64,000 bases of DNA from Liolophura sinensis (Eukaryota > Mollusca > Polyplacophora > Chitonida > Chitonidae), in the NCBI RefSeq assembly GCF_032854445.1, contig NC_088295.1:60557249-60621248 (forward strand), in the 5' to 3' direction. Under the pieces are notes generated by a model. It was given only the letters and a program-made list of their open reading frames with translations. It ran no database searches and was not told where the DNA came from. Position numbers and translations under genes: made by a program. Positions 1 through 64,000 of the stretch are shown here, piece by piece (the first letter of the stretch is position 1; each line of letters opens with the position of its first letter).

Positions 1-160
1 TTCTGAAAGATTCTTCGGGCAATAGGGGGCCTACAACCATTCACTGAAAATTCAGGGGTATGGTATTAATCAATAAATAAATAGATACACGCATGAATTG
101 TTCATTGTGTAGGTCTATTTCACTTCTTTGATTTCACCAATGTAATATTAATATATATTA

Positions 161-180
161 TCCAAAAAAGAAACGCATAG
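161..180 (+). repeat. Left terminal inverted repeat of the Tc1-like element
   Basis: Begins just inside the TA target dinucleotide and pairs with 1689-1708 in reverse complement. Confidence 0.8.
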
Positions 181-483
181 GTGTTTTGTTTTATTTTAAA
201 ATGAAATAAATACATTTTGTCTTCATTTCATGAGCAAAAGTTGTTTTAATATTGCTAATAGTCACAGTTAGCACACATTTTATTCCTCAAAACATTTCTT
301 GGTTGAAAATGTTGAGTTTGGAGGCCGTTTTTGGAAGAAGTAAAAAATACAGCACCACACTGCATCACGTGCAGTCTTACACGCCGAACTTACGCATGGA
401 AAGCATGCAGTGTGTGACTATAAAACCGCAACTTCGGGCCGGAAATCGGCGTCTTTCAAGTGGTGTTATCAAGCTGATTCAAC

Positions 484-1518
484 ATGCCACGTCTTGACAC
501 TGTCACAAGAAATATTGCCATTGGAAGACTTCAAGCTGGAGAGTCCGAATCGTCCATTTCTAGGCGTCTACATGTCAGCCAGAACACGATTTCACGGCTT
601 GCTGCCCGCTACAACAATACTGGGACAACAAATAACCGTCGGCGTTCAGGTCGACCACGTGTCACTACAGCAGCCCAAGATCGCTACATAAGGGTCCTCC
701 ATCTGCGTGACCGTTGTGCTACAGCTGAAAGCACAGCAGCCAGCATACCGGGACTGAGGAGGATATCAGGTCAGACAGTGCGGAACAGGCTGAGGGAACA
801 TGGACTGAGAGCCAGGAGGCCCTATGTTGGGATCGTGCTGCGTCCTCACCATCGCGCCAATCGCCTCCGATGGTGTAACAACGTGACTGCATGGAATCTA
901 CGCAACTGGCGACGCATTTGGTTCAGTGATGAGTCCAGGTTCCTATTGCAGAGACGTGATGGTAGAAACCGGGTTTACAGACGTGCTCACGAACGTTATG
1001 CCCCTAACTGCGTACGCCAAGTGGACAGATTTGGTGGAGGGAGTGTGATGATGTGGGCAGCTGGTCGTATAAATCTTGTCCACGTTCAGGGAAATCTTAC
1101 GGCCGTACGCTACCGAGACACCATCCTGCAGCCACACCTCTTACCTGTCATTGACGTTCAGAGGGAGTTGTTCCAGCAGGACAACGCCAGACCGCACAAG
1201 GCACGTTTCACAAGGGACTTCCTCGCCGAAAACAATGTAAATGTGCTACCTTGGCCGTCCCGTTCCCCGGATCTTAACCCAGTTGAGCATCTGTGGGATG
1301 AACTTGATCCACGTCTACGCCAACGTCAATCTCAACGCCAAACGCTTCAAGAGCAAGTTGCATGTTTGCAGGAGGAGTGGCAGAACATTCCCCAGGCCTC
1401 TATCCAGCGTCTCATCCAGTCCATGACAAGGCGTGTCAGAACTGTTATTCGTGGTGGTCACAACGTGGCCACAACAGATACTGCACGTGGTGCCCGTGGT
1501 GGTCACAACAGATACTGA
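484..1518 (+). CDS. Tc1-like transposase, 344 aa
   Basis: This is a cut-and-paste transposase that binds the element's own ends and cuts and rejoins DNA in the nucleus. The N-terminus (about residues 5-60) is a helix-turn-helix of the paired type, followed by a GRPR-containing basic linker (RRRSGRPRV). The catalytic core shows the first Asp in WFSDESRF, the second in QQDNARPHK and the Glu in PDLNPVEHLW. I count 34 residues between the second Asp and the Glu, giving the DD34E signature of the Tc1 group. Length matches the family's usual 340 or so residues. There are no internal stops or frameshifts, so the protein could be functional. The start at 484 gives the full helix-turn-helix, and an overlapping frame from 410 is a shadow. 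Confidence 0.93.
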   Translation: MPRLDTVTRNIAIGRLQAGESESSISRRLHVSQNTISRLAARYNNTGTTNNRRRSGRPRVTTAAQDRYIRVLHLRDRCATAESTAASIPGLRRISGQTVRNRLREHGLRARRPYVGIVLRPHHRANRLRWCNNVTAWNLRNWRRIWFSDESRFLLQRRDGRNRVYRRAHERYAPNCVRQVDRFGGGSVMMWAAGRINLVHVQGNLTAVRYRDTILQPHLLPVIDVQRELFQQDNARPHKARFTRDFLAENNVNVLPWPSRSPDLNPVEHLWDELDPRLRQRQSQRQTLQEQVACLQEEWQNIPQASIQRLIQSMTRRVRTVIRGGHNVATTDTARGARGGHNRY

Positions 1519-1688
1519 CATTCCACTCAAGTGGGAGACTCATTGTGAGTGTCTTACCTTAAGTTGATGGCCTTGTTGTCTAGATATGGACCCTTCCTTA
1601 ATCTGTGTAAAAAATATTTGCAGAATAGCAATTCTTTTTTAGTTATGCATAATTGAAAAGATTGCATCACCTCCGCAAAAAACCGGGT

Positions 1689-1708
1689 TATGCCTTTCTT
1701 TTTTTGGA
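1689..1708 (-). repeat. Right terminal inverted repeat of the Tc1-like element
   Basis: Reverse complement reads TCCAAAAAAAGAAAGGCATA, matching the left end except for one extra A and one C/G change. Confidence 0.8.
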
Positions 1709-1792
1709 TAGTATAACTCTGACTAAAATTGAAACCGTACCCCTTAAGGTGTGGCGCCAGCGAGCGGATCTTCGTAGGTTTTTCTCTCCCCT

Positions 1793-1872
1793 CAGTTTGC
1801 TTCCACCATTATTCCGGCCACAAATTTTGAGTACGGCCTTAACGATCAACCAAATAAATAAATAAATAAATC
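1793..1872 (+). repeat. SINE family 1, 3' fragment
   Basis: The stretch preserves the family 1 tail: a diverged copy of the TTCCTCCCACCATAATG block, then GAGTACGGC and an AAAT-repeat tail. The tRNA-derived head is missing. It starts about 80 bp beyond the Tc1 element. Confidence 0.6.
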
Positions 1873-2227
1873 AATTTGGAATACTGCCAGATTTATGATA
1901 TCTAATTCTTAGCTGCAAGACACAGGACATAACACGCGTCAGAGCAAATTTCCACTACAGCAGAATTGTCAGTCATCAAAAAGATTTAATGCCTAACTAG
2001 CGAGCAGCTTAAAATTTCTATTACCAAAGCCATTAAAGATAAATCTTTGGCAGTTATATTCAGATTACTTCATACTTATTTATAAAGGTACTTTATACAA
2101 AAAAATAATAAAAAAACCTCAGTGTGAATGGAAGCAATTATAATCACATGGCTGTAAACTATATCAAAATAAAAAAAATGCCTTTTATAAAAGGTGGTAA
2201 TAGGAAAAAGATACGCCACGATCTTGG

Positions 2228-2365
2228 CTTTTATCGATTTCGATAAATGATTTATCGATGTTGAGAAATGATTTCTCGATATCAATAAATGAATTAGCGA
2301 TATCGACAAATTTCAGCGATTTATCGATAGCAATAAATCAGTTAGCGATATCGATAACACTCGGT
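2228..2365. repeat. Palindromic 21-bp minisatellite, block 1
   Basis: About six degenerate units of 21 bp, each centred on ATCGATATCGAT-like palindromes flanked by AAATGA/TTTA. Because 21 is divisible by three and each unit is a near palindrome, both strands stay open and encode a heptad with alternating Ser and Ile/Leu. Several copies contain TATCGATA, the core of the insect DRE/DREF promoter element. I do not think it is a gene; the open frames follow from the repeat. Confidence 0.75.
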
Positions 2366-2517
2366 AGCACGAGCGATACAAGTCCCAGTATAAAACCTTG
2401 TCGGTATAATAAAAATTTGGCAAATTTCATTTGTTTTATTTGTGTTCCGTGAAACTTCCGGTTAACATATTGCGAGATGTTAGGATATAGCAGTAAACAT
2501 CAGAGGTTTCAAAAGCG

Positions 2518-2660
2518 GAATTATCGATATGTCGATTTCATTTTCATGTTGCTTTTTAATTTATCGATGTCGTTAATTTATTTTTCGATGTCATTAACTG
2601 ATTTATTGATATCGATAATTCATTTATCGACATCGATAAAAGATTTATTGCAGTTAACAG
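2518..2660. repeat. Palindromic 21-bp minisatellite, block 2
   Basis: A second run of about six units of the same 21-bp family, about 150 bp after block 1. Units contain ATCGATGTCGTTAA and ATTGATATCGATAA variants. The spacer (2366-2517) does not follow the period. Confidence 0.75.
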
Positions 2661-4050
2661 TCACATGTTTGGCGGATCTCGACCCTACAATTAAACTATG
2701 CTTATTTCATATAATTAACCGCTCATCACATCTGTTTTCATCCAAATTAATAAATAGTCACGTAAATCTTTCATCTCTTTCTGACTTTTCTCAGCCATGC
2801 ATTCCATTCTTGCGGGTTAGGAAGACTCTGCCAGCATGTTGGAAAGACAATGTTACATGATCATTGTAATCCAAGTCGAACTGTGTCAATAACCGGGCAG
2901 TATCATTCCACGTGCGTGGAAGCGTTAGAAATCTTACCTCTATGTAATAAGTAACGATGCAGTAAGTGCATGTATTGATATTTCCGTGCCTTTCTTTCCA
3001 GACGACATCCCTTTCTCAAATTAATTAAAGTATACTTCAGGAATACTTATCTCAGGTGAAGTAACAAGAGCCCGGATTTCACCGGCTACCTATGATTATG
3101 TCCCAACAATGAATCTACTGTCGCCATTCTGGATTTACTCTTCATGCTTTCAAATTTCGAACTTTACTTTTAGTCTCTTTCCTGCTTGTTGTTGAGTTTT
3201 ACCATTTTACATTACAGAATTTACAGTTTAATTCTCGGCACACAACCGTGTGCTTTAAAGAACTCGACTAAAGAGAATAGGTCATAAGGCAGTGTGCATT
3301 GGTTTCTGATTGTATAATGGTCTTGACTCTTCACAAGGTGTTTTTGCCAACAGGCATACGTGCTCAGAACTCTTCACGAAAACAAAACGGTTCAAAGCTG
3401 AGCAAAAAGAAACCATTCAACTCTGATATGCGTTTTGACTACATCTTTATACAATACACAGAAACAGTGAGGTATTACAGCAAAGAAAAAACAGAAATCA
3501 CTGCTTGTGTCAAATCTCTTCTGACAATTCACCTGCTCAAAAAGCGCGTCTTTCAGCAAAGATCTGTGTCCCAGGTTTAGGTCAGAAAAGGTAGATTCCG
3601 TTCATAATGATATCTCGTTGCCCTATGACTGAGGTATACAAGCTAATGAAGAGGTGTCGAAAACTTACATCTACATTGTCAGTTTGTAAAATTAGACTGT
3701 CTCTATTCTAATTTTGTAATACTATGTCTTTTACAGATTTCCGCTTTTAAGAAAAGAAACTAGAACTAGAATAAAGGAATTACTGCGTTTAAATTGTTTA
3801 ACAATGCCATGTGAGTTGTAATCAAATTTAGGATCAAAATAAACCCGAAATATGCTTAATATTAGCGGTCCACAAACGGCTGTAGACGACATCGGAACAA
3901 GACTAGTGCAACATCGGTCAAACAACACCATTAAAAACAATCTGATGAACAGGTTTTCTGAGCACTAACGCATAACGCACGAGTCCATGATAACCTAGCT
4001 GGTGAGGTGACATATATACATATGCACTCCCGGAGGCGTGCTTGCTGATA
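2661..4050. other. Intergenic AT-rich DNA, no gene seen
   Basis: The open frames here are short, lack domain patterns and have no convincing splice-bounded exons. I see no clear repeat in this stretch. Confidence 0.5.
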
Positions 4051-4054
4051 CTTA

Positions 4055-4104
4055 CTCGTTACAGCGCATGCGTCGCTCTCAACCTCTCGCTTTACATCAG
4101 GACC
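4055..4104 (-). repeat. Dispersed repeat, inverted copy 1
   Basis: On the minus strand it reads GATGTAAAGCGAGAGG and continues to GACGCATGCGCTGTAA. It matches 4395-4434 on the plus strand with about one mismatch over 40 bases. Weaker similarity continues past the core (GAGTA, then TCACCAG). Confidence 0.65.
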
Positions 4105-4394
4105 ACCAATAGACAAGCTGGACCTTCGGAGCCTGTGAGACGCAGGTAGGCTTGTTTAAGCATAGCTTCACAACCTCTGTCCACCCACATAAATAGCATC
4201 AGTAAAACTGTTTTAGGTTTTGTTTTGGAATTATGCTGTTCCTACTCTAGATAAAGAGAATGCTTAAGGTATCATTAGAGACGAAGGCTGAGTGATTGCT
4301 TGTGATTTCTCACATCACTTCCTACCTCATCAACGTGACCCCAGTGACATCGGCGTTGTTCAACATTTCTGTATAAAATTTGCTATTCGTTGCA

Positions 4395-4440
4395 GTGATG
4401 TAAAGCGAGAGGTAGAGAGCGACGCATGCGCTGTAAGGAG
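4395..4440 (+). repeat. Dispersed repeat, inverted copy 2
   Basis: The partner of the copy at 4055-4104, in opposite orientation and about 300 bp away. The two could form a hairpin or be two insertions of one element. Neither copy shows the ends of a known transposon. Confidence 0.65.
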
Positions 4441-6350
4441 TATGAATATGGTATTCAGAACGACTCACCAGTTACCCATAATACCGAGAAAGACATAACT
4501 TGCATGTAAAAAAATATGTTCATTTATACATCATTTGTTATTGATGATTCTTATTCATCTGTCGTAATATTCAAAATTACTAAAAGATTTTATTTTGTAT
4601 GAGTGAACGTTGTGTAAAATATCATTCAGTTAAAAAGGTAACACATTGTCATCTTGAAACGCTTAGATGTGATTATAGAAAGACTAAATAATCAAATATC
4701 GTTCAGTCGTTATGTCATCATCATGGATTTAACATTTATCAAATATACGGGATAGAAGTGTGGTTTTATGGCATCCAGTAAAGCTTTAAAATTCGTGAAA
4801 ATAAAAACGTTGCTGTTGCAAATTAAACGTTTGACAGTAAATCCAATCCCCTTGTGCTGTCAGCAGCAATTTCTCACCACACAACAATATTTACCCAGTC
4901 TAAAAAAACGGTACACACACTTCAAGGGGACTAACTCTTTTTAACATATATCTGTCCATCAGCACGACTTCTTGATTCCCTTCGACTTGCATGTAGTTTT
5001 ATTTGTCGCATGCTTCAATGAAATGATGTGGAAAATGCGCATATGTGATAATAAAAACAAAACACAATACACACTCGTCTTGTATATTTCTGATTTTTGT
5101 AGTCCGAAATGATCCACCGTGCACATTTACACATGTGTATACGCAGCAAGACTGAGCAGTTTTTCAGTCATGCGCATTCGTTTTATTACGTATTTCATTA
5201 CCGGGTCAACAAATCCGATGTCCGTGGAGTAAAGGCAGAGTCGAAAACACAGACTACTAATTCTGTAAGTAATGAAACCGTACACTGCTTTGTGGTAAAA
5301 AATGCCAACGTTTCCTTTCCTCGTGTTTCTTTTCATGGGAATTTCACCCCAAGTTAATCATACGATTACCGAAATAGTATAATCTCAGATACGACATTCC
5401 TGCAGGTAACACTAATCTAGATCTGCCACATATACACACCTACTGCACATGACAAGGTTTGCCATATGTCTCACTGTGTTACGTGTACATGCTTGTAAAC
5501 CCATTATATATAAAGGCGTCTGATGTTTTTTCAATATCCAGTTTTCCGTATCAAATTCTCGTTCTGGTTGAATACTTCGCAGCGTGTTGTTATATTTAAG
5601 CGCCATCTAGTGGTGAAGACCCTGAGCTACAATAAGGAAGTCATGTTAACGCAGAATATAACAATGTGTTGAATGATTCGTCCATTTTACCAATGATTAA
5701 AACATGCTTGAAAAATGCATGTAATATAAAAAAATTCCCAAAGATATTTCTTACATTTACGACCATTTAATTATGAATGACTGACATGGAGCTATATGTA
5801 TCTCTGGTAAATTTACCGTCGATAGCGTATACATGTGTGTACGCCATACGTGTGAAATTTCGTCGGTAACATATTTGTAGGAAATCCGATTTCAGGAGGA
5901 AGGCCTTAAAGACTAGATTAAACAAGGAAATGAAACATTTTCCTGTTGTACATGCACTTTTCTCAGCAGCCTGATTTGGCCTGAAAAAAAATACATGCAC
6001 TGAGAAATGAAGCCAACAGGTAAATATACTTGACCAATGATGTTTCACTGCATTTATATTTCTTTTTCTTTTCTTTCCTTTTTTCATAATCACGACTTGG
6101 CCTTAATGCAACCTCGACTCCAAACTTACACCAGCTGGTTATATTTCGACTGACCAGTTATGTTTTACTGACATGACCAAGTGCTTAAGTTAATGAGGTT
6201 CACTCTTTGGTTCGAAGGCAAATACCCTGTCTAACCAAATCACTTTTCTCCGCCTTTACTCACACCAAATAATTTACCAAAAATACTGAGGATATGTGAA
6301 GAACCAAGTGCCGTATCGTTGTATACATTCTTCTTTATTTGGAATTACAG
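4441..6350. other. Intergenic DNA upstream of gene A, no gene seen
   Basis: AT-rich sequence with only short unsupported frames. Any promoter and 5' untranslated exon of gene A should lie in this interval, but I cannot place a start site. The one notable site is the CTCF-like motif at 5600-5613. Confidence 0.45.
5600..5613 (-). promoter_or_regulatory. CTCF-like core motif
   Basis: The minus strand reads CCACTAGATGGCGC, which fits the conserved bilaterian CTCF core (CCASYAGRKGGCRS) at every position. It lies about 780 bp upstream of the first recognised exon of gene A, so it could mark a boundary of the receptor cluster. A 14-base match alone does not show that the site is occupied. Confidence 0.45.
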
Positions 6351-6375
6351 CACCTGTGAAAAAAGACCAACAGAC

Positions 6376-6454
6376 ATGTCAAAGGCTTTCATACATTACA
6401 TATTTGTGTGCGTTGGTGCACATGTGCTACGGTGGACCAGTGCACAAAATCCAG
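6376..6454 (+). CDS. Gene A exon 1: signal peptide
   Basis: ATG at 6376 opens 26 codons with a hydrophobic core (HYIFVCVGAHVL) and a likely cleavage after Ser-Ala, before QNPG. The exon ends CCAG|GTAAGG in phase 1. A pyrimidine-rich acceptor (TTTATTTGGAATTACAG) ends at 6350, so translation starts 25 nt into a spliced exon. The last 16 bases across the donor (GCACAAAATCCAGGTA) are identical to the corresponding exon of gene B at 45612-45627, which marks the two as relatives. Confidence 0.72.
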
Positions 6455-7361
6455 GTAAGGACGCCTACATGTCAGGACGCCTCGAGAATTAATGTTCTGA
6501 ATCACACGGCTGAAAAGTTTGTTGAAAGTTTGTAACACACTGTACAGACAGTACAAGAGGCCACAGTCTCCTAAAATATGGAAGGCTCTCGCATGTATTT
6601 TTACATACCAGAGAATCCCTAAGATGGATTCGCTGATATCTGACACTATAAGAGGTTTGGGAGTGAAACCCACAAATTGTAGATGTTGAAATCTTAGCAG
6701 TCGAGGTACACGAGTGCATTGATTTTCCTTTACTATTTACGGATTGAATTTGTCAACTTCAATCTCAATAACAGATATCCCTTTACTTCCTCTTGACACC
6801 ATGCCATACCTCAAGCTTACACTTTCCTCTGCAACATATCAAAAAATCAACCTAGCATGACCATCATTTTTTTTTAGCTGTGGTCGCTGGAAGTGATGTC
6901 ATAGCATTTGGTTATCTTGGTAACCACAAGGGTGGAATGTAACACTGGCAAAAAAGTTTTCAGCTCTATCCAAATACAAATAAAATTTTGATATATTTTA
7001 AGTAGGTGCAAAATAACAGTGCAGGAATTTATAGTGCATCAACAATCTAAACTGTCTGTGTGACACTATTGCCCAATCATTTCTCCTGCACTCTTCGGTT
7101 CGAAGGCAAATCTTTTGTCATAGTCACGACTCAAATTGCGCATGTATAACCTATATTGATGTGGGGAATTCGACCATGTGACCAAAAAGTGCCGTGCTTG
7201 AAACCTGAACACGAGAAAAACGTGATTCGTGCTGGATTCGTACTGAAATACAGATTCCGATAGTCGGGTTGTTTGTGCTTTTTGTGCCATGTACATGTAA
7301 TCAGAGTTTTCAGAGATCAGATTTACGCACATACATAAACATATCAACTTACCGTATCAAG

Positions 7362-7410
7362 TAGTATTGAGTATGGTTTCTCTGTCCAGCCAAATATATA
7401 AATAAATTTG
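7362..7410 (+). repeat. SINE family 1, tail remnant
   Basis: TTGAGTATGG followed by CCAGCCAAATATATAAATAAAT matches the family 1 3' end in diverged form. Lies in intron 1 of gene A. Confidence 0.45.
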
Positions 7411-7643
7411 CCTGTTGCAAGAACAAGTAATCAGTTATCTAACTTGTTTGTTAATGCCACCCCAATAAGTAAGGGTTTTTTTTAACCCTTCAGTTGTTAA
7501 TACCAACGCTTTATGAAATGCCAAATATTGGACTGTGCCATGTGCAATGTTATATGCAATATTTATAATGACATCATATCTTTCTTGTAGATATAGTCTT
7601 CACACGAAGTCAACAATGCTGAGCCCTGTGTTTTCAATTTCAG

Positions 7644-7940
7644 GTGTTCGTGCCCTTACATCTGCATGTGATCAGTTAGTTGGGGGTCAAGTTATCCTGA
7701 GAGGCACGTTTGATAGCATCCCTTTAGGTCCGGTTAACTGGATAAGGCCTGATGGTATAACTGTTGGTTCCTGTAAGGCGAATGAAACATGTGACACAAA
7801 CAGTACAGGATATGTTGTATCGCAATCCTCTACTTTAAACTATACCATTGTGATAGCATCGGCTACCAGTGTAGACGCTGGGGGATGGACATTCGAGGAC
7901 GCCATAAACACCGTCAAATTCAACCTTGAATTACTATCGG
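7644..7940 (+). CDS. Gene A exon 2: Ig-like domain 1 lacking core cysteines
   Basis: A 99-codon phase 1-1 exon between TTTTCAATTTCAG and GTCAGT. The Ig pattern is visible: VGGQVILRG for the B strand, VNWIRPDG for the C strand with the core Trp, and SVDAGGWTFED for the F strand. The two cysteines that normally bridge strands B and F are absent. The first position is Gly (codon 7703-7705, GGC) and the second is Phe (7892-7894, TTC), each one base from TGC. Other cysteines (SACDQ, GSCKANETC) may form a different bridge. Probably an extracellular ligand- or partner-binding domain. Confidence 0.72.
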
Positions 7941-8169
7941 GTCAGTATTTGCAGGCACTTTATATTTTCTATTGAGGTTTCACAAATTAGTCTGGCAAAA
8001 TAAAAGAAACGAAATATATATATATGTAAATTGCCTGGTGCATGACTGCACATACCTACAAACCGAACTATGCTTTCACAACTGCAGTTTAACTCCAGTA
8101 CTCTTAGTTACATTCCTGCTTTTCCATATCTACTACATGAGTGTATGTCCGTCTGACAACAAACACTTC

Positions 8170-9080
8170 TTCCAGAAATCCGTGACAAATAATTCATCTA
8201 GAAATACATGACAAAAAATGGTTTAGATATTCATCACCAACAAGTCCGAGACAAATAACCCGTCTAGGAATCCATAACAAATATTCCGTCTAGCAATCCA
8301 TGACAAATGTTCTGTCTAGCAGTCCATGACAAATATTGCATCTAGCAATCCATGACAAATATCCCATGACAAATATTGCATTTAGCAGTCCATGACAAAT
8401 ATGCCGTCTAGCAATCCATGACAAATATTCCGTCCAGCAATCAATGACAAATATTGCATCTAGCAATCCATGACAAATATTACATCTAGCAATCCATGAC
8501 AAATATTCCATGACAAATATTCCGTCTAGCAATCCATGACAAATATTCTGTCTAGCAGTCCATGACAAATATTGCATCTAGCAATCCATGACAAATATCC
8601 CATGACAAATATGCCGTCTAGCAATCCATGACAAATATTCCGTCTAACAATCCATGACAAATATTTCGTCTAGCAATCCATGACAACTATACCATCTACC
8701 AATCCATGACAAATATACCATCAAGCAATCCAGGACAAAGATTGCACCTAGCAATTCAGGACAAATATTCCGTCTAGCAATCTCATGACAAATATTGCAT
8801 CTAGCAATCCAGGACAAATATTGCATCTAGCAATCCAGGACAAATATTGCATCTAGCAATCCAGGACAAATATTCCGTCTGAAATCCATGACATATTATT
8901 TGTTCATGATAAATACTCCACCCGAAAATTCATGATATAATTCGCCCGTTATAAATCATCTGAAAATCCATAACATATAATTCGTTCATGATAAATATTA
9001 TTTTTTACATAATTCGTTCATTATAAATAATTTGTACGGAAATCAATGGCAAATCATTCATCTGGAATCCCATGACATTT
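8170..9080. repeat. 26-bp minisatellite in gene A intron
   Basis: About 28 units of 26 bp built on GTCTAGCAATCCATGAC plus AAATATTCC. The core 8280-8890 is regular; the flanks to about 9080 decay. A composite of several units including a short CCCATGACAAATAT insert recurs at 8311 and 8547, showing higher-order duplication of about 236 bp. The long minus-strand frames here only reflect the repeat (three units make 78 nt). Confidence 0.9.
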
Positions 9081-9591
9081 CACAGTTAGTACAGCGGCAC
9101 ACGTTTCGGAAACACAATTCGTCCAAACAATAATGGTGTACATGAAGTTACTTTGCCATTTATGTCTGTTAACTGCTTCCATTGAAATATATCTATCCTA
9201 GTTTGTCACTTTATATAATTCCAAAGTCCTGTTATGATTTGTGTTGAACGTTGTTTTGGAAATTGATCTTGCGATTATTGCCGTAAAACGTACATTGTTA
9301 TGGCTGACAATTGGTTCCGACGTCTTGATCCACCTGACTGTATGTCCAGTCGGAACTCACGTACAATTAAGCTGCGATGTTGCCTGTGCTTAGTGATTTA
9401 TAACGACCGTGCTCAAACTTTATATATTGTGTAGGTATGCAGTGTATATAGAAAAAATATATATCACAACTCACATCCGAGCACAGGACCACACGGATTT
9501 ACACAACGTATAATTCTTTAGACAGTAGTTAACAGTAAGCAGTTCAGGGGGAAGCGGTCGTTATTTTAATGAAACTTAATGTACTTATTTA

Positions 9592-9680
9592 GTAATTTGA
9601 TTGGTGTTTTACGCTGTACTTAAGAATATTTCACATATACGACAGCATCCAGCATTATGGTGAAAGGAACGGGGCTTTTT
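9592..9680 (-). repeat. SINE family 1, degraded 3' part
   Basis: GATTGGTGTTTTACGCTGTA, AAGAATATTTCAC and CAGCATTATGGTG are all recognisable family 1 segments in reverse orientation. The head is missing. Confidence 0.65.
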
Positions 9681-9743
9681 TCCGTGGGTGAGTTGCCGCC
9701 TACTATTTCTCATTGCTTATCAGACATTTTTTGTTTGTATCAG

Positions 9744-9880
9744 TGAATCTTACTACAGTTGACGTGTCTTGTGGTAATTTGTCTGGTGAAACCATCAGCG
9801 TACAGCGTGATTCAGCAGAACAGGTGACATGTAACACCGACTGTATACCAGGGAACTGGACGCTAACCTTCAGTCTGGAG
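9744..9880 (+). CDS. Gene A exon 3: first half of Ig-like domain 2
   Basis: Acceptor TTGTTTGTATCAG, donor GAG|GTAAAT; phase 1 in, phase 0 out. It encodes VDVSCGNLSGETISV followed by EQVTCNTDCIPGNWTL, with a candidate B-strand Cys and a Trp. The domain is completed by the exon at 10809, so this Ig domain is divided by an intron, unlike those of gene C. Confidence 0.6.
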
Positions 9881-10597
9881 GTAAATACATATACACCTGT
9901 CATGATTCAAGCATTACAAACGACCCATCATACTTCTGACGATGAAAGCATTCACTTACGCACTCATAATTACATTCTGGCTGGGTAAGCGCCTCCATGT
10001 AAACAAGATATTAAGTGAAATGCACCATTCTTTCCCAGGGGCTTGTAAATCGCATACATCTGTCGGCCATTGTGTAAGAGATCTCGCAATCGCAATGCGG
10101 CTGGTTATTATCAAACTCATGAGGTGTCCAAATAAATATCTCCGTGAGATAAAATGCCGTCTGTTCAGTCTAGTCTAATCTACTTTAGTATACAATGCGC
10201 TCCAATGAAATCAGTAATATCGTACCACGTGACTGTGGTGTACATGTACTTGGAGCGATATTGGATCCCAGAGAGCCGTATTATTTTCATCTTCTCAATA
10301 GTATTTTGCGGAATTTTCAAATCAACAAATAATGAATTTTATTCCTCAGTCAACATTTCAACCTCATCAGAAACGCTGTGAGCAAACGATACCCTAAAAT
10401 GCTTTAGCATATAAAATTACTTTCCTTAACTGCTACCACACATGATGAAAATAATTTCGCTCTCTCTGGAGCCTAATACCGCTCCACGTACACGACGGTC
10501 ACGTGATACGATATAACCCATTTCATTGGAACACGTTTCTAGCTGTATAATAATATAGCATAGTGTGGTTGCTTACAGTATTATAAAGCATATAGTC

Positions 10598-10690
10598 AGC
10601 CAGCAACCTACGAATTTCCGTGGGTTCATAAGTGAAAAATTCTTGAGAACGACGTAAAACACCAATCAAGTAGACAAATAAACAAATATA
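10598..10690 (+). repeat. SINE family 1, degraded 3' part
   Basis: Carries CCAGCAACCTACG, a shortened body, then ATTCTTGAGAACGACGTAAA and CACCAATCAA with an A-rich tail. The middle is deleted. Confidence 0.6.
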
Positions 10691-10808
10691 AAGTATGTAC
10701 ATGCAGTATACTAGTATAGTATAATATCTTCAGATGTACGTTGTCTCCTGATGCGCTAAGAGCATAGTCTGTGTATAAATATTTTCTCTAACCACATTCT
10801 TGTTTAAG

Positions 10809-11019
10809 AGTCAAAATGGAACAGATATTAGTGTGGAGTACAACGTTCGCAAGTCATTGGTCGCATGTGCCATTGGTTGTGGGATGAGGCACATCTCAAC
10901 CTTCACCTTGAGGAACAGCCAAGAACATCAGCCCGGAAACTACACACTGTGCTATGTTTTAACAGATAGGGAGCGTAACAAAACGCAAACCTATGATGAG
11001 TGCACAAGAGTTGTTTTTC
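10809..11019 (+). CDS. Gene A exon 4: second half of Ig-like domain 2
   Basis: Acceptor TTCTTGTTTAAG, donor C|GTGAGT; phase 0 in, phase 1 out. It ends the domain with a typical F strand (QPGNYTLCYVLTD) carrying the second core Cys. N-glycosylation sequons (NYT, NGT, NKT) suggest an extracellular location. The acceptor is unusual in having AAG and a nearby AGAG, so the precise start could shift by 2 nt; 10809 keeps the frame. Confidence 0.65.
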
Positions 11020-12590
11020 GTGAGTATCGATGCTTTATACGAACTTTATGAATGTTTAGCATGTATATAATTGTTTCAAGGTCAGAGCGAACAAAAGTGC
11101 GCTGCGTGGGTAAACTACAGATAATGGTCTAGTTACTGACGTGTGACGTACATCATACTGTTGGGAGACGCAGCTTATCAACTAACCTCGGACACGGTTT
11201 TATGCTTTTCTTACTCTTAAGCTTATGCTCTTAAAGATCTATTCTCCTTTACCTGAATAATTTCATTCAAATTCGACATGTGTGTAACACTCCTAAACCA
11301 TGAAGGTGCGTTACAAGTCAACAATCGAAGTAGGCCTACTCATTTTCCAAATAGGTTAAAATTTCGAAAGAGTTATGTTAGACAGTTATACACGTAGTAT
11401 CATAAAACAGTTGATTTTCTAGGTACGCGTACTAGGTCGAATACATGAATAAGTATCTCAGTGTGGCTTTAATTGCAAATGTTCATAGCGCATGCATCGG
11501 ATGCTTATTCATGAAGGTATAGCCTCTGGGGAAGCGGAATTACGTACGTTTAAACTGTAACAGTTATGGAACAGGCCGTCAAAGATCCTGGGTACTTATT
11601 CAACAAGTGTTAACACCCTCTATAGTTTAAGAAACTTAGAGGTAAGGCGTTTGATATTTAAAACATAAGAAGACCGTTTGTTCCATTGGTTGGTTCCATG
11701 GGTGCGCAGACTAAACTACGGACGTTTAGCAAATTTCTGAAGAGCACCCCAGGTGTGACCTATAAATTTGCCCATCATAGAGAAAAAATTGCGTTCATTG
11801 TTTCCTAGGCTCCTCAAACGGTCAGGCGAAAGGAATCTACAAATCGTAGCGTTTCCTGTAGCGACTGGAGCGAAGTCAGCTTAAATCGCTATACCCATGC
11901 AATGTTATAGTAAAATTAACAGGCGGTTAATCGTAATGTGTAGACAACCGGGAAATGTCCCAGTTTTTGACGGTATATAACATTCAACCATATGTTGCGT
12001 TATTACGGCTGTTTTAATATTTTTCTCTCATGAGATACTTGTTTTGTCGATGCGTTACAGCGGTTGATATGAGGGTAGAAATGATTCAAAATTCAAAATA
12101 TGTAACAAATCATTACCTAACCAATCGAAGGCTTCAAAATACAATAGGGCTCCTTCCAACATTTGGGGGCCTGGTCCCACTGCTTTGCAGTACTTGGATG
12201 GATTTTTTCATGGAAAAAAACAAAAAAAAATACCCCCAAAACAAAAAAAAAACCTCCTTGAAATCATAATGATTCAGAATGCAAGGTGTGCTTTTTATTT
12301 TATCGAAAGGTAACAGCAACACCAAAGGCAATCCTCGCCAGTTTATAACGCCTATTACTGCCAGAATTTAGTTTCGAGAAACGAAACTCAAATTTTGTAT
12401 TTTGTGTTACAGTTCTACAGACTGCATGAGAAAGCTATGAACAAGTTTGATTTACGTATGCTTAGCTCTCTCTCAAGGCCTTTACTATGATTACCTTTTG
12501 GAGCTGTGTCTGCGAGAAGCGGTCACTAATACAAGGTCTAAAACACTAAGTACACCACAAAAATAGCCTATTAAATTTAACAAAAATTGT
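11020..12590. other. Gene A intron, no gene seen
   Basis: Within the predicted intron after exon 4. No splice-bounded domain-bearing exon was found. It contains A-rich runs near 12210-12260. Confidence 0.45.
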
Positions 12591-12768
12591 GTTGTCTGAG
12601 TGATACTGGAATGTATTCTGTTATTATAACACAATATTACGTCATATTTAACATTATATACCATTAGTCTAATAGAATTGTTATGTTCAATAAATAGAAT
12701 ATGTGTTATATTTAACAGAATAACCTCCTGCAATAACAGAATGTATTCTTGTATCACTCAGATAACAG
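12591..12768. mobile_element. MITE-like inverted-repeat element
   Basis: Arms of about 35 bp (12591-12625 and 12733-12768) are near-perfect inverted repeats: the left reads GTTGTCTGAGTGATAC and the right in reverse complement reads GTTATCTGAGTGATAC, with both sharing ATTCTGTTAT further in. They enclose about 107 bp of AT-rich DNA. There is no coding capacity. This is the form of a small non-autonomous DNA transposon; the family is not identified. Confidence 0.6.
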
Positions 12769-14839
12769 ATTTATTTCTTGGGCTTATTGACGGTATCTGA
12801 ATTTCAATAGATGCAACGGACCACATATAAAATAAATTTTTTTGTCTATTTGTTAGTTGCAACAAACATGAAGAAATTATTTGTCTTCATTAAATACCAA
12901 GCAGTAGCAGACAAATTGTTAATGGGCTTAAAATGCCTATGCATACAACTTCCTATTTAAAATGTTAAATTTAATGAACGTATTTCTCTTTTTGGAAAGT
13001 ATTGACAAAGAAAAAAAGTTGACATTATTTAAGAATTTAACAATTTGTCCTTTGACTTGTCAATCTGGATTTTTAAAAAAGTTTTATAACATATACAGGT
13101 TCAGAGTTGTGAGAGTTGGCAGAAAATCCTATTTTTCGGAACATGTAATATTATTAGCATGTACATGTATATGATGAGTTATGACACAGATTGCTGAATG
13201 AAGTCATATTAATCGCCATTCATGTGCAGACAAAGAAACCATGCAATAATTCCACACTCATTATTTATTCTGATTCTATACAGATTCCACCAAGACCTGC
13301 CCGTCGAAATGCCTTAAATCTTGTCTAATTATCAAATCTCCATTTTTTGTGAAATTTTCTGTTTCTTTTTTTTCTGTAGAAATACATGTACATGTGTACA
13401 AGCATATGCTAGACAAGGTTCTGCATACAATTGTAAGCCCAACAGTAACTGGTTTTGAGTTTATTACAGACTATATGGTCACGGGTCTGTTACCAGTTTT
13501 ATTCAAACTCCATAAAAGGCCCCCAATGTTTCCCCAAAACTGTTCACGGTATTTTGCATGACTTGTTCAGGTGAAACTAGATCACACGGTGTACCTTTGC
13601 TACTTTTAGTCATTACGACACGATGTCAACTTGCAGCAACAAGTAATGTGTCCATTAAGAACAGATCGGAGACCGTGTAATTAGAAGACACCAGAATCCT
13701 GCCCCCCCCCCCTCCCCCCAGACCCTCATTTTAAAAAGCTGTAAAATTCAACTCACTCAAACAGAACCCCAAAGCAAATAATGGCGTGCGACGAACTACA
13801 TGAAAATCTATGCCATAATGTCGGACACCCCTGATGGTGTAAGAAAGACCAATACTTCCTCTCAAGCCGGCTGTTTGAATAAGGTGATATCTTCAATTTT
13901 TAAATTGTAAATTACTGTTATATTCGTTTGGTATTAAACCAAACAGTCTTGCATATAGTGTTTTACACATCTCTCCACATCTTGTATTTTAAGATTTTGC
14001 TTATACGTAAAATGCGATGTTTTTAAACCACTTCAAGTTTGTTATTTAAAAAAAAAACAGTTTCTCAAGGATACTTATCCATCAACTCTATCACTCTAAA
14101 TTTCGTGCCCAAGCAATCATTTATTCTAAATTTCGTAAATTTGAGTACTATATACACTCTGGTAGGCAAATACAGACAGAGCGTCCAGGACCTCTGTTTC
14201 AGTTTTGTCACGGTTTACTAGTATGTGCTTTCATGTTTATACTATATTCTATTTATGTATTATATTTTTCATATTCCTTTGGTAAATCAGAACGTTTTGA
14301 GCTGTTTTGAAATGTTTGTGTTAAAATTTGTATAGACTACCTGTGCAAACTAATTAAAATATAACATTGGAAGTCTGTTGTAACTCTATACGGGCTACAC
14401 GGTATTTTTCAACATACTTCCGCTGTTCAGATGTTGAGTATGCCTCTATGGCACACCACGATCGATCTAAATTCATTATGCCTACATGCGGTTTTAGCTT
14501 GGAAAGACTGTTTTAAGACAATAATGATGAACGACTCTCACCAGCAAGTAATCTTTGCTATCTAAAATGGGAATATGTCTAATTGATGTGTTTTGATACA
14601 GAATTTTTTTATTATTCCCCTTCCGGTCGTTTTGCTGTTTTTATTTATTTGTGTGTTACTACATACATCATACTAATTTGTTTCGCGTCATGGGTTTTAC
14701 CTTAAGTTCTCACAAACTGACGACCCAGGGTATTCAAAACCAAGTACCCCCCCCCCCCCCCCCCACCAAAAAAAAGAACTCACAAACGCCTTCTGCTGCA
14801 TTAATTAGAGTTCAATAGTTTCATTTTGTTCTTTTACAG
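12769..14839. other. Gene A intron, AT-rich, no gene seen
   Basis: No supported exon or named repeat, apart from a C-rich run (about 13700-13718) and a longer one at about 14747-14764. Confidence 0.4.
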
Positions 14840-14857
14840 TTGGAACAAGTGGAGGAG
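14840..14857 (+). CDS. Gene A candidate microexon, 18 nt (stalk)
   Basis: A strong acceptor (TTTTGTTCTTTTACAG) is followed after 18 nt by a donor (GTGAGG). In phase 1 it adds Val-Gly-Thr-Ser-Gly-Gly, and it would leave the frame unchanged if skipped. Its peptide resembles the start of the membrane exon (VGSTTT). Assignment rests on splice-site quality and phase only. Confidence 0.4.
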
Positions 14858-15096
14858 GTGAGGTTTTTGTACAATGCCCACAAAATGCAAAGGAGTATTG
14901 GGAAAGTTCGGCGTATTTAGTTGTTTAGTTATTTACATGTACCACTTAGTCAACCCTTTCAAAAGCCCAGTATACACAACTTGTCAGTAAACAAACGTTC
15001 TTACAGGTATACATGTAGGGCCTACAGCCAGAATTTAAAGCCCTTTGAAAGGAGGTCATATGTTCCACTCTAAAAATCAGCGGTTCTTCTCCCCAG

Positions 15097-15129
15097 GAGA
15101 GTGTATTCCCACCATTTGCATTCCTGCAG
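15097..15129 (+). CDS. Gene A candidate microexon, 33 nt (stalk)
   Basis: Acceptor TTCTTCTCCCCAG and donor GTACAA enclose 33 nt that read GECIPTICIPA in phase 1 and are phase 1-1. Two cysteines and prolines would suit a short disulfide-linked or dimerising stalk. Transcript evidence is needed to confirm it. Confidence 0.4.
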
Positions 15130-18100
15130 GTACAATATGATCTCTAAACCGCTTATCACGCGTCAACATGAACTGATTTTATTTCATAGAGATGGTCATT
15201 ATGTATCAAACTCCATGAAAATGTCAGCTAATGTGATGTGATATGTTATATTTAACAGTAAGTATTTGAATGTGGGAAAACTTGTTGTGAAATAAGGGTT
15301 AAAGTGAATCACCTTCAAACTTCGCTATATTTATAACCCAGCTGTACTTTGCCACTGGTTTGCCAGAAAAGCGGGAAAAAAGAGGAAACCCTCTGTGTTA
15401 GCAGGGGTTTTTAACAGTACTAACATATTTATGTCTTACTACAAAAATTGATGCAATATAATTTCATAAATTCGATATTATCTTTCAAGCGAGTTTTGTC
15501 ATTTCAAACAAATAATAAAAAAAAACGTTACATCACAGTTACCTTTAATGCATGCTCTTTCGTGCCGACTGAGCCGCATTATTTGAATAGATAAAAATAA
15601 TACATAACATCGTTGATATTTCGTGAAGGTGTTACATTTTGGTGCAACAGCGAAAGAGTTTTAAACCAATGGGAATATAGACAGTTATACTTCACGCAGG
15701 TTACTACACGAGCACACACTGGGTGTGTAAGATTATGGGCAGCGACTCGTTCTACGATTAATTATGCAGGAAAGTAAATCTGACCCGACTGAAGCTTACA
15801 TATAATCCGAGGAAGTCTGACAGTAGATGATGCAATTTCTGTCACATTGACATAACCAGGCCTCGAGACGTCCAAAATGTTCGTAATCAGAATGCCACAA
15901 ATTAGACTCACCAGTTCACTTTATTACAAACTCTCTTTTGCTATTCATTTTACGCTTAAGAGAAATGATGACGTCATTCTGCCTTTTCTCACACATTTGG
16001 TGTATTTGAAATGAACGCGAAGTACGAAAATAAATTTCACACTGATCAGAAACGAATGGACTCTGCATATATCACATTCTTATGATGGGTAGGACAAAAG
16101 GCAATAAATATTTAAAGTTGTCTAAAAAGAGAAATTTGAATGGTCTTCCCGGATAACTTTTAATGCCTTGTGTTCGTGGGTTCGAATCCCGCTCAACCGA
16201 ACACCAATGGAAGACGTACTCATGTGGTACACCCTTCACCACTCAAACCACAAACAAACAATTGTAGATTCTTGGAAAATAATCAACTGCGCAGACAATA
16301 GTTCGACGTCACAGCAAACGTTTAGATTTAATGAATGATATACCAGTCCTTTGCAGACAAATCGTTCTACTTTCCAACTACTATACACTGCCTTTGTAGC
16401 ACAATGATGGGTGAATTAAATATTATATGTTGCATCCTCATAGTTAACTGATAATGTTGTCCTGGTTATAAATGCCAAAACTGTTAAGATGTCTATTGTT
16501 TAACTACAACAGCACTGACTATATCCAATGACTCATATTGTGTTTACCAGTCTTGCTAATTTGTCAAGCCTGCATTCATGGAATTGTTCTGTTTAATGTA
16601 TTTATTCATTATAGATTAAAGAATATATAGTTTTGAGCTTATTTGCTTTTGACCTTTCTCAGTTTAAAAATGTGATACAGGATATAATTCATCAAACTCT
16701 GTGAAATTATCAGATGCTATGCTCATAAATGGATTTTAGGGCATTTCCATATACATTTTACGTTATAGAGGACATTGTATCTGTACAACCCAGGTAACTT
16801 TTCGGCATGGTCATGGGTTTTTCATGAACTATGCCCGGTTTCCTCCCATCATAATACTAGCCACTGTCGTATAAGTGAAATTTTCTTGAGTATGGTGTAA
16901 AACACCAGTCTAATATATCAATCAAATATACCACTCTTCTACACTTTTCATTGTTAATAGGTACATTTTAGTTTCCACGGTAACCGCTGTTTAATATATT
17001 TAACAACGTTGTCTTGTAGTAATTTGAAACAAATGTCACTCGTATTAAATTTTTATGTGATTTTTATCCCGCAGAAATACATTTTAAGTGGAATTTAGGT
17101 TCCGTATTCATAATTATTTGGAGAAAATGAATTATTTTGTGAAAAAGATTTGACCATGGAAATTATGCAAGTAATGTACATTACGTGTAATGATCAGCAA
17201 ACGAAAGGATATTTTTGTTGGACATTAGAAACTATGTATAACTAAATAGTTTAATATTTTGTCTACAAGTATTTTTGTAAGCTTTGCAATGTATATACAG
17301 TAATATGGTGTTTTCAGCTTCAAACCATTGTAAAATGCCTAAATATGTTAAGGTTTAACACAATGCAAGATCTAGTTGGAATGTGCCACAATGCGACATA
17401 TGACACAAGGCTGCTTCAAAGAGTGGGTCGTAAATCCTTTATTTCTGTACCTTTGTAACATAAATCATACATATATAAGTGTGTGAATACGTGTATTATA
17501 AAGCGTCAATTTAATATCGCGATAGATGTTTTAGCCGACTGAAAATGCCACTGTGTTCGTTTCAGACAGTCTAAGGAAAATGTTTTGAACCATTTCAGGT
17601 CTTGAAATTCACAAGAAGATATCTGTGCACCAGAACTCTGTTTGACAAGATACTGAACAATTTTTACCTTTTCTAAAAATCTTATTTTCCTAGTTAAAAC
17701 ACTGACTTGATCATTTGAATTGGAATGTCCCCATTGATATGATCCAAATATATACCAAAGATATACTATGCCTGACTATTTTTCTAGGAAGGGATAGACG
17801 AAACACTCTTTTTGCATCAAAAGGAACCTGAGTTCGATTAAAGTTTTGTCATTTCTGTGAAAATTGTTTTCTTTTTAGCAAACGAGGAAAATTACTTAAA
17901 AATAAATAATATTTTGTTTGTGAAGAAATTCATTCTTCGTATAAGAGGCTTCCAAGGGTTAACATAACCGGAGTGAAAATTTCGCAGTACGTGGACGACA
18001 CGATAACACTGCATTGGTAGGATATTTAGTGAGCTGGGCCCACTTGTATGAGGCCCACTTCATGTTACGAGCTGGATGCTATGATAGTTACGTGCTCTAA

Positions 18101-18314
18101 AAGTTACGTGGGCTTCGTACATGCGGGTGCCACACTTAAGAGTCCTTTCAGAACAACTTACAATAAATGCTCGTGTCGGTTTTCGGTTTACCAATGATTT
18201 ACAGTTCTCACAGATATACCTGCCGCTTTCCGTCTGTCAGTGATCGGATCAGGGATGAAGCATATCACCGCCTTGCTGTGCCACTTCCTTGACATTATGT
18301 TTTGATGCTTTCAG
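15130..18314. other. Gene A intron with SINE debris
   Basis: No supported exon. At 16177-16200 there is a B-box-like GGGTTCGAATCCCGC, which may be a remnant of a tRNA or tRNA-derived repeat; a matching 5' acceptor strand is not present. A SINE fragment lies at about 16790-16930. Confidence 0.4.
16790..16930 (+). repeat. SINE family 1, degraded 3' half
   Basis: Shows TGGTCATGGGTTTTTC, CCCGGTTTCCTCCCATCATAA, GTCGTATAAGTGAAA and TGAGTATGGTGTAAAACACC. The tail is TCTAATATATCAATC rather than clean AAAT repeats. Confidence 0.75.
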
Positions 18315-18409
18315 TTGGATCAACCACGACAGATGACTGGTTAAGGCTCGCCATAGGAGTTACAGTCACAATTGGCGTTTTGCTTGTTCTTATAATCATA
18401 TGTGTTCTT
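18315..18409 (+). CDS. Gene A transmembrane exon
   Basis: Acceptor TGATGCTTTCAG, donor CTT|GTAAGT; phase 1 in, phase 0 out. It encodes a short Thr-rich stalk (GSTTTDDWLR) and then a single hydrophobic helix of about 20 residues (LAIGVTVTIGVLLVLIIICV). The charged WLR just before the helix and the basic residues after it predict a type I orientation. Confidence 0.75.
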
Positions 18410-18850
18410 GTAAGTTAAATTACCTGAGAAATCAACTCAACACAATATATCTAAAAATAAAAATTAGTTTCAAAAATGTGCGCATGTATACCTGTTTGTT
18501 TGGTTAGAAAATGAATAAATTAAGGAAAGGCACATGACCAGACAATGCCGACCTGTGCGACATAGATACGCCGCGGTAATCCTTAGTAATGGGCGTCTGG
18601 TTGTTTTCGGCGCTAAGTATACATTTTACTAATTACACGTAGAATGCCCTGGATGATATCCTTTTTTATATTTGAGTAAAAAAAAACTCCTAGGTAATTT
18701 TTGTGGAATGTCTAGAATGTTAACATTAACGTCCGCAGATTTGTTGTATGAAATTAAAGAGTGTAGATTAGTATCTGTTACAGCTATACTTGCTTTACAT
18801 GAAAAATGCACTGTGTTCTGTCTTAAGACAATGGTAATGTTTCTTTACAG

Positions 18851-18904
18851 GTGGCGTGCTGTTGCAACTGCCGAGTGCGTCTTTGTTGTTTGAAGAAGAC
18901 ATAG
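18851..18904 (+). CDS. Gene A last coding exon: Cys-rich cytoplasmic tail
   Basis: Acceptor TGTTTCTTTACAG, then 17 codons (VACCCNCRVRLCCLKKT) and TAG at 18902-18904. Six cysteines and several basic residues sit directly under the membrane, a composition typical of palmitoylated juxtamembrane tails. There are no tyrosine motifs. A donor-like CAG|GTATGC follows at 18912-18913, so a 3' untranslated intron or alternative splice is possible. Confidence 0.65.
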   Translation: MACCCNCRVRLCCLKKT

Positions 18905-19961
18905 GAGTCAGGTATGCCTCTCTGGCATTAAAGATACATAGTGTCTACTGTACTTGTGTGGCGTAAAAGACACCTAGTTTATCAAGTATGACAAAAACAG
19001 TATCAGATATGTCTCTGTGGCGTGACATAATATCTAGTACGCCTGTGTGACGTGGGACACATGGTAGCAAACATGCTTCTTTAGCACGTGTGACAAATAG
19101 TGTCCACATGTAGTGTGCCCGTATGGCGTGAAATCTAGGCGTCGAAACAGACATTCGTAAACCAACCGTCAACCAATAAGGACGTTTCAGGTCAATAATC
19201 GCGAGGCCAATTCCCCAAAACAACGCATAACTCAAACCATCAAAGAGCTAAGCAAGTATATAAAGTACGAAGTTGGCCTCTGTGGAATGGACAAACAAAG
19301 GATCAGGTGTGTCACTGTGGCATCAAGAACATATACATATTGTCAAGTGTGTATGGAAGAACATACTTCCAAATCTCGGTGAAGGCATATTCGATTCATG
19401 GGGAATTTTGATTCGTGTTTGGTAGATGGCATCTTGTCACGCTCGTAAGAAAGAGGCGGACTTCAGGATACCAGAAAAGTAACTACGACACCGTACTCCA
19501 TGGCTTTGAACTGGAGATCTTTTGTAAAGAAAACAACACATAACAGCGCCTTTTCCTCACAACTATTTATATCAAAGTTTCGTATCTGTATAGTCTTCTA
19601 ACATTTTCTGTCACCTACATGCACTTTCTCCTCGCTCGTTCTCAAAACTGAACTGAGCCCAGGCAAAGCAGATGGGATATAAGACTGAGTTGATTGCCCA
19701 CCATGTGTCGAGCAACCTGAAATGTTCACACCTAACCAGGAGCGGTGATCGACAAGGTCTAACTTGATCAAGACACTGTCCGGTTTTCAACAGTAGGCGC
19801 ATAGTATATGATATCTGGTAGGGTGGGGTTCAAACCTAGTTGATTATTTTTCATTTTTGTCATGTTTTTTTTCTCCAGTTTACCTGTTTTTGTAAATACT
19901 GTTACAATTTGTACATGCAGGTTGAATGTGTTTTTTCATTTTCCATTGTCTATGTACTTTT

Positions 19962-19967
19962 AATAAA
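19962..19967 (+). terminator. Possible polyadenylation signal of gene A
   Basis: AATAAA about 1 kb past the gene A stop, in a T-rich setting. Other A/T-rich signals occur, so this is only a candidate. Confidence 0.25.
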
Positions 19968-21162
19968 GCTATTCGTCGTTATTTGTGACAACAGGTGTTG
20001 GTAAACAAATGTTTTCCAAATTTTTCTGACTATGCCAAATTCGTTCAGTGCATTACTTTCATGGTGTTTTCTTATTTGACATTCAATTGGTCTTTAATGA
20101 CTGGCCACCGGTATTGCTGTAAGGAACTTAAAAGCTTCAATGTTTTGTTTGTTTTCGAAGCTAGCAATTTTCCATGTTGAAATACTAGAAGAATAAGTAT
20201 GCATACTGGAATAAATTCCATATTATTGATGAAGGTGTAGGAAAAGAAAAGAAAAAAATCTCATCTTGCTCTTGGCCATATTTTTGCTAACGAACTGGGC
20301 TGTGAAGTCCTTCCCAGTGCAAACAGAAGACATTATATTCATAACTAATCTTTCCTATGGCTTAAGTTAAAGACATTTGTGATCCCTCTGTTCAACATTT
20401 GCTTCATTTATATATCATTAATATATGTATCAGTGTATTTGACACGTCCTCAAAATCCAACATGAATATTTAGATTTCAAGTAAAACTCTCAGTAGATCT
20501 GAATTGATTGCACAGTCAACAGCTGTTATCTAAAAACACCAATATACAATTGTGAAAATAATGTGTATGTAATATACACGTATTAAGTGGTATAAGAATT
20601 GCACAGAAATTAACTCTACAGAGGACATTTTCAACACTAGATATTCCTCAGATATGTCACTTATCTCTAGTTGAAAGTAAATGTTTGAATCTATGTGTCT
20701 AAAATTGTTATAACTTATTACAATATTTATTTACATACTGAAAGAGTTTTGTACTTACGCTTTTTTCTAAGTATATTTGCCGTAGATTTTTTTACTTGAC
20801 AAGACTCTTTGGTATGACCTACGCATGTTTAAATAAAACTGTTCAAACATCTCAAGTTGTATTTAGGCCCGTTATACATTTATCAAGTTCAATAGCACGA
20901 AAACAAAGTATATGTAGAAAACACACAGGAAACGAAGAATACCAACGAAATACGATAAATGCAAAACATGAATCAAACAGATTAAAAAAGCAAGAACTGC
21001 ACATTTAAGTTCAAAGAAATGTGTGTACAATGATACGATTCTAGTAATATATCCATGTATGATTGAATAACTTGTCTGACAACTCAGTCTTCAATTCCTC
21101 GAAAGTCCCACATACGTGTACGTGTAGTAGATTCTTATGTATCTAAGGTGTTTGATAAAACT

Positions 21163-21236
21163 AACGGCCATCCGCAGGTTGCTGGAAGACATTCCCACGT
21201 ACGACAGGAGAGGAAGCCAACTTGAGCTCGACATGA
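21163..21236 (-). repeat. SINE family 1, internal fragment
   Basis: CCATCCGCAGGTTGCTGG, TTCCCACGTACG and GAGAGGAAGCCA match the middle of family 1 in reverse orientation. Confidence 0.7.
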
Positions 21237-22602
21237 ACGTCAATGGTATAGAATTACTTAGAATGCTGTGCTATCATGACATTTAACATAACATGTCATT
21301 AAAACATACAAAGGGATCAGGCGTATTGAGGAGCTGTTACTGGGCATGGCTTGCTCAAAACAACCCTCAGTTCATCAGAACAACAAATCCTGAGCACGTT
21401 TCACTGTCAAGTTTAGACGGATCAAAAACGTATAGTTAACATAGGCATTATAACAATATTCATGATTCGGAAAGTCTTGTATTTTATTTTTAGAGATACA
21501 TAATAATGTAACATGAGTTATTTGCCTAAAATGCAGGCACAGGGATGAAGGAGCGATCATAGACTTAAGTCAAAATTTCAGTCCTTAAATTTGGCATGTT
21601 CCTTTCTGTTTTTTACCTGGTATTTGTTGTATGATAATTTTCCCAGGGTTAAAGGTTGTTGAGAGATATTTCACCGTCTTACATCAGAAATAACAGTTTT
21701 AACGACATTTGAAATTCGGTTTGTGACCATGGGACCCGGTGGTTTCAGAAAATACATACATTGGACCTGTTTTACGAAGCAGTTGCAAATTGTGCCAGGG
21801 GTAACATTCTTGATAACATGTAAGGAAGAGATACGTACACCACCGTGGTAAATGTGCTGGGCGCAGTGGTGCGACAGCTTTGTAAACGGTCTCTTGATTG
21901 TAGTCTAACCTATGCAGTTCATACGAAAACCCTCATTGAGGACGCACTACATATAAACATCAGCGCAATTACATTGTATGATAAGACATTTCCCTAAATT
22001 AACCCATCTTTCTGCAACAAGTTCTTGAATGACAACAGATAGGGCGAAGGACTTTGAGCGATGAACGCCTGCAACAGATTTCATGAGAACAATTTTGTTG
22101 CACGTCCCGACAACACAATGTGCCTGAATTTTGTCAGTCTCACGTGTCACCATGTTACAATATCTCTCGTCTTCGTGGGTAATCAAGTAGGGCACGGTGA
22201 CCTTTATTCTCTCGCTCGATGTTACACCAGAACTACTGTATTATGTAGCATGTGATATGTCAGTGCCTGGTAGAATAGTATTTACTTTGCAGGCGAAGCT
22301 CCTTTGTATAAGAGTTCCAATTTTTAATTGAGGAATACAGTGAGACCCTCTCCAGGTGAAGCATATCTACGAGCACTTGGTCACTGTAAATTCTTCGTGA
22401 AACTGCTCATCATGTACCTATATTTGGAATATAAATATATCCGCAGGGAAGGCTTGTTTTCTGTCTCTAAGCAGGTAAGATTTTCTGCCAAAATCGCCCA
22501 ACAAAATACATGTACGTTTAATCTTCGTGTTTTATTCGAATTGATCTCACAATTACCAGTAAAACAAACCAAATAATCTGGCAGCATCTTCTATTCCAGG
22601 CC

Positions 22603-22657
22603 ATGGACTCATGTATTGGCTTCTTCCTAGCTGTAGTGCTGGCTTCCTCTTATCAAA
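22603..22657 (+). CDS. Gene C exon 1: signal peptide
   Basis: A strong acceptor (TTCTATTCCAG) is followed by GCCATGG, a good Kozak context. Eighteen codons read MDSCIGFFLAVVLASSYQ, a compact signal peptide, then A|GTAAGA in phase 1. Upstream 5' untranslated exon(s) must exist but cannot be placed. Confidence 0.75.
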
Positions 22658-25600
22658 GTAAGATTTTTGTTAATGCCTATTTACAGCATGATCAATATAA
22701 CCCATATATCGAGGAGGTAATTCATTCATTGTGCACCGTATGATAACTTTTTATGTGAAATTTTGCTTGGAATCTTTCCTGGGCACAAGTTTGCTCAAAT
22801 TTAACCAATACTTAAAAAGTAGGGTAGCCCCTAGTAGCAGGTACTCATGTAATGCAAGGTGGCTGAAATCGATTTCTGAAGTCTTATTGGTATGTTCTAG
22901 GTTCCTCTTAAAAGTCAACAATGCCCAGCTGTTCGAAAGTGTATTAGCTAATACTTATATTAAGTCTTACTTTATATTTAAAATGCAGCCGCACTCAGCA
23001 GCCACTGAAAACTGAAGACTTGACTTAAGGATAAATTTGGCATTAAGTCTCAAACCAGTTTTGAACTACGAGACCCAGATTTTTAAAATGTTATTTTCAT
23101 TTAAAAAAAATAAATAAATAACCGCATGGAAATATCATACAGCGTTGTTGAACTATGACAAAACTACACCAGGAAGAACAATACTCACATTAGACTTTTT
23201 GACACCCTGCACAGAAAAAAAATCCAATACGATGAGCCAACCCACTCTGTTATAGCTAAACAAAAATGACTCGAGCTCTGAAACACTAACACTAAATGAC
23301 GAAATCTAGCTCTACCTCACTTGACAAATTACCACTGTTTCCAAATGAAAACCTAGCAGAAATGTCACACAACGGACTTATTTTTTCGTCACACAGTTGT
23401 TACACCATCCAGTTGATCCACTGAGCAGCTTAGCGTAATAAATAAGGAAAGTAACTCCGAAGAATCTCAGTTTGAGGATCTCAGTATGTCAGCTTTAATT
23501 AATTCAGGCTGGGGAGAATTGCGAAGGTTTATTTACTTGGTCGAAATACTGAGATCCTCAAAATGAATTTCTTAAAAGCTACTTTGTTTATTTATCAGGT
23601 GTTATACTCTCTGGACACAACTAACTGAATAAACCATTACATATTCACCTGGTGATTAGCAATTAGAGATTAGTACAAGGAAAAATAATTGGTTGATTCG
23701 GTGTCAGCATAATGTAACTGAAATGCGTGTAATGTATGGTGTCTTCGGCCTGATACATCAGTGGCCGTAGCGTTTTGGCAGCAGGGGCTCTCCCTTCCAC
23801 AAAAAAAACACATTACATGCACATACACCTTATGACATTTCGTCGTCACATGGCTAAATATTGTTAACTACGACGTAAAACCTCAAGCATACATTCATAC
23901 AGTGTAAATATAATTACATATTTATGACAAATTTTCTAAATTTTCCTCTTTTAAAATATGCCATGTTTTTCCTTAACAATAGGGCGTTTTTCCATGCTGG
24001 ATTAAATGGTTTTTAGTCGGAGCAACTGGGGCCAGGGATATAGAGCCAATGGATTTCTTGCATCACTAAGCACTTCGACATGTTCACTGCAGGTTTGACA
24101 GATCAGGTTTCACTCTTGTTGTTAGTTTCGGGACTCGATTGACATTAGATAGACGTTGAGCAGCAGAGAGCACGCCTAGCTAACTGGTCTGCCTGATATG
24201 TCAAATATGGAACGCAGTCCTTGATTGTAATATTCCAGTTGCAACCCCGTTCACTGTGGTCTTTGCGTTTGGGAGAAAAACTGATTCTAAAAAGGGCTGA
24301 AGTGAGCAAAACACTCTTAATATGCTTGCGTAAAGGGTACCAACGATGAGTGTTGAGCCTAGAAACTTGAAGCTGTAAGTGAAGATAGGCTTTCCGGATT
24401 CATTCATTCAGTCTGCACTGCAATGAGGTACAGGAGTTAAGTCTGGTGTTCGAGTCCATTGTTATGTAGATTGGGTCTTGTGCGATGGAAATTATTGTCT
24501 CGTTGACTTCTGAAAAGACGAGCTTTTGGTTTAATACTACATGCAGGTGATACCCCGAGAATACAAGGGAGGGCTGTGGCACTTGGAAATCCCATGCAGC
24601 ATTGGCGCAGCTTTACATGTATACTTTTCTGTTGATCCACATCAACGTTTTCAATCGTCATGGTATAAGCCTTGGAGTGTCCCTGTTCAGCAGCATAAAG
24701 TAAGTGAGAATCACCCAGGTGTCCCGTTCTTGTTGCCAGTTTGAGGGCAATCAGAACGCTGTTGGTAGGTCACAGGGTTTATTGCTGCGTATGAAGTTGG
24801 GAGATGGTGTTGTGATTCCACTTTTTACTGACAAAGTAATAGCCTTTTCTCGACCACCCGTGAAGAAGTACGTGCGCCACTCGTGTCCCCTGGTCCCATT
24901 GGTATACAAACAGAGAACTGTGTTCAGATTGGCAAAGCCTCACCCGGTTTATGCGCCAAACTCACCTATTAATACATCTGTCATCCTGCATCTACCCTCG
25001 TTGGCCGGTCTACAGTTTGGTTGTGTGGGTATAGGCCAATTTGAATCTCGTTAGCGAATATTATCCCAGGTTTCTTTTTGAAACAGGCAAAAGGATGCCC
25101 AGCACATTTATTAACGCACAAGAATGACACAACTGTGAAGTCTTCAGGAAGCTTGGTAGCAGCGGCTTCGGGAGAGTTCAGAGTGCGATGTGGCGAGTTG
25201 ACCTTGGCGTTGTGGTTGATCTACATCAATATTGTCTTTCTAGAGTCTTCACGTTGGTAGATTTGACATGGTGAAATCGACTGTAATCCTAGTCCTGCTG
25301 ATGCCCTGTGTCGATTTCGAACCTTGCAGTAAGACATCTAAGTATCAGAAGATTTTGAAGTGAAACTGAAAGCCATTAGTTTAACATGTACCCACCTCAA
25401 TTATTTTCCTTTACGTCATCTCTAGTCCTCCCGAGTTTAGAACAGTGTGTGGCGACGGCAACGACCTTCTTCTGTTATAAAGAGATGTAAATATCATAAC
25501 CCTCTAAGTATTCAGACCAGTCCGTTCTGAGATTCGACAGGACGTGATATTGGAACCTTTTCTGGTGCACGGACATGTACACCTAAATACAACCAGAGCC

Positions 25601-26505
25601 CATTTGCACAACATTTTTTTACAGTAAAGTTGTAATTTGGATTTGGTAGCGGTCGAGGTTTTCGTTAAAACTGCAAGTTCTTCAAATTTAATCTCCGAAT
25701 TTAACTACAAATCTTCATGCCTTTATCTCTTCTTATCCTACAGTGCTCACTGTACTCTGTGTGACCGGAAACGTCCAATATGTTGGCAGCCCCTGATTCG
25801 TCACTTACATGTAAATATTTCACTGCAGAAAGTGACAGAAAACTCAGTTATGTTATGCCTAGGGCCTACTACAGTAAATTTCACGCTTTATGACGCTACC
25901 CCCACCCGAGTAAAATGTCGCTCAACGCCCAGTCAGTCCGTCAGCCTTTATCAACGGGACCATTTTGCTTTGGAGTCAAACTTCCACTGGAGCAGCTTTT
26001 GTTCAGTGTGTCTGAGGTGCTTGATGTACATGGTGGCCAAGAATGGATGCGACGCGACCATACTTTGTTGCTTACCTTTATCTGACATATAAGACCTGTC
26101 GCTGGTTAGACAGTCACTTTCATTCAGCTGGTTTATCACACACATGCCGGTCAGTTCAGTTTGCTATGGTATAAGTAATTACTGTCATTTTATCACAATC
26201 TACAATTAAATTCTTATCAGCCTCTATGCAAAATTTAAAAAAATTAATTTTTAATTTCCTGTATGGGAAGCGCAAAATTGCAATAATGAGGTGAGCCTGA
26301 ACTAGTTTACCGCCAGACAGCAACAGTCGACTTATCAATCACCAAGTAAAATACAAATATGACTTTTTGAAGACAATCCCGCCGTGAATACGTGGATCAG
26401 AATGGGTCATATATGTCGGTTTACATTGAATTTGTACGCGCCCTGAAGATGTGACTTTAAAATGTAATTCTTTTTTTGATCTTTACATCCTGTTTCAAGT
26501 TTTAG

Positions 26506-26850
26506 TTGTGTCCAGCTTATCCATAGCAAAACATGATGGCGTCGTAATTGGTCGTCCATTCACCCTTGAATGTACGATAAACAGAACGGTAGGGAACAGG
26601 GACCATGTGAACTGGCAATATTATGGTCGGCGCTTACGTGTTAGCTACAGCGCCCGTGAGTGTATACCTTCAATACCGGTGCGTGTCTCATTTGTCGGTG
26701 AGCAATTTAGAATAACAGGGGGATGTAAAAACATCAATGGAGAAGAGGTCCACGCAGTTCACATAGACAACATCACTGAAAACATGATCGACGGCAGATG
26801 GAATTGTCAATACGGAAACGAAATCGAGTATGTTACTCTTATCCTTCGAG
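26506..26850 (+). CDS. Gene C exon 2: Ig-like domain 1 (V-like)
   Basis: A 115-codon phase 1-1 exon, acceptor TTTCAAGTTTTAG and donor GTAAGT. It shows GRPFTLECTIN (B-strand Cys), VNWQYYGRRL (core Trp) and IDGRWNCQYGN (F-strand Cys). The length of about 115 residues and the extra loop Cys pair (RECIPS, GGCKN) suggest a V-like fold with a second disulfide. N-glycosylation sequons NRT and NIT are present. Confidence 0.85.
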
Positions 26851-27900
26851 GTAAGTAAGCCAGTTATTTTGTTTTACAGCCATCAGTGCAAAGTAAATAT
26901 GATTCGCTTTGTTTTCTGAAGTACGATGTTTTAAATCTCTGTGTGCAAACAAACATTTGTATACCCGCCGTCAAGCAAATTGTATAATGGGTAATGGATC
27001 ATTGATCGAGGTAAATAATCGGAAGGCCAACTCTCATGTAAAACAACGTTTAACACTAACCGTCTAAAAACTTTTCTTGTAAAATCTGAAATTAGGACGG
27101 GCTCATGCAAAGAGAAGCCGTCAACAGTTTCAGTAACGATGGAAGGAATGAATGAAACCAGTGTCCAAATCCTGCTACTTTATAAGTTGTCGATGATTAA
27201 ATATAAACATTGCACAAGCCCTAGCCCCAGGTTAAGCGGAATAACACGTAGACACACGCAAGCATGAAGCAGTGCCAGCGATTCTGAACGCTCTATTCAT
27301 AGTTAATTATAACAGAACTACACTTAAAGACTTAAGAAAACTTAGAATGAGTGTTTGAAGGAATAACCTTGACATACCGGTTTGCGCAGTAATAACTTGT
27401 GACTTTGGTTGAAGTCGTCACACAACACGTATGATCTAATACATGCTACAAGGCGAGAAATACACTCCTGCTTATGAAGGCTCATATGAAAGAGCCGTCG
27501 GTGTACATGTATTGCTATGTAAGTATGGATAATTTACAATCTCAAAGTTCAAAACCGTTTTTGTTCTTGCACAAATATCTTCCCAGATAAGATGTTCGCT
27601 CTGGTCACTTTAGTAGATTCCTTTAAATCCAGCGAAGGTGGATATGCATGGATTTCTTCAACAGCTGCATTGATACATGTGTATATGGAATGTGTAAATC
27701 TGGCAGATCGTCAAGCCACAAGTAAAGGAATAAATATAATCTGCCATAGACCTAACTTACTTCTGTATTTTAATGAGGTTATACGAATGCCCTTTTCAGG
27801 GTAGTGTGGAAATAGTATATTTTAATCCTGAACTCTAGAAGTAGGTTTAATCTCTTACAATTTGGAAATAAACAGAAGTATCTATGCTTTCGTGATGCAG

Positions 27901-28212
27901 TACCTGTAACCAGTGTTACACTGACGAAAAGTCTGGATACCGTGAGAGCTGGTGACCACGCCAGTTTTACCTGTGTATCCTCGGCCAGTAAACCCCAGGC
28001 CTGTATAAGGGCGTACATACGGAGTTCCGGCAATGTCCGGGAGCTAGACCCGCGTAAATGCAACCAGGATACCAGCTCGGTACAGACCACAAACCGGACA
28101 TTGACGTTTACAGCTAGTGCCGAGGAGAACGGAGCTGAGCTGTACTGTAACGCCTCCAACAGTGTGATGGATCCTCCTGTACGCTCACGAGTCTACACAC
28201 TAAGTGTGCAGT
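27901..28212 (+). CDS. Gene C exon 3: Ig-like domain 2
   Basis: A 104-codon phase 1-1 exon ending CAGT|GTAAGT. It shows VRAGDHASFTCVSS for the B strand and GAELYCNASNSV for the F strand. In place of the core Trp the C strand reads RAYIRSSG with Tyr. An additional cysteine pair (ACIRAY, RKCNQD) is present. The final split T joins with AT of the next exon to give the inter-domain motif VQYPP. Confidence 0.85.
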
Positions 28213-28313
28213 GTAAGTACTGCTATGAAATCTCATTATAAACATCAGTTTTGTTTTGTTATCATGTTCTCCTTGTGGGATATAAAAGACTCATAAAGAG
28301 TAATAATAGAGCA

Positions 28314-28566
28314 GGTCTCCGTGGCTCAGTTGGTTAGCGCGCTAGAGCAGCGTAATTACCCAGGAGCCTCTCACCTCTTGGTCGCTGTGAGTTCAAGTCC
28401 ACTTCCTCTCCGGCTGTAAGTGGGAAAGTCTCCCAGCAGCCTGTGGATGGTCGTGGGATTCCCCGGGCTCTGCCCGTTTTCCACCCACCATAATGCTGGC
28501 CGCCGTCGTATAAGTGAACTATTCTTGAGTACGGCGTAAAACACCAATCAAATTAATACATAAATA
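28314..28566 (+). mobile_element. SINE family 1, full-length copy with target duplication
   Basis: tRNA-derived SINE. The head carries an A box (TGGCTCAGTTGG, 28322-28333) and a B box (GAGTTCAAGTCC, 28389-28400) of the RNA polymerase III promoter, followed by a family-specific body and an AAAT tail. It is flanked by a 12-bp target-site duplication AATAATAGAGCA (28302-28313 and 28567-28578). Lies in a gene C intron. Confidence 0.9.
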
Positions 28567-28884
28567 AATAATAGAGCACCAACAAAAGTGATAATTGGCA
28601 AACGGTCACTCGCAACCGGTGAAATTTGACTTTTGGCAGTTTACTCCAGTTGGGATTTTATTCTGAGTGTTCATGTAAATGCTTAAGTTTTCTGAAACCC
28701 TTTGGGGATAAAGCTTGACAAATTTTATATTTTCACATTTTAATTGTTCATTTTCTCATCGTTCCTTTGGATTAGTGATGAAAAGTGTAATTATCAGTAT
28801 CTAAAATTTGACAAAAACGTATAACACAGGCGTTTATCGTTAACCAAGGCAGTCGTGTTTCCTTAGCGATTACTGGGTATAACT

Positions 28885-29106
28885 CACCAGTGGGGATAAA
28901 CGGTTGTGACTACTCATGCTTCACCAGTGGGGATAAACGGTTGTGAATACTCATGCTTCACCAGTGGGGATAAACGGTTGTGAATACCCATGATTCACCA
29001 GTGGGGATAAACGGTTGTGAATACTCATGCTTCACCAGTGGGGATAAACGGTTGTGAATACTCATGCTTCACCAGTGGGGATAAACGGTTGTGAATACCC
29101 ATGCCT
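28885..29106. repeat. 37-bp minisatellite, six copies
   Basis: Six near-identical head-to-tail units beginning CACCAGTGGGGATAAACGG and ending with ATACTCATGCTT or ATACCCATGATT. Very low divergence points to recent expansion. Lies in a gene C intron. Confidence 0.92.
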
Positions 29107-31160
29107 CTACTGGATGTTAACTGCTAACACTTAATTGTAACTCGTACACCACTGCTTATGCACGCTTGAATGTAGCATTAAAATGTTAAAATTTTACATA
29201 AGCAGTTTGATTTGTTCATAATTTGAATCCAAGGCCGGGAAAATTCTTGAATAAAATTAATTAGCAATAAAATTTATGGTCAACTCTGTCAGACAGGCTC
29301 CTCGATATATTGTCTTTATTGTCTCCTTTTCTCTGTTCGAGATAGTGTGGTGAAATACACTTTAGGCTAGCCATTGATTGAGACCAGTGGCTTGCAGTGG
29401 TGGTGGTGGTGGCGGTGGGAGAGTTGAGGTGGGGGGGGGGGAGGGGGTGAATGCTTTGATTTCTACAAGCATTAGATTCTAGTTGAGCATTTGGTTGAGA
29501 GCAGACGCGTGTAGTAGGGGTAAATATAAACGGAACTGTCACTTGCAAGTCATAATAATTTCAACATCTCGACGAAAATAAAGTGTTCGCAAGTCGAAAA
29601 TATCATCAAGAGCACGTAAAATATGTCGGCAGTATGTCAAACTTCAGTTTTACGCAGCAGTTTTGAAGAAATTTACCGGTTGCATGGGTACCTCGGTCTA
29701 CCTCTGCAGAGATTACTGTTTTATGTGTGACTATGACATCAGAGATAAGACCCGTGTCGTCCTCAACAGAACCCAGTCCAGTCTAGAAATCATACAGAAA
29801 TTTCCGTATCAGCCTGGGATATCCAACAGCAATAGTTACAAATGACATGTACAACAATAGCTTTGCACTCGCCCTAAATTCACAGTCTTCACTGCAGCGA
29901 ATTGAAATCTAAAATAGAAATAGAACACAATCGTTTTACATTTATATCTCACAGAAAAACCTTTCGACGTCAGTCTCTCGATTGACCTAAATTTATATTT
30001 GACGCAAGGCAGTGAACTGATTTCCCGCAGTCCGTAAGCCTACACCAATTTCATTTTGTTATTTTTTTTATTTTACGAGAGAGAAAAGTGGCGATATTTT
30101 AAACTTACAGCTAAACGAAGCCCTTGTACAGAAAATTATAGCCTAAGGGCACCTCGACCTACCTCTGCACACATTTCCGTCATATATCTGATCATACAAT
30201 AATTTACATCATTGACAGGACTCTCGATCCGAATAGAACACAATCCTGTCTAGAAATCGGTCAGAAATCTCCCTAACAGTCTCGGATATCCAACAGCAGG
30301 AGTAACAAGTTAAATTTACAACAACTGTGCAGAGAAGTGGGCAAAAAGACATCTTTTGTGACTTTCCACGTCTACGTGGAAAACTAAATTTTTGGTCGAT
30401 ATTCTCCGAATGTAACATGAAGTTGAATATCTCCTTACACAAATTATAACCAAAATCAATCACAATCGTTTTATATTCATATCTCGTAAAAGTTGGACTT
30501 TTCGCCGTCAATCTGTTCGGTTGACGTATATTTGACGTCATATCGTGACCCAATTTCTCGAAGTCTATCGCAACTTTTTATTTATCTTTCTACATTTCTG
30601 ACCCACCTGCACACCTCTCATTAGCTGGTTAAATTATTTAATGGCCTATATAGTAGTCTACTCGGGAATGCTAAGTGCTTAGATTACCGAAATTTTCTGG
30701 GTATAAGTCTATAGTCCCTGTGTACTGTGCGGAATGAATAGGGAGGCTCCATATAACCCCGTGAGGTGGCCATAGTGTGAAGCAGGACCTCAAAGCATTA
30801 TTAAAATTATTGTAGCGCAGCGTCTATAAAATTACATGGTATGAGTTTGTCACGTCGTCCAGTGCTTAATGTGACAACTTAACGATGAGCTGGAAAACAA
30901 CGAAAATTAACGTTTGGCATTAAAAAAAAATGGCAACCTTTAAGGTATTTTACGTGTCGTCAGTAATGTTGCCAACATAATCAAATGTTTCATTATTTTT
31001 ATTTAATATAAAATATTAATGTGTTTGACGCTACCACAGTATTTCCACAAGACTAGGATGAGGCAAAAAATAAAGAAGTACAATAATTTGTCATGTATTA
31101 CAAGCCCCTTACCAATAATTCATGCATTCTTTCTTTACTCAGTCGTTTTTCTACTATGAT
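29107..31160. other. Gene C intron, no exon seen
   Basis: Between Ig domains 2 and 3. It holds a G-rich/CCACC microsatellite-like stretch (about 29395-29450) on which a minus-strand frame is a shadow, and a 30120-30330 stretch that loosely repeats 29680-29840 (the CTCTGCA and GACATCA motifs recur). No supported gene. Confidence 0.4.
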
Positions 31161-31390
31161 TTATTTTTTTTATATTCCTTTATTGGATATTACGCCATGC
31201 CGAGGAGTATTTCACCTACAACAGTGTTTTATGTATTATTCGTGGTTACAACCAAGCATAAAGCTGTAGACACGAATGCATATCACCGGTAACGTGACAA
31301 ATATCCGTATTAATGGCACAGGAAGACCCTGATTCGATCCTTGGAATGAATGTGCATTCATTTCCTTCTTTTTCTACTTGACACATTTAG

Positions 31391-31687
31391 ATCCTCCCCA
31401 ATCTGGCATGCTCCTGTCAGGTTATGTTAACAACACTGCCGTGGAGACTGGAGAAACACTGACCTTGACCTGTCGGGTGGGACAGGGGAATCCCCGACCA
31501 ACACTCACCTGGTCATCGGGATGTGGTCAGACAAACACAGTCCCTGGTAACGATGGAAGTCAGCAGATCAGAATCAGTATAGCCGTCAGTCCGTCCCTGA
31601 ACCAGAAGGAGTGTGTATGCGAGGGGAGTCAGGACGGGACGTTGACAAGATGGACGGAGCAGGAAAGCAGAACGTTCAACGTAACCT
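31391..31687 (+). CDS. Gene C exon 4: Ig-like domain 3 (C2-like)
   Basis: A 99-codon phase 1-1 exon, acceptor CTTGACACATTTAG and donor T|GTAAGT. It has the classic pattern VETGETLTLTCRVGQG, NPRPTLTWSSG and then KECVCEGSQDG. With the previous exon's T it starts with Tyr, giving YPPQSG, a common start of nephrin- or hemicentin-type Ig repeats. Confidence 0.88.
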
Positions 31688-31918
31688 GTAAGTCAGTTAA
31701 TCGTATTAATCATTAACATTAACTATGCTTTGCCTTTCAATTACAAATGGTCATTAAAATGAAATGTAATGCTGATATTTAATTTCTACCAAATCTGCTT
31801 TATTACTGTTTACAGAAAATGAAAAGTAATTATTTGCAAAGGTACTGTTGATGGCTCGCCAAACATAAGACTCTATAACAAAATGCCTTTATCGTGAAAA
31901 GAGGGGTTTTGCTTTCAG

Positions 31919-32249
31919 TTGGACCAGGGAATGCACACCTCGAAGCTGATCCCAGGCAACTCGACGGGAAAGTCAGCGTAGCAGAAAAACAACACAGTGG
32001 CATTTACATGTACCAGTGGCGAGTCCAATCCTGCTGCCGTCCTCTCATGGTACAACAACAGCAGTCCTGTATCAGTAGATGAGATATCAGAAGTGATCTC
32101 ACGGCGAGGGCTCAATCACGGATACCTGACCACACAGCGGTATAAAGTGAGGGCCGATCGAGATCAGGACGATAACGTCATCAGATGTGAGGCTCAAAGA
32201 CCTGGGCAGGCTGCACGTGTATTAACGTCTCTCGTCCTGGATATTATGT
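31919..32249 (+). CDS. Gene C exon 5: Ig-like domain 4 with one-base insertion
   Basis: Acceptor GTTTTGCTTTCAG, donor T|GTACGT. The exon is 331 nt where every sibling phase 1-1 exon is a multiple of three. The entry frame reads GPGNAHLEADPRQLDG, while the Ig core (VAFTCTSGESNPAAVLSWY, then NVIRCEAQRPG) is in the next frame. The switch falls at an A5 run (31985-31989): one A fewer would restore a continuous Ig domain. As written, the entry frame meets TGA at 32080-32082, truncating the receptor before the membrane. It may be an assembly error, an allele or a real lesion. Confidence 0.8.
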
Positions 32250-32537
32250 GTACGTTTCAAACTACGGTTTTGAAAGTGGAAATATTTTAACTTTCTACAA
32301 CACACTGGTGTTTATGTATTGGGTATACCTACACGTTCAGCTAGTACATACATCTATAATCTAACTTTCTAATGTTTCTATGATAGATGCAGTGAAATCG
32401 TTAATAACTGTTACATACGTAAAGGGCAATAAACACAATATGTTTTAGTGAACACTGTGAATGGCTGTATTACTTGATGATTTTGTTACTCCAAGGGTGC
32501 TCATTAATTAATGTGGACATTGTATTTACTCTTGTAG

Positions 32538-32828
32538 ATGCCCCTGATATTATTTGTAACAGTACTCACACCGTAGTCTTGGAGGGACAGGAAGTAAACC
32601 TTTCTTGTGAGGTAAAGTCGAATCCAACGCCTTCCATTGTCTGGCAAAAAGGCATCCATAAACTAGAGGGCAATATAACAGAGGGCTACCCGCATCCCAA
32701 CAAAGATGCTGCCATGATCGTTTCACTCATTCTGTCATCGGCTGCAATGGAGCAGTCGGGCATATATCACCTCAGCGCGACCAATGTTATTGGTACAGCC
32801 AGAAAGGACATTACCATACGTGTTGTAG
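32538..32828 (+). CDS. Gene C exon 6: Ig-like domain 5 lacking the F-strand Cys
   Basis: A 97-codon phase 1-1 exon, acceptor TTTACTCTTGTAG and donor G|GTAGGA. It shows VLEGQEVNLSCEVKSN, TPSIVWQKG and SGIYHLSATNVIG. The usual YxC is YHL here: codon 32771-32773 is CTC, so the second core cysteine is absent. Another cysteine (DIICNST) sits at the N-terminus. The split codon gives the start YAPD, typical of tandem Ig receptors. Confidence 0.85.
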
Positions 32829-33035
32829 GTAGGAAGTTTGTAATCCATGAAAACTTAGATTACCAATATAATAGATATCTGAATCCATTTGCTGACGATT
32901 AAAATGAAAACTTAGAACACTCATTGCTATTTGAATGACAGAACAACTGCAAATTACCATTCATTGTACTTAAACTAAGAGTATATGCTGAGACTTTGTG
33001 TGGTTGACTTCGAGAACCTTTTCGAAAAAATAGTT

Positions 33036-33400
33036 GTTTTGTGTGTATGTTTGGGATTTTACGTCGTATTTAGCAGTTTTTCACGATGCGGAATCATTAG
33101 GTGTTTATACTGGGTAAATATACTGGGTCTTCTTGTGGCAGGGCGATTCCATGCCGCCATGCGCTGTTGCCACTAAAGTGCTAAACCGAAGACAACAGAC
33201 ATACACCCCACCCAGTCACATTATTCTGACACCGGGTGAACGAGCCATATTTCTTTGCTCTAAACTCTAAGTGCTGAGCGTCCAGCGAAGCACAAACAAG
33301 TACCATTTTTAAAATCTTTGATATGACTCTACCCGGCCTTGATCCCAGGCCTACCGACTTGGAGGCGCACGCTCTAACCACTAGCGGTGTGACATACTAT
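33036..33400 (-). mobile_element. SINE family 2, near full-length copy
   Basis: On the minus strand it begins CACACCGCTAGTGGTTAGAG, a tRNA-like head with an A-box-like TAGTGGTTAGAG and a B-box-like GGGATCAAGGCC, and ends with TAAATACGACGTAAAATCCC. Body and tail differ from family 1. Lies in the gene C intron between Ig5 and FN3. Plus- and minus-strand open frames in it are shadows. Confidence 0.65.
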
Positions 33401-33744
33401 TAGTTTGCCATTATTAAACCTTTGAGTTGTACTAAATAAATACAGGTTATTGATGTATAGGGGACTACAATCACATAAAACAAACGGGTTTTTCGTTTCT
33501 CGTCACATTTACGTATTTTATGTGAGTAGCATAGTTAGACCAAAGAGTTTGACAAACGGCATAATTTAACAGTTTGGCTTGAATTATCAAGGCAAAACCA
33601 GTGAATAAATAGGCCTTTCCAAGCTGGGCCTAACTTATCATTAATGCAGAGAGAGGAATATTCCATAAATTTTAATGACCACCATTAAATGCTTCGTATA
33701 CATTAAAGAATAACTGAAGTCTTGTAAACACGTTCTTTCTTCAG

Positions 33745-34026
33745 AATTTATCCCAGCTACTATCAAAGTTGTTTCCTGTAAAAACGGCCAGGCCTCTCTT
33801 ATTTGGGCCTCCGGGCTTGACGAGTCTGTTTTAAAATATTACAAGCTGGAGTACAGAGGAACGCAAGGGGCCTGGGAGGCAAAACTTGTCAAAAATCCCG
33901 GAAACTTAAAGCTCGTGGAGACCACATTGAATGGCCTAAATCGTGGGGTCACCTACCAATTTAGGATTAAGCCTAACTCAAGTGTTGCCTTGTCGGAGAA
34001 TATAACGTCGGAATGCACAGTTCTTG
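33745..34026 (+). CDS. Gene C exon 7: fibronectin type III-like domain
   Basis: A 94-codon phase 1-1 exon with acceptor TTCTTTCTTCAG and donor G|GTAAGA. It has no ATG, so it is easily missed. The FN3 pattern is clear: IPATIKVVSCKNGQASLIW (strands A-B with the conserved Trp), YYKLEYRG (strand C), TTLNGLNRGVTYQFRIKPN (the LxGLxxxTxYxFRI signature). Two cysteines (SCKN and SECTV) may bridge the ends. It is membrane-proximal, as in many cell-adhesion receptors. Confidence 0.85.
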
Positions 34027-34194
34027 GTAAGAAAAATATTTTGATCTATGACATATAAGAAAAGTTAATTTATATCCTAAATGTTGTCTGACGACAATGA
34101 TCTCGTAGTGTTGTCCTGGGATCGGCCGTTCGAATGGACATTGAATATGGTGTAACAATTATAAATGGACTGTCTACAAGATCATCTAAAATGT

Positions 34195-35067
34195 TAGCCC
34201 TGGACGATGACACTCGTAGGGTCTCGCGTAGTCATAGCTGGGTCCCTTTTAGCCCGGTGGGATGAATTGTAAAATTTCGGAAAACAGTCGTTTATTATCG
34301 TACCTCGCCCATCCAGCCACTCCTTTGCAATGCTAGGGTCCTAGGGCCACATTCCTGTTAAAATCCTGAGATGTCGATCACCCCAGAGGTAAATATCCAT
34401 TCATATTTATTAAAGTCCCCTTCTCCGCGGACAATTCATTTACGAAATGGCCGCCATATACACGGCGCGCATGCGCGCCCAGGCAGCTTTGTGGCCACAG
34501 ACCCTCTTTAATTTCCCATAAGCGACAATGTTAACGTTTAGCGCTGTAGCTCAGCCCAAACATTGAATAAGCTTTGGTACATACCTGGCCCAGCCTGTGA
34601 GAAAGAAGCCATAAAAATCTTGACATAGGTTGACCGTCAAAATTTGAGCCTTTCTATGCCGGCAGCTTTGAGGGGTGCCTGGCAACACCAAGGGCACGTC
34701 ACTCGCAGCCTCCTCACCACCTGTCTCCTTGTGTCCTCTAGCCCAGGATTTCAAGCTTTCATCCGTAGAACTCATACCTGCCCAAAGCTTAGACAATTTC
34801 CATCATTTTAACACCAAATATGCACCTGTGCACCAAAAACGGCAGGCTGGCAGCAAGAAAAGACTTTACACCCTAAAATACACAGAATTACATTCGTAAT
34901 AAAAACGGAAGTTCTAATGGGGGTCTGTGTCCTTGTAAAGGAGTGGCTGGATGGGCGAGGTACGTCAGTACTCGACTGTTTTCCTAAATGTTATAATTCA
35001 TCCTACTGGGCTAAATGGGACCCAGCCATGACTACGGAGGCCACAAGAGCGTTGTCATCCAGGGTTA
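34195..35067. mobile_element. Non-autonomous DNA element with long inverted repeats
   Basis: About 135-bp terminal inverted repeats (34195-34329 and 34933-35067). The left has TAGCCCTGGACGATGAC, AGCTGGGTCCC and CCTCGCCCATCCAGCCACTCC; the right reverse complement has TAACCCTGGATGACAAC, GGCTGGGTCCC and the same 21-base block. Termini begin with TA, suggesting TA-type target duplication. No transposase frame. The inside (about 34500-34930) is repeated in opposite orientation at 39175-39640. Confidence 0.7.
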
Positions 35068-35365
35068 CTATGATGTGGCCGGTGTGAACGGAAATATCGT
35101 AGAGATTATACTTGAAATGGCTAAACCACCTCCGTGGTTCAGGCCTTGGTAACAGTGAGCTGTCGTCTTACATGAGGTTCTGATGATATGCCCTGCCTTC
35201 TATTATCATACTAAACACACGGTGAACTGATTTTGTAAAATCTGGGTATCCAGCGACAAAAAAAGACATAAAAAATTCTTGAGTTTCGGGTATAACGCCA
35301 GTTACACAAAATTAATATGACAGTATGCTATTAATCGCACTGCTCTTTTTATGGTTGTGTTTTAG

Positions 35366-35497
35366 CTGATGACTCTGGCCAGGGTAAGATGTCAATGTTA
35401 GCAGTTGGATTGGGAGTCGGTGGATCGGTTGTTGGTCTTGGCCTTTTTGTGGTAGTGGGTGTATTTCTGCGAAGAGGGGTTTTCTTTTGGCAAAAAA
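35366..35497 (+). CDS. Gene C exon 8: transmembrane segment
   Basis: A 44-codon phase 1-1 exon, acceptor GTTGTGTTTTAG and donor A|GTAAGT. A short polar linker (DDSGQGKMS) is followed by a Gly/Val-rich helix (MLAVGLGVGGSVVGLGLF, then VVVGVFL) and a basic stop-transfer (RRGVFFWQK). A type I orientation is predicted. The GxxxG-like glycines could favour helix packing with partners. Confidence 0.85.
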
Positions 35498-35537
35498 GTA
35501 AGTATATAGGCCGATCAGTATTCGGTACCTCTCGTCA

Positions 35538-35770
35538 TTTATTTATTTATATATGTATTTCTTTGGTATTTTACGCCGTACTCAAGAGTATTTTACTTAG
35601 ACGACGGCGGTCAACATTATGACCATCAGGTTGCTGACAGACCTTCCCACGTACGGCCGGAGAGGAAGCCAGCATGAGCTGGACTTGAACTCACAGCGAC
35701 CGCATTGGGGAGATACTTTTGGGTCATTACGCTGCGCTAGCGAGCTAACCAACTGAGCCACGGAGGCCCC
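35538..35770 (-). mobile_element. SINE family 1, copy with internal deletion
   Basis: Head and tail are both recognisable in reverse orientation (AAATAAAT tail complement at left, CCACGGAGGCCCC head complement at right). The block between CAACATTATG and CAGGTTGCTG lacks about 45 bp. TCGTCAT flanks both sides and may be a short target duplication. Confidence 0.85.
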
Positions 35771-36211
35771 CATTTCGTCATAACGCAGCATTTTATCGAG
35801 CAGTTCCACGTAGCAAATGTTCACGATTTTTTGGAGTATGTGAAAGCTTTCCAGCAACAGTTTAATCTGATATTTTATACGTCCTTTTTTCAGTTTTCTC
35901 CACAGCAACTCATTCGATCGACTTGTCGGCCGTTTTGTGAAAGATTTATGGATATATAACGTATAGTTTTAAAAAAAAAAACTTTAAAATTACGTGATGA
36001 TGGCATCCCAAATTTTCGCTTTTAGATACATACATTATCAATAATGTGAATACTGTTGGGAGTAGAAGGCTGTCATTTACATTGCATGGAAGGTATGAAT
36101 TTTTTCCAAGGGGAGAAATGCTGGGCTGTAGTACTTTTGTAAAGAAGAATAGAGGACACAAATAAACTGTGAATGGAAAAGTTCACAAATGTGACACTTG
36201 TCTACTTACAG

Positions 36212-36314
36212 GTGGTCCCCCACAAAGGTCATCCACAGACCAGAACCATGAGTCTGCAGACCAGAATCATGAGTCTACAGACCAGAATCATGAGTCAACA
36301 GACCAGAATCATGA
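36212..36314 (+). CDS. Gene C exon 9: cytoplasmic heptapeptide repeats
   Basis: Acceptor TCTACTTACAG. It encodes SGPPQRS and then four copies of a seven-residue unit (STDQNHE, one with SADQNHE), a 21-nt tandem repeat. The donor GA|GTAATT ends the exon in phase 2. If splicing fails, the next codon is TAA (36316-36318), giving a protein that stops here. Splicing to 36723 keeps the frame and adds the tyrosine motifs. The acidic, hydrophilic repeat may act as a spacer; its function is unknown. Confidence 0.72.
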
Positions 36315-36722
36315 GTAATTTACCATTTCTCTGAACTAATAACCTGGACAGGGCAACTTCAATAAGCCAATATTGCCTATATTAATATAAGCTTTGACTT
36401 CTTTGTAACGTGCTTTGATGTGAGTTTTGGATGAATTTGCGGCGACAAGGTACATTATGCGGTGCTATTCTTTTCGGAGTCCTGTCCCTATTTGTATTGT
36501 CACGCACAACTTCCTCCAGCATCATATACTTGCATGTGAAAGGGAGGCGTAAGGCCCCATTCCAGTAAACATAAGTGCAATATGGTGAATAAATAGTCCA
36601 AGAGAAATAGATCTATTCTGCTGCTTGACTTCCCTTGCGCTCGTTGTTTCTATTTGGCACTTTTACACAGGGTCATCATTCAGCTGTTGAACATAGATAT
36701 ATTTCAACCTATATATTTGCAG

Positions 36723-36769
36723 GAGATATTCCGAAATAAACACAGAGAACCCATCTCACACTAATAGCG
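36723..36769 (+). CDS. Gene C exon 10: tail with YSEI motif
   Basis: Acceptor ATATATTTGCAG, donor G|GTAAGA; 47 nt, phase 2 in, phase 1 out. It adds ERYSEINTENPSHTNS to the tail. YSEI fits the YxxI/L pattern recognised by SH2 domains after phosphorylation. The other two frames contain stops, so the phase 2 entry supports the weak donor of the previous exon. Confidence 0.68.
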
Positions 36770-37065
36770 GTAAGAAACGTTGTTTTTTTTTACACTCTCA
36801 TAACGGTTCAAACGTATAACGCATATACCAGACGTATGAAAACTATTGTTCATTAATTCACCATGACTTTCAGTTCATCGTGTGGTTTCGAGCTGAAAGC
36901 TTGATAAGTCACAGTAACGGATTCTTTTTTTGCGCTTTGTTTTTCTTTTATTATCTCAAGACAATAACTTATATATCGAATGCTTCAAGTTTGTGAGAGT
37001 TTAGAAGTTATTTTACACATTTATTAAAATGTGAAAATCATCCTTGTCATTTGCATTCGTTGCAG

Positions 37066-37101
37066 GAACGTACGAAGCCCTTCCAATGAGACCCATAGCA
37101 G
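37066..37101 (+). CDS. Gene C exon 11: tail with YEAL motif
   Basis: A 36-nt phase 1-1 microexon between CATTCGTTGCAG and GTAACA. It encodes GTYEALPMRPIA. YEAL lies 12 residues after YSEI and 9 residues before YEEI in the joined protein, within ITAM-like spacing. It can be skipped in frame. Confidence 0.68.
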
Positions 37102-39174
37102 GTAACATCCAATTTCACTTAACTGTACATGAAACTCTTTAATGTATATTGCTGTCTTTTGGGGGTCAGGTAGATTAAACATCAACAGAAATGTATTTCC
37201 AGCATATTGTTCTTGGCGACATCAGGATTAAGCTTAAAAAACATCTAGATCTCTATGTATATAACGGAGTATGAAGCATTTGACACATACCACTTCCTAT
37301 GTAAGGCCATTCTTGGCAACATAACTGTTATATCACAAAGCGAACTTGTGTAATCTTAACTTTCTTGACACTGCAGAAAATATCTTTTTTTATTTATGTT
37401 CTAAAACCAATGCGATTTGACTTTTAATAACATGTCAACGAAAATGGATATCATTTTTCTATGTTTTTATTTCAAATTGGCTTCCTACAATTTCCCTTCA
37501 TCATCTGATATGGTATAAATCTCGGTATCGTGGCATACAGTTGTATGGCAGTCTTAATAGGCGTTCCAAGGCGGTAATGGAAGGCTTGCCAACTTTACTA
37601 CAGAAATATTGGCAGCTGTCTTTGAACAGATCAAGTAGGGATAAACTACGAAAGAATAAAGTATGCGAAGTAAAAGCAGAATAGAGAAGACAAGGCAAAT
37701 AACCAGTGAAATCCCACTTCTTGTCAGTTTACCTCATTTAGGTTTAACTGTTCCTGTAGATGGTTAATAGCAGTAATTTGCACCCCCCTAGCAACGTGAC
37801 AAGCATATTTTATATTAACAAGGATATGCTGATGCTGATGTCTGCGTAGATCAAAATAAGCCTCCTCCAGAATGCCTAGCCTAAAAGGGTTGATAGAAGA
37901 CTTATTCAGGAGAGCATATATATTTTTCTGAGTCTATTGGTGAGAATCGCCAGAGGCCCATTATAGCGGCATGAAAAAATGCGAATAAATTGCCAGAAGT
38001 AATTTCACTTACGTACTACGTGTCATTGCGCTTAACGAAATAGACCGTGTGTTCTGGTCAAATATTAGCTTCCTTTTATGGTGTTTTCTCCATAGTTTTG
38101 TCAGGATTTATATGTTATGATTATGCACTGAATAACAACTTTAATTATGTTTGGAGTCGTGTTTTTCATGAAATTCCCTTAGTTTCGTGTCACGAAAGGT
38201 TATCGAATGCGCATACGCTACTTCGAAAGGGTGCATGTCCCCTTTGTCAACACAGCTCAGCGATTTTCATTATACAGAGTACATATACATAGCGCTTTGC
38301 ACTCAGTGATTTTCAGCTTTACCGCTGTAACAGCTTTCTATCACGTAACCTCCAAATATGGTGGGAATTTGAACCTTTTCGCAAGTTGATCGCAATTTGC
38401 GGTAAAACTGTATGTCGTAGGAAATAAATAAGACCAGATTCATGACCAGAACATCCTTACAATATTCATACATTCATCCTAGACCCAAATACATTTGTAT
38501 AACATGGGGACGTAAAAGTTCCAAATATGGTAAATCGGCCTCTGGATAATTTTACAAGTACTGCACCTCCCGCATTTATTAACATACTTGAATGATTTTC
38601 CGCACACATCGCTATCCCTAATCAAACTACGACAAGCAGCTAACTTAAAATATTTAAAGTCAGAAAAGTCTAATCACGTGACAGATTCCGTAACCTGGGA
38701 TCGAACTCTGACATGACTGGCGTGAGTGATACAAACCCAGCGCGATCTGCGTACTGTCAGTTTCCCAGCGTCAGTCATCTTCGAATCTCAGAAATCGAAC
38801 ACCTGGACCAGGACACATGCAGGTATCTGTCAATTACTAGGACCTGGTTAGCATACAGTAAAGAAGACAAGGTTTGCGCAAAGCTAACTTTTAGAAAATA
38901 CATGCACAACATACACTGACACGGATTCGTGATCAGGAAAGAATCTCAACATCAAATTTTTCGTTTCCCATGACGTCACCACTTATGTATCTGTCAAAGC
39001 CTAATTTGCATACATATTGCACCTTTTTTCTGTCCAAATAGCCTCCATAGAACGTTTATTACGTATGCTAAATTTTAAGTCAATCGGACGCGGTGTTTTG
39101 GAAAAAAATGGCTGTCAAATGTTTTCACTTCAATCTAAAATGGCCGCCAGATCACGTGACAGGTCACCCAACTT

Positions 39175-39640
39175 TCTACTCATAAGGACACAGACCCCCA
39201 TTACAACTTCCGTTTTTGGGTAGGGACGATTGTAGTTCTGTGAATTTTAGGGTATAAAGTCTTTTTTTGCTCCCAGGCGTCCATTTTTGGTGCACAGGTG
39301 CATGCTTGGTATTAAAATGCTGGAAACTGTCTAAACTTTGAGGAGGTATGAGCTTTATTGATGAAAGTTTGAAATTCTGGATGAGAGGACACAAGGTGTG
39401 AGGTAGTGATGAGGCTGCGAGTGAAGCGCCCTTGGCGTTGCTAGGCACGCCTCCCAGCTGCCGGCATGGAAAGGTCCAGATTTTGACGGTCAACCTATGT
39501 CAAGATTTTTATGGCTTCTTTCTCACAGGTTGGGCCAGGTATGCACCAAAGCTTATTGGCCACGGAATGTTTGGGACTGAGCTACAGTGCTAGACGTTAA
39601 CATTGTCGCTTATGGAAAATTAATGGGGGTCCGAGGCCAT
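39175..39640 (-). repeat. Inverted copy of the internal part of the 34.2-kb element
   Basis: Reverse complement closely follows about 34500-34930: shared blocks include TTGACGGTCAACC, CATAAGCGACAATGTTAACG, GGACACAGACCCCCATTA and CCATAAAAATCTTGACATAGG (in parts). It lacks the 135-bp terminal repeats. Lies in the last intron of gene C. Confidence 0.82.
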
Positions 39641-40401
39641 AAGAGCACATCTCCAGATCTATCACATACCTAAGCTCCCCGCATTTCTGTTGAAATAAAT
39701 TGAAAGTTAGCTGTATTGTATATTTCAATTTATAAGAATGAAAACTGGCGATTTTTTTTCTGTACTACTTCAGGTTTAGTGACGCCCCTTCCGGCTGTGT
39801 TAAAGTTATCTGCTTGTCTTGGGATGATGTTAGGCCTTAAGATTGCATCTCTAGTGACAACGGCTAACGAGACTGATAAGGAAAAATTGCATTTTTGGAA
39901 TCAACGTTCAAAACTGCATCAGATAAAACAATTTAGTGCAATGCTCTATTTATTTATAGAGGGGTTTTCCTCAAGTTGATAACGATGTTAGTAATTACAT
40001 CCAAACGTCGGGTTAATAAACCAAGAAGTTGTATATCCATAAGAAAGCCTTGTTTAGATTACTTCCATCCCAACTTCTAGATGCCACTCAAACTAGTTAC
40101 TCTTTTGAGGTCTTATACATAATTCAGCCAAACTTTTGATAAGACCAGGTACCTGAATGGCTTGATATCCCTAATAAAGTACTTCTCCAAGAAGAATTAA
40201 GACCAGCGTGTACTACATGTACTTCTCGATGATAACTCTGTGATAAATTTAACATCTGTGTTTTTTTCCTTGGAATGTTTTTTTTTTAAAGCTTAATTTT
40301 TACGATAGAAATATTTCTAGTCTGTTTATTTCTTGTAGCAATTAAACTGTGGCCTTCTTTTCACGAGCAATAATAGGTAGTTTTATTTGTTTCTTATACA
40401 G

Positions 40402-40502
40402 CTGCGCATTACGAGGAAATTTTGCTGCGAAAGGTGCCACCTACCGGATGTTCAGGACCGAGGATGTACGAGAATGTGACTGTTCTAAATATTCCGCACT
40501 AA
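40402..40502 (+). CDS. Gene C last exon: tail with YEEI and YENV motifs, stop
   Basis: Acceptor TTGTTTCTTATACAG, then in phase 1 AHYEEILLRKVPPTGCSGPR continues to MYENVTVLNIPH and TAA at 40500-40502. YEEI is the classic preferred site for Src-family SH2 domains, and YEN fits the Grb2 SH2 preference (YxN). The join crosses a 3.3-kb intron and depends on phase and motif sense, so it is somewhat less certain than the domain exons. Confidence 0.65.
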
Positions 40503-40847
40503 TGTATTATTTCACACCTGCCAGACTGTACAGTTTTGGGAAAAAAACAAGACAGAGACAAAAATGAAAAAATAATACATTTCAGTAACATTAACGTTTT
40601 TTTTATCGATTTTAACTTGTTCATAAATGGTTATATACTTTACTTTATATCGCTTTACATGGAAGAATATAATTATCTACATTGTTCTAGTTGCTCCAGA
40701 AAATGTAACTTAGATATTAAAGGTATGACCTCTGAATATGAAGGAGAATGCCATGTATGTTTCAATATAGTCATATCATAAACAGTAACTTGGAAACGTT
40801 GGATGTTTGTTAAGACGTACACATAAATGCGAATCCATTCAGCGTTT

Positions 40848-41375
40848 CTTATTATCATGAACATTTTTGACAAATAATGTTAACCAATTGGTATACTTTG
40901 TATTTATTTATTTATTTATTTGACTGGTATTTTACACCGTGCTCAAGAATATTTCGCTTATACGACGACGGCCTGTATTATGGTGGGAGGAAACCTGGCA
41001 CAGCCAGGGGGAAACCTACGACCATCCGCAGGTTGCTGGCAGACCTTCCCACTTACGGCCGAAGAGGAAGCCAGCAGGTATACTTTGTAATCATGAACAT
41101 TGTTGATATACAATGTTAACCAATAGTTACACTTTGTAATCATGAACATTGTTGATAAACAATGTTAACCAATAGTTATACTTTGTAATCATGAACATTT
41201 TTGATGAACAATGTTGACCAATTAGTATACTTTGTAACCGTGCACAGTTTTGATAAACAATGCAAACCAATCGGTATGCTACGTAATCATAAACATTTTT
41301 GAAAAACAATGTTAAAACTCGTATGATCTGTAATCGCGAACATTTCTGATAAACAATGTTAATCAAATGCTATAT
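40848..41375. repeat. 49-bp minisatellite, split by a SINE
   Basis: About 6-7 units around TTTGTAATCATGAACATT and AATGTTAACCAATAG. The first unit is cut after GGTATACTTTGTA by the SINE at 40903-41076; the array resumes at 41077. Minus-strand open frames here come from the repeat. Confidence 0.9.
40903..41076 (-). mobile_element. SINE family 1, 5'-truncated insertion with 13-bp target duplication
   Basis: AAAT tail complement at left, body up to GAGGAAGCCAGCA at right; the tRNA-derived head is absent. Flanked by GGTATACTTTGTA on both sides (40890-40902 and 41077-41089). This is what truncated target-primed reverse transcription leaves. Confidence 0.92.
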
Positions 41376-41537
41376 TTTACGAAACTTTAATATTGACTAC
41401 CACAGTACATTGCACAAATATCACATGTCTGTTGATTGTGTAACTATATCATTATCACTCTCTTTTGTGTAATGTATTTGTAATTAATTTGTTTTAACTA
41501 AATTGGCAATGGAATAATGTTATATAATTGATCGTTT

Positions 41538-41543
41538 AATAAA
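41538..41543 (+). terminator. Possible polyadenylation signal of gene C
   Basis: AATAAA about 1 kb after the stop, followed 9 bp later by an A8 run. Candidate only. Confidence 0.3.
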
Positions 41544-41900
41544 ACATTCTCAAAAAAAATTATACTGATACGGGTTAATCAGTCGTTGCACTATCCCCTT
41601 CATGCTGAACGCCAAGCTAGGAGAAACTAAAAAGAAATGCATGGAAACATTCCGCAAGACACATTAACAACTGCTTTGTTCCCACAAGGAAATTCAATAT
41701 GGTTTTAGTTGTTCATAAAGTTAGGAATGAAATCCTGTCTATATGTTTACCGTTAGAGAGGTTTCTTGTCTTCACGTTTTCATGCCCCGATGGGTCAGCA
41801 CTTTGTGTGGTAGCTGTGACGTACTCTGGTTATTTCATGTATTTCCATGTCTCCTGTGTGGGGTGCCACGGATATTATCCGCCGAACACGTCTGTGTAGA

Positions 41901-42144
41901 TATTTATTTATTTATTTGATTGGCATACTCAAGAATATTTCACTTATACGACGGTGGTCAGCATTATGGTGGGTGGAAACCGGGCAGAGCCCGGGGGAAA
42001 CCCATGACCATCCGCAGGCTGATGAAAGACCTTCCCACTTACGGCCGGAGAGGAAGCCAGCATGAGTTGGACTTGAACTCACAGCGACGGCATTGTTCAT
42101 TAGGCTGCGCTAGCGCGCCAACCGACTGAGCCACGGAGGTCCCC
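41901..42144 (-). mobile_element. SINE family 1, near full-length copy
   Basis: From the AAAT tail complement to CCACGGAGGTCCCC at the head. The A and B boxes are recognisable in reverse complement. The GTAAAACACC portion near the tail is shortened. TCTGTG on each side may be part of a target duplication. Confidence 0.88.
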
Positions 42145-42374
42145 TCTGTGCACATACAAATAACGAATAAGACAGTTTTAATTCATTCTGCCATATATTG
42201 TTGGACGTTATATTCACGCAAGTGTTGTATTTGCTTGACTGCGCGAGGTTTCCAATGAGCAACACGCTGACTTTACCATAATACTATATATGTATACCCT
42301 CGCACATTACCACGAAAAGAGCAAACAAAAGTATCTTCTCGTGTGAATGCAAACGCTTACAATTATGGTATCGG

Positions 42375-42430
42375 GATGTGTGTGCGCTTGTGGTTTTACA
42401 TCATACTTAACAAATTTTCAGTCATGTCAC
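42375..42430 (-). repeat. SINE family 2, tail fragment
   Basis: GTGGTTTTACATCATACTTAAC and the following TTTTCAGTCATG resemble the 3' end of the family 2 copy at 33036-33400. Confidence 0.45.
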
Positions 42431-42668
42431 GTCGAGCAGTCATTGTATATATATATATGTTTTCAAATGAAAACTACGACTCGAGTTTAAAAATTTAAAA
42501 ACAGTATACCTCATCTTGAAAATAATCATTCTGCAGTATTATAAAAAAAAACTTAAACAATATTTTGAAAAAAATCGTTTTCCATTATGTGACAAAGATA
42601 GTGAATAAATTATTATTCCACGGTTTTTGAGTTTTCGAGTATGTGTACATGTAGGTACCTCATTTTGA

Positions 42669-42673
<5 letters not shown>

Positions 42674-42717
<44 letters not shown>
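42674..42717. repeat. (AT)n microsatellite
   Basis: About 22 uninterrupted AT dinucleotides. Confidence 0.95.
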
Positions 42718-42718
<1 letters not shown>

Positions 42719-43420
42719 TAATAAAGTGTACTCTCAAGAACAGTATAGAAAACTTACAAGGTGAATGCATTTGTAGTCGTAAATAGCTAGTTAAAGGGAG
42801 AACAAACAAACATTTTAACACAAATTCGATCACAGCATGTTACATCCGACACAGTTTGTCTACAAAGTTTTGGAAACATAATGAAAGGTTGGAAATCGTC
42901 TGAAGGCAAGACACATATCTTTGCAGTGGGCTAGGCATGATACACTCATAACACTCTTAGTAGCTGACTTAATCATTACCCTTGCTTATAATTCAAACTA
43001 GAGTTATCTCCCCTAAAATGTACTCAACATTTTTTCGGGTATGCATACTTAATGCAACATGTCCGAATATAATGCACCCGTTAGACATTGATTTTTTACA
43101 TGACTGGAGAAAAGAAAAAAACTGTTGAATCAATCCCGTACTACATGTAACCAGATAAAATTACCCCACCCCATACCTTCCCTTGTCAACAAGATTTTCT
43201 CCTTGGGTGGGCTAAGGCTCATTGTTGTCTTCATCGCTGAGTGGTTCTGGCAATGCAGGACCGAGCTCCACATAAGGAATGCCAGCGTAAGTCATGTGGT
43301 TTTCAGTAGGAGGCCTGATCTACACCATTCCCTTGAACTTCATTTCGGCAGAGATGAGTTCGTCCCTGGATGTCGCCTGAAAAATTAAGCATGGTGTTCG
43401 ATGTAGTTTCCTTACAAGTG

Positions 43421-43679
43421 GGGACCTCCGTGGCTCAGTCGCTTAGCGCGTAATTGCCCAGAAGACCTTCACCAATGCGGTCGCTGTGAGTTGAAGTCCA
43501 GCTCATGCTGGCTTCCTCTCCGGCCGTAAGTGGGAAGGTTTTTCCAGCAACCTGCGGATGGTCGTTGGTTTCCCCGGGCTGTGCCCGGTTTCCTCCCACC
43601 ACAATGCTGGCCACCGTCGTATAAGTGAAATATTCTTGAGTACGGTGTAAAACACCAGCCAAATAAATAAATAAATAAA
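43421..43679 (+). mobile_element. SINE family 1, near full-length copy with 13-bp target duplication
   Basis: Head GGGGACCTCCGTGGCTCAG with the A box and GAGTTGAAGTCC B box (one change), complete body and AAAT tail. Flanked by TTCCTTACAAGTG at 43408-43420 and 43680-43692. Confidence 0.92.
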
Positions 43680-43904
43680 TTCCTTACAAGTGATAAATGA
43701 CATGTAATTTATATATATCACAGAGAAATTTGTTTGATGTACCCAAGCATAACAGCTCACTAAATGTAGTTTTGTTTTTCCAAAAGACCCCTGAGCATTT
43801 TCAAATAACTGAGAAACTATCCAGAATTCATCAAATCAAGCCAATAGAATTCTTTTCAAGACTTTAGGAGAAAAACATTTTTGGGATTCAGTGATCCGAT
43901 CGTG

Positions 43905-44034
43905 TGGATGGTCGTGGGTTTCCCCCGGATTCTGTTCGGTTTCCTCCCACAAAAAGGCTTTCCTTTGTTGTGTAAGAAATATTCTTCAGTTCAACGTAAA
44001 ACAGCAATCAAATAAACAAATGAATAAATAAATC
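43905..44034 (+). repeat. SINE family 1, 3' fragment
   Basis: Begins at TGGATGGTCGTGGGTTTCC and runs to AGCAATCAAATAAACAAATG. The head is absent and the body diverged. Confidence 0.8.
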
Positions 44035-44048
44035 AAGACAGTGAACCT

Positions 44049-44180
44049 ATCATGAAGATCTGACCTTTCCTCACATGAAGATCTGACCTTTCCTCACATG
44101 AAGATCTGACCTTTCCTCACATGAAGATCTGACCTTTCCTCACATGAAGATCTGACCTTTCCTCACATGAAGATCTGACT
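44049..44180. repeat. 23-bp minisatellite, about six copies
   Basis: Near-perfect head-to-tail copies of CATGAAGATCTGACCTTTCC plus TCA. The unit contains AGATCT. Little divergence between copies suggests a recent expansion. Confidence 0.93.
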
Positions 44181-44607
44181 ATATTCTCCGTGATTGGATA
44201 AGAATGGTTAAACTTTGAAGAACATAAAAAGTATGTATAAAGTAAAAAAAAAAAGTAGGACGGAAGAGTATATAGAGAAGCAGTAAACTGTTTTCAATCA
44301 TGTCGGTAGCACGCAATTAATCAGTATCCAAATCGTGTTACAGGGTAGCTTAGATTTTCATTAATCAGGTATGCATGTACCTGTGTGCATCTCAATCGCA
44401 CTATAATCCCAAGTGTTCATGTATCCTACTTAACGAGCTAATTTAGCATCCTTTCTCTCTGCTTTGATGTAGGGACATCAGAAACACAAGCATAGCGCGT
44501 GTCTATCATTTGTAACTATTATATCTCATATTGGGACCGTGAGGAGCACAGCAAATTTGGACCATTTTTACTGTTATGTGTACGCTTATGGTGTCTGGTA
44601 TTATTTT

Positions 44608-44782
44608 GGATTTATTTATTTATTTGATTGCTGTTGTACGCCGTACTCAAGAATATTTAACTCACAAGACGACGGCCAGCATCATGGTGAGAGAAAACCG
44701 GGTAGAGTCCGGGGGAAACCTGCGATCATCCGCAGGTTGCTAGAAGATCCTCCCACGTAAGGCAGGAGAGGAATCCAGCATA
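44608..44782 (-). mobile_element. SINE family 1, 5'-truncated copy
   Basis: AAAT tail complement at left, then GCCGTACTCAAGAATATTT, the CCGGGTAGAGTCCGG block and AGGAATCCAGCA at right; the head is missing, with truncation at the same place as the copy at 40903-41076. Confidence 0.88.
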
Positions 44783-45549
44783 TCATATTGGAATCGTTAA
44801 AAGTAAAACCGTATAAGTGTACTTATATGTTTTTCTTTCTAGAATCAGACAAATGTCATTACTTACTGGAGCCTTTGAAACTGGAGCTTAACTTCCGGTT
44901 GGCCCAGTTTTCGAGTTTATACTTGCCCATTGCTGTCAAAGGCCGAGTTGGCATATGTTTTTGTAGTGGTCTGGGCTGTATTTAAAAAAATAACATACGA
45001 CAAATGTGAATGTGCACGAAGTGGTGGAATTTAAAAGTCCAAACAAGGAAAATTAGATACACGTATAACAACGAAGCGTGGTTTTTCTGGAAAATATTTA
45101 TTTCTTGACAAATTTTTATATTTTTTTTACAAGTTTTTCATTACCTACTCAAATTTTGTCAAAGTTCGCGGATGCCCATTCAATGTTGCCAGATCAGTGT
45201 GTGTTGCCTTATGTGAGTGACAAGTAGTGCGCGACCTGGAAAACGATTTAAATGGTTTAGGGGTGGTTCAGGTAGACAATGCAGGTGGTCGACAGGAGAT
45301 CGGTAACATATCTATTCGTCGTCACTGCTACGCCATATTATTGACGAAAAGAGCCATTCCCTGGGAGCATATCGTGGTTATTGACAGGTGTGTGTGCCTG
45401 GAAAAGGTCATTTTAGAAACCCCAAATCGACGTTCTGAGGTTTGGCGTTAAATGTGTCTGTAATTGCAAAGTCGAGTGAAATCAAAATTATCTTACTTTT
45501 GTCTTTTCTACATCAGTTTTACACTGAAGGTGCGCGTGGACTTAAGGAT

Positions 45550-45625
45550 ATGTCTGGCATATTTTTGCAGTTCATCTTGTGTTTTTCCACCCTGATGATG
45601 GCGTATACAAGAGCACAAAATCCAG
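45550..45625 (+). CDS. Gene B exon 1: signal peptide
   Basis: ATG at 45550, hydrophobic core (GIFLQFILCFSTLMMAY), likely cleavage before QNP; donor CCAG|GTAGGT in phase 1. An acceptor (TCTTTTCTACATCAG) ends at 45516, so 33 nt of 5' untranslated sequence share the exon. GCACAAAATCCAGGTA at its end is identical to gene A. Confidence 0.68.
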
Positions 45626-45707
45626 GTAGGTATATGTAAGACCTAAGCGTATTTTAAGGAATCCTCTCCTATCAAAACGTCAAAAATGCTTGACTGGCGT
45701 CAAAGCA

Positions 45708-45710
45708 TTA

Positions 45711-45747
<37 letters not shown>

Positions 45748-45748
45748 C
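45708..45748. repeat. (AAAT)n microsatellite
   Basis: About nine AAAT units; possibly the tail of a lost SINE. Confidence 0.85.
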
Positions 45749-46726
45749 ATCAACTAACATCAAATATGGAATTCTGTCCCCAGAACGTGAGTCATGACAG
45801 TAAAGTATACATACTGAAAAAAATTTCCAAAATTTGTTTGATAAGTAGGCCTGTAACCTTGTTTTGATAAGCTGTTGGTAGCGTCTTGTACAGGTAACTA
45901 CCGTTTAGACCGAAGCTTCACGGTACTGCCAGTTGTGAGTCATGTCTAGTCTGATGTAGGTATAAACTTACGTGCGCGTGACGTTAAGTAGTGTGGTGTG
46001 TGTATTGCTAACACACTGGCAACAGTGGCCGACCTACAAGTGTAAGAGAAACTTGCACATGTACTGATCGGCCAGTGAGTTTGATCACGCGACCAAATGC
46101 TGCTGTACATGGATAGTTTCAAATAACTGCGGTACTGAGAGACGGGATGAGTTTTCAGGGCACATGTGAAATACTTTGAAACCAAATTCTGGCCTGAGAT
46201 GAAAATCCTCCTTGAGAGCTCTTTTTTTGTGTGAGATGTTCTCCAAAATAAATTTGTGCTACAGTTCACCCATGGGCAAAACACTACTAGCTTAACCCTA
46301 ACGACTGATGAGCTGGTAACATAGAAATGACTGTTTGTTCGTTGGTAGAAAACAAGTCTTTTCCTCGAGGTGTAGCCCACTCACACACACCCATTCTTTT
46401 ATAGTTAACGGAAATCAAAGCAGAATGTCATCTTTTGTGTAGCTCAGCAGGCAATTCTATGACTTTGATAGACTGCCAACGGAATAGAATAAATTCTGTT
46501 ATACGTTTTAAGAGAATGTTTCTGTTATATATTGCTCTATATTTTTTTTCTTTTCTTTTTTATTCTGGACCTTTCATCAAGCCATTGTCTATTCCATTTA
46601 CACAATTAAGTTTTAAACATCAAATATACTTTTATTAGATTCCGATGAAACTTCGCATACACATGTAGGAAGTAATATGCAAGCTAGATGATATCCTCCA
46701 GGAGGAAACAATATTATTTACTCTAA

Positions 46727-47062
46727 CCAATGCAATCGCGGTGAGTTTAAGTCTAGGAAAGATCCTACAGCAGTTTGCGCACGGTCAGGGATTTTCCGCG
46801 GGCTCTTTTCTTTTCCACAAAAGGAATAATTAAATACTTGTAAATAAAAACAAAACTGTGTGAGCCTTCGACAAAAGATACTTGAAATTACACATTGCGC
46901 TGATGTCAGGTTTACATGAAAAAAAAAACATGATAAATAATACATGCATTATTGCGTAGAAAGGTCTGCAAACTGTCTGCAGGCCTCACCCGGCTTCCTC
47001 TTACCATGAAAATGTAATAATCTCGAGTACAGCGTACAACACCAATCAAATAATTAAATAAA
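46727..47062 (+). repeat. SINE family 1 remnants, interrupted
   Basis: The first piece (46727-46830) keeps ACCAATGCAATCGCGGTGAG and a B-box-like GAGTTTAAGTC. The second (46978-47062) keeps CCCGGCTTCCTC and a diverged GAGTACAGCGTACAACACC plus tail. They are probably one old copy split by unrelated sequence. Confidence 0.55.
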
Positions 47063-47930
47063 AAATGTTTTTAAGTTAAAGCATTAACCTAACCTATGTT
47101 CACACACGGATGGAAGTGTAAGCTAATCCTCACGACCGTTCATTCAGCACGTCCACCTGAATGAGTTCTTGAACACAGAAAATACAGCCCCACAACGCTT
47201 TAATCTTCACTGTGATAACACTCGCTGCCCAGTGGTGTCAAAAGTTGACAAATCACAACCCGGTCACCAGTTTCCTTCATAGACAACATTGTCCACAACT
47301 TATTTCATGATATAAAAAGCGATCAACTTTCCCCACTCTTGACGTGTTATATTTAAAAACGCCGTTGAATCACTTTCAGAATAAAAAAGGCACTGACAGT
47401 CCACCATACTTCTGAATTCACAAACTCTAAATAATAATCCAAAAAGTTTTTTCAATCACTTGAATTCATTTTTTCAGGATAAATTCCATTATAGGGTGTC
47501 AAGTAAACATCGAGTATTTCTGTATTGCAGAGGGGTTCAGGATTGAATTGTTTGCACGCAATTGGGACACGTAAGGCGGTCAGCTACTTGAGACTCCAGT
47601 CAAAGTCCGTAAGGTTAACAGGATCGACTTGATACGGAGTTATAACTTGGTGACCGCCTTGTTAATTTATTTGATTTTTTTGCCCTTCTTTTTGCAAAAA
47701 CAGCACCAAAATTGCATCATTTCGATAAGTGACCAATAAATGTTAAATTCGGGTGAAAACAACAAACAACATTGACATCCACAACAGCACTAAACAGTTC
47801 TCCAGGTGACGATGAGCACAAGTATTCTGTGCATTCCAAGTTCTACATAGTTACTACAGTGCATGTGATGTTACAGAGCCTCAGATTCCCATGCCAGCAA
47901 GGTAGATATAAAACTGACACAAAGTTGTCA

Positions 47931-48162
47931 GGAGCATCCGTGGCACTGTTGGTTAGCGCTCTAAGCGCAGCGTCGTGACACAGAAGCCTCGTGCCAATGC
48001 GGTCGCTGTGAGTTCAAGTCCAGCGCATGCCGGTTTCCTCTCCGCCCGAACGGAGGGAAGGTTTGTCAGCAACCTGCGGATGGTCGTGGGTTTCATAAGG
48101 CTCTGTTAAAGCCGGGGTACCTCCCACTATAATGGTGGCCGCCATCGTATAAGGGAAATCAA
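47931..48162 (+). mobile_element. SINE family 1, copy lacking the 3' tail
   Basis: Head with ATCCGTGGCACTGTTGG and intact B box (GAGTTCAAGTCC), body to GTATAAGGGAAATC. The final GTAAAACACC and AAAT tail are missing. It lies about 110 bp before the gene B stalk exon. Confidence 0.85.
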
Positions 48163-48274
48163 AAAGAAGAGCAGAGATTCCTTTAGTTGTAGTTAGTTTG
48201 ATAGTCAAATTAATTGCTTTCAAACGCTTAATGCATTTTTGCCCTGGTTTACCAATAACTGGACTTTCTTCCAG

Positions 48275-48322
48275 AACCTGCAACAACGATTTCCACAACA
48301 AATAACTCTTCTACATATACAG
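48275..48322 (+). CDS. Gene B Thr/Ser-rich stalk exon, 48 nt
   Basis: Acceptor GACTTTCTTCCAG, donor ACAG|GTAAGA; phase 1-1. It encodes PATTISTTNNSSTYT, typical of an O-glycosylated stalk, with an N-glycosylation sequon (NSS or NNS). Confidence 0.6.
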
Positions 48323-49003
48323 GTAAGATTCTGTTCTTAGAAGGTCGTAAGCTCATTGATATAGACGGTTATCTTTTATCTCTTTGGATGTTTCGATGAA
48401 TATTTGGGTGCGAACACAAATATAGACGTAAGGCTTTACCGGATGAAGTGCCAAATGCCCCAGTGTTCATTTCCGAACACATTGCTTCAATGGAAAATTA
48501 AAGATTCCATAGATTTTACGTTGTGAAAATGAACCCCAAAAGAAGATATATGTTATATTTGTAAGTTCAAGGCATCCACTTTGCGTTAATATTGCACACT
48601 CTCACGCACTCGGCTTTTTTTATGTATGTGTGGCATCAAAGCCTGCTCAAGTTCTGAAAAAGGCAACCCTGTAGCGAGCCGCTGGTCCGCCCGTGACTTG
48701 TTTATGGTGCACACAAGGGGTGATCATGCATCATACAATGCATATTCCAGTTGACCTAGACCACTGCAAACAATCTGCGAAATCGGCTGATTGTGCTGGG
48801 ATACTTGAAGCCTGCAACGAGTATGATAGTGGTCAAGCCTATAATAGCAGCCCATGTTTTTGTCGCTTTGGCCGTTACCATTTTAATAACAATATGCCAC
48901 CTTTGTGTTTACCAAATGTGTTTAATCAGGTCCTGTTTGAAATTTACAATGTTCTAACAATGTAGTTTATTTGAATTTACGGATGCCTTTACCCTTTCTT
49001 TGG

Positions 49004-49042
49004 ACGTTACCATCAAAACTCCATCCACAAGTACAAGCCATG
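49004..49042 (+). pseudogene. Gene B stalk-like exon lacking its AG acceptor
   Basis: The 39 nt read VTIKTPSTSTSH in phase 1 and end ATG|GTAAGA, a perfect donor. A pyrimidine-rich tract (TTTACCCTTTCTTTGG) precedes it, but the acceptor dinucleotide is GG, not AG. It looks like a sibling of the 48275 exon whose acceptor was lost, or it uses another site. Confidence 0.35.
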
Positions 49043-50563
49043 GTAAGATTGCCCTTACATATACTAGGATTGTATCAGAATCGAGTTTTCGTAGCGCGCT
49101 CGTTTTGTCATTAACTGCGTGTCTTTACTCGTCTTGTTTTCTCGCTGCGTGCAAGATACATGGACATGATGTTGGTGCACAATGTATTCTGTATTTTATG
49201 CGAAAAAAAATCGTTTGCATTTCTCAGAACATAGATGGCTGATGCCGGGACGCTAAATATCCGGTGCCTTGTCAAAAGTGGGCTTTGTATATCCTGTGTG
49301 TAACTCTGCCTTCTTTGCCGGTCATTTTCAAAAGATTGAACAAGCGTCTAGTGTGATTTGTCTTAATTTCGAATGTAAGTGTATGTGGTTTGAAACAATA
49401 TCATTAACAACGCAAATTTTATTTTCGATGTATTCCCACTAGACAGTAGAATGTTTCATGGGTAAAGTAGAAAGGTAAACCCATTTGCCAGTTCGTTTCT
49501 ATTATGTTAAGCTTCAATAAATTATCTGAAAAGATTGTCTTCTTTCTACTTCAATATCATAGCTGGCATTTCTCAAATCGTGAATAAAGAAATGGAAATC
49601 AGTGAAAAGCCTTTTACGTATTTACGTATTGTACAACTTCTCAGCCACCCTGTAAAACAGTTCTTTCGCCCCCGAACCAGGGGCTAATACACATTTATGT
49701 CTAGATCACACTTCCTTTTTTCCAGAAACTGTTAAAGCCTTGTCCCGGGGGAACCGCTCAAAACGCTTTCCATTTGTACTCTCTCCTGCATATACCCCAA
49801 GGCCCTTCTGTTCCTCAGACTGGTATCACTTTGCCCACTGCCCTACTATAATCTACCGTTGCCTGTCATTAGAGTAATTAATTAGAGTACCATAAGTGTC
49901 ATTGCAGGCTATATTTTAGCCATATCTGCTGATCGGAGAACTTTCCATCTTCTTAACAAACTATACAACAAATAAGAATGTGTTTGAAGTGTGACAAAAT
50001 ATGACTCGCTAGAGTCCATTATGAAATACAACTGTCCAATTTTGGTTTAACTTTGTTTTTCATTTTCCGATAACAAACCTCTGTGGAATTACCATAACCA
50101 GGCTACTGGGAAGAAGGACTAGGTGTATAAGTATGCATAAGAGCAATAAATAATCTTTGTATCGGAAACGTTTTAGAGATGACAAGACAAGTTCACAAAA
50201 AGGAAATATCGTTGTCGTTAATGAGCTTTTTGATCTATAATATTCGTGTGTGGTTGTGTGTATTTGTGCCATCTTCAGTATACGTGGTGTGTCATTGTCT
50301 ACAATCACAATTTCAGACTGCACAGAAATACAATCCTCAACCCTATCTTTGTTCCTTACTCTGAAGTTAAGTGACATTCCCTTGATTTCTCATCCTTTTC
50401 ATTATGTCTACGTGTAACAGACCTTGATGTGAGTCACATAAAATCGTATAATAATGCAGTTTTATAGAGTTACGCGTACATGTATTTTTCTCTAAGTATT
50501 GTGGAATCAACTATATGGCGTCTAAACTTTAAGCGATGAGATTTTTTCTCTTTCTCTTTTCAG

Positions 50564-50578
50564 AACCTCCCTGTTCTG
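50564..50578 (+). CDS. Gene B microexon, 15 nt
   Basis: A very strong acceptor (TTTTTCTCTTTCTCTTTTCAG) and strong donor (GTAAGT) enclose only 15 nt, phase 1-1, adding Glu-Pro-Pro-Cys-Ser. The exon is tiny but the splice sites are among the best in the window. Confidence 0.5.
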
Positions 50579-51103
50579 GTAAGTTTGGCTTTATGATTTG
50601 CATTTCTAAATATGACATATTGCTTTATGTGTTGTTCAGTACACCGGTTTTTTTATGACAACTGTTAACGCTAGACATAATGAATGTTAGGAGTCACGTT
50701 TCAGTCTGATACGCGTCATTAAACGTGGAAAATGCATCCAGGGGAACCATGCAGCATAAATTACAGACCGTGTTTTGATACAAGCTTTATTTACATGCAG
50801 TACATACGTATAGTAACGGCCCAAAACAGTACATATGGACTGTGCACAAACTCTGAATAGGAATTAATTCACATTATTTTGCCCCACCTTTACATTTATT
50901 ACCATTGTCCACCGTGTCACCTTGCCACGGCGTCAAAACTGCTTTCTGGTAAGTTGGTTCCTTTTTGGAGCATAAGCGATAATAAATCGTGGAACGAAAT
51001 ATCGTTTGTTAATATCGTCAGGGACGGCGACTGGTACTGTATTCTTCTGACCCCAACAACGGACCTATGGCTGGTTATGTTCTAAAAATACTCTGTTTTT
51101 CAG

Positions 51104-51127
51104 AAGGTATTTCTTACACAATGGCAG
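51104..51127 (+). CDS. Gene B candidate microexon, 24 nt
   Basis: Acceptor ATACTCTGTTTTTCAG; the 24 nt add EGISYTMA in phase 1 and end GCAG|GTAGCT, a weaker donor. Confidence 0.35.
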
Positions 51128-52654
51128 GTAGCTCAACTTCTAAACTGACGCTACATATTTCTCAATGTATACTATATAAATAGATATGATTTCATGACCC
51201 GGCTCCAACAATTTTCTGCGTAGAGTTTTAATTTTTGGTGGATTCATACACAAACAAATGACGACGTGTCGCGATTAACATATGTTCACTTCCGGGATTG
51301 TCGTGGTTATCAGTCATTTCGCTTGTGCCGTTGTCATGGTAACCACATACCTATCATTAACACCCATGAAGATTCTCCTCTTGGGTCATCTTCACCACCA
51401 ATCTTGTAATACAATTTCATGTGGAATAAGTTTTTCTTTTCATGTGTTGTGTGCTGTATTAAAATTATCCAATTATCCAATGTACCACTCTTTCCTCATC
51501 CTTTTTCATCCTTCCGTTGCAGTTTTCAGCTGTATTTCGTTATTCTCACGCTAATAAATACATTGTACTATCCTCTTCATAAGAATTCTATGTTTTTACA
51601 GAATGAAAAACAAATCTTTGAACTATCATTCTCATTTTTTCATAGATTTTATTCTTTTATCAGCTTTTATGAGCAAAACCACACAGCAGGTTTTGCATTG
51701 AAAGAAAACATCCTATCCATTTCAGTTTGCTTCCTTTCCACCGTTGGATGAAAACTAAATAGTAAAATGTAAATGTTTTAAATGAGGTGTATTACACATG
51801 CAGATTCATCACTTTCCGGATATATATGAAAAAATCACATCAAATAACAAAGACAATCATGTGCATTACAAAATATGACATTTTTCATTTGAATTTAAAT
51901 ACGCCAGAAGGCGAAAAACGTCAATAAAGCATATATCATTTGAACACACGCATGCACTCACTTACGCACGCGCACACACATGCATACCTATACATTTACT
52001 GACCTATTGCCTGAATTTATGTACTAAATGTCAACTTCTTGCACATCCTAATGTTTGCCTTTTTCTTTTATTTCCCTTCTGTGGGACCAGTCTGTTGTTG
52101 TGAGTAAAGCATGAACGGAATATTCAAAATCTGAGTGCTAGTTATATGTAATTAGATACGCCATAATTGGATATATTATGTGTGATGTGGGATGTAGGTA
52201 GATAAATTTTAAAAATATGAACGAAAGAATAATGATTATCCATTCTGTATTTTTATGATAAACTAAACTTGTAATGCAATAGCAGATACATGTAGTTTTA
52301 GGAATCTTATTGTTAGCTATAACTATCAATTAACTCCTGTTTTTACATAGATTGCTTAAGCCAAGACGAAAGGTTAAAAATTAGGCTTATGTCAAAATGA
52401 AATGCTTATTCACCGGTACAACCTGAAACATTCCAAGTGTTTATTAAGCTTGAACTTCTTATGTTTGAATAATTCAAATGCCATGCACTATGCTGGTATT
52501 TTTTTATAGTGGGTTTGGTGAAATAGCACTCTTTTGGCCTGATTTAAAACAGTATCGGGTTAATATGATACTGAGATGACGATACAAGAATATTTAATTA
52601 TGCTCATATAACCAAAGACAAAACCAAAAAGTTCAAAGTGTATCCGCAGGAGAA

Positions 52655-52845
52655 TACGAAAGAGAAGCCCCTCACCGTTGTGGTCGCTGAGAGTTCGCCC
52701 ACCTGATGTTGGCTGCCTCTCCAGTCGAACATGATCTGCTTGCTCTCCTCCCGCCATATTGCTCGTTGCTTTCGTATAAGAGAAGTATTCGTCAGATTGA
52801 TGTAAAATCTCAACCACAGATAAATAAATAAATGAATTAATAAAT
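52655..52845 (+). repeat. SINE family 1, degraded copy
   Basis: GAAGCCCCTCACCGTTGTGG, CCTCCCGCCATATTGC, TTTCGTATAAGAGAAGTATTC and the AAAT tail follow the family 1 order. It ends about 65 bp before the gene B exon at 52911. Confidence 0.75.
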
Positions 52846-52910
52846 AATGAACATTATGATAACGAACTTTGTCTGCAACCTATATGAATTATGTTTATTC
52901 CCTGTTTCAG

Positions 52911-53015
52911 TATCAGATGGTTGGGTGATTTTCCTTCTGGTTCTGACCGAAATCGTTCTGGTGACATCTGTGGTACTGACGTTAAATGCACCTGTAATAT
53001 TCGCGGAAAGTACGA
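52911..53015 (+). CDS. Gene B exon with first hydrophobic segment
   Basis: Acceptor TTTATTCCCTGTTTCAG, donor CGA|GTAAAT; 105 nt, phase 1-1. It encodes SDGWVIFLLVLTEIVLVTS and VVLTLNAPVIFAEST, one long hydrophobic helix with a Glu in the middle. If the intron is retained, reading continues as SKYSVLEYTEVSMTVL to a TAG at 53063-53065, a short tail with two YxxL/V motifs. Confidence 0.62.
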
Positions 53016-53326
53016 GTAAATATAGTGTTCTCGAATATACAGAGGTTTCTATGACAGTGTTATAGAATTGCACTGAATCGTAAAACAATTGCACTAAGGA
53101 CGACTGATCGGCTAACGGGCACTCATCAAGAGCTTTCAGTGAATTTTAAAATATCACAAAAGTATTCGGGTTCTTGGTTAAATTTCTTCATTGTATTGGT
53201 GATAGTTGATACGCGTAGGTCCAGAAACAATGCAAGAATGTTGTAGAAAATTCCGTTTACATTTCTCCAAATTTGTTGCAACTGAAGCATCCTTTTAATT
53301 GGCTAAATTCTCGTCCTCAATTTTAG

Positions 53327-53422
53327 GCAGATATAAACCTGTGATCACTTGGATACTGGGTACTTTTGATGTCAGTTCCGTGCTTGATACAATACTGTCG
53401 GCACTGTCACTTAAAATGAAAG
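53327..53422 (+). CDS. Gene B exon with second hydrophobic segment
   Basis: Acceptor CCTCAATTTTAG, donor AAAG|GTGAGG; 96 nt, phase 1-1. It encodes RYKPVITWILGTFDVSSVL and DTILSALSLKMK, amphipathic to hydrophobic, possibly a second membrane segment. There is no ATG-started frame; it was found by splice sites and phase. Confidence 0.55.
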
Positions 53423-53681
53423 GTGAGGAAATGTATGGAATCGCTTAGTTTGATTGTGTCTATCTACAAATAACTAAAACAAATTGATTTATCAGAAACG
53501 GCTATCCATGTTTGTGTATCATTATAACGAATTTGTAATTGTACTGCGGTACTATATTCCATATTTAAGACTTTAATTTAACTAAACTGAATAGGAAATG
53601 TTTAATGTTTTATGCAAGATAAAGTCAGATTGTAAATTTCGCAAGTAATCATTTCTTTTACTACTTTTACTTGTGTTTCAG

Positions 53682-53800
53682 ATGAGTGCGAGCTGAGAAT
53701 TGCAGGAATAATATTGTCTGCCATCATTATTGTCATGTTTACTGTTTGGATTCCTCTTTGCTATCGCTTCGTTCGTGGGAGAGCCAGGGTCAATTGTTGA
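53682..53800 (+). CDS. Gene B last exon with third hydrophobic segment
   Basis: Acceptor TTTTACTTGTGTTTCAG; phase 1. It encodes ECELRIAGIILSAIIIVMF, then TVWIPLCYRFVRGRARVNC and TGA at 53798-53800. A clear membrane helix followed by a basic tail (RFVRGRAR). The overlapping minus-strand frame at 53761-54069 is a shadow of this exon and its 3' flank. Confidence 0.65.
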
Positions 53801-54651
53801 GTCACATCTCGTAACTTCCTCCCTTGGCGTTGAGCATGAATGGCATAGTGGAACGACTGGTTAATCCGTATCAGTATAATGTCTGTGGCGGTGCGGCTTA
53901 CTTGCCTTTGGGTAGGTCGCCTCAGTGAAGCAGCATTAGATAAAAGAGCGGTGGAAATACGTCCTGAAACAAGAAGGCACATTACATGCACTCTAAGAAT
54001 TCCTTCGGCGTAATAGTGTGTGAATATTTGATGACATTTCTCACCGTAAAGGTTGCTATCAACAGCCACCTGTTTTGTCTACAACATGATTCGCATACTG
54101 TAGGTTATAAAATGCAGGCCCTGGTTTCAGGAAGCGGATTTACAGCTGCGTGAGCTCTTCACTATGATAACAACGCCCTTAACACCAAGTGCGATTAATG
54201 ACATTGACCATTGCTCTTACATGTTCAGTTTTTGCAATATATTATTCACGATTCTGAAGAACAAAATGTCAACAAAATCTCCTCGAAGCTGTTGTAAAAA
54301 TTGTGAATATAATATATTCATAAATAATCAGTAAATTCAATTAGATTGCTGTTCATTTAGCGCGCTTTTTAGGTATAAAACTGGGAGAAAAGATAGTAAA
54401 ATAAGGAGGTAAACATTTTGGTGTTTGTTGTAATTTTAAGGGTATTATCAACATTATAAGGATTCTCTTGTATCTAAGTGATTTTTCTGCGTCTTACAAA
54501 TATTTTATGGCAAAGATTTTTCATACATATTTTTATACTGGTATGTGTATGTGTTCGAGTTTGAGTTTGTTTGGGACATGCTATCATGAGTTTTATCAAT
54601 GGTTTACCTCTAACCTACTGTGTGAATGTTTTATTTCTTGGATTTCTAAAT

Positions 54652-54657
54652 AATAAA
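54652..54657 (+). terminator. Possible polyadenylation signal of gene B
   Basis: AATAAA about 850 bp after the stop, in T-rich DNA typical of 3' untranslated regions here. Confidence 0.3.
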
Positions 54658-55231
54658 ACTGTATACAAGAAATGCTCAATTTATTAGTGTTTATTATTCT
54701 GTTCATACCAATATATGATCGTTTCGCCAGAGACTTACAATATACAGGGAATGTATACTAACAAACACCTGCCTTAATCCGGTCACATCGACCCCAGGTC
54801 TACCATTAAAACATTTCAGAACAGTACGTTATAAATCATCTGATAATTCCAAATTAGCAATGTCAGTTAACTGCTGAAAAGCGAGGGCACGAGGTTAGAC
54901 ATGGAATCCTGTCTTGGTATTGCTATAGCTTTTAAGCGTCACGATACGTTTTGTACATAATCCTGGCAATTTTTCCAGATGATGTGGTGTGTCTTGGGCT
55001 CGATGATTGCATGTTAGTGTATTTATTTGTTTCATTACATATTAGCGTTGTAGGGAAGAATATTTACTTATACAAGTCTTGTCATGTTCATGCAGAGGGC
55101 ACCTGACAGCATTCAGAGAAAAACACCGTCCACTGTCAGGTACAGGTATACTTCTGACATTAAATGCTTGGCGAGACCCTAGTTCGAATAAACAATGTTA
55201 ATTGTCAAGCATTGAAAACATCAGGCTACTA

Positions 55232-55852
55232 TACATAAAAGAACTTTGTAATAGCGCCGTAACACTGTAAGAAACTATATACGTGGAAGAACATTGTATT
55301 AGCGCCGTACACTTAAAAAAACTATATACATAAAAGAACTTTGTTTTAGCGCAGTAACACTGGAAGAAACTTATACATGGAAAGAACATTGTATTAGCGC
55401 CGTACACCTAAAGAAACTATATACATAAAAGAACTTTGTATTAGCGCCGTAACACTGTAAGAAACTGTATACATGGAAGAACATTGTATTAGCGCCGTAC
55501 ACTTAAAGAAACTATATACATAAAAGAACTTTGTATTAGCGCCATAACACTGTAAGAAACTATATACAGGGAAGAACATTGTATTAGCGCCGTACACTTA
55601 AAGAAACTATATACATAAAAGAACATTGTATTAGCGCCGTAACACTGGAAGCAACTTATACATGGAAAGAACATTGTATTAGCGCCGTACACCTAAAGAA
55701 ACTATATACATAAAGAACATTGTATTAGCGCCGTAACACTGGAAGAAACTATATACATGGAAGAACATTTTATCAGCGCGGTAACACTGGAAGAAACAAT
55801 ATACACGAAAGAACATTGTATTAGCGCGGTAACACTGGAAGTGACTATATAC
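55232..55852. repeat. Minisatellite of 47/48-bp units in 95-bp dimers
   Basis: About 13 units around AACATTGTATTAGCGCCGTA and AAGAAACTATATACAT. Two versions alternate: one with GTAACACTGTAAG, one with GTACACTTAAAG, giving a 95-bp higher-order repeat. The last few units switch to GCGCGGTAACACTGGAAG. Minus-strand frames of 62-69 aa are products of the repeat. Confidence 0.92.
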
Positions 55853-56261
55853 ATGATCGCTAAACAAGATGTTTGAAACGAAGCCTTAATGTATTAAACA
55901 ACATATCCAAATGGAAGTTTGTCAACTTTCAATATGTATTAAAACCTTTAATCAAATTAAAATGTGTTTGTTTTGTTAATATCTATGGTTGGTTTATCTT
56001 CCTAAGTATACAACAGTAGGGTGACTGCATTATTTGGCAAAGTTTCACAACTGATTTATTCTTTCAAACAACGGATATGTTTAGAAAACAAAGTTGCTTA
56101 AATTTCTGAAGTAAGCAATTTATAAGAATATTGCCATTATTCTTGGGATATTTATAATTTAGGTACACACCGACACACCGATGCTCACACAACAGCGATT
56201 TTGCGCCCACAAATGCCATGGTTACAAGCTATATTCCTCTACGATCCTACATCGAAAGATC

Positions 56262-56335
56262 TTGCAACAACCTGAGGATTGTCATGGGTTTTCTCCGACC
56301 TTTATGCTGGACACCATCGCACATGTGATATATTG
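56262..56335 (+). repeat. SINE family 1, body scrap
   Basis: TTGCAACAACCTGAGGATTG, TCATGGGTTTTCTCCG and ATGCTGGACACCATCG match the body of family 1. Confidence 0.55.
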
Positions 56336-57471
56336 ACAATGACAAAGATTTATGTCAAAATATATAGTTTGACCAAGACAAACATCTAAAAATCTATAAT
56401 CAACGCTAAAATTAATTGTTTTTATTAATGATTATTTTCCGCAAATGTGTTGTGTACCGCTTTATATTTTGTAGTTCAAAGATTATTTTTCTTGATGTCC
56501 TTTTGTTTGTGGCCGAAAGCCTTTGTCACACAGCTCTGACATTCAGCTCAAGCAAACAACACAGAATTCCCTATCATCCCTATCGATGAAATAGGGCATG
56601 AACTTTTCATGCTTTTGGTTTATCGTTCTGTGAATTCGAGCCCTATGCATGTATCCTGGAAACGGATACTTTCACAAAATTTCACAAAATCTTTCTGTTT
56701 TTTCGCTTGTGTTTTAATTCAACGCAAATCGTCAATGTTTTGTGATCAATCATGGCACAGTAGGTGGTATGGTGACCATTCGAAAGACTTTTTAGTTGCT
56801 TTCCACGTGTTATTTAGCGTTAGTCGCTTTGTGATAATGGAAACTGCATAGATTTTCGCAACTCATTTTATAGCATTCAACAGAATTCGCTGGGATTGTG
56901 AAGTTGTATTACATGGGTGGTATGCAGATGTGTAAGGGTTTTAAAGATTCAATCCGCAGAGATGTAAGAACTTACAAACTTACCTTATCCGATTAATTTT
57001 AATAGATTTTCCAGCCACTTTTCGAACACTTCTGTGGTGAAAATATTTCTTGAATTCACGTAACTTTTTTCGAATAATAATTTGGTGATAATTCGTCCCT
57101 TAATATATTGGACGTTAAATATTACAATGTATATATGCTAAATGTATATATTTTTATTCACATCTAAATGTGAGTAAAAATATATTTACAATGGGGGAAT
57201 TTAGAAATTTTTATGATCAAAATATATATTTCAAAACAGTATAATGCACATATTGAGCTTGCCTTTGTCAATATCAATCTGTTATCCCGGTTTATTGTAA
57301 GTACATGCATTTGTCAAATCAGCGTTTTGTGGATTTCTACAGGAAAGCGTATGACAGGGGAAATTTTGTAAACAAGCCTGATTGATGTGATGAAAGGCTG
57401 AAGAAAAAGTGGGTTGATGTGTCATTTTATCTATTGAAAATCCTTACTGACATAATGTAATTTTAGATTGA

Positions 57472-57531
57472 ACTCACAGCGACCGCATTGGTGAGAGGCT
57501 CTTGGGTCATTAAACTGTGCTAGCGGGGACA
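57472..57531 (-). repeat. SINE family 1, head fragment
   Basis: GAACTCACAGCGACCGCATTG, in part, and GAGAGGCTCTTGGGTCATTA followed by TGTGCTAGCG are the head of family 1 in reverse orientation. Confidence 0.75.
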
Positions 57532-58507
57532 AATTTAAGAGAATCTACGACATGTACACGCATAGCGATCCCTTATTTTTTGTCTAATGCTGTATTATTT
57601 GCACACCATATATGAGGCAACTGGAGTGATATAATCATCAGCAATTATTATAAATACTAAGGATCCGGCGCTTAATATTTTTGACTTTATGGAAGTACAA
57701 GGCTGTGCTCAAGACGTTCTCACTTAATTAACAGCATGCAGGTTTATGAGCGGTGGAAAACGGAGTGCACTGGGTAAACCTTCGCCAGTGACGGACAAAC
57801 CTCCTGACGGCACGTAACCTGAATGGCATATCATATCTGCCAGTTAAATTATTACTGACTAGAGGTCGGACACGACTACATAGCTCTCTGATCATCTGTC
57901 GCAGATACAGTATCAAATTTCTTTCAAAACAATGGGTAATGACAAAACAAAGCTAAAATTGGCATGGAATGCTCTCCAGGAGACCATCGATTTATTGTTG
58001 TCTTTCTGTTTGTGGAAGTGAATACCCCAAAAGTCGAACAAAAGCTATAGTTATAGCATGGCTAATTCATCAAGACATGGAGCCTTGACACACGTGTGAC
58101 CCAGTTGTTTTAAGGATGGGCATATTAATGAATGTGCATTTTATATGTCGGTATTTCGTGGAAAGGTATTTTACTCTTTTGTCGTTGTTTGGAACATAGG
58201 ATAACGTGGTATACAATTGCAGAGCACATTTTCCGAATTCCATGTATTTAAAAGGTAAATTAGTGGTTGAGAACCCTTCTTAGAAAATATAACTGGTTTA
58301 CATTTCACAATCCGAAGATCATAACGGTTGTTTCTTTACTGAAGTCTTTAAGTGGGCCACGGGGGATATTTAGTGTAGGCAGTTAGAAAGAAGGAAAAGC
58401 ATTAGGTTAATATACCTTTAAAACAAAGTTTAGGCCCCGTGATTTATTTTACCACAGGCATATGAGCTGTTACATAAGAGAATACTGCTATCACCCCACT
58501 GATTTTA

Positions 58508-58660
58508 GTATTTATTAATTTATTCATTGAATTTCCTTGACACCATTCTAAAGAATATTTTGCTCATCTCTTGGTGGTCAGTTTTATTGGTGGATGGAGC
58601 AGGAGTGCCCGGTGTAAACCACCGACCTTTGGGGAGATACCGACGAACTTTTTCGCATGC
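58508..58660 (-). repeat. SINE family 1, degraded 3' half
   Basis: AAGAATATTTTGCTCAT, TGGTGGTCAG and TGCCCGGTGTAAACC retain the reverse family 1 order with many changes. Confidence 0.45.
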
Positions 58661-59234
58661 ACACTATATCGGTTGAAAATAAGTAGTGTCTAACGAAGGT
58701 TAAACCGCTCGAATGCCACTCGGGCCTCGTCGACCGCTTATTGTCATCAAGGCTGGACCATTGTCCGTGTTATCTCTTTACACAAAGCCTCATTGTCATT
58801 GTCAGCTTTTTACCATATACATAACTCATGAAGTATTTGTTTAATCCCAGCAATGAACAGTGAATGTTCCAGGTTCATCTTCCTCTACTGTTCTCAGTGT
58901 TTTGATGGCAATAAACATTCGACACCGCTCACAATGTGTTTAGGCGGTCTAACATGGTGTTACAATGGACATTACTATCACCCACACTTGATTGAAATAC
59001 GCGTACAATCAGGAAATATGGTATCAACAAATAACCATTTATTCACAAAAGTGCCATTTGTGCTGAGGGAGGAGGGCAATTTATATTTTTCTCCCCACCC
59101 ATCAGTTGGTTCACAGATTCCATATTTTTTTTTATATAATTATTATGTTTCTAAAAATTTTCCACAAATTAATTTTTCCTCGCATAGCGCAAGATTTTGT
59201 TTAGCTTGTTCCTGTATGTTCGATACTGCTTTCG

Positions 59235-59322
59235 ATTCTTGTACGTGCTAATCTTTAGCTGCTTACAATAGAGACGATTTTTTTTCATGAATAGAAGTGA
59301 GGAGTGAAGGCGTCACCCCTGG
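59235..59322. repeat. Dispersed repeat, copy 1
   Basis: Shares GAGACGATTTTTTTC, AGAAGTGAGGAGTGAAGG (one change) and CGTCACCCCTGG with 62460-62546, about 85-90 percent identical by eye. Confidence 0.75.
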
Positions 59323-60879
59323 GTTATGAAATTTGATGTGCAGTTAGATCGTTGGTAGTAACAATAAGTTCGCGAAGATCGTTCACTTCCGGTGAAAACT
59401 TTGGAAGTTCGCCACTGGTTGAAATTATGACGTCACATAAAGTTTTTAAATTTAAATTTTTTTCACGTATATGGTGTATTTGGTGTATTTTGAGCCGCTG
59501 ATTCCGAATCTGCTTTTATTTTTTGCATATCTTTGTAACTTTTTGAGATATAGTCAAAAAACCAAAACCTACTTACGTAATTTCAACGACCTGTAACTTG
59601 AGAACTATTGGAGCTAGAGTTGTGAAACTTGCACCAAATTGTAGCCCAAGACATGCTTTTTCTGGAATATGCCAAGTATTTGAGCTACAACCGATAGTTT
59701 TCTCACTAGAAGCGTTTAAATGACAACATCGTTTTTTTGGTTAGTAATAGATGTTAATTCTATTGCTTTACGGGGAGTTAGATGCGACTTGTCGGTGTAA
59801 GGGAGACAAATTATAAGTAACTGTGTTTACATTGGTCCGATTCTTTCCCTTTGACTGGTGTTTGGCGATATTTACTGGATTCAATTGACGCAGACTGGAA
59901 TACAAGCCAGTTGCCTTTTGCGGATGGTTAACGATGGTTAATGTAGCTGGACAGTTATTAGAGTTAGCATGCACACAATTCTTGAGCTATGATGAACAGT
60001 TTTCTCGCTAGTCTTTCAGAAACACATATTAATGCCATTATTTTGTTGTTTAATTAAACGGCCACCTATCAGGTATATAATTTTGTTGACTTGTTGCTTT
60101 CTGCTGCACTGTAAATGATTTCCCAAAGCCTTTCTGCACTTAGATATAGTTATTCTGTCTACCGTTTGACGGTGTACTATGACAACTTCGACAACAAACG
60201 ACGTGGACCCCGGCCGAAACTGCTTTGCTGTTCTAGTTATTATTATAATTTCAGTGCTTTTTACTATAACTTTAAAGCTGTCTACACTACACACTCTTAG
60301 CCGCCCTGAGTCGTAATGTGTATGCGAGGGGTCAGGTTTTGGTATAGGTTTGAACTTCCACTGTGACGTATGTTGTTACTTATAAAAACCTATAAAAATC
60401 TTCTCCTTCAAAACGGTTTTGTCTATTAGGCTGAAACTTAGTATATAGATAGATCATGTAAATATCCGTACAGTTTGAAAAAAATTTTTGCTATTATCTG
60501 CAAAATTGTGAAAATTAGCTGATTAGCATATTTTCACGTGACAAGGAACTTTTGAATTTGAATATACAAACTACCTTTCCTGATGTAATTTTGCCTCCTG
60601 GTTAAAAATGTGTTAACCATTTTTTTCCTATGTCGCATAATTTTGCGATAAAATGTGATTAAAATTTTGGCCATATTTGATTCTGCTGTGGTATCAAATC
60701 TATGTACACTATGTTCTTCGAAGGGCAATTAAGTATTTGGAGTCAAGGTATATTCACAGTTGAATCTTGATCATACAAAATAAATATCTGCACCTAGGGG
60801 AAAGTTGTAGCAATCAGGACAATTATGCATCCGCTATACTAGGTTTACCGATCAACCAGAAAGCCTGTTGGAAGCCTTA

Positions 60880-61285
60880 TAACTGCAAGCCGTTCTAGTT
60901 TCACCATTATTGTTCGAGGAGAGTCCATGTCTTGTCAATGAGGGTTATTACATTGAGGTAGACGATGTACATCACCAATCAGAAAGTTTTGTGTCCATTC
61001 TTTGTCTCAGCCCATTTCAGATGCTAGGAAGTCACCGACAACCGATTCTGTGTTTTCATTTTTTTGCCATTTTGATCAATTCCATAGAGCAAAAGGTTGG
61101 GTTTTTTGTCCTGGACTTCCAGGCGCATGACTTTGTTGTTCACGTCAGTGACATATGTTCTCAACTTAGCTTCTGTTTCAGGGATAGTTTTCTCAAGAGT
61201 GCAGATTCTTTCAGTTGTGAAACCAAAGCTTTCTTCTATTTTGGGTAAATCTATCTGTAGCACGATCACCTCAGTTTTACGTCTT
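60880..61285 (-). pseudogene. LINE ORF1-like fragment
   Basis: The minus strand reads LEKTIPETEAKLRTYVTD, a coiled-coil-like stretch, then VMRLEVQDKKPNLLLYGI, which resembles the L1-type ORF1 (transposase-22) RNA-binding core of the form LE-xxxR-NNL-xxx-GI. After a stop and frame change the shadowy continuation has VHRLPQCN and PRTIMVKLERL, matching the RxHRLG and PRPIIVKF motifs of that family. No complete ORF and no ORF2 nearby, so it is a dead remnant. Confidence 0.6.
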
Positions 61286-62080
61286 TTATTTCAGCCTTTA
61301 TCGCCTTGATCTTAGTCGCAATGGAGATAAGTTTATCATTCAGCTATTTTTTTCATGTCCAATATTATTTTCCCCTTAGATCTGAATTCAAAACATTACC
61401 GTCGTGTCAGCCACTTTCGTTGAATCTGTGATACTGTATCTATCTTTAACTCACTATAATTTAAAATGTATATTTATAAATGTATGTACATATTTTAAAT
61501 AATACACTAAATTCATATATTTATGGTCTGATATGAGCTAAACATTGTGAGTTGAGATAAATTCAAATATTAAAGGATCCACTTAAAACAGTTAGTGTGG
61601 ATACATGTTTTTTGTACTGTAATAAGAGTCTTTTATGAGTCACAACTTGTAACAGGATTGGTATAGATCTACTGCAGATATCGAATCTCAGGAGAGTCTG
61701 CCAGCTTGTGCTTGTAATAATTGTAATGATTAGAAACAGGGCACAACATGATGATAATGATGACCAGACAAGACAGGTCCGGCCCTGCGGTAGAAGTATA
61801 GAGAGGTCGAAATGATGGGAACAGCATCCCGGATCACCTAGCCAATACATAGTAGCTAGCAGATGATTTAGTATTACTCAGAATGTCAAAGAGAAGCAGT
61901 GGGAAGAGTTAAAAGAAGACTTTTATTTTTGCTTTTTGTTTTTCTTACATATAAAAATATATTTTGCACTCTTTTACTGTAGAATTATGATCTTTACAAA
62001 TCTACACTAAGGTTTTACCAATATACATGTATATATAATGTGTATGAATATACATATATACATAATTATTATATAACTGA

Positions 62081-62345
62081 GCCTCCGTGGCTCAGTTGGT
62101 TAGCGCGGTAGCGCAGCGTAATGACCCAGGAGCCTCTCACCAATGCGGTCGCTGTGAGTTCAAGTCTAGCTCATGCTGGATTCCTCTTCGGCCATACATG
62201 GAAAGGTCCGTCAGCAACCTGCGGATTGTTGTGTGTTTACCCCGGGCTCTGCCCGGTTTCCTCCCACCATAATGCTGGCCGCCATCGTATAAGTGAAATA
62301 TTCTTGAGTACGGCGTAAAACACCAATCAAATAAATAAATAAAGA
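62081..62345 (+). mobile_element. SINE family 1, full-length copy
   Basis: The clearest complete example: GCCTCCGTGGCTCAGTTGG head with A box, GAGTTCAAGTCT B box, body, TTCTTGAGTACGGCGTAAAA and AAAT tail. No clean target duplication seen. Confidence 0.92.
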
Positions 62346-62459
62346 AATTATTTAGAATGTATACATATGCATAAACATACATTTGGAATACAAATAACAG
62401 TTAAGGACAGATACAGAATTATTTTTAAATTAGGCTGCAACTGTGAATAACTTTATGTC

Positions 62460-62546
62460 ATTCTTGTAGGCGCTAATCTTAAGTTGTTTACGACAGAGAC
62501 GATTTTTTTCATGAATGGAAGTGAGGAGTGAAGCCGTCACCCCTGG
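62460..62546. repeat. Dispersed repeat, copy 2
   Basis: The second copy of the repeat at 59235-59322, same orientation, 3.2 kb away. It borders a minus-strand coding-like remnant and may be the 3' end of an unidentified element. Confidence 0.75.
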
Positions 62547-62557
62547 CTGGATTATTT

Positions 62558-62960
62558 TTAGTTATTAGTGAACAGGTTTGTGGTATGGAAACAGTTATTA
62601 TGGATGTCATCTTTCTTGTTAATGAAGAGACTTTCTGCTTTGTTAACGTCACTTTGTTCGTTTGTTACATGTGACCAGTCAGTGTTCTGGACCACTGTAA
62701 TAAAATTAGGTTTTTCATCACGAGTATATTTTCTGTATGAAATGGGCTTACTTGCAGGGTGTTTGATTTCATAATATTGAAAGTGGTCCGATACTTTGTT
62801 TAACATTTCTTTCCTTTTGGGTCATATTTCCCCATTTTTCTGTCGCTTTGTTAACTGCTCTAAACGCTAATGCCTTCATATTGCCACCGTCTGTTACTTT
62901 TTTGACAGAACACGAAATTGGCCAATCATTAGGGGTATTTTTGCAAACAGGTAAACCTGA
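62558..62960 (-). pseudogene. Unidentified coding-like remnant
   Basis: The minus strand stays open with coding-like composition in two frames (KVTDGGNMKALAFRAVNK, then after a frame shift YRKYTRDEKPNFITVVQ). It ends at the dispersed repeat. Probably part of a decayed transposable element; family not recognised. Confidence 0.35.
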
Positions 62961-63249
62961 TGTCTCTTCTACTGGTTACAAATGTTCAATCTTTCACCGG
63001 GAATGGGATGAGAAGTAACGTTGTCACGAGAAGGGTGTAGTGGGACATCCACATTTTTAGATTCAAAAAAATACATAAATCCTCATACAAAACTCGCTTA
63101 ACTGCGGGGTCAAAAATCAGTACCACCAAACTTGTATCCTTTCCCTTAATGAAGGCACTACAAAAAGTAATCATTTTGGAACTAATACTGTTGTGCAATT
63201 GCAAAAATTCCACACGTTAACTGTATGTGGATATTTAAAAACTCTAAAT

Positions 63250-64000
63250 GTCTCATTGAACAACTAGACGCTCATATACAGGTTCCCTATCAGGAATACT
63301 CGGGTTTTCTCCACTGTTTATATTACTATTTCTCCCAGTGACTGAATACATAGAATCTCATCGCTAATTGTTTCAGTGTTTAATAAAACCGGTCACGGTT
63401 ACATTAACGTCAGAGGTAACAAAATCTTCTTCAGTTCCACTACATACAAGGGTTACCATTCATGGGGTGTTTCCATATTCATTGAGTTGCCTGAATTTCT
63501 CATTAATAATATCCATGTGAAATTTGGGGGAACAATATATCAATAGTGTATAGGTATTCCGATGGGTACAAACTGTTCCCCCTGTTTGGCCGCCCTATAC
63601 CTGTTCTCATATGAATACATCTGTATGCACAAACTATGCGCGATCTTTCTGATTCACTAAACGGTATACTGATTATCTGCTAACATTAAACAATACATAT
63701 TTAGCAAAGGCTGTGAAAGATATTTACCCACCTTCACTGGATTTAAAGGAAACCACAGACTCTTCAGATGGTACATCTTATCAGGACTTATAAAGACCGG
63801 TTTCCTCTCTCGCAGACTGTACGACAATTGGGATAGTTTCAATTTTGCTGTGTATATTATCCTTACTTGGACAGCAATATGCCGAAGGGTCCTGCATATG
63901 GCGTGTACATATCTCGCCTGTAGCATTTGTTAGATCCTGTGTGTTGTGTGGCGATTTCAGTCAACGTCACAGGTTAATACTGTAAAAACTAGTGTGTCAA
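63250..64000 (+). pseudogene. Decayed Penelope-like reverse transcriptase (runs off window)
   Basis: The plus strand shows EFLINNIHVKFGGTIYQ, a stop (63544-63546), then GIPMGTNCSPCLAALYLFS, the characteristic GIPMGTN segment of reverse transcriptases of this type. After a frameshift come the YTDYLLTLNNTYLAKAV and IYPPSLDLKETTDSSDGTS blocks, and later RRLYDNWDSFNFAV. The catalytic YxDD is YTDY (63665-63676), so it is inactive. Assignment to Penelope-like elements is from recalled motif order; the rest of the element lies past 64000. Confidence 0.65.

Follow-up and report, generated by a model that had tools for sequence, protein, structure and literature searches.

The predicted cytoplasmic tail of gene C, a gene read inside a 64-kb window of the chiton genome (the whole stretch of DNA analysed, C1 60557249–60621248), probably constitutes a conserved phosphotyrosine docking module of the form YE-x-[L/I]-x9-YE-x-[L/I]-x10-15-YEN. 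The gene itself appears to be best explained as a divergent copy within a chiton family of immunoglobulin superfamily (IgSF) receptors, with Ig domains, one FN3 domain and one membrane helix, that has expanded in tandem.

Twelve exons were predicted for gene C on the forward strand, running from a signal peptide at position 25268 of the window to a stop codon at 40502. By local frame, all introns are in phase 1, except for a phase 2 intron between the first two tail exons. The predicted exons are as follows.

25268..25328, forward strand: exon 1, signal peptide MVKSTVILVLLMPC..., with ATG, a 12-residue mean hydropathy of 2.55 and a GTAAGA donor; ends in phase 1, which fits Ig1
26500..26850, forward strand: Ig1 exon, 351 nt, phase 1-1, with splice sites and weak Ig_2/Ig_3 matches below the cut-off
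27901..28212, forward strand: Ig2 exon, 312 nt, Pfam C2-set_2 at E 1.7e-5, above the cut-off
31391..31687, forward strand: Ig3 exon, 297 nt, Pfam Ig_3 at E 7.2e-7, barely above the cut-off
31919..32249, forward strand: Ig4 exon of 331 nt, whose frame apparently changes near 31960–31990; C2-set_2 at E 2.8e-11 in the second half, above the cut-off
32538..32828, forward strand: Ig5 exon, 291 nt, Pfam I-set at E 4.7e-14, above the cut-off; paralogous exons exist
33745..34026, forward strand: FN3 exon, 282 nt, fn3 at E 4.1e-5 and 24.1 bits, under the cut-off of 25; paralogs at 48–58% identity
35366..35497, forward strand: membrane helix exon, 132 nt, GVGGSVVGLGLFVVVGVFL followed by RR, mean hydropathy 2.27 over 19 residues; paralogs have similar exons
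36212..36314, forward strand: tail exon 1, phase 1-2, with a 21-nt repeat (36235–36316, 3.9 copies) encoding DQNHES repeats and a weak donor at 36315
36723..36769, forward strand: tail exon 2, phase 2-1, YSEI
37066..37101, forward strand: tail exon 3, 36 nt, phase 1-1, YEAL, equivalent to YE-x-[LM] of the paralogs
40402..40502, forward strand: terminal coding exon, phase 1-stop, YEEI and YENV, equivalent to YE-x-[LIVM] and YEN of the paralogs

The Pfam scores of Ig1 and FN3 are below the cut-off, yet both exons are positioned as expected. The earlier note had proposed a receptor with Ig and FN3 domains, a membrane helix and a tyrosine tail, and the predicted model, with a signal peptide, five Ig exons, FN3 and the helix ahead of the motifs, supports a membrane IgSF receptor whose tyrosine tail shows signs of selection. 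Two introns of the gene carry inverted copies of one repeat (34566–34897 and 39226–39557, 332 nt, 86% complementary), and another holds a minisatellite with six copies of a 37-nt unit (28884–29104). Elsewhere in the window, an open frame of a Tc1/mariner-type transposase (478–1518, forward strand, 346 aa) matched DDE_3 and HTH_Tnp_Tc3_2 above the cut-off. Three exon-like frames on the forward strand (7517–7975, 9692–9988 and 10779–11051) look Ig-like by eye, without a Pfam match above the cut-off, and perhaps belong to another receptor gene.

Joining the tail exons, whose phases (1-2, 2-1, 1-1 and 1-stop) agree, gives the predicted sequence YSEI-x12-YEAL-x9-YEEI-x15-YENV-stop, which confirms the four tyrosine motifs and the spacings of 12, 9 and 15 residues reported previously. 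The tail has 95 residues, and each of its four tyrosines stands in a Yxx[LIV] motif, a result matched by 1 of 20,000 composition shuffles (0.00005), and any pair of the type Yxx[LIV]-x6-12-Yxx[LIV] was present in 0.9% of such shuffles.

A search of the genome with the gene C tail alone revealed no matches beyond the gene's own exons, and relatives were therefore sought via Ig5 and FN3, which at E values up to 10 gave at least 77 and at least 42 matches, respectively. Among the FN3 matches listed, a close set (48–58% identity, covering 82 or more of the 93 positions) comprised gene C and 16 other places; 14 of the latter are located at C1:58.27–58.59 Mb, one at 60.50 Mb and one at 62.79 Mb, with damaged or partial copies alongside. 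Ig5 is less alike than FN3 across 17 genes (mean 0.53 versus 0.63, L024 being represented by 37 residues only), and the mean identity among 18 tails, 0.55, compares with 0.37 between gene C and the others. In the neighbouring genes L022 and L023 (C1:58.458 and 58.470 Mb), Ig5 is 0.99 alike and FN3 0.82, a hint of gene conversion.

These data also bear on whether gene C could be a general adhesion receptor outside immunity, docking SH2/PTB or adaptor proteins in the manner of nephrin or Robo, a reading that we consider somewhat doubtful. The ectodomain matched generic Ig proteins in the PDB (Robo2, titin, CEA, NCAM2 and others among the best 60 of 140 matches), as such a receptor might. Pairwise comparison of the listed close pairs likewise revealed no positive selection in Ig5 or FN3, dN being lower than dS wherever dS was computable, with the exception of Ig5 in L024/L025, where dS is zero. 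On the other hand, 16 additional near-full FN3 copies, 14 of them clustered and with damaged ones alongside, would be unusual for a housekeeping adhesion gene, and the greater divergence of Ig5 relative to FN3 also speaks against this role. In the tail, dN was not lower than dS in three close pairs, L017/L020 (dS zero), L022/L023 (0.080 versus 0.076) and L021/L022 (0.207 versus 0.176), which counts against the docking module but is probably the noise of 39–40 codons.

Downstream stretches of 20 paralogs, 7.5 kb each, were examined for tail exons. With the terminal exon of gene C as a query, in a search that required no motif, tblastn matches overlapped the terminal exon in 13 of the 20, mostly weakly (best E 8.5e-4; seven residues only in L023). 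A splice-aware scan detected the 36-nt exon in 17 stretches, the terminal exon in 16 and both in 15, the last figure rising to 17 of 20 after L027 was added by hand following its tblastn match and L032, which has a 42-nt alternative besides the 36-nt exon, following the use of a longer stretch. In these 17 stretches, the family tail ends with a 36-nt exon carrying YE-x-[LM], followed by a terminal exon carrying YE-x-[LIVM] and YEN. Among the 20 scanned stretches, the module was not found in L028 and L030, and L034 yielded the terminal exon alone; these three were excluded, and the set of 18 tails consists of gene C and 17 paralogs. The predicted join of 37101 to 40402 in gene C gains credibility from 17 of the 20 paralog stretches, where the two last exons recur with their order and phase unchanged. 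The scan produced no first-type exons on the reverse strand of the 20 stretches and a single terminal-type one, a real exon identical to that of the neighbouring gene L031 on the opposite strand; neither type was found in the 20 reversed sequences. A genome search with a paralog terminal exon (27 residues, E up to 10) matched 13 places, all in the cluster, and did not reach gene C.

Within the 18 tails, the first tyrosine and that of YEN are present in all, and the middle one in 17, being replaced by F in L027. Every tyrosine position is followed by E in 18 of 18 tails, and both first sites have a hydrophobic +3 residue throughout (L/I in 33 of 36 cells, M/V in three); no variation was seen in the YE of the first motif, the E of the second or the YEN of the last. 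These counts are partly conditioned by the scan, which required Y, E in the first motif or E/D in the others, a hydrophobic +3 residue (S being allowed in the terminal exon), and N/S/D in YEN; it did not require an exon length of 36 (30–45 was allowed), a particular gap, E over D, or N over S/D. The kept codons vary synonymously (TAT/TAC and GAA/GAG). The SH2 domain of Grb2 recognises Y-x-N, and the proposal that YEN is a Grb2-type site was strengthened by the N retained in 18 of 18 tails, while the V of YENV is not retained, the 17 paralogs having A, S or T at this +3 position.

The gap within the YExL pair was judged by the in-phase acceptors present, since in the join used for the 18 tails the terminal exon always begins a set eight bases ahead of the tyrosine and its spacing is built in. 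By this measure a nine-residue gap is available in 17 of 18 tails, and L018 allows only ten. In L015, L017 and L020, two AG acceptors lie three bases apart, and a gap of 9 or 10 is possible by splice choice; in L029, use of a poor in-phase AG would shorten the gap to 7.

The suggestion that relatives should keep the tyrosines thus held among paralogs for YEAL (18/18), YEEI (17/18) and YENV (18/18) and failed for YSEI. No counterpart of YSEI was found among the paralog exons predicted at its place, L016 and L019 having YRGI inside a repeat, and it seems from this comparison to be a fourth site added by gene C itself. The pair formed by YSEI and YEAL therefore looks private to gene C, and YEAL-x9-YEEI alone is family-wide. 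Outside the sample, L051 (which has a stop in Ig5 and is without a listed FN3 match) keeps HYEDLD and YEN, with C in place of the middle tyrosine. The full module was not found in four distant FN3 relatives (L035–L038, on C62, C43 and C18); their frames end in HYEN[LV]PGEK-stop (HYENVAGEM in L035), and L035 has an AYEDVD stretch. YEN may, judging by these frame ends, be older than the YExL pair.

The assembled copy of gene C may not make the full protein, because of the apparent frame break in Ig4, a feature absent from the earlier note, and the weak donor after tail exon 1. The length of the Ig4 exon is not a multiple of three, and its two halves read in two frames. Among four paralogs with a clear match, this exon is open in L004, has both halves in one frame in L005 and L006, and contains a stop in L012. 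One base more or less in an A run would be enough to explain the frame change. The donor at 36315 (TGA/GTAATT) scores −3.1, read-through past it meets an immediate TAA, and an AATAAA is located downstream at 36588. Together with the longest FN3 branch in gene C and the existence of damaged relatives, these features would fit a decaying copy, or a gene making only a short-tail form that ends at the TAA just past 36314. We regard this as unlikely: no further lesion was seen in the rest of the 12 exons, and all three family tyrosines are retained despite the longest branch. Moreover, an Ig4-skipping transcript would stay in frame, since the flanking Ig exons are in phase 1-1, and the HiFi depth of only 14x stated in the genome paper (PMC11068029; Liolophura japonica) leaves room for a one-base assembly error in the A run.

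The conserved part of the tail may act through Syk, SHP2 or adaptors. The strict ITAM is YxxL/I-x6-8-YxxL/I, and the ITIM consensus is S/I/V/L-x-Y-x-x-I/V/L. Two YxxL/I sites in one tail are present in gene C as YEAL and YEEI (in L027 the middle Y is F). The gaps of 9 (YEAL–YEEI) and 12 (YSEI–YEAL) residues, versus 6–8, reject a strict ITAM, and the tail is therefore ITAM-like and is not classed as an ITAM. The ITAM-like spacing claimed in the earlier note is retained as a family feature for YEAL-x9-YEEI but not for YSEI-x12-YEAL, and not in the strict 6–8 sense. Gene C is also rejected as an ITIM protein, having E, G, A and R at position −2 of its four tyrosines.

Proteins that could read such a tail were sought in the same genome. 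A gene at C7:10.46–10.48 Mb contains N-SH2, C-SH2 and kinase exons; the best PDB match of its N-SH2 was SYK (E 1.1e-35), and the kinase exons matched ZAP-70 (E 1.4e-50) and SYK (E 1.3e-47), both ranked under one EGFR-labelled entry. Judging by these matches, a Syk orthologue is encoded in the chiton genome. At C9:22.22–22.23 Mb, two SH2 domains are accompanied by a PTP domain whose signature, CSAGIGRTGTF, was read by eye, and this gene is by its domains an SHP2-like phosphatase. MALT1_Ig gave no matches, its control likewise matching nowhere.

The presence of a tandem-SH2 phosphatase gene would suit an inhibitory receptor, whose paired tyrosines recruit an SHP2-like enzyme, and reference titles in the review PMC11999971 do term oyster IgSF members, IgIT and CgIgIT2, inhibitory. 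L021 has the sole paralog middle motif that fits the ITIM consensus, SHYEVL with S at −2. Such a role is nevertheless distinctly unlikely for gene C and its relatives, given the −2 residues of gene C, the predominance of P at −2 of the middle motif (13 of 18; otherwise S in L021 and in L027, where Y is F, and T, Q or A), the G at −2 of the first motif in 7 of 7 paralogs checked, and the A, S or T at +3 of YEN in the 17 paralogs.

We infer a signalling and immune role for gene C, and its docking partners would probably come from the same class of signalling enzymes that serve vertebrate immune receptors. Under the favoured docking-module reading, the Ig domains would meet a ligand and the receptors would cluster, whereupon a Src-type kinase would phosphorylate the acidic tail tyrosines. 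The paired YExL sites would then hold a tandem-SH2 protein, most likely Syk and less so SHP2, while YEN would hold Grb2, feeding ERK or phagocytosis.

One literature search on immune receptors in chitons yielded no paper. Gene C was compared with receptors of other animals. Nephrin/SNS adhesion receptors combine C2-set Ig domains, one membrane-adjacent FN3 and a tyrosine tail. Gene C shares C2-set Ig domains, one FN3 near the membrane and a tyrosine tail with them, but has fewer Ig domains, and its PDB matches are generic Ig proteins, SYG-2 included (best 60 of 140). Vertebrate ITAM receptors include CD3, FcR gamma and DAP12, as well as FcgammaRIIA with a longer gap. The chiton tail resembles them in its two tandem YxxL/I sites, and a Syk kinase is encoded in the chiton genome; it differs in the gap of 9 versus 6–8 and in having the Ig ectodomain and the motif on one chain, the likeness shown being one of motif. 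In oyster, CgIgR is a further IgSF receptor besides IgIT and CgIgIT2.

The nearest published receptors, by the description given in PMC11999971, are the oyster IgIT/CgIgIT2 group, mollusc membrane receptors that, like the predicted gene C product, combine several Ig domains with a tyrosine motif in the cytoplasmic part. CgIgIT2 of Crassostrea gigas has, according to this review, five Ig domains, a TM region and an ITAM, although a title cited there calls the receptor inhibitory. Compared by description only, the five Ig domains, TM and tyrosine tail would correspond to the predicted model of gene C, in which Ig4 has an apparent frame break; what sets the chiton receptor apart from those of the oyster as described is a tail with the nine-residue pair and YEN, and its place in a tandem family. 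The co-occurrence of Syk and CARD-CC/Bcl10, as argued in PMC5978004, points to ITAM-containing upstream receptors in invertebrates. That the chiton tandem Ig array supplies the upstream partner so far missing from an ancient Syk pathway, as an antigen-receptor-like single-chain unit with a nine-spaced ITAM variant and a Grb2 site, is a speculative and rather improbable extension. The chiton family is a concrete candidate for the predicted invertebrate ITAM-type receptors, with defined residues to mutate.
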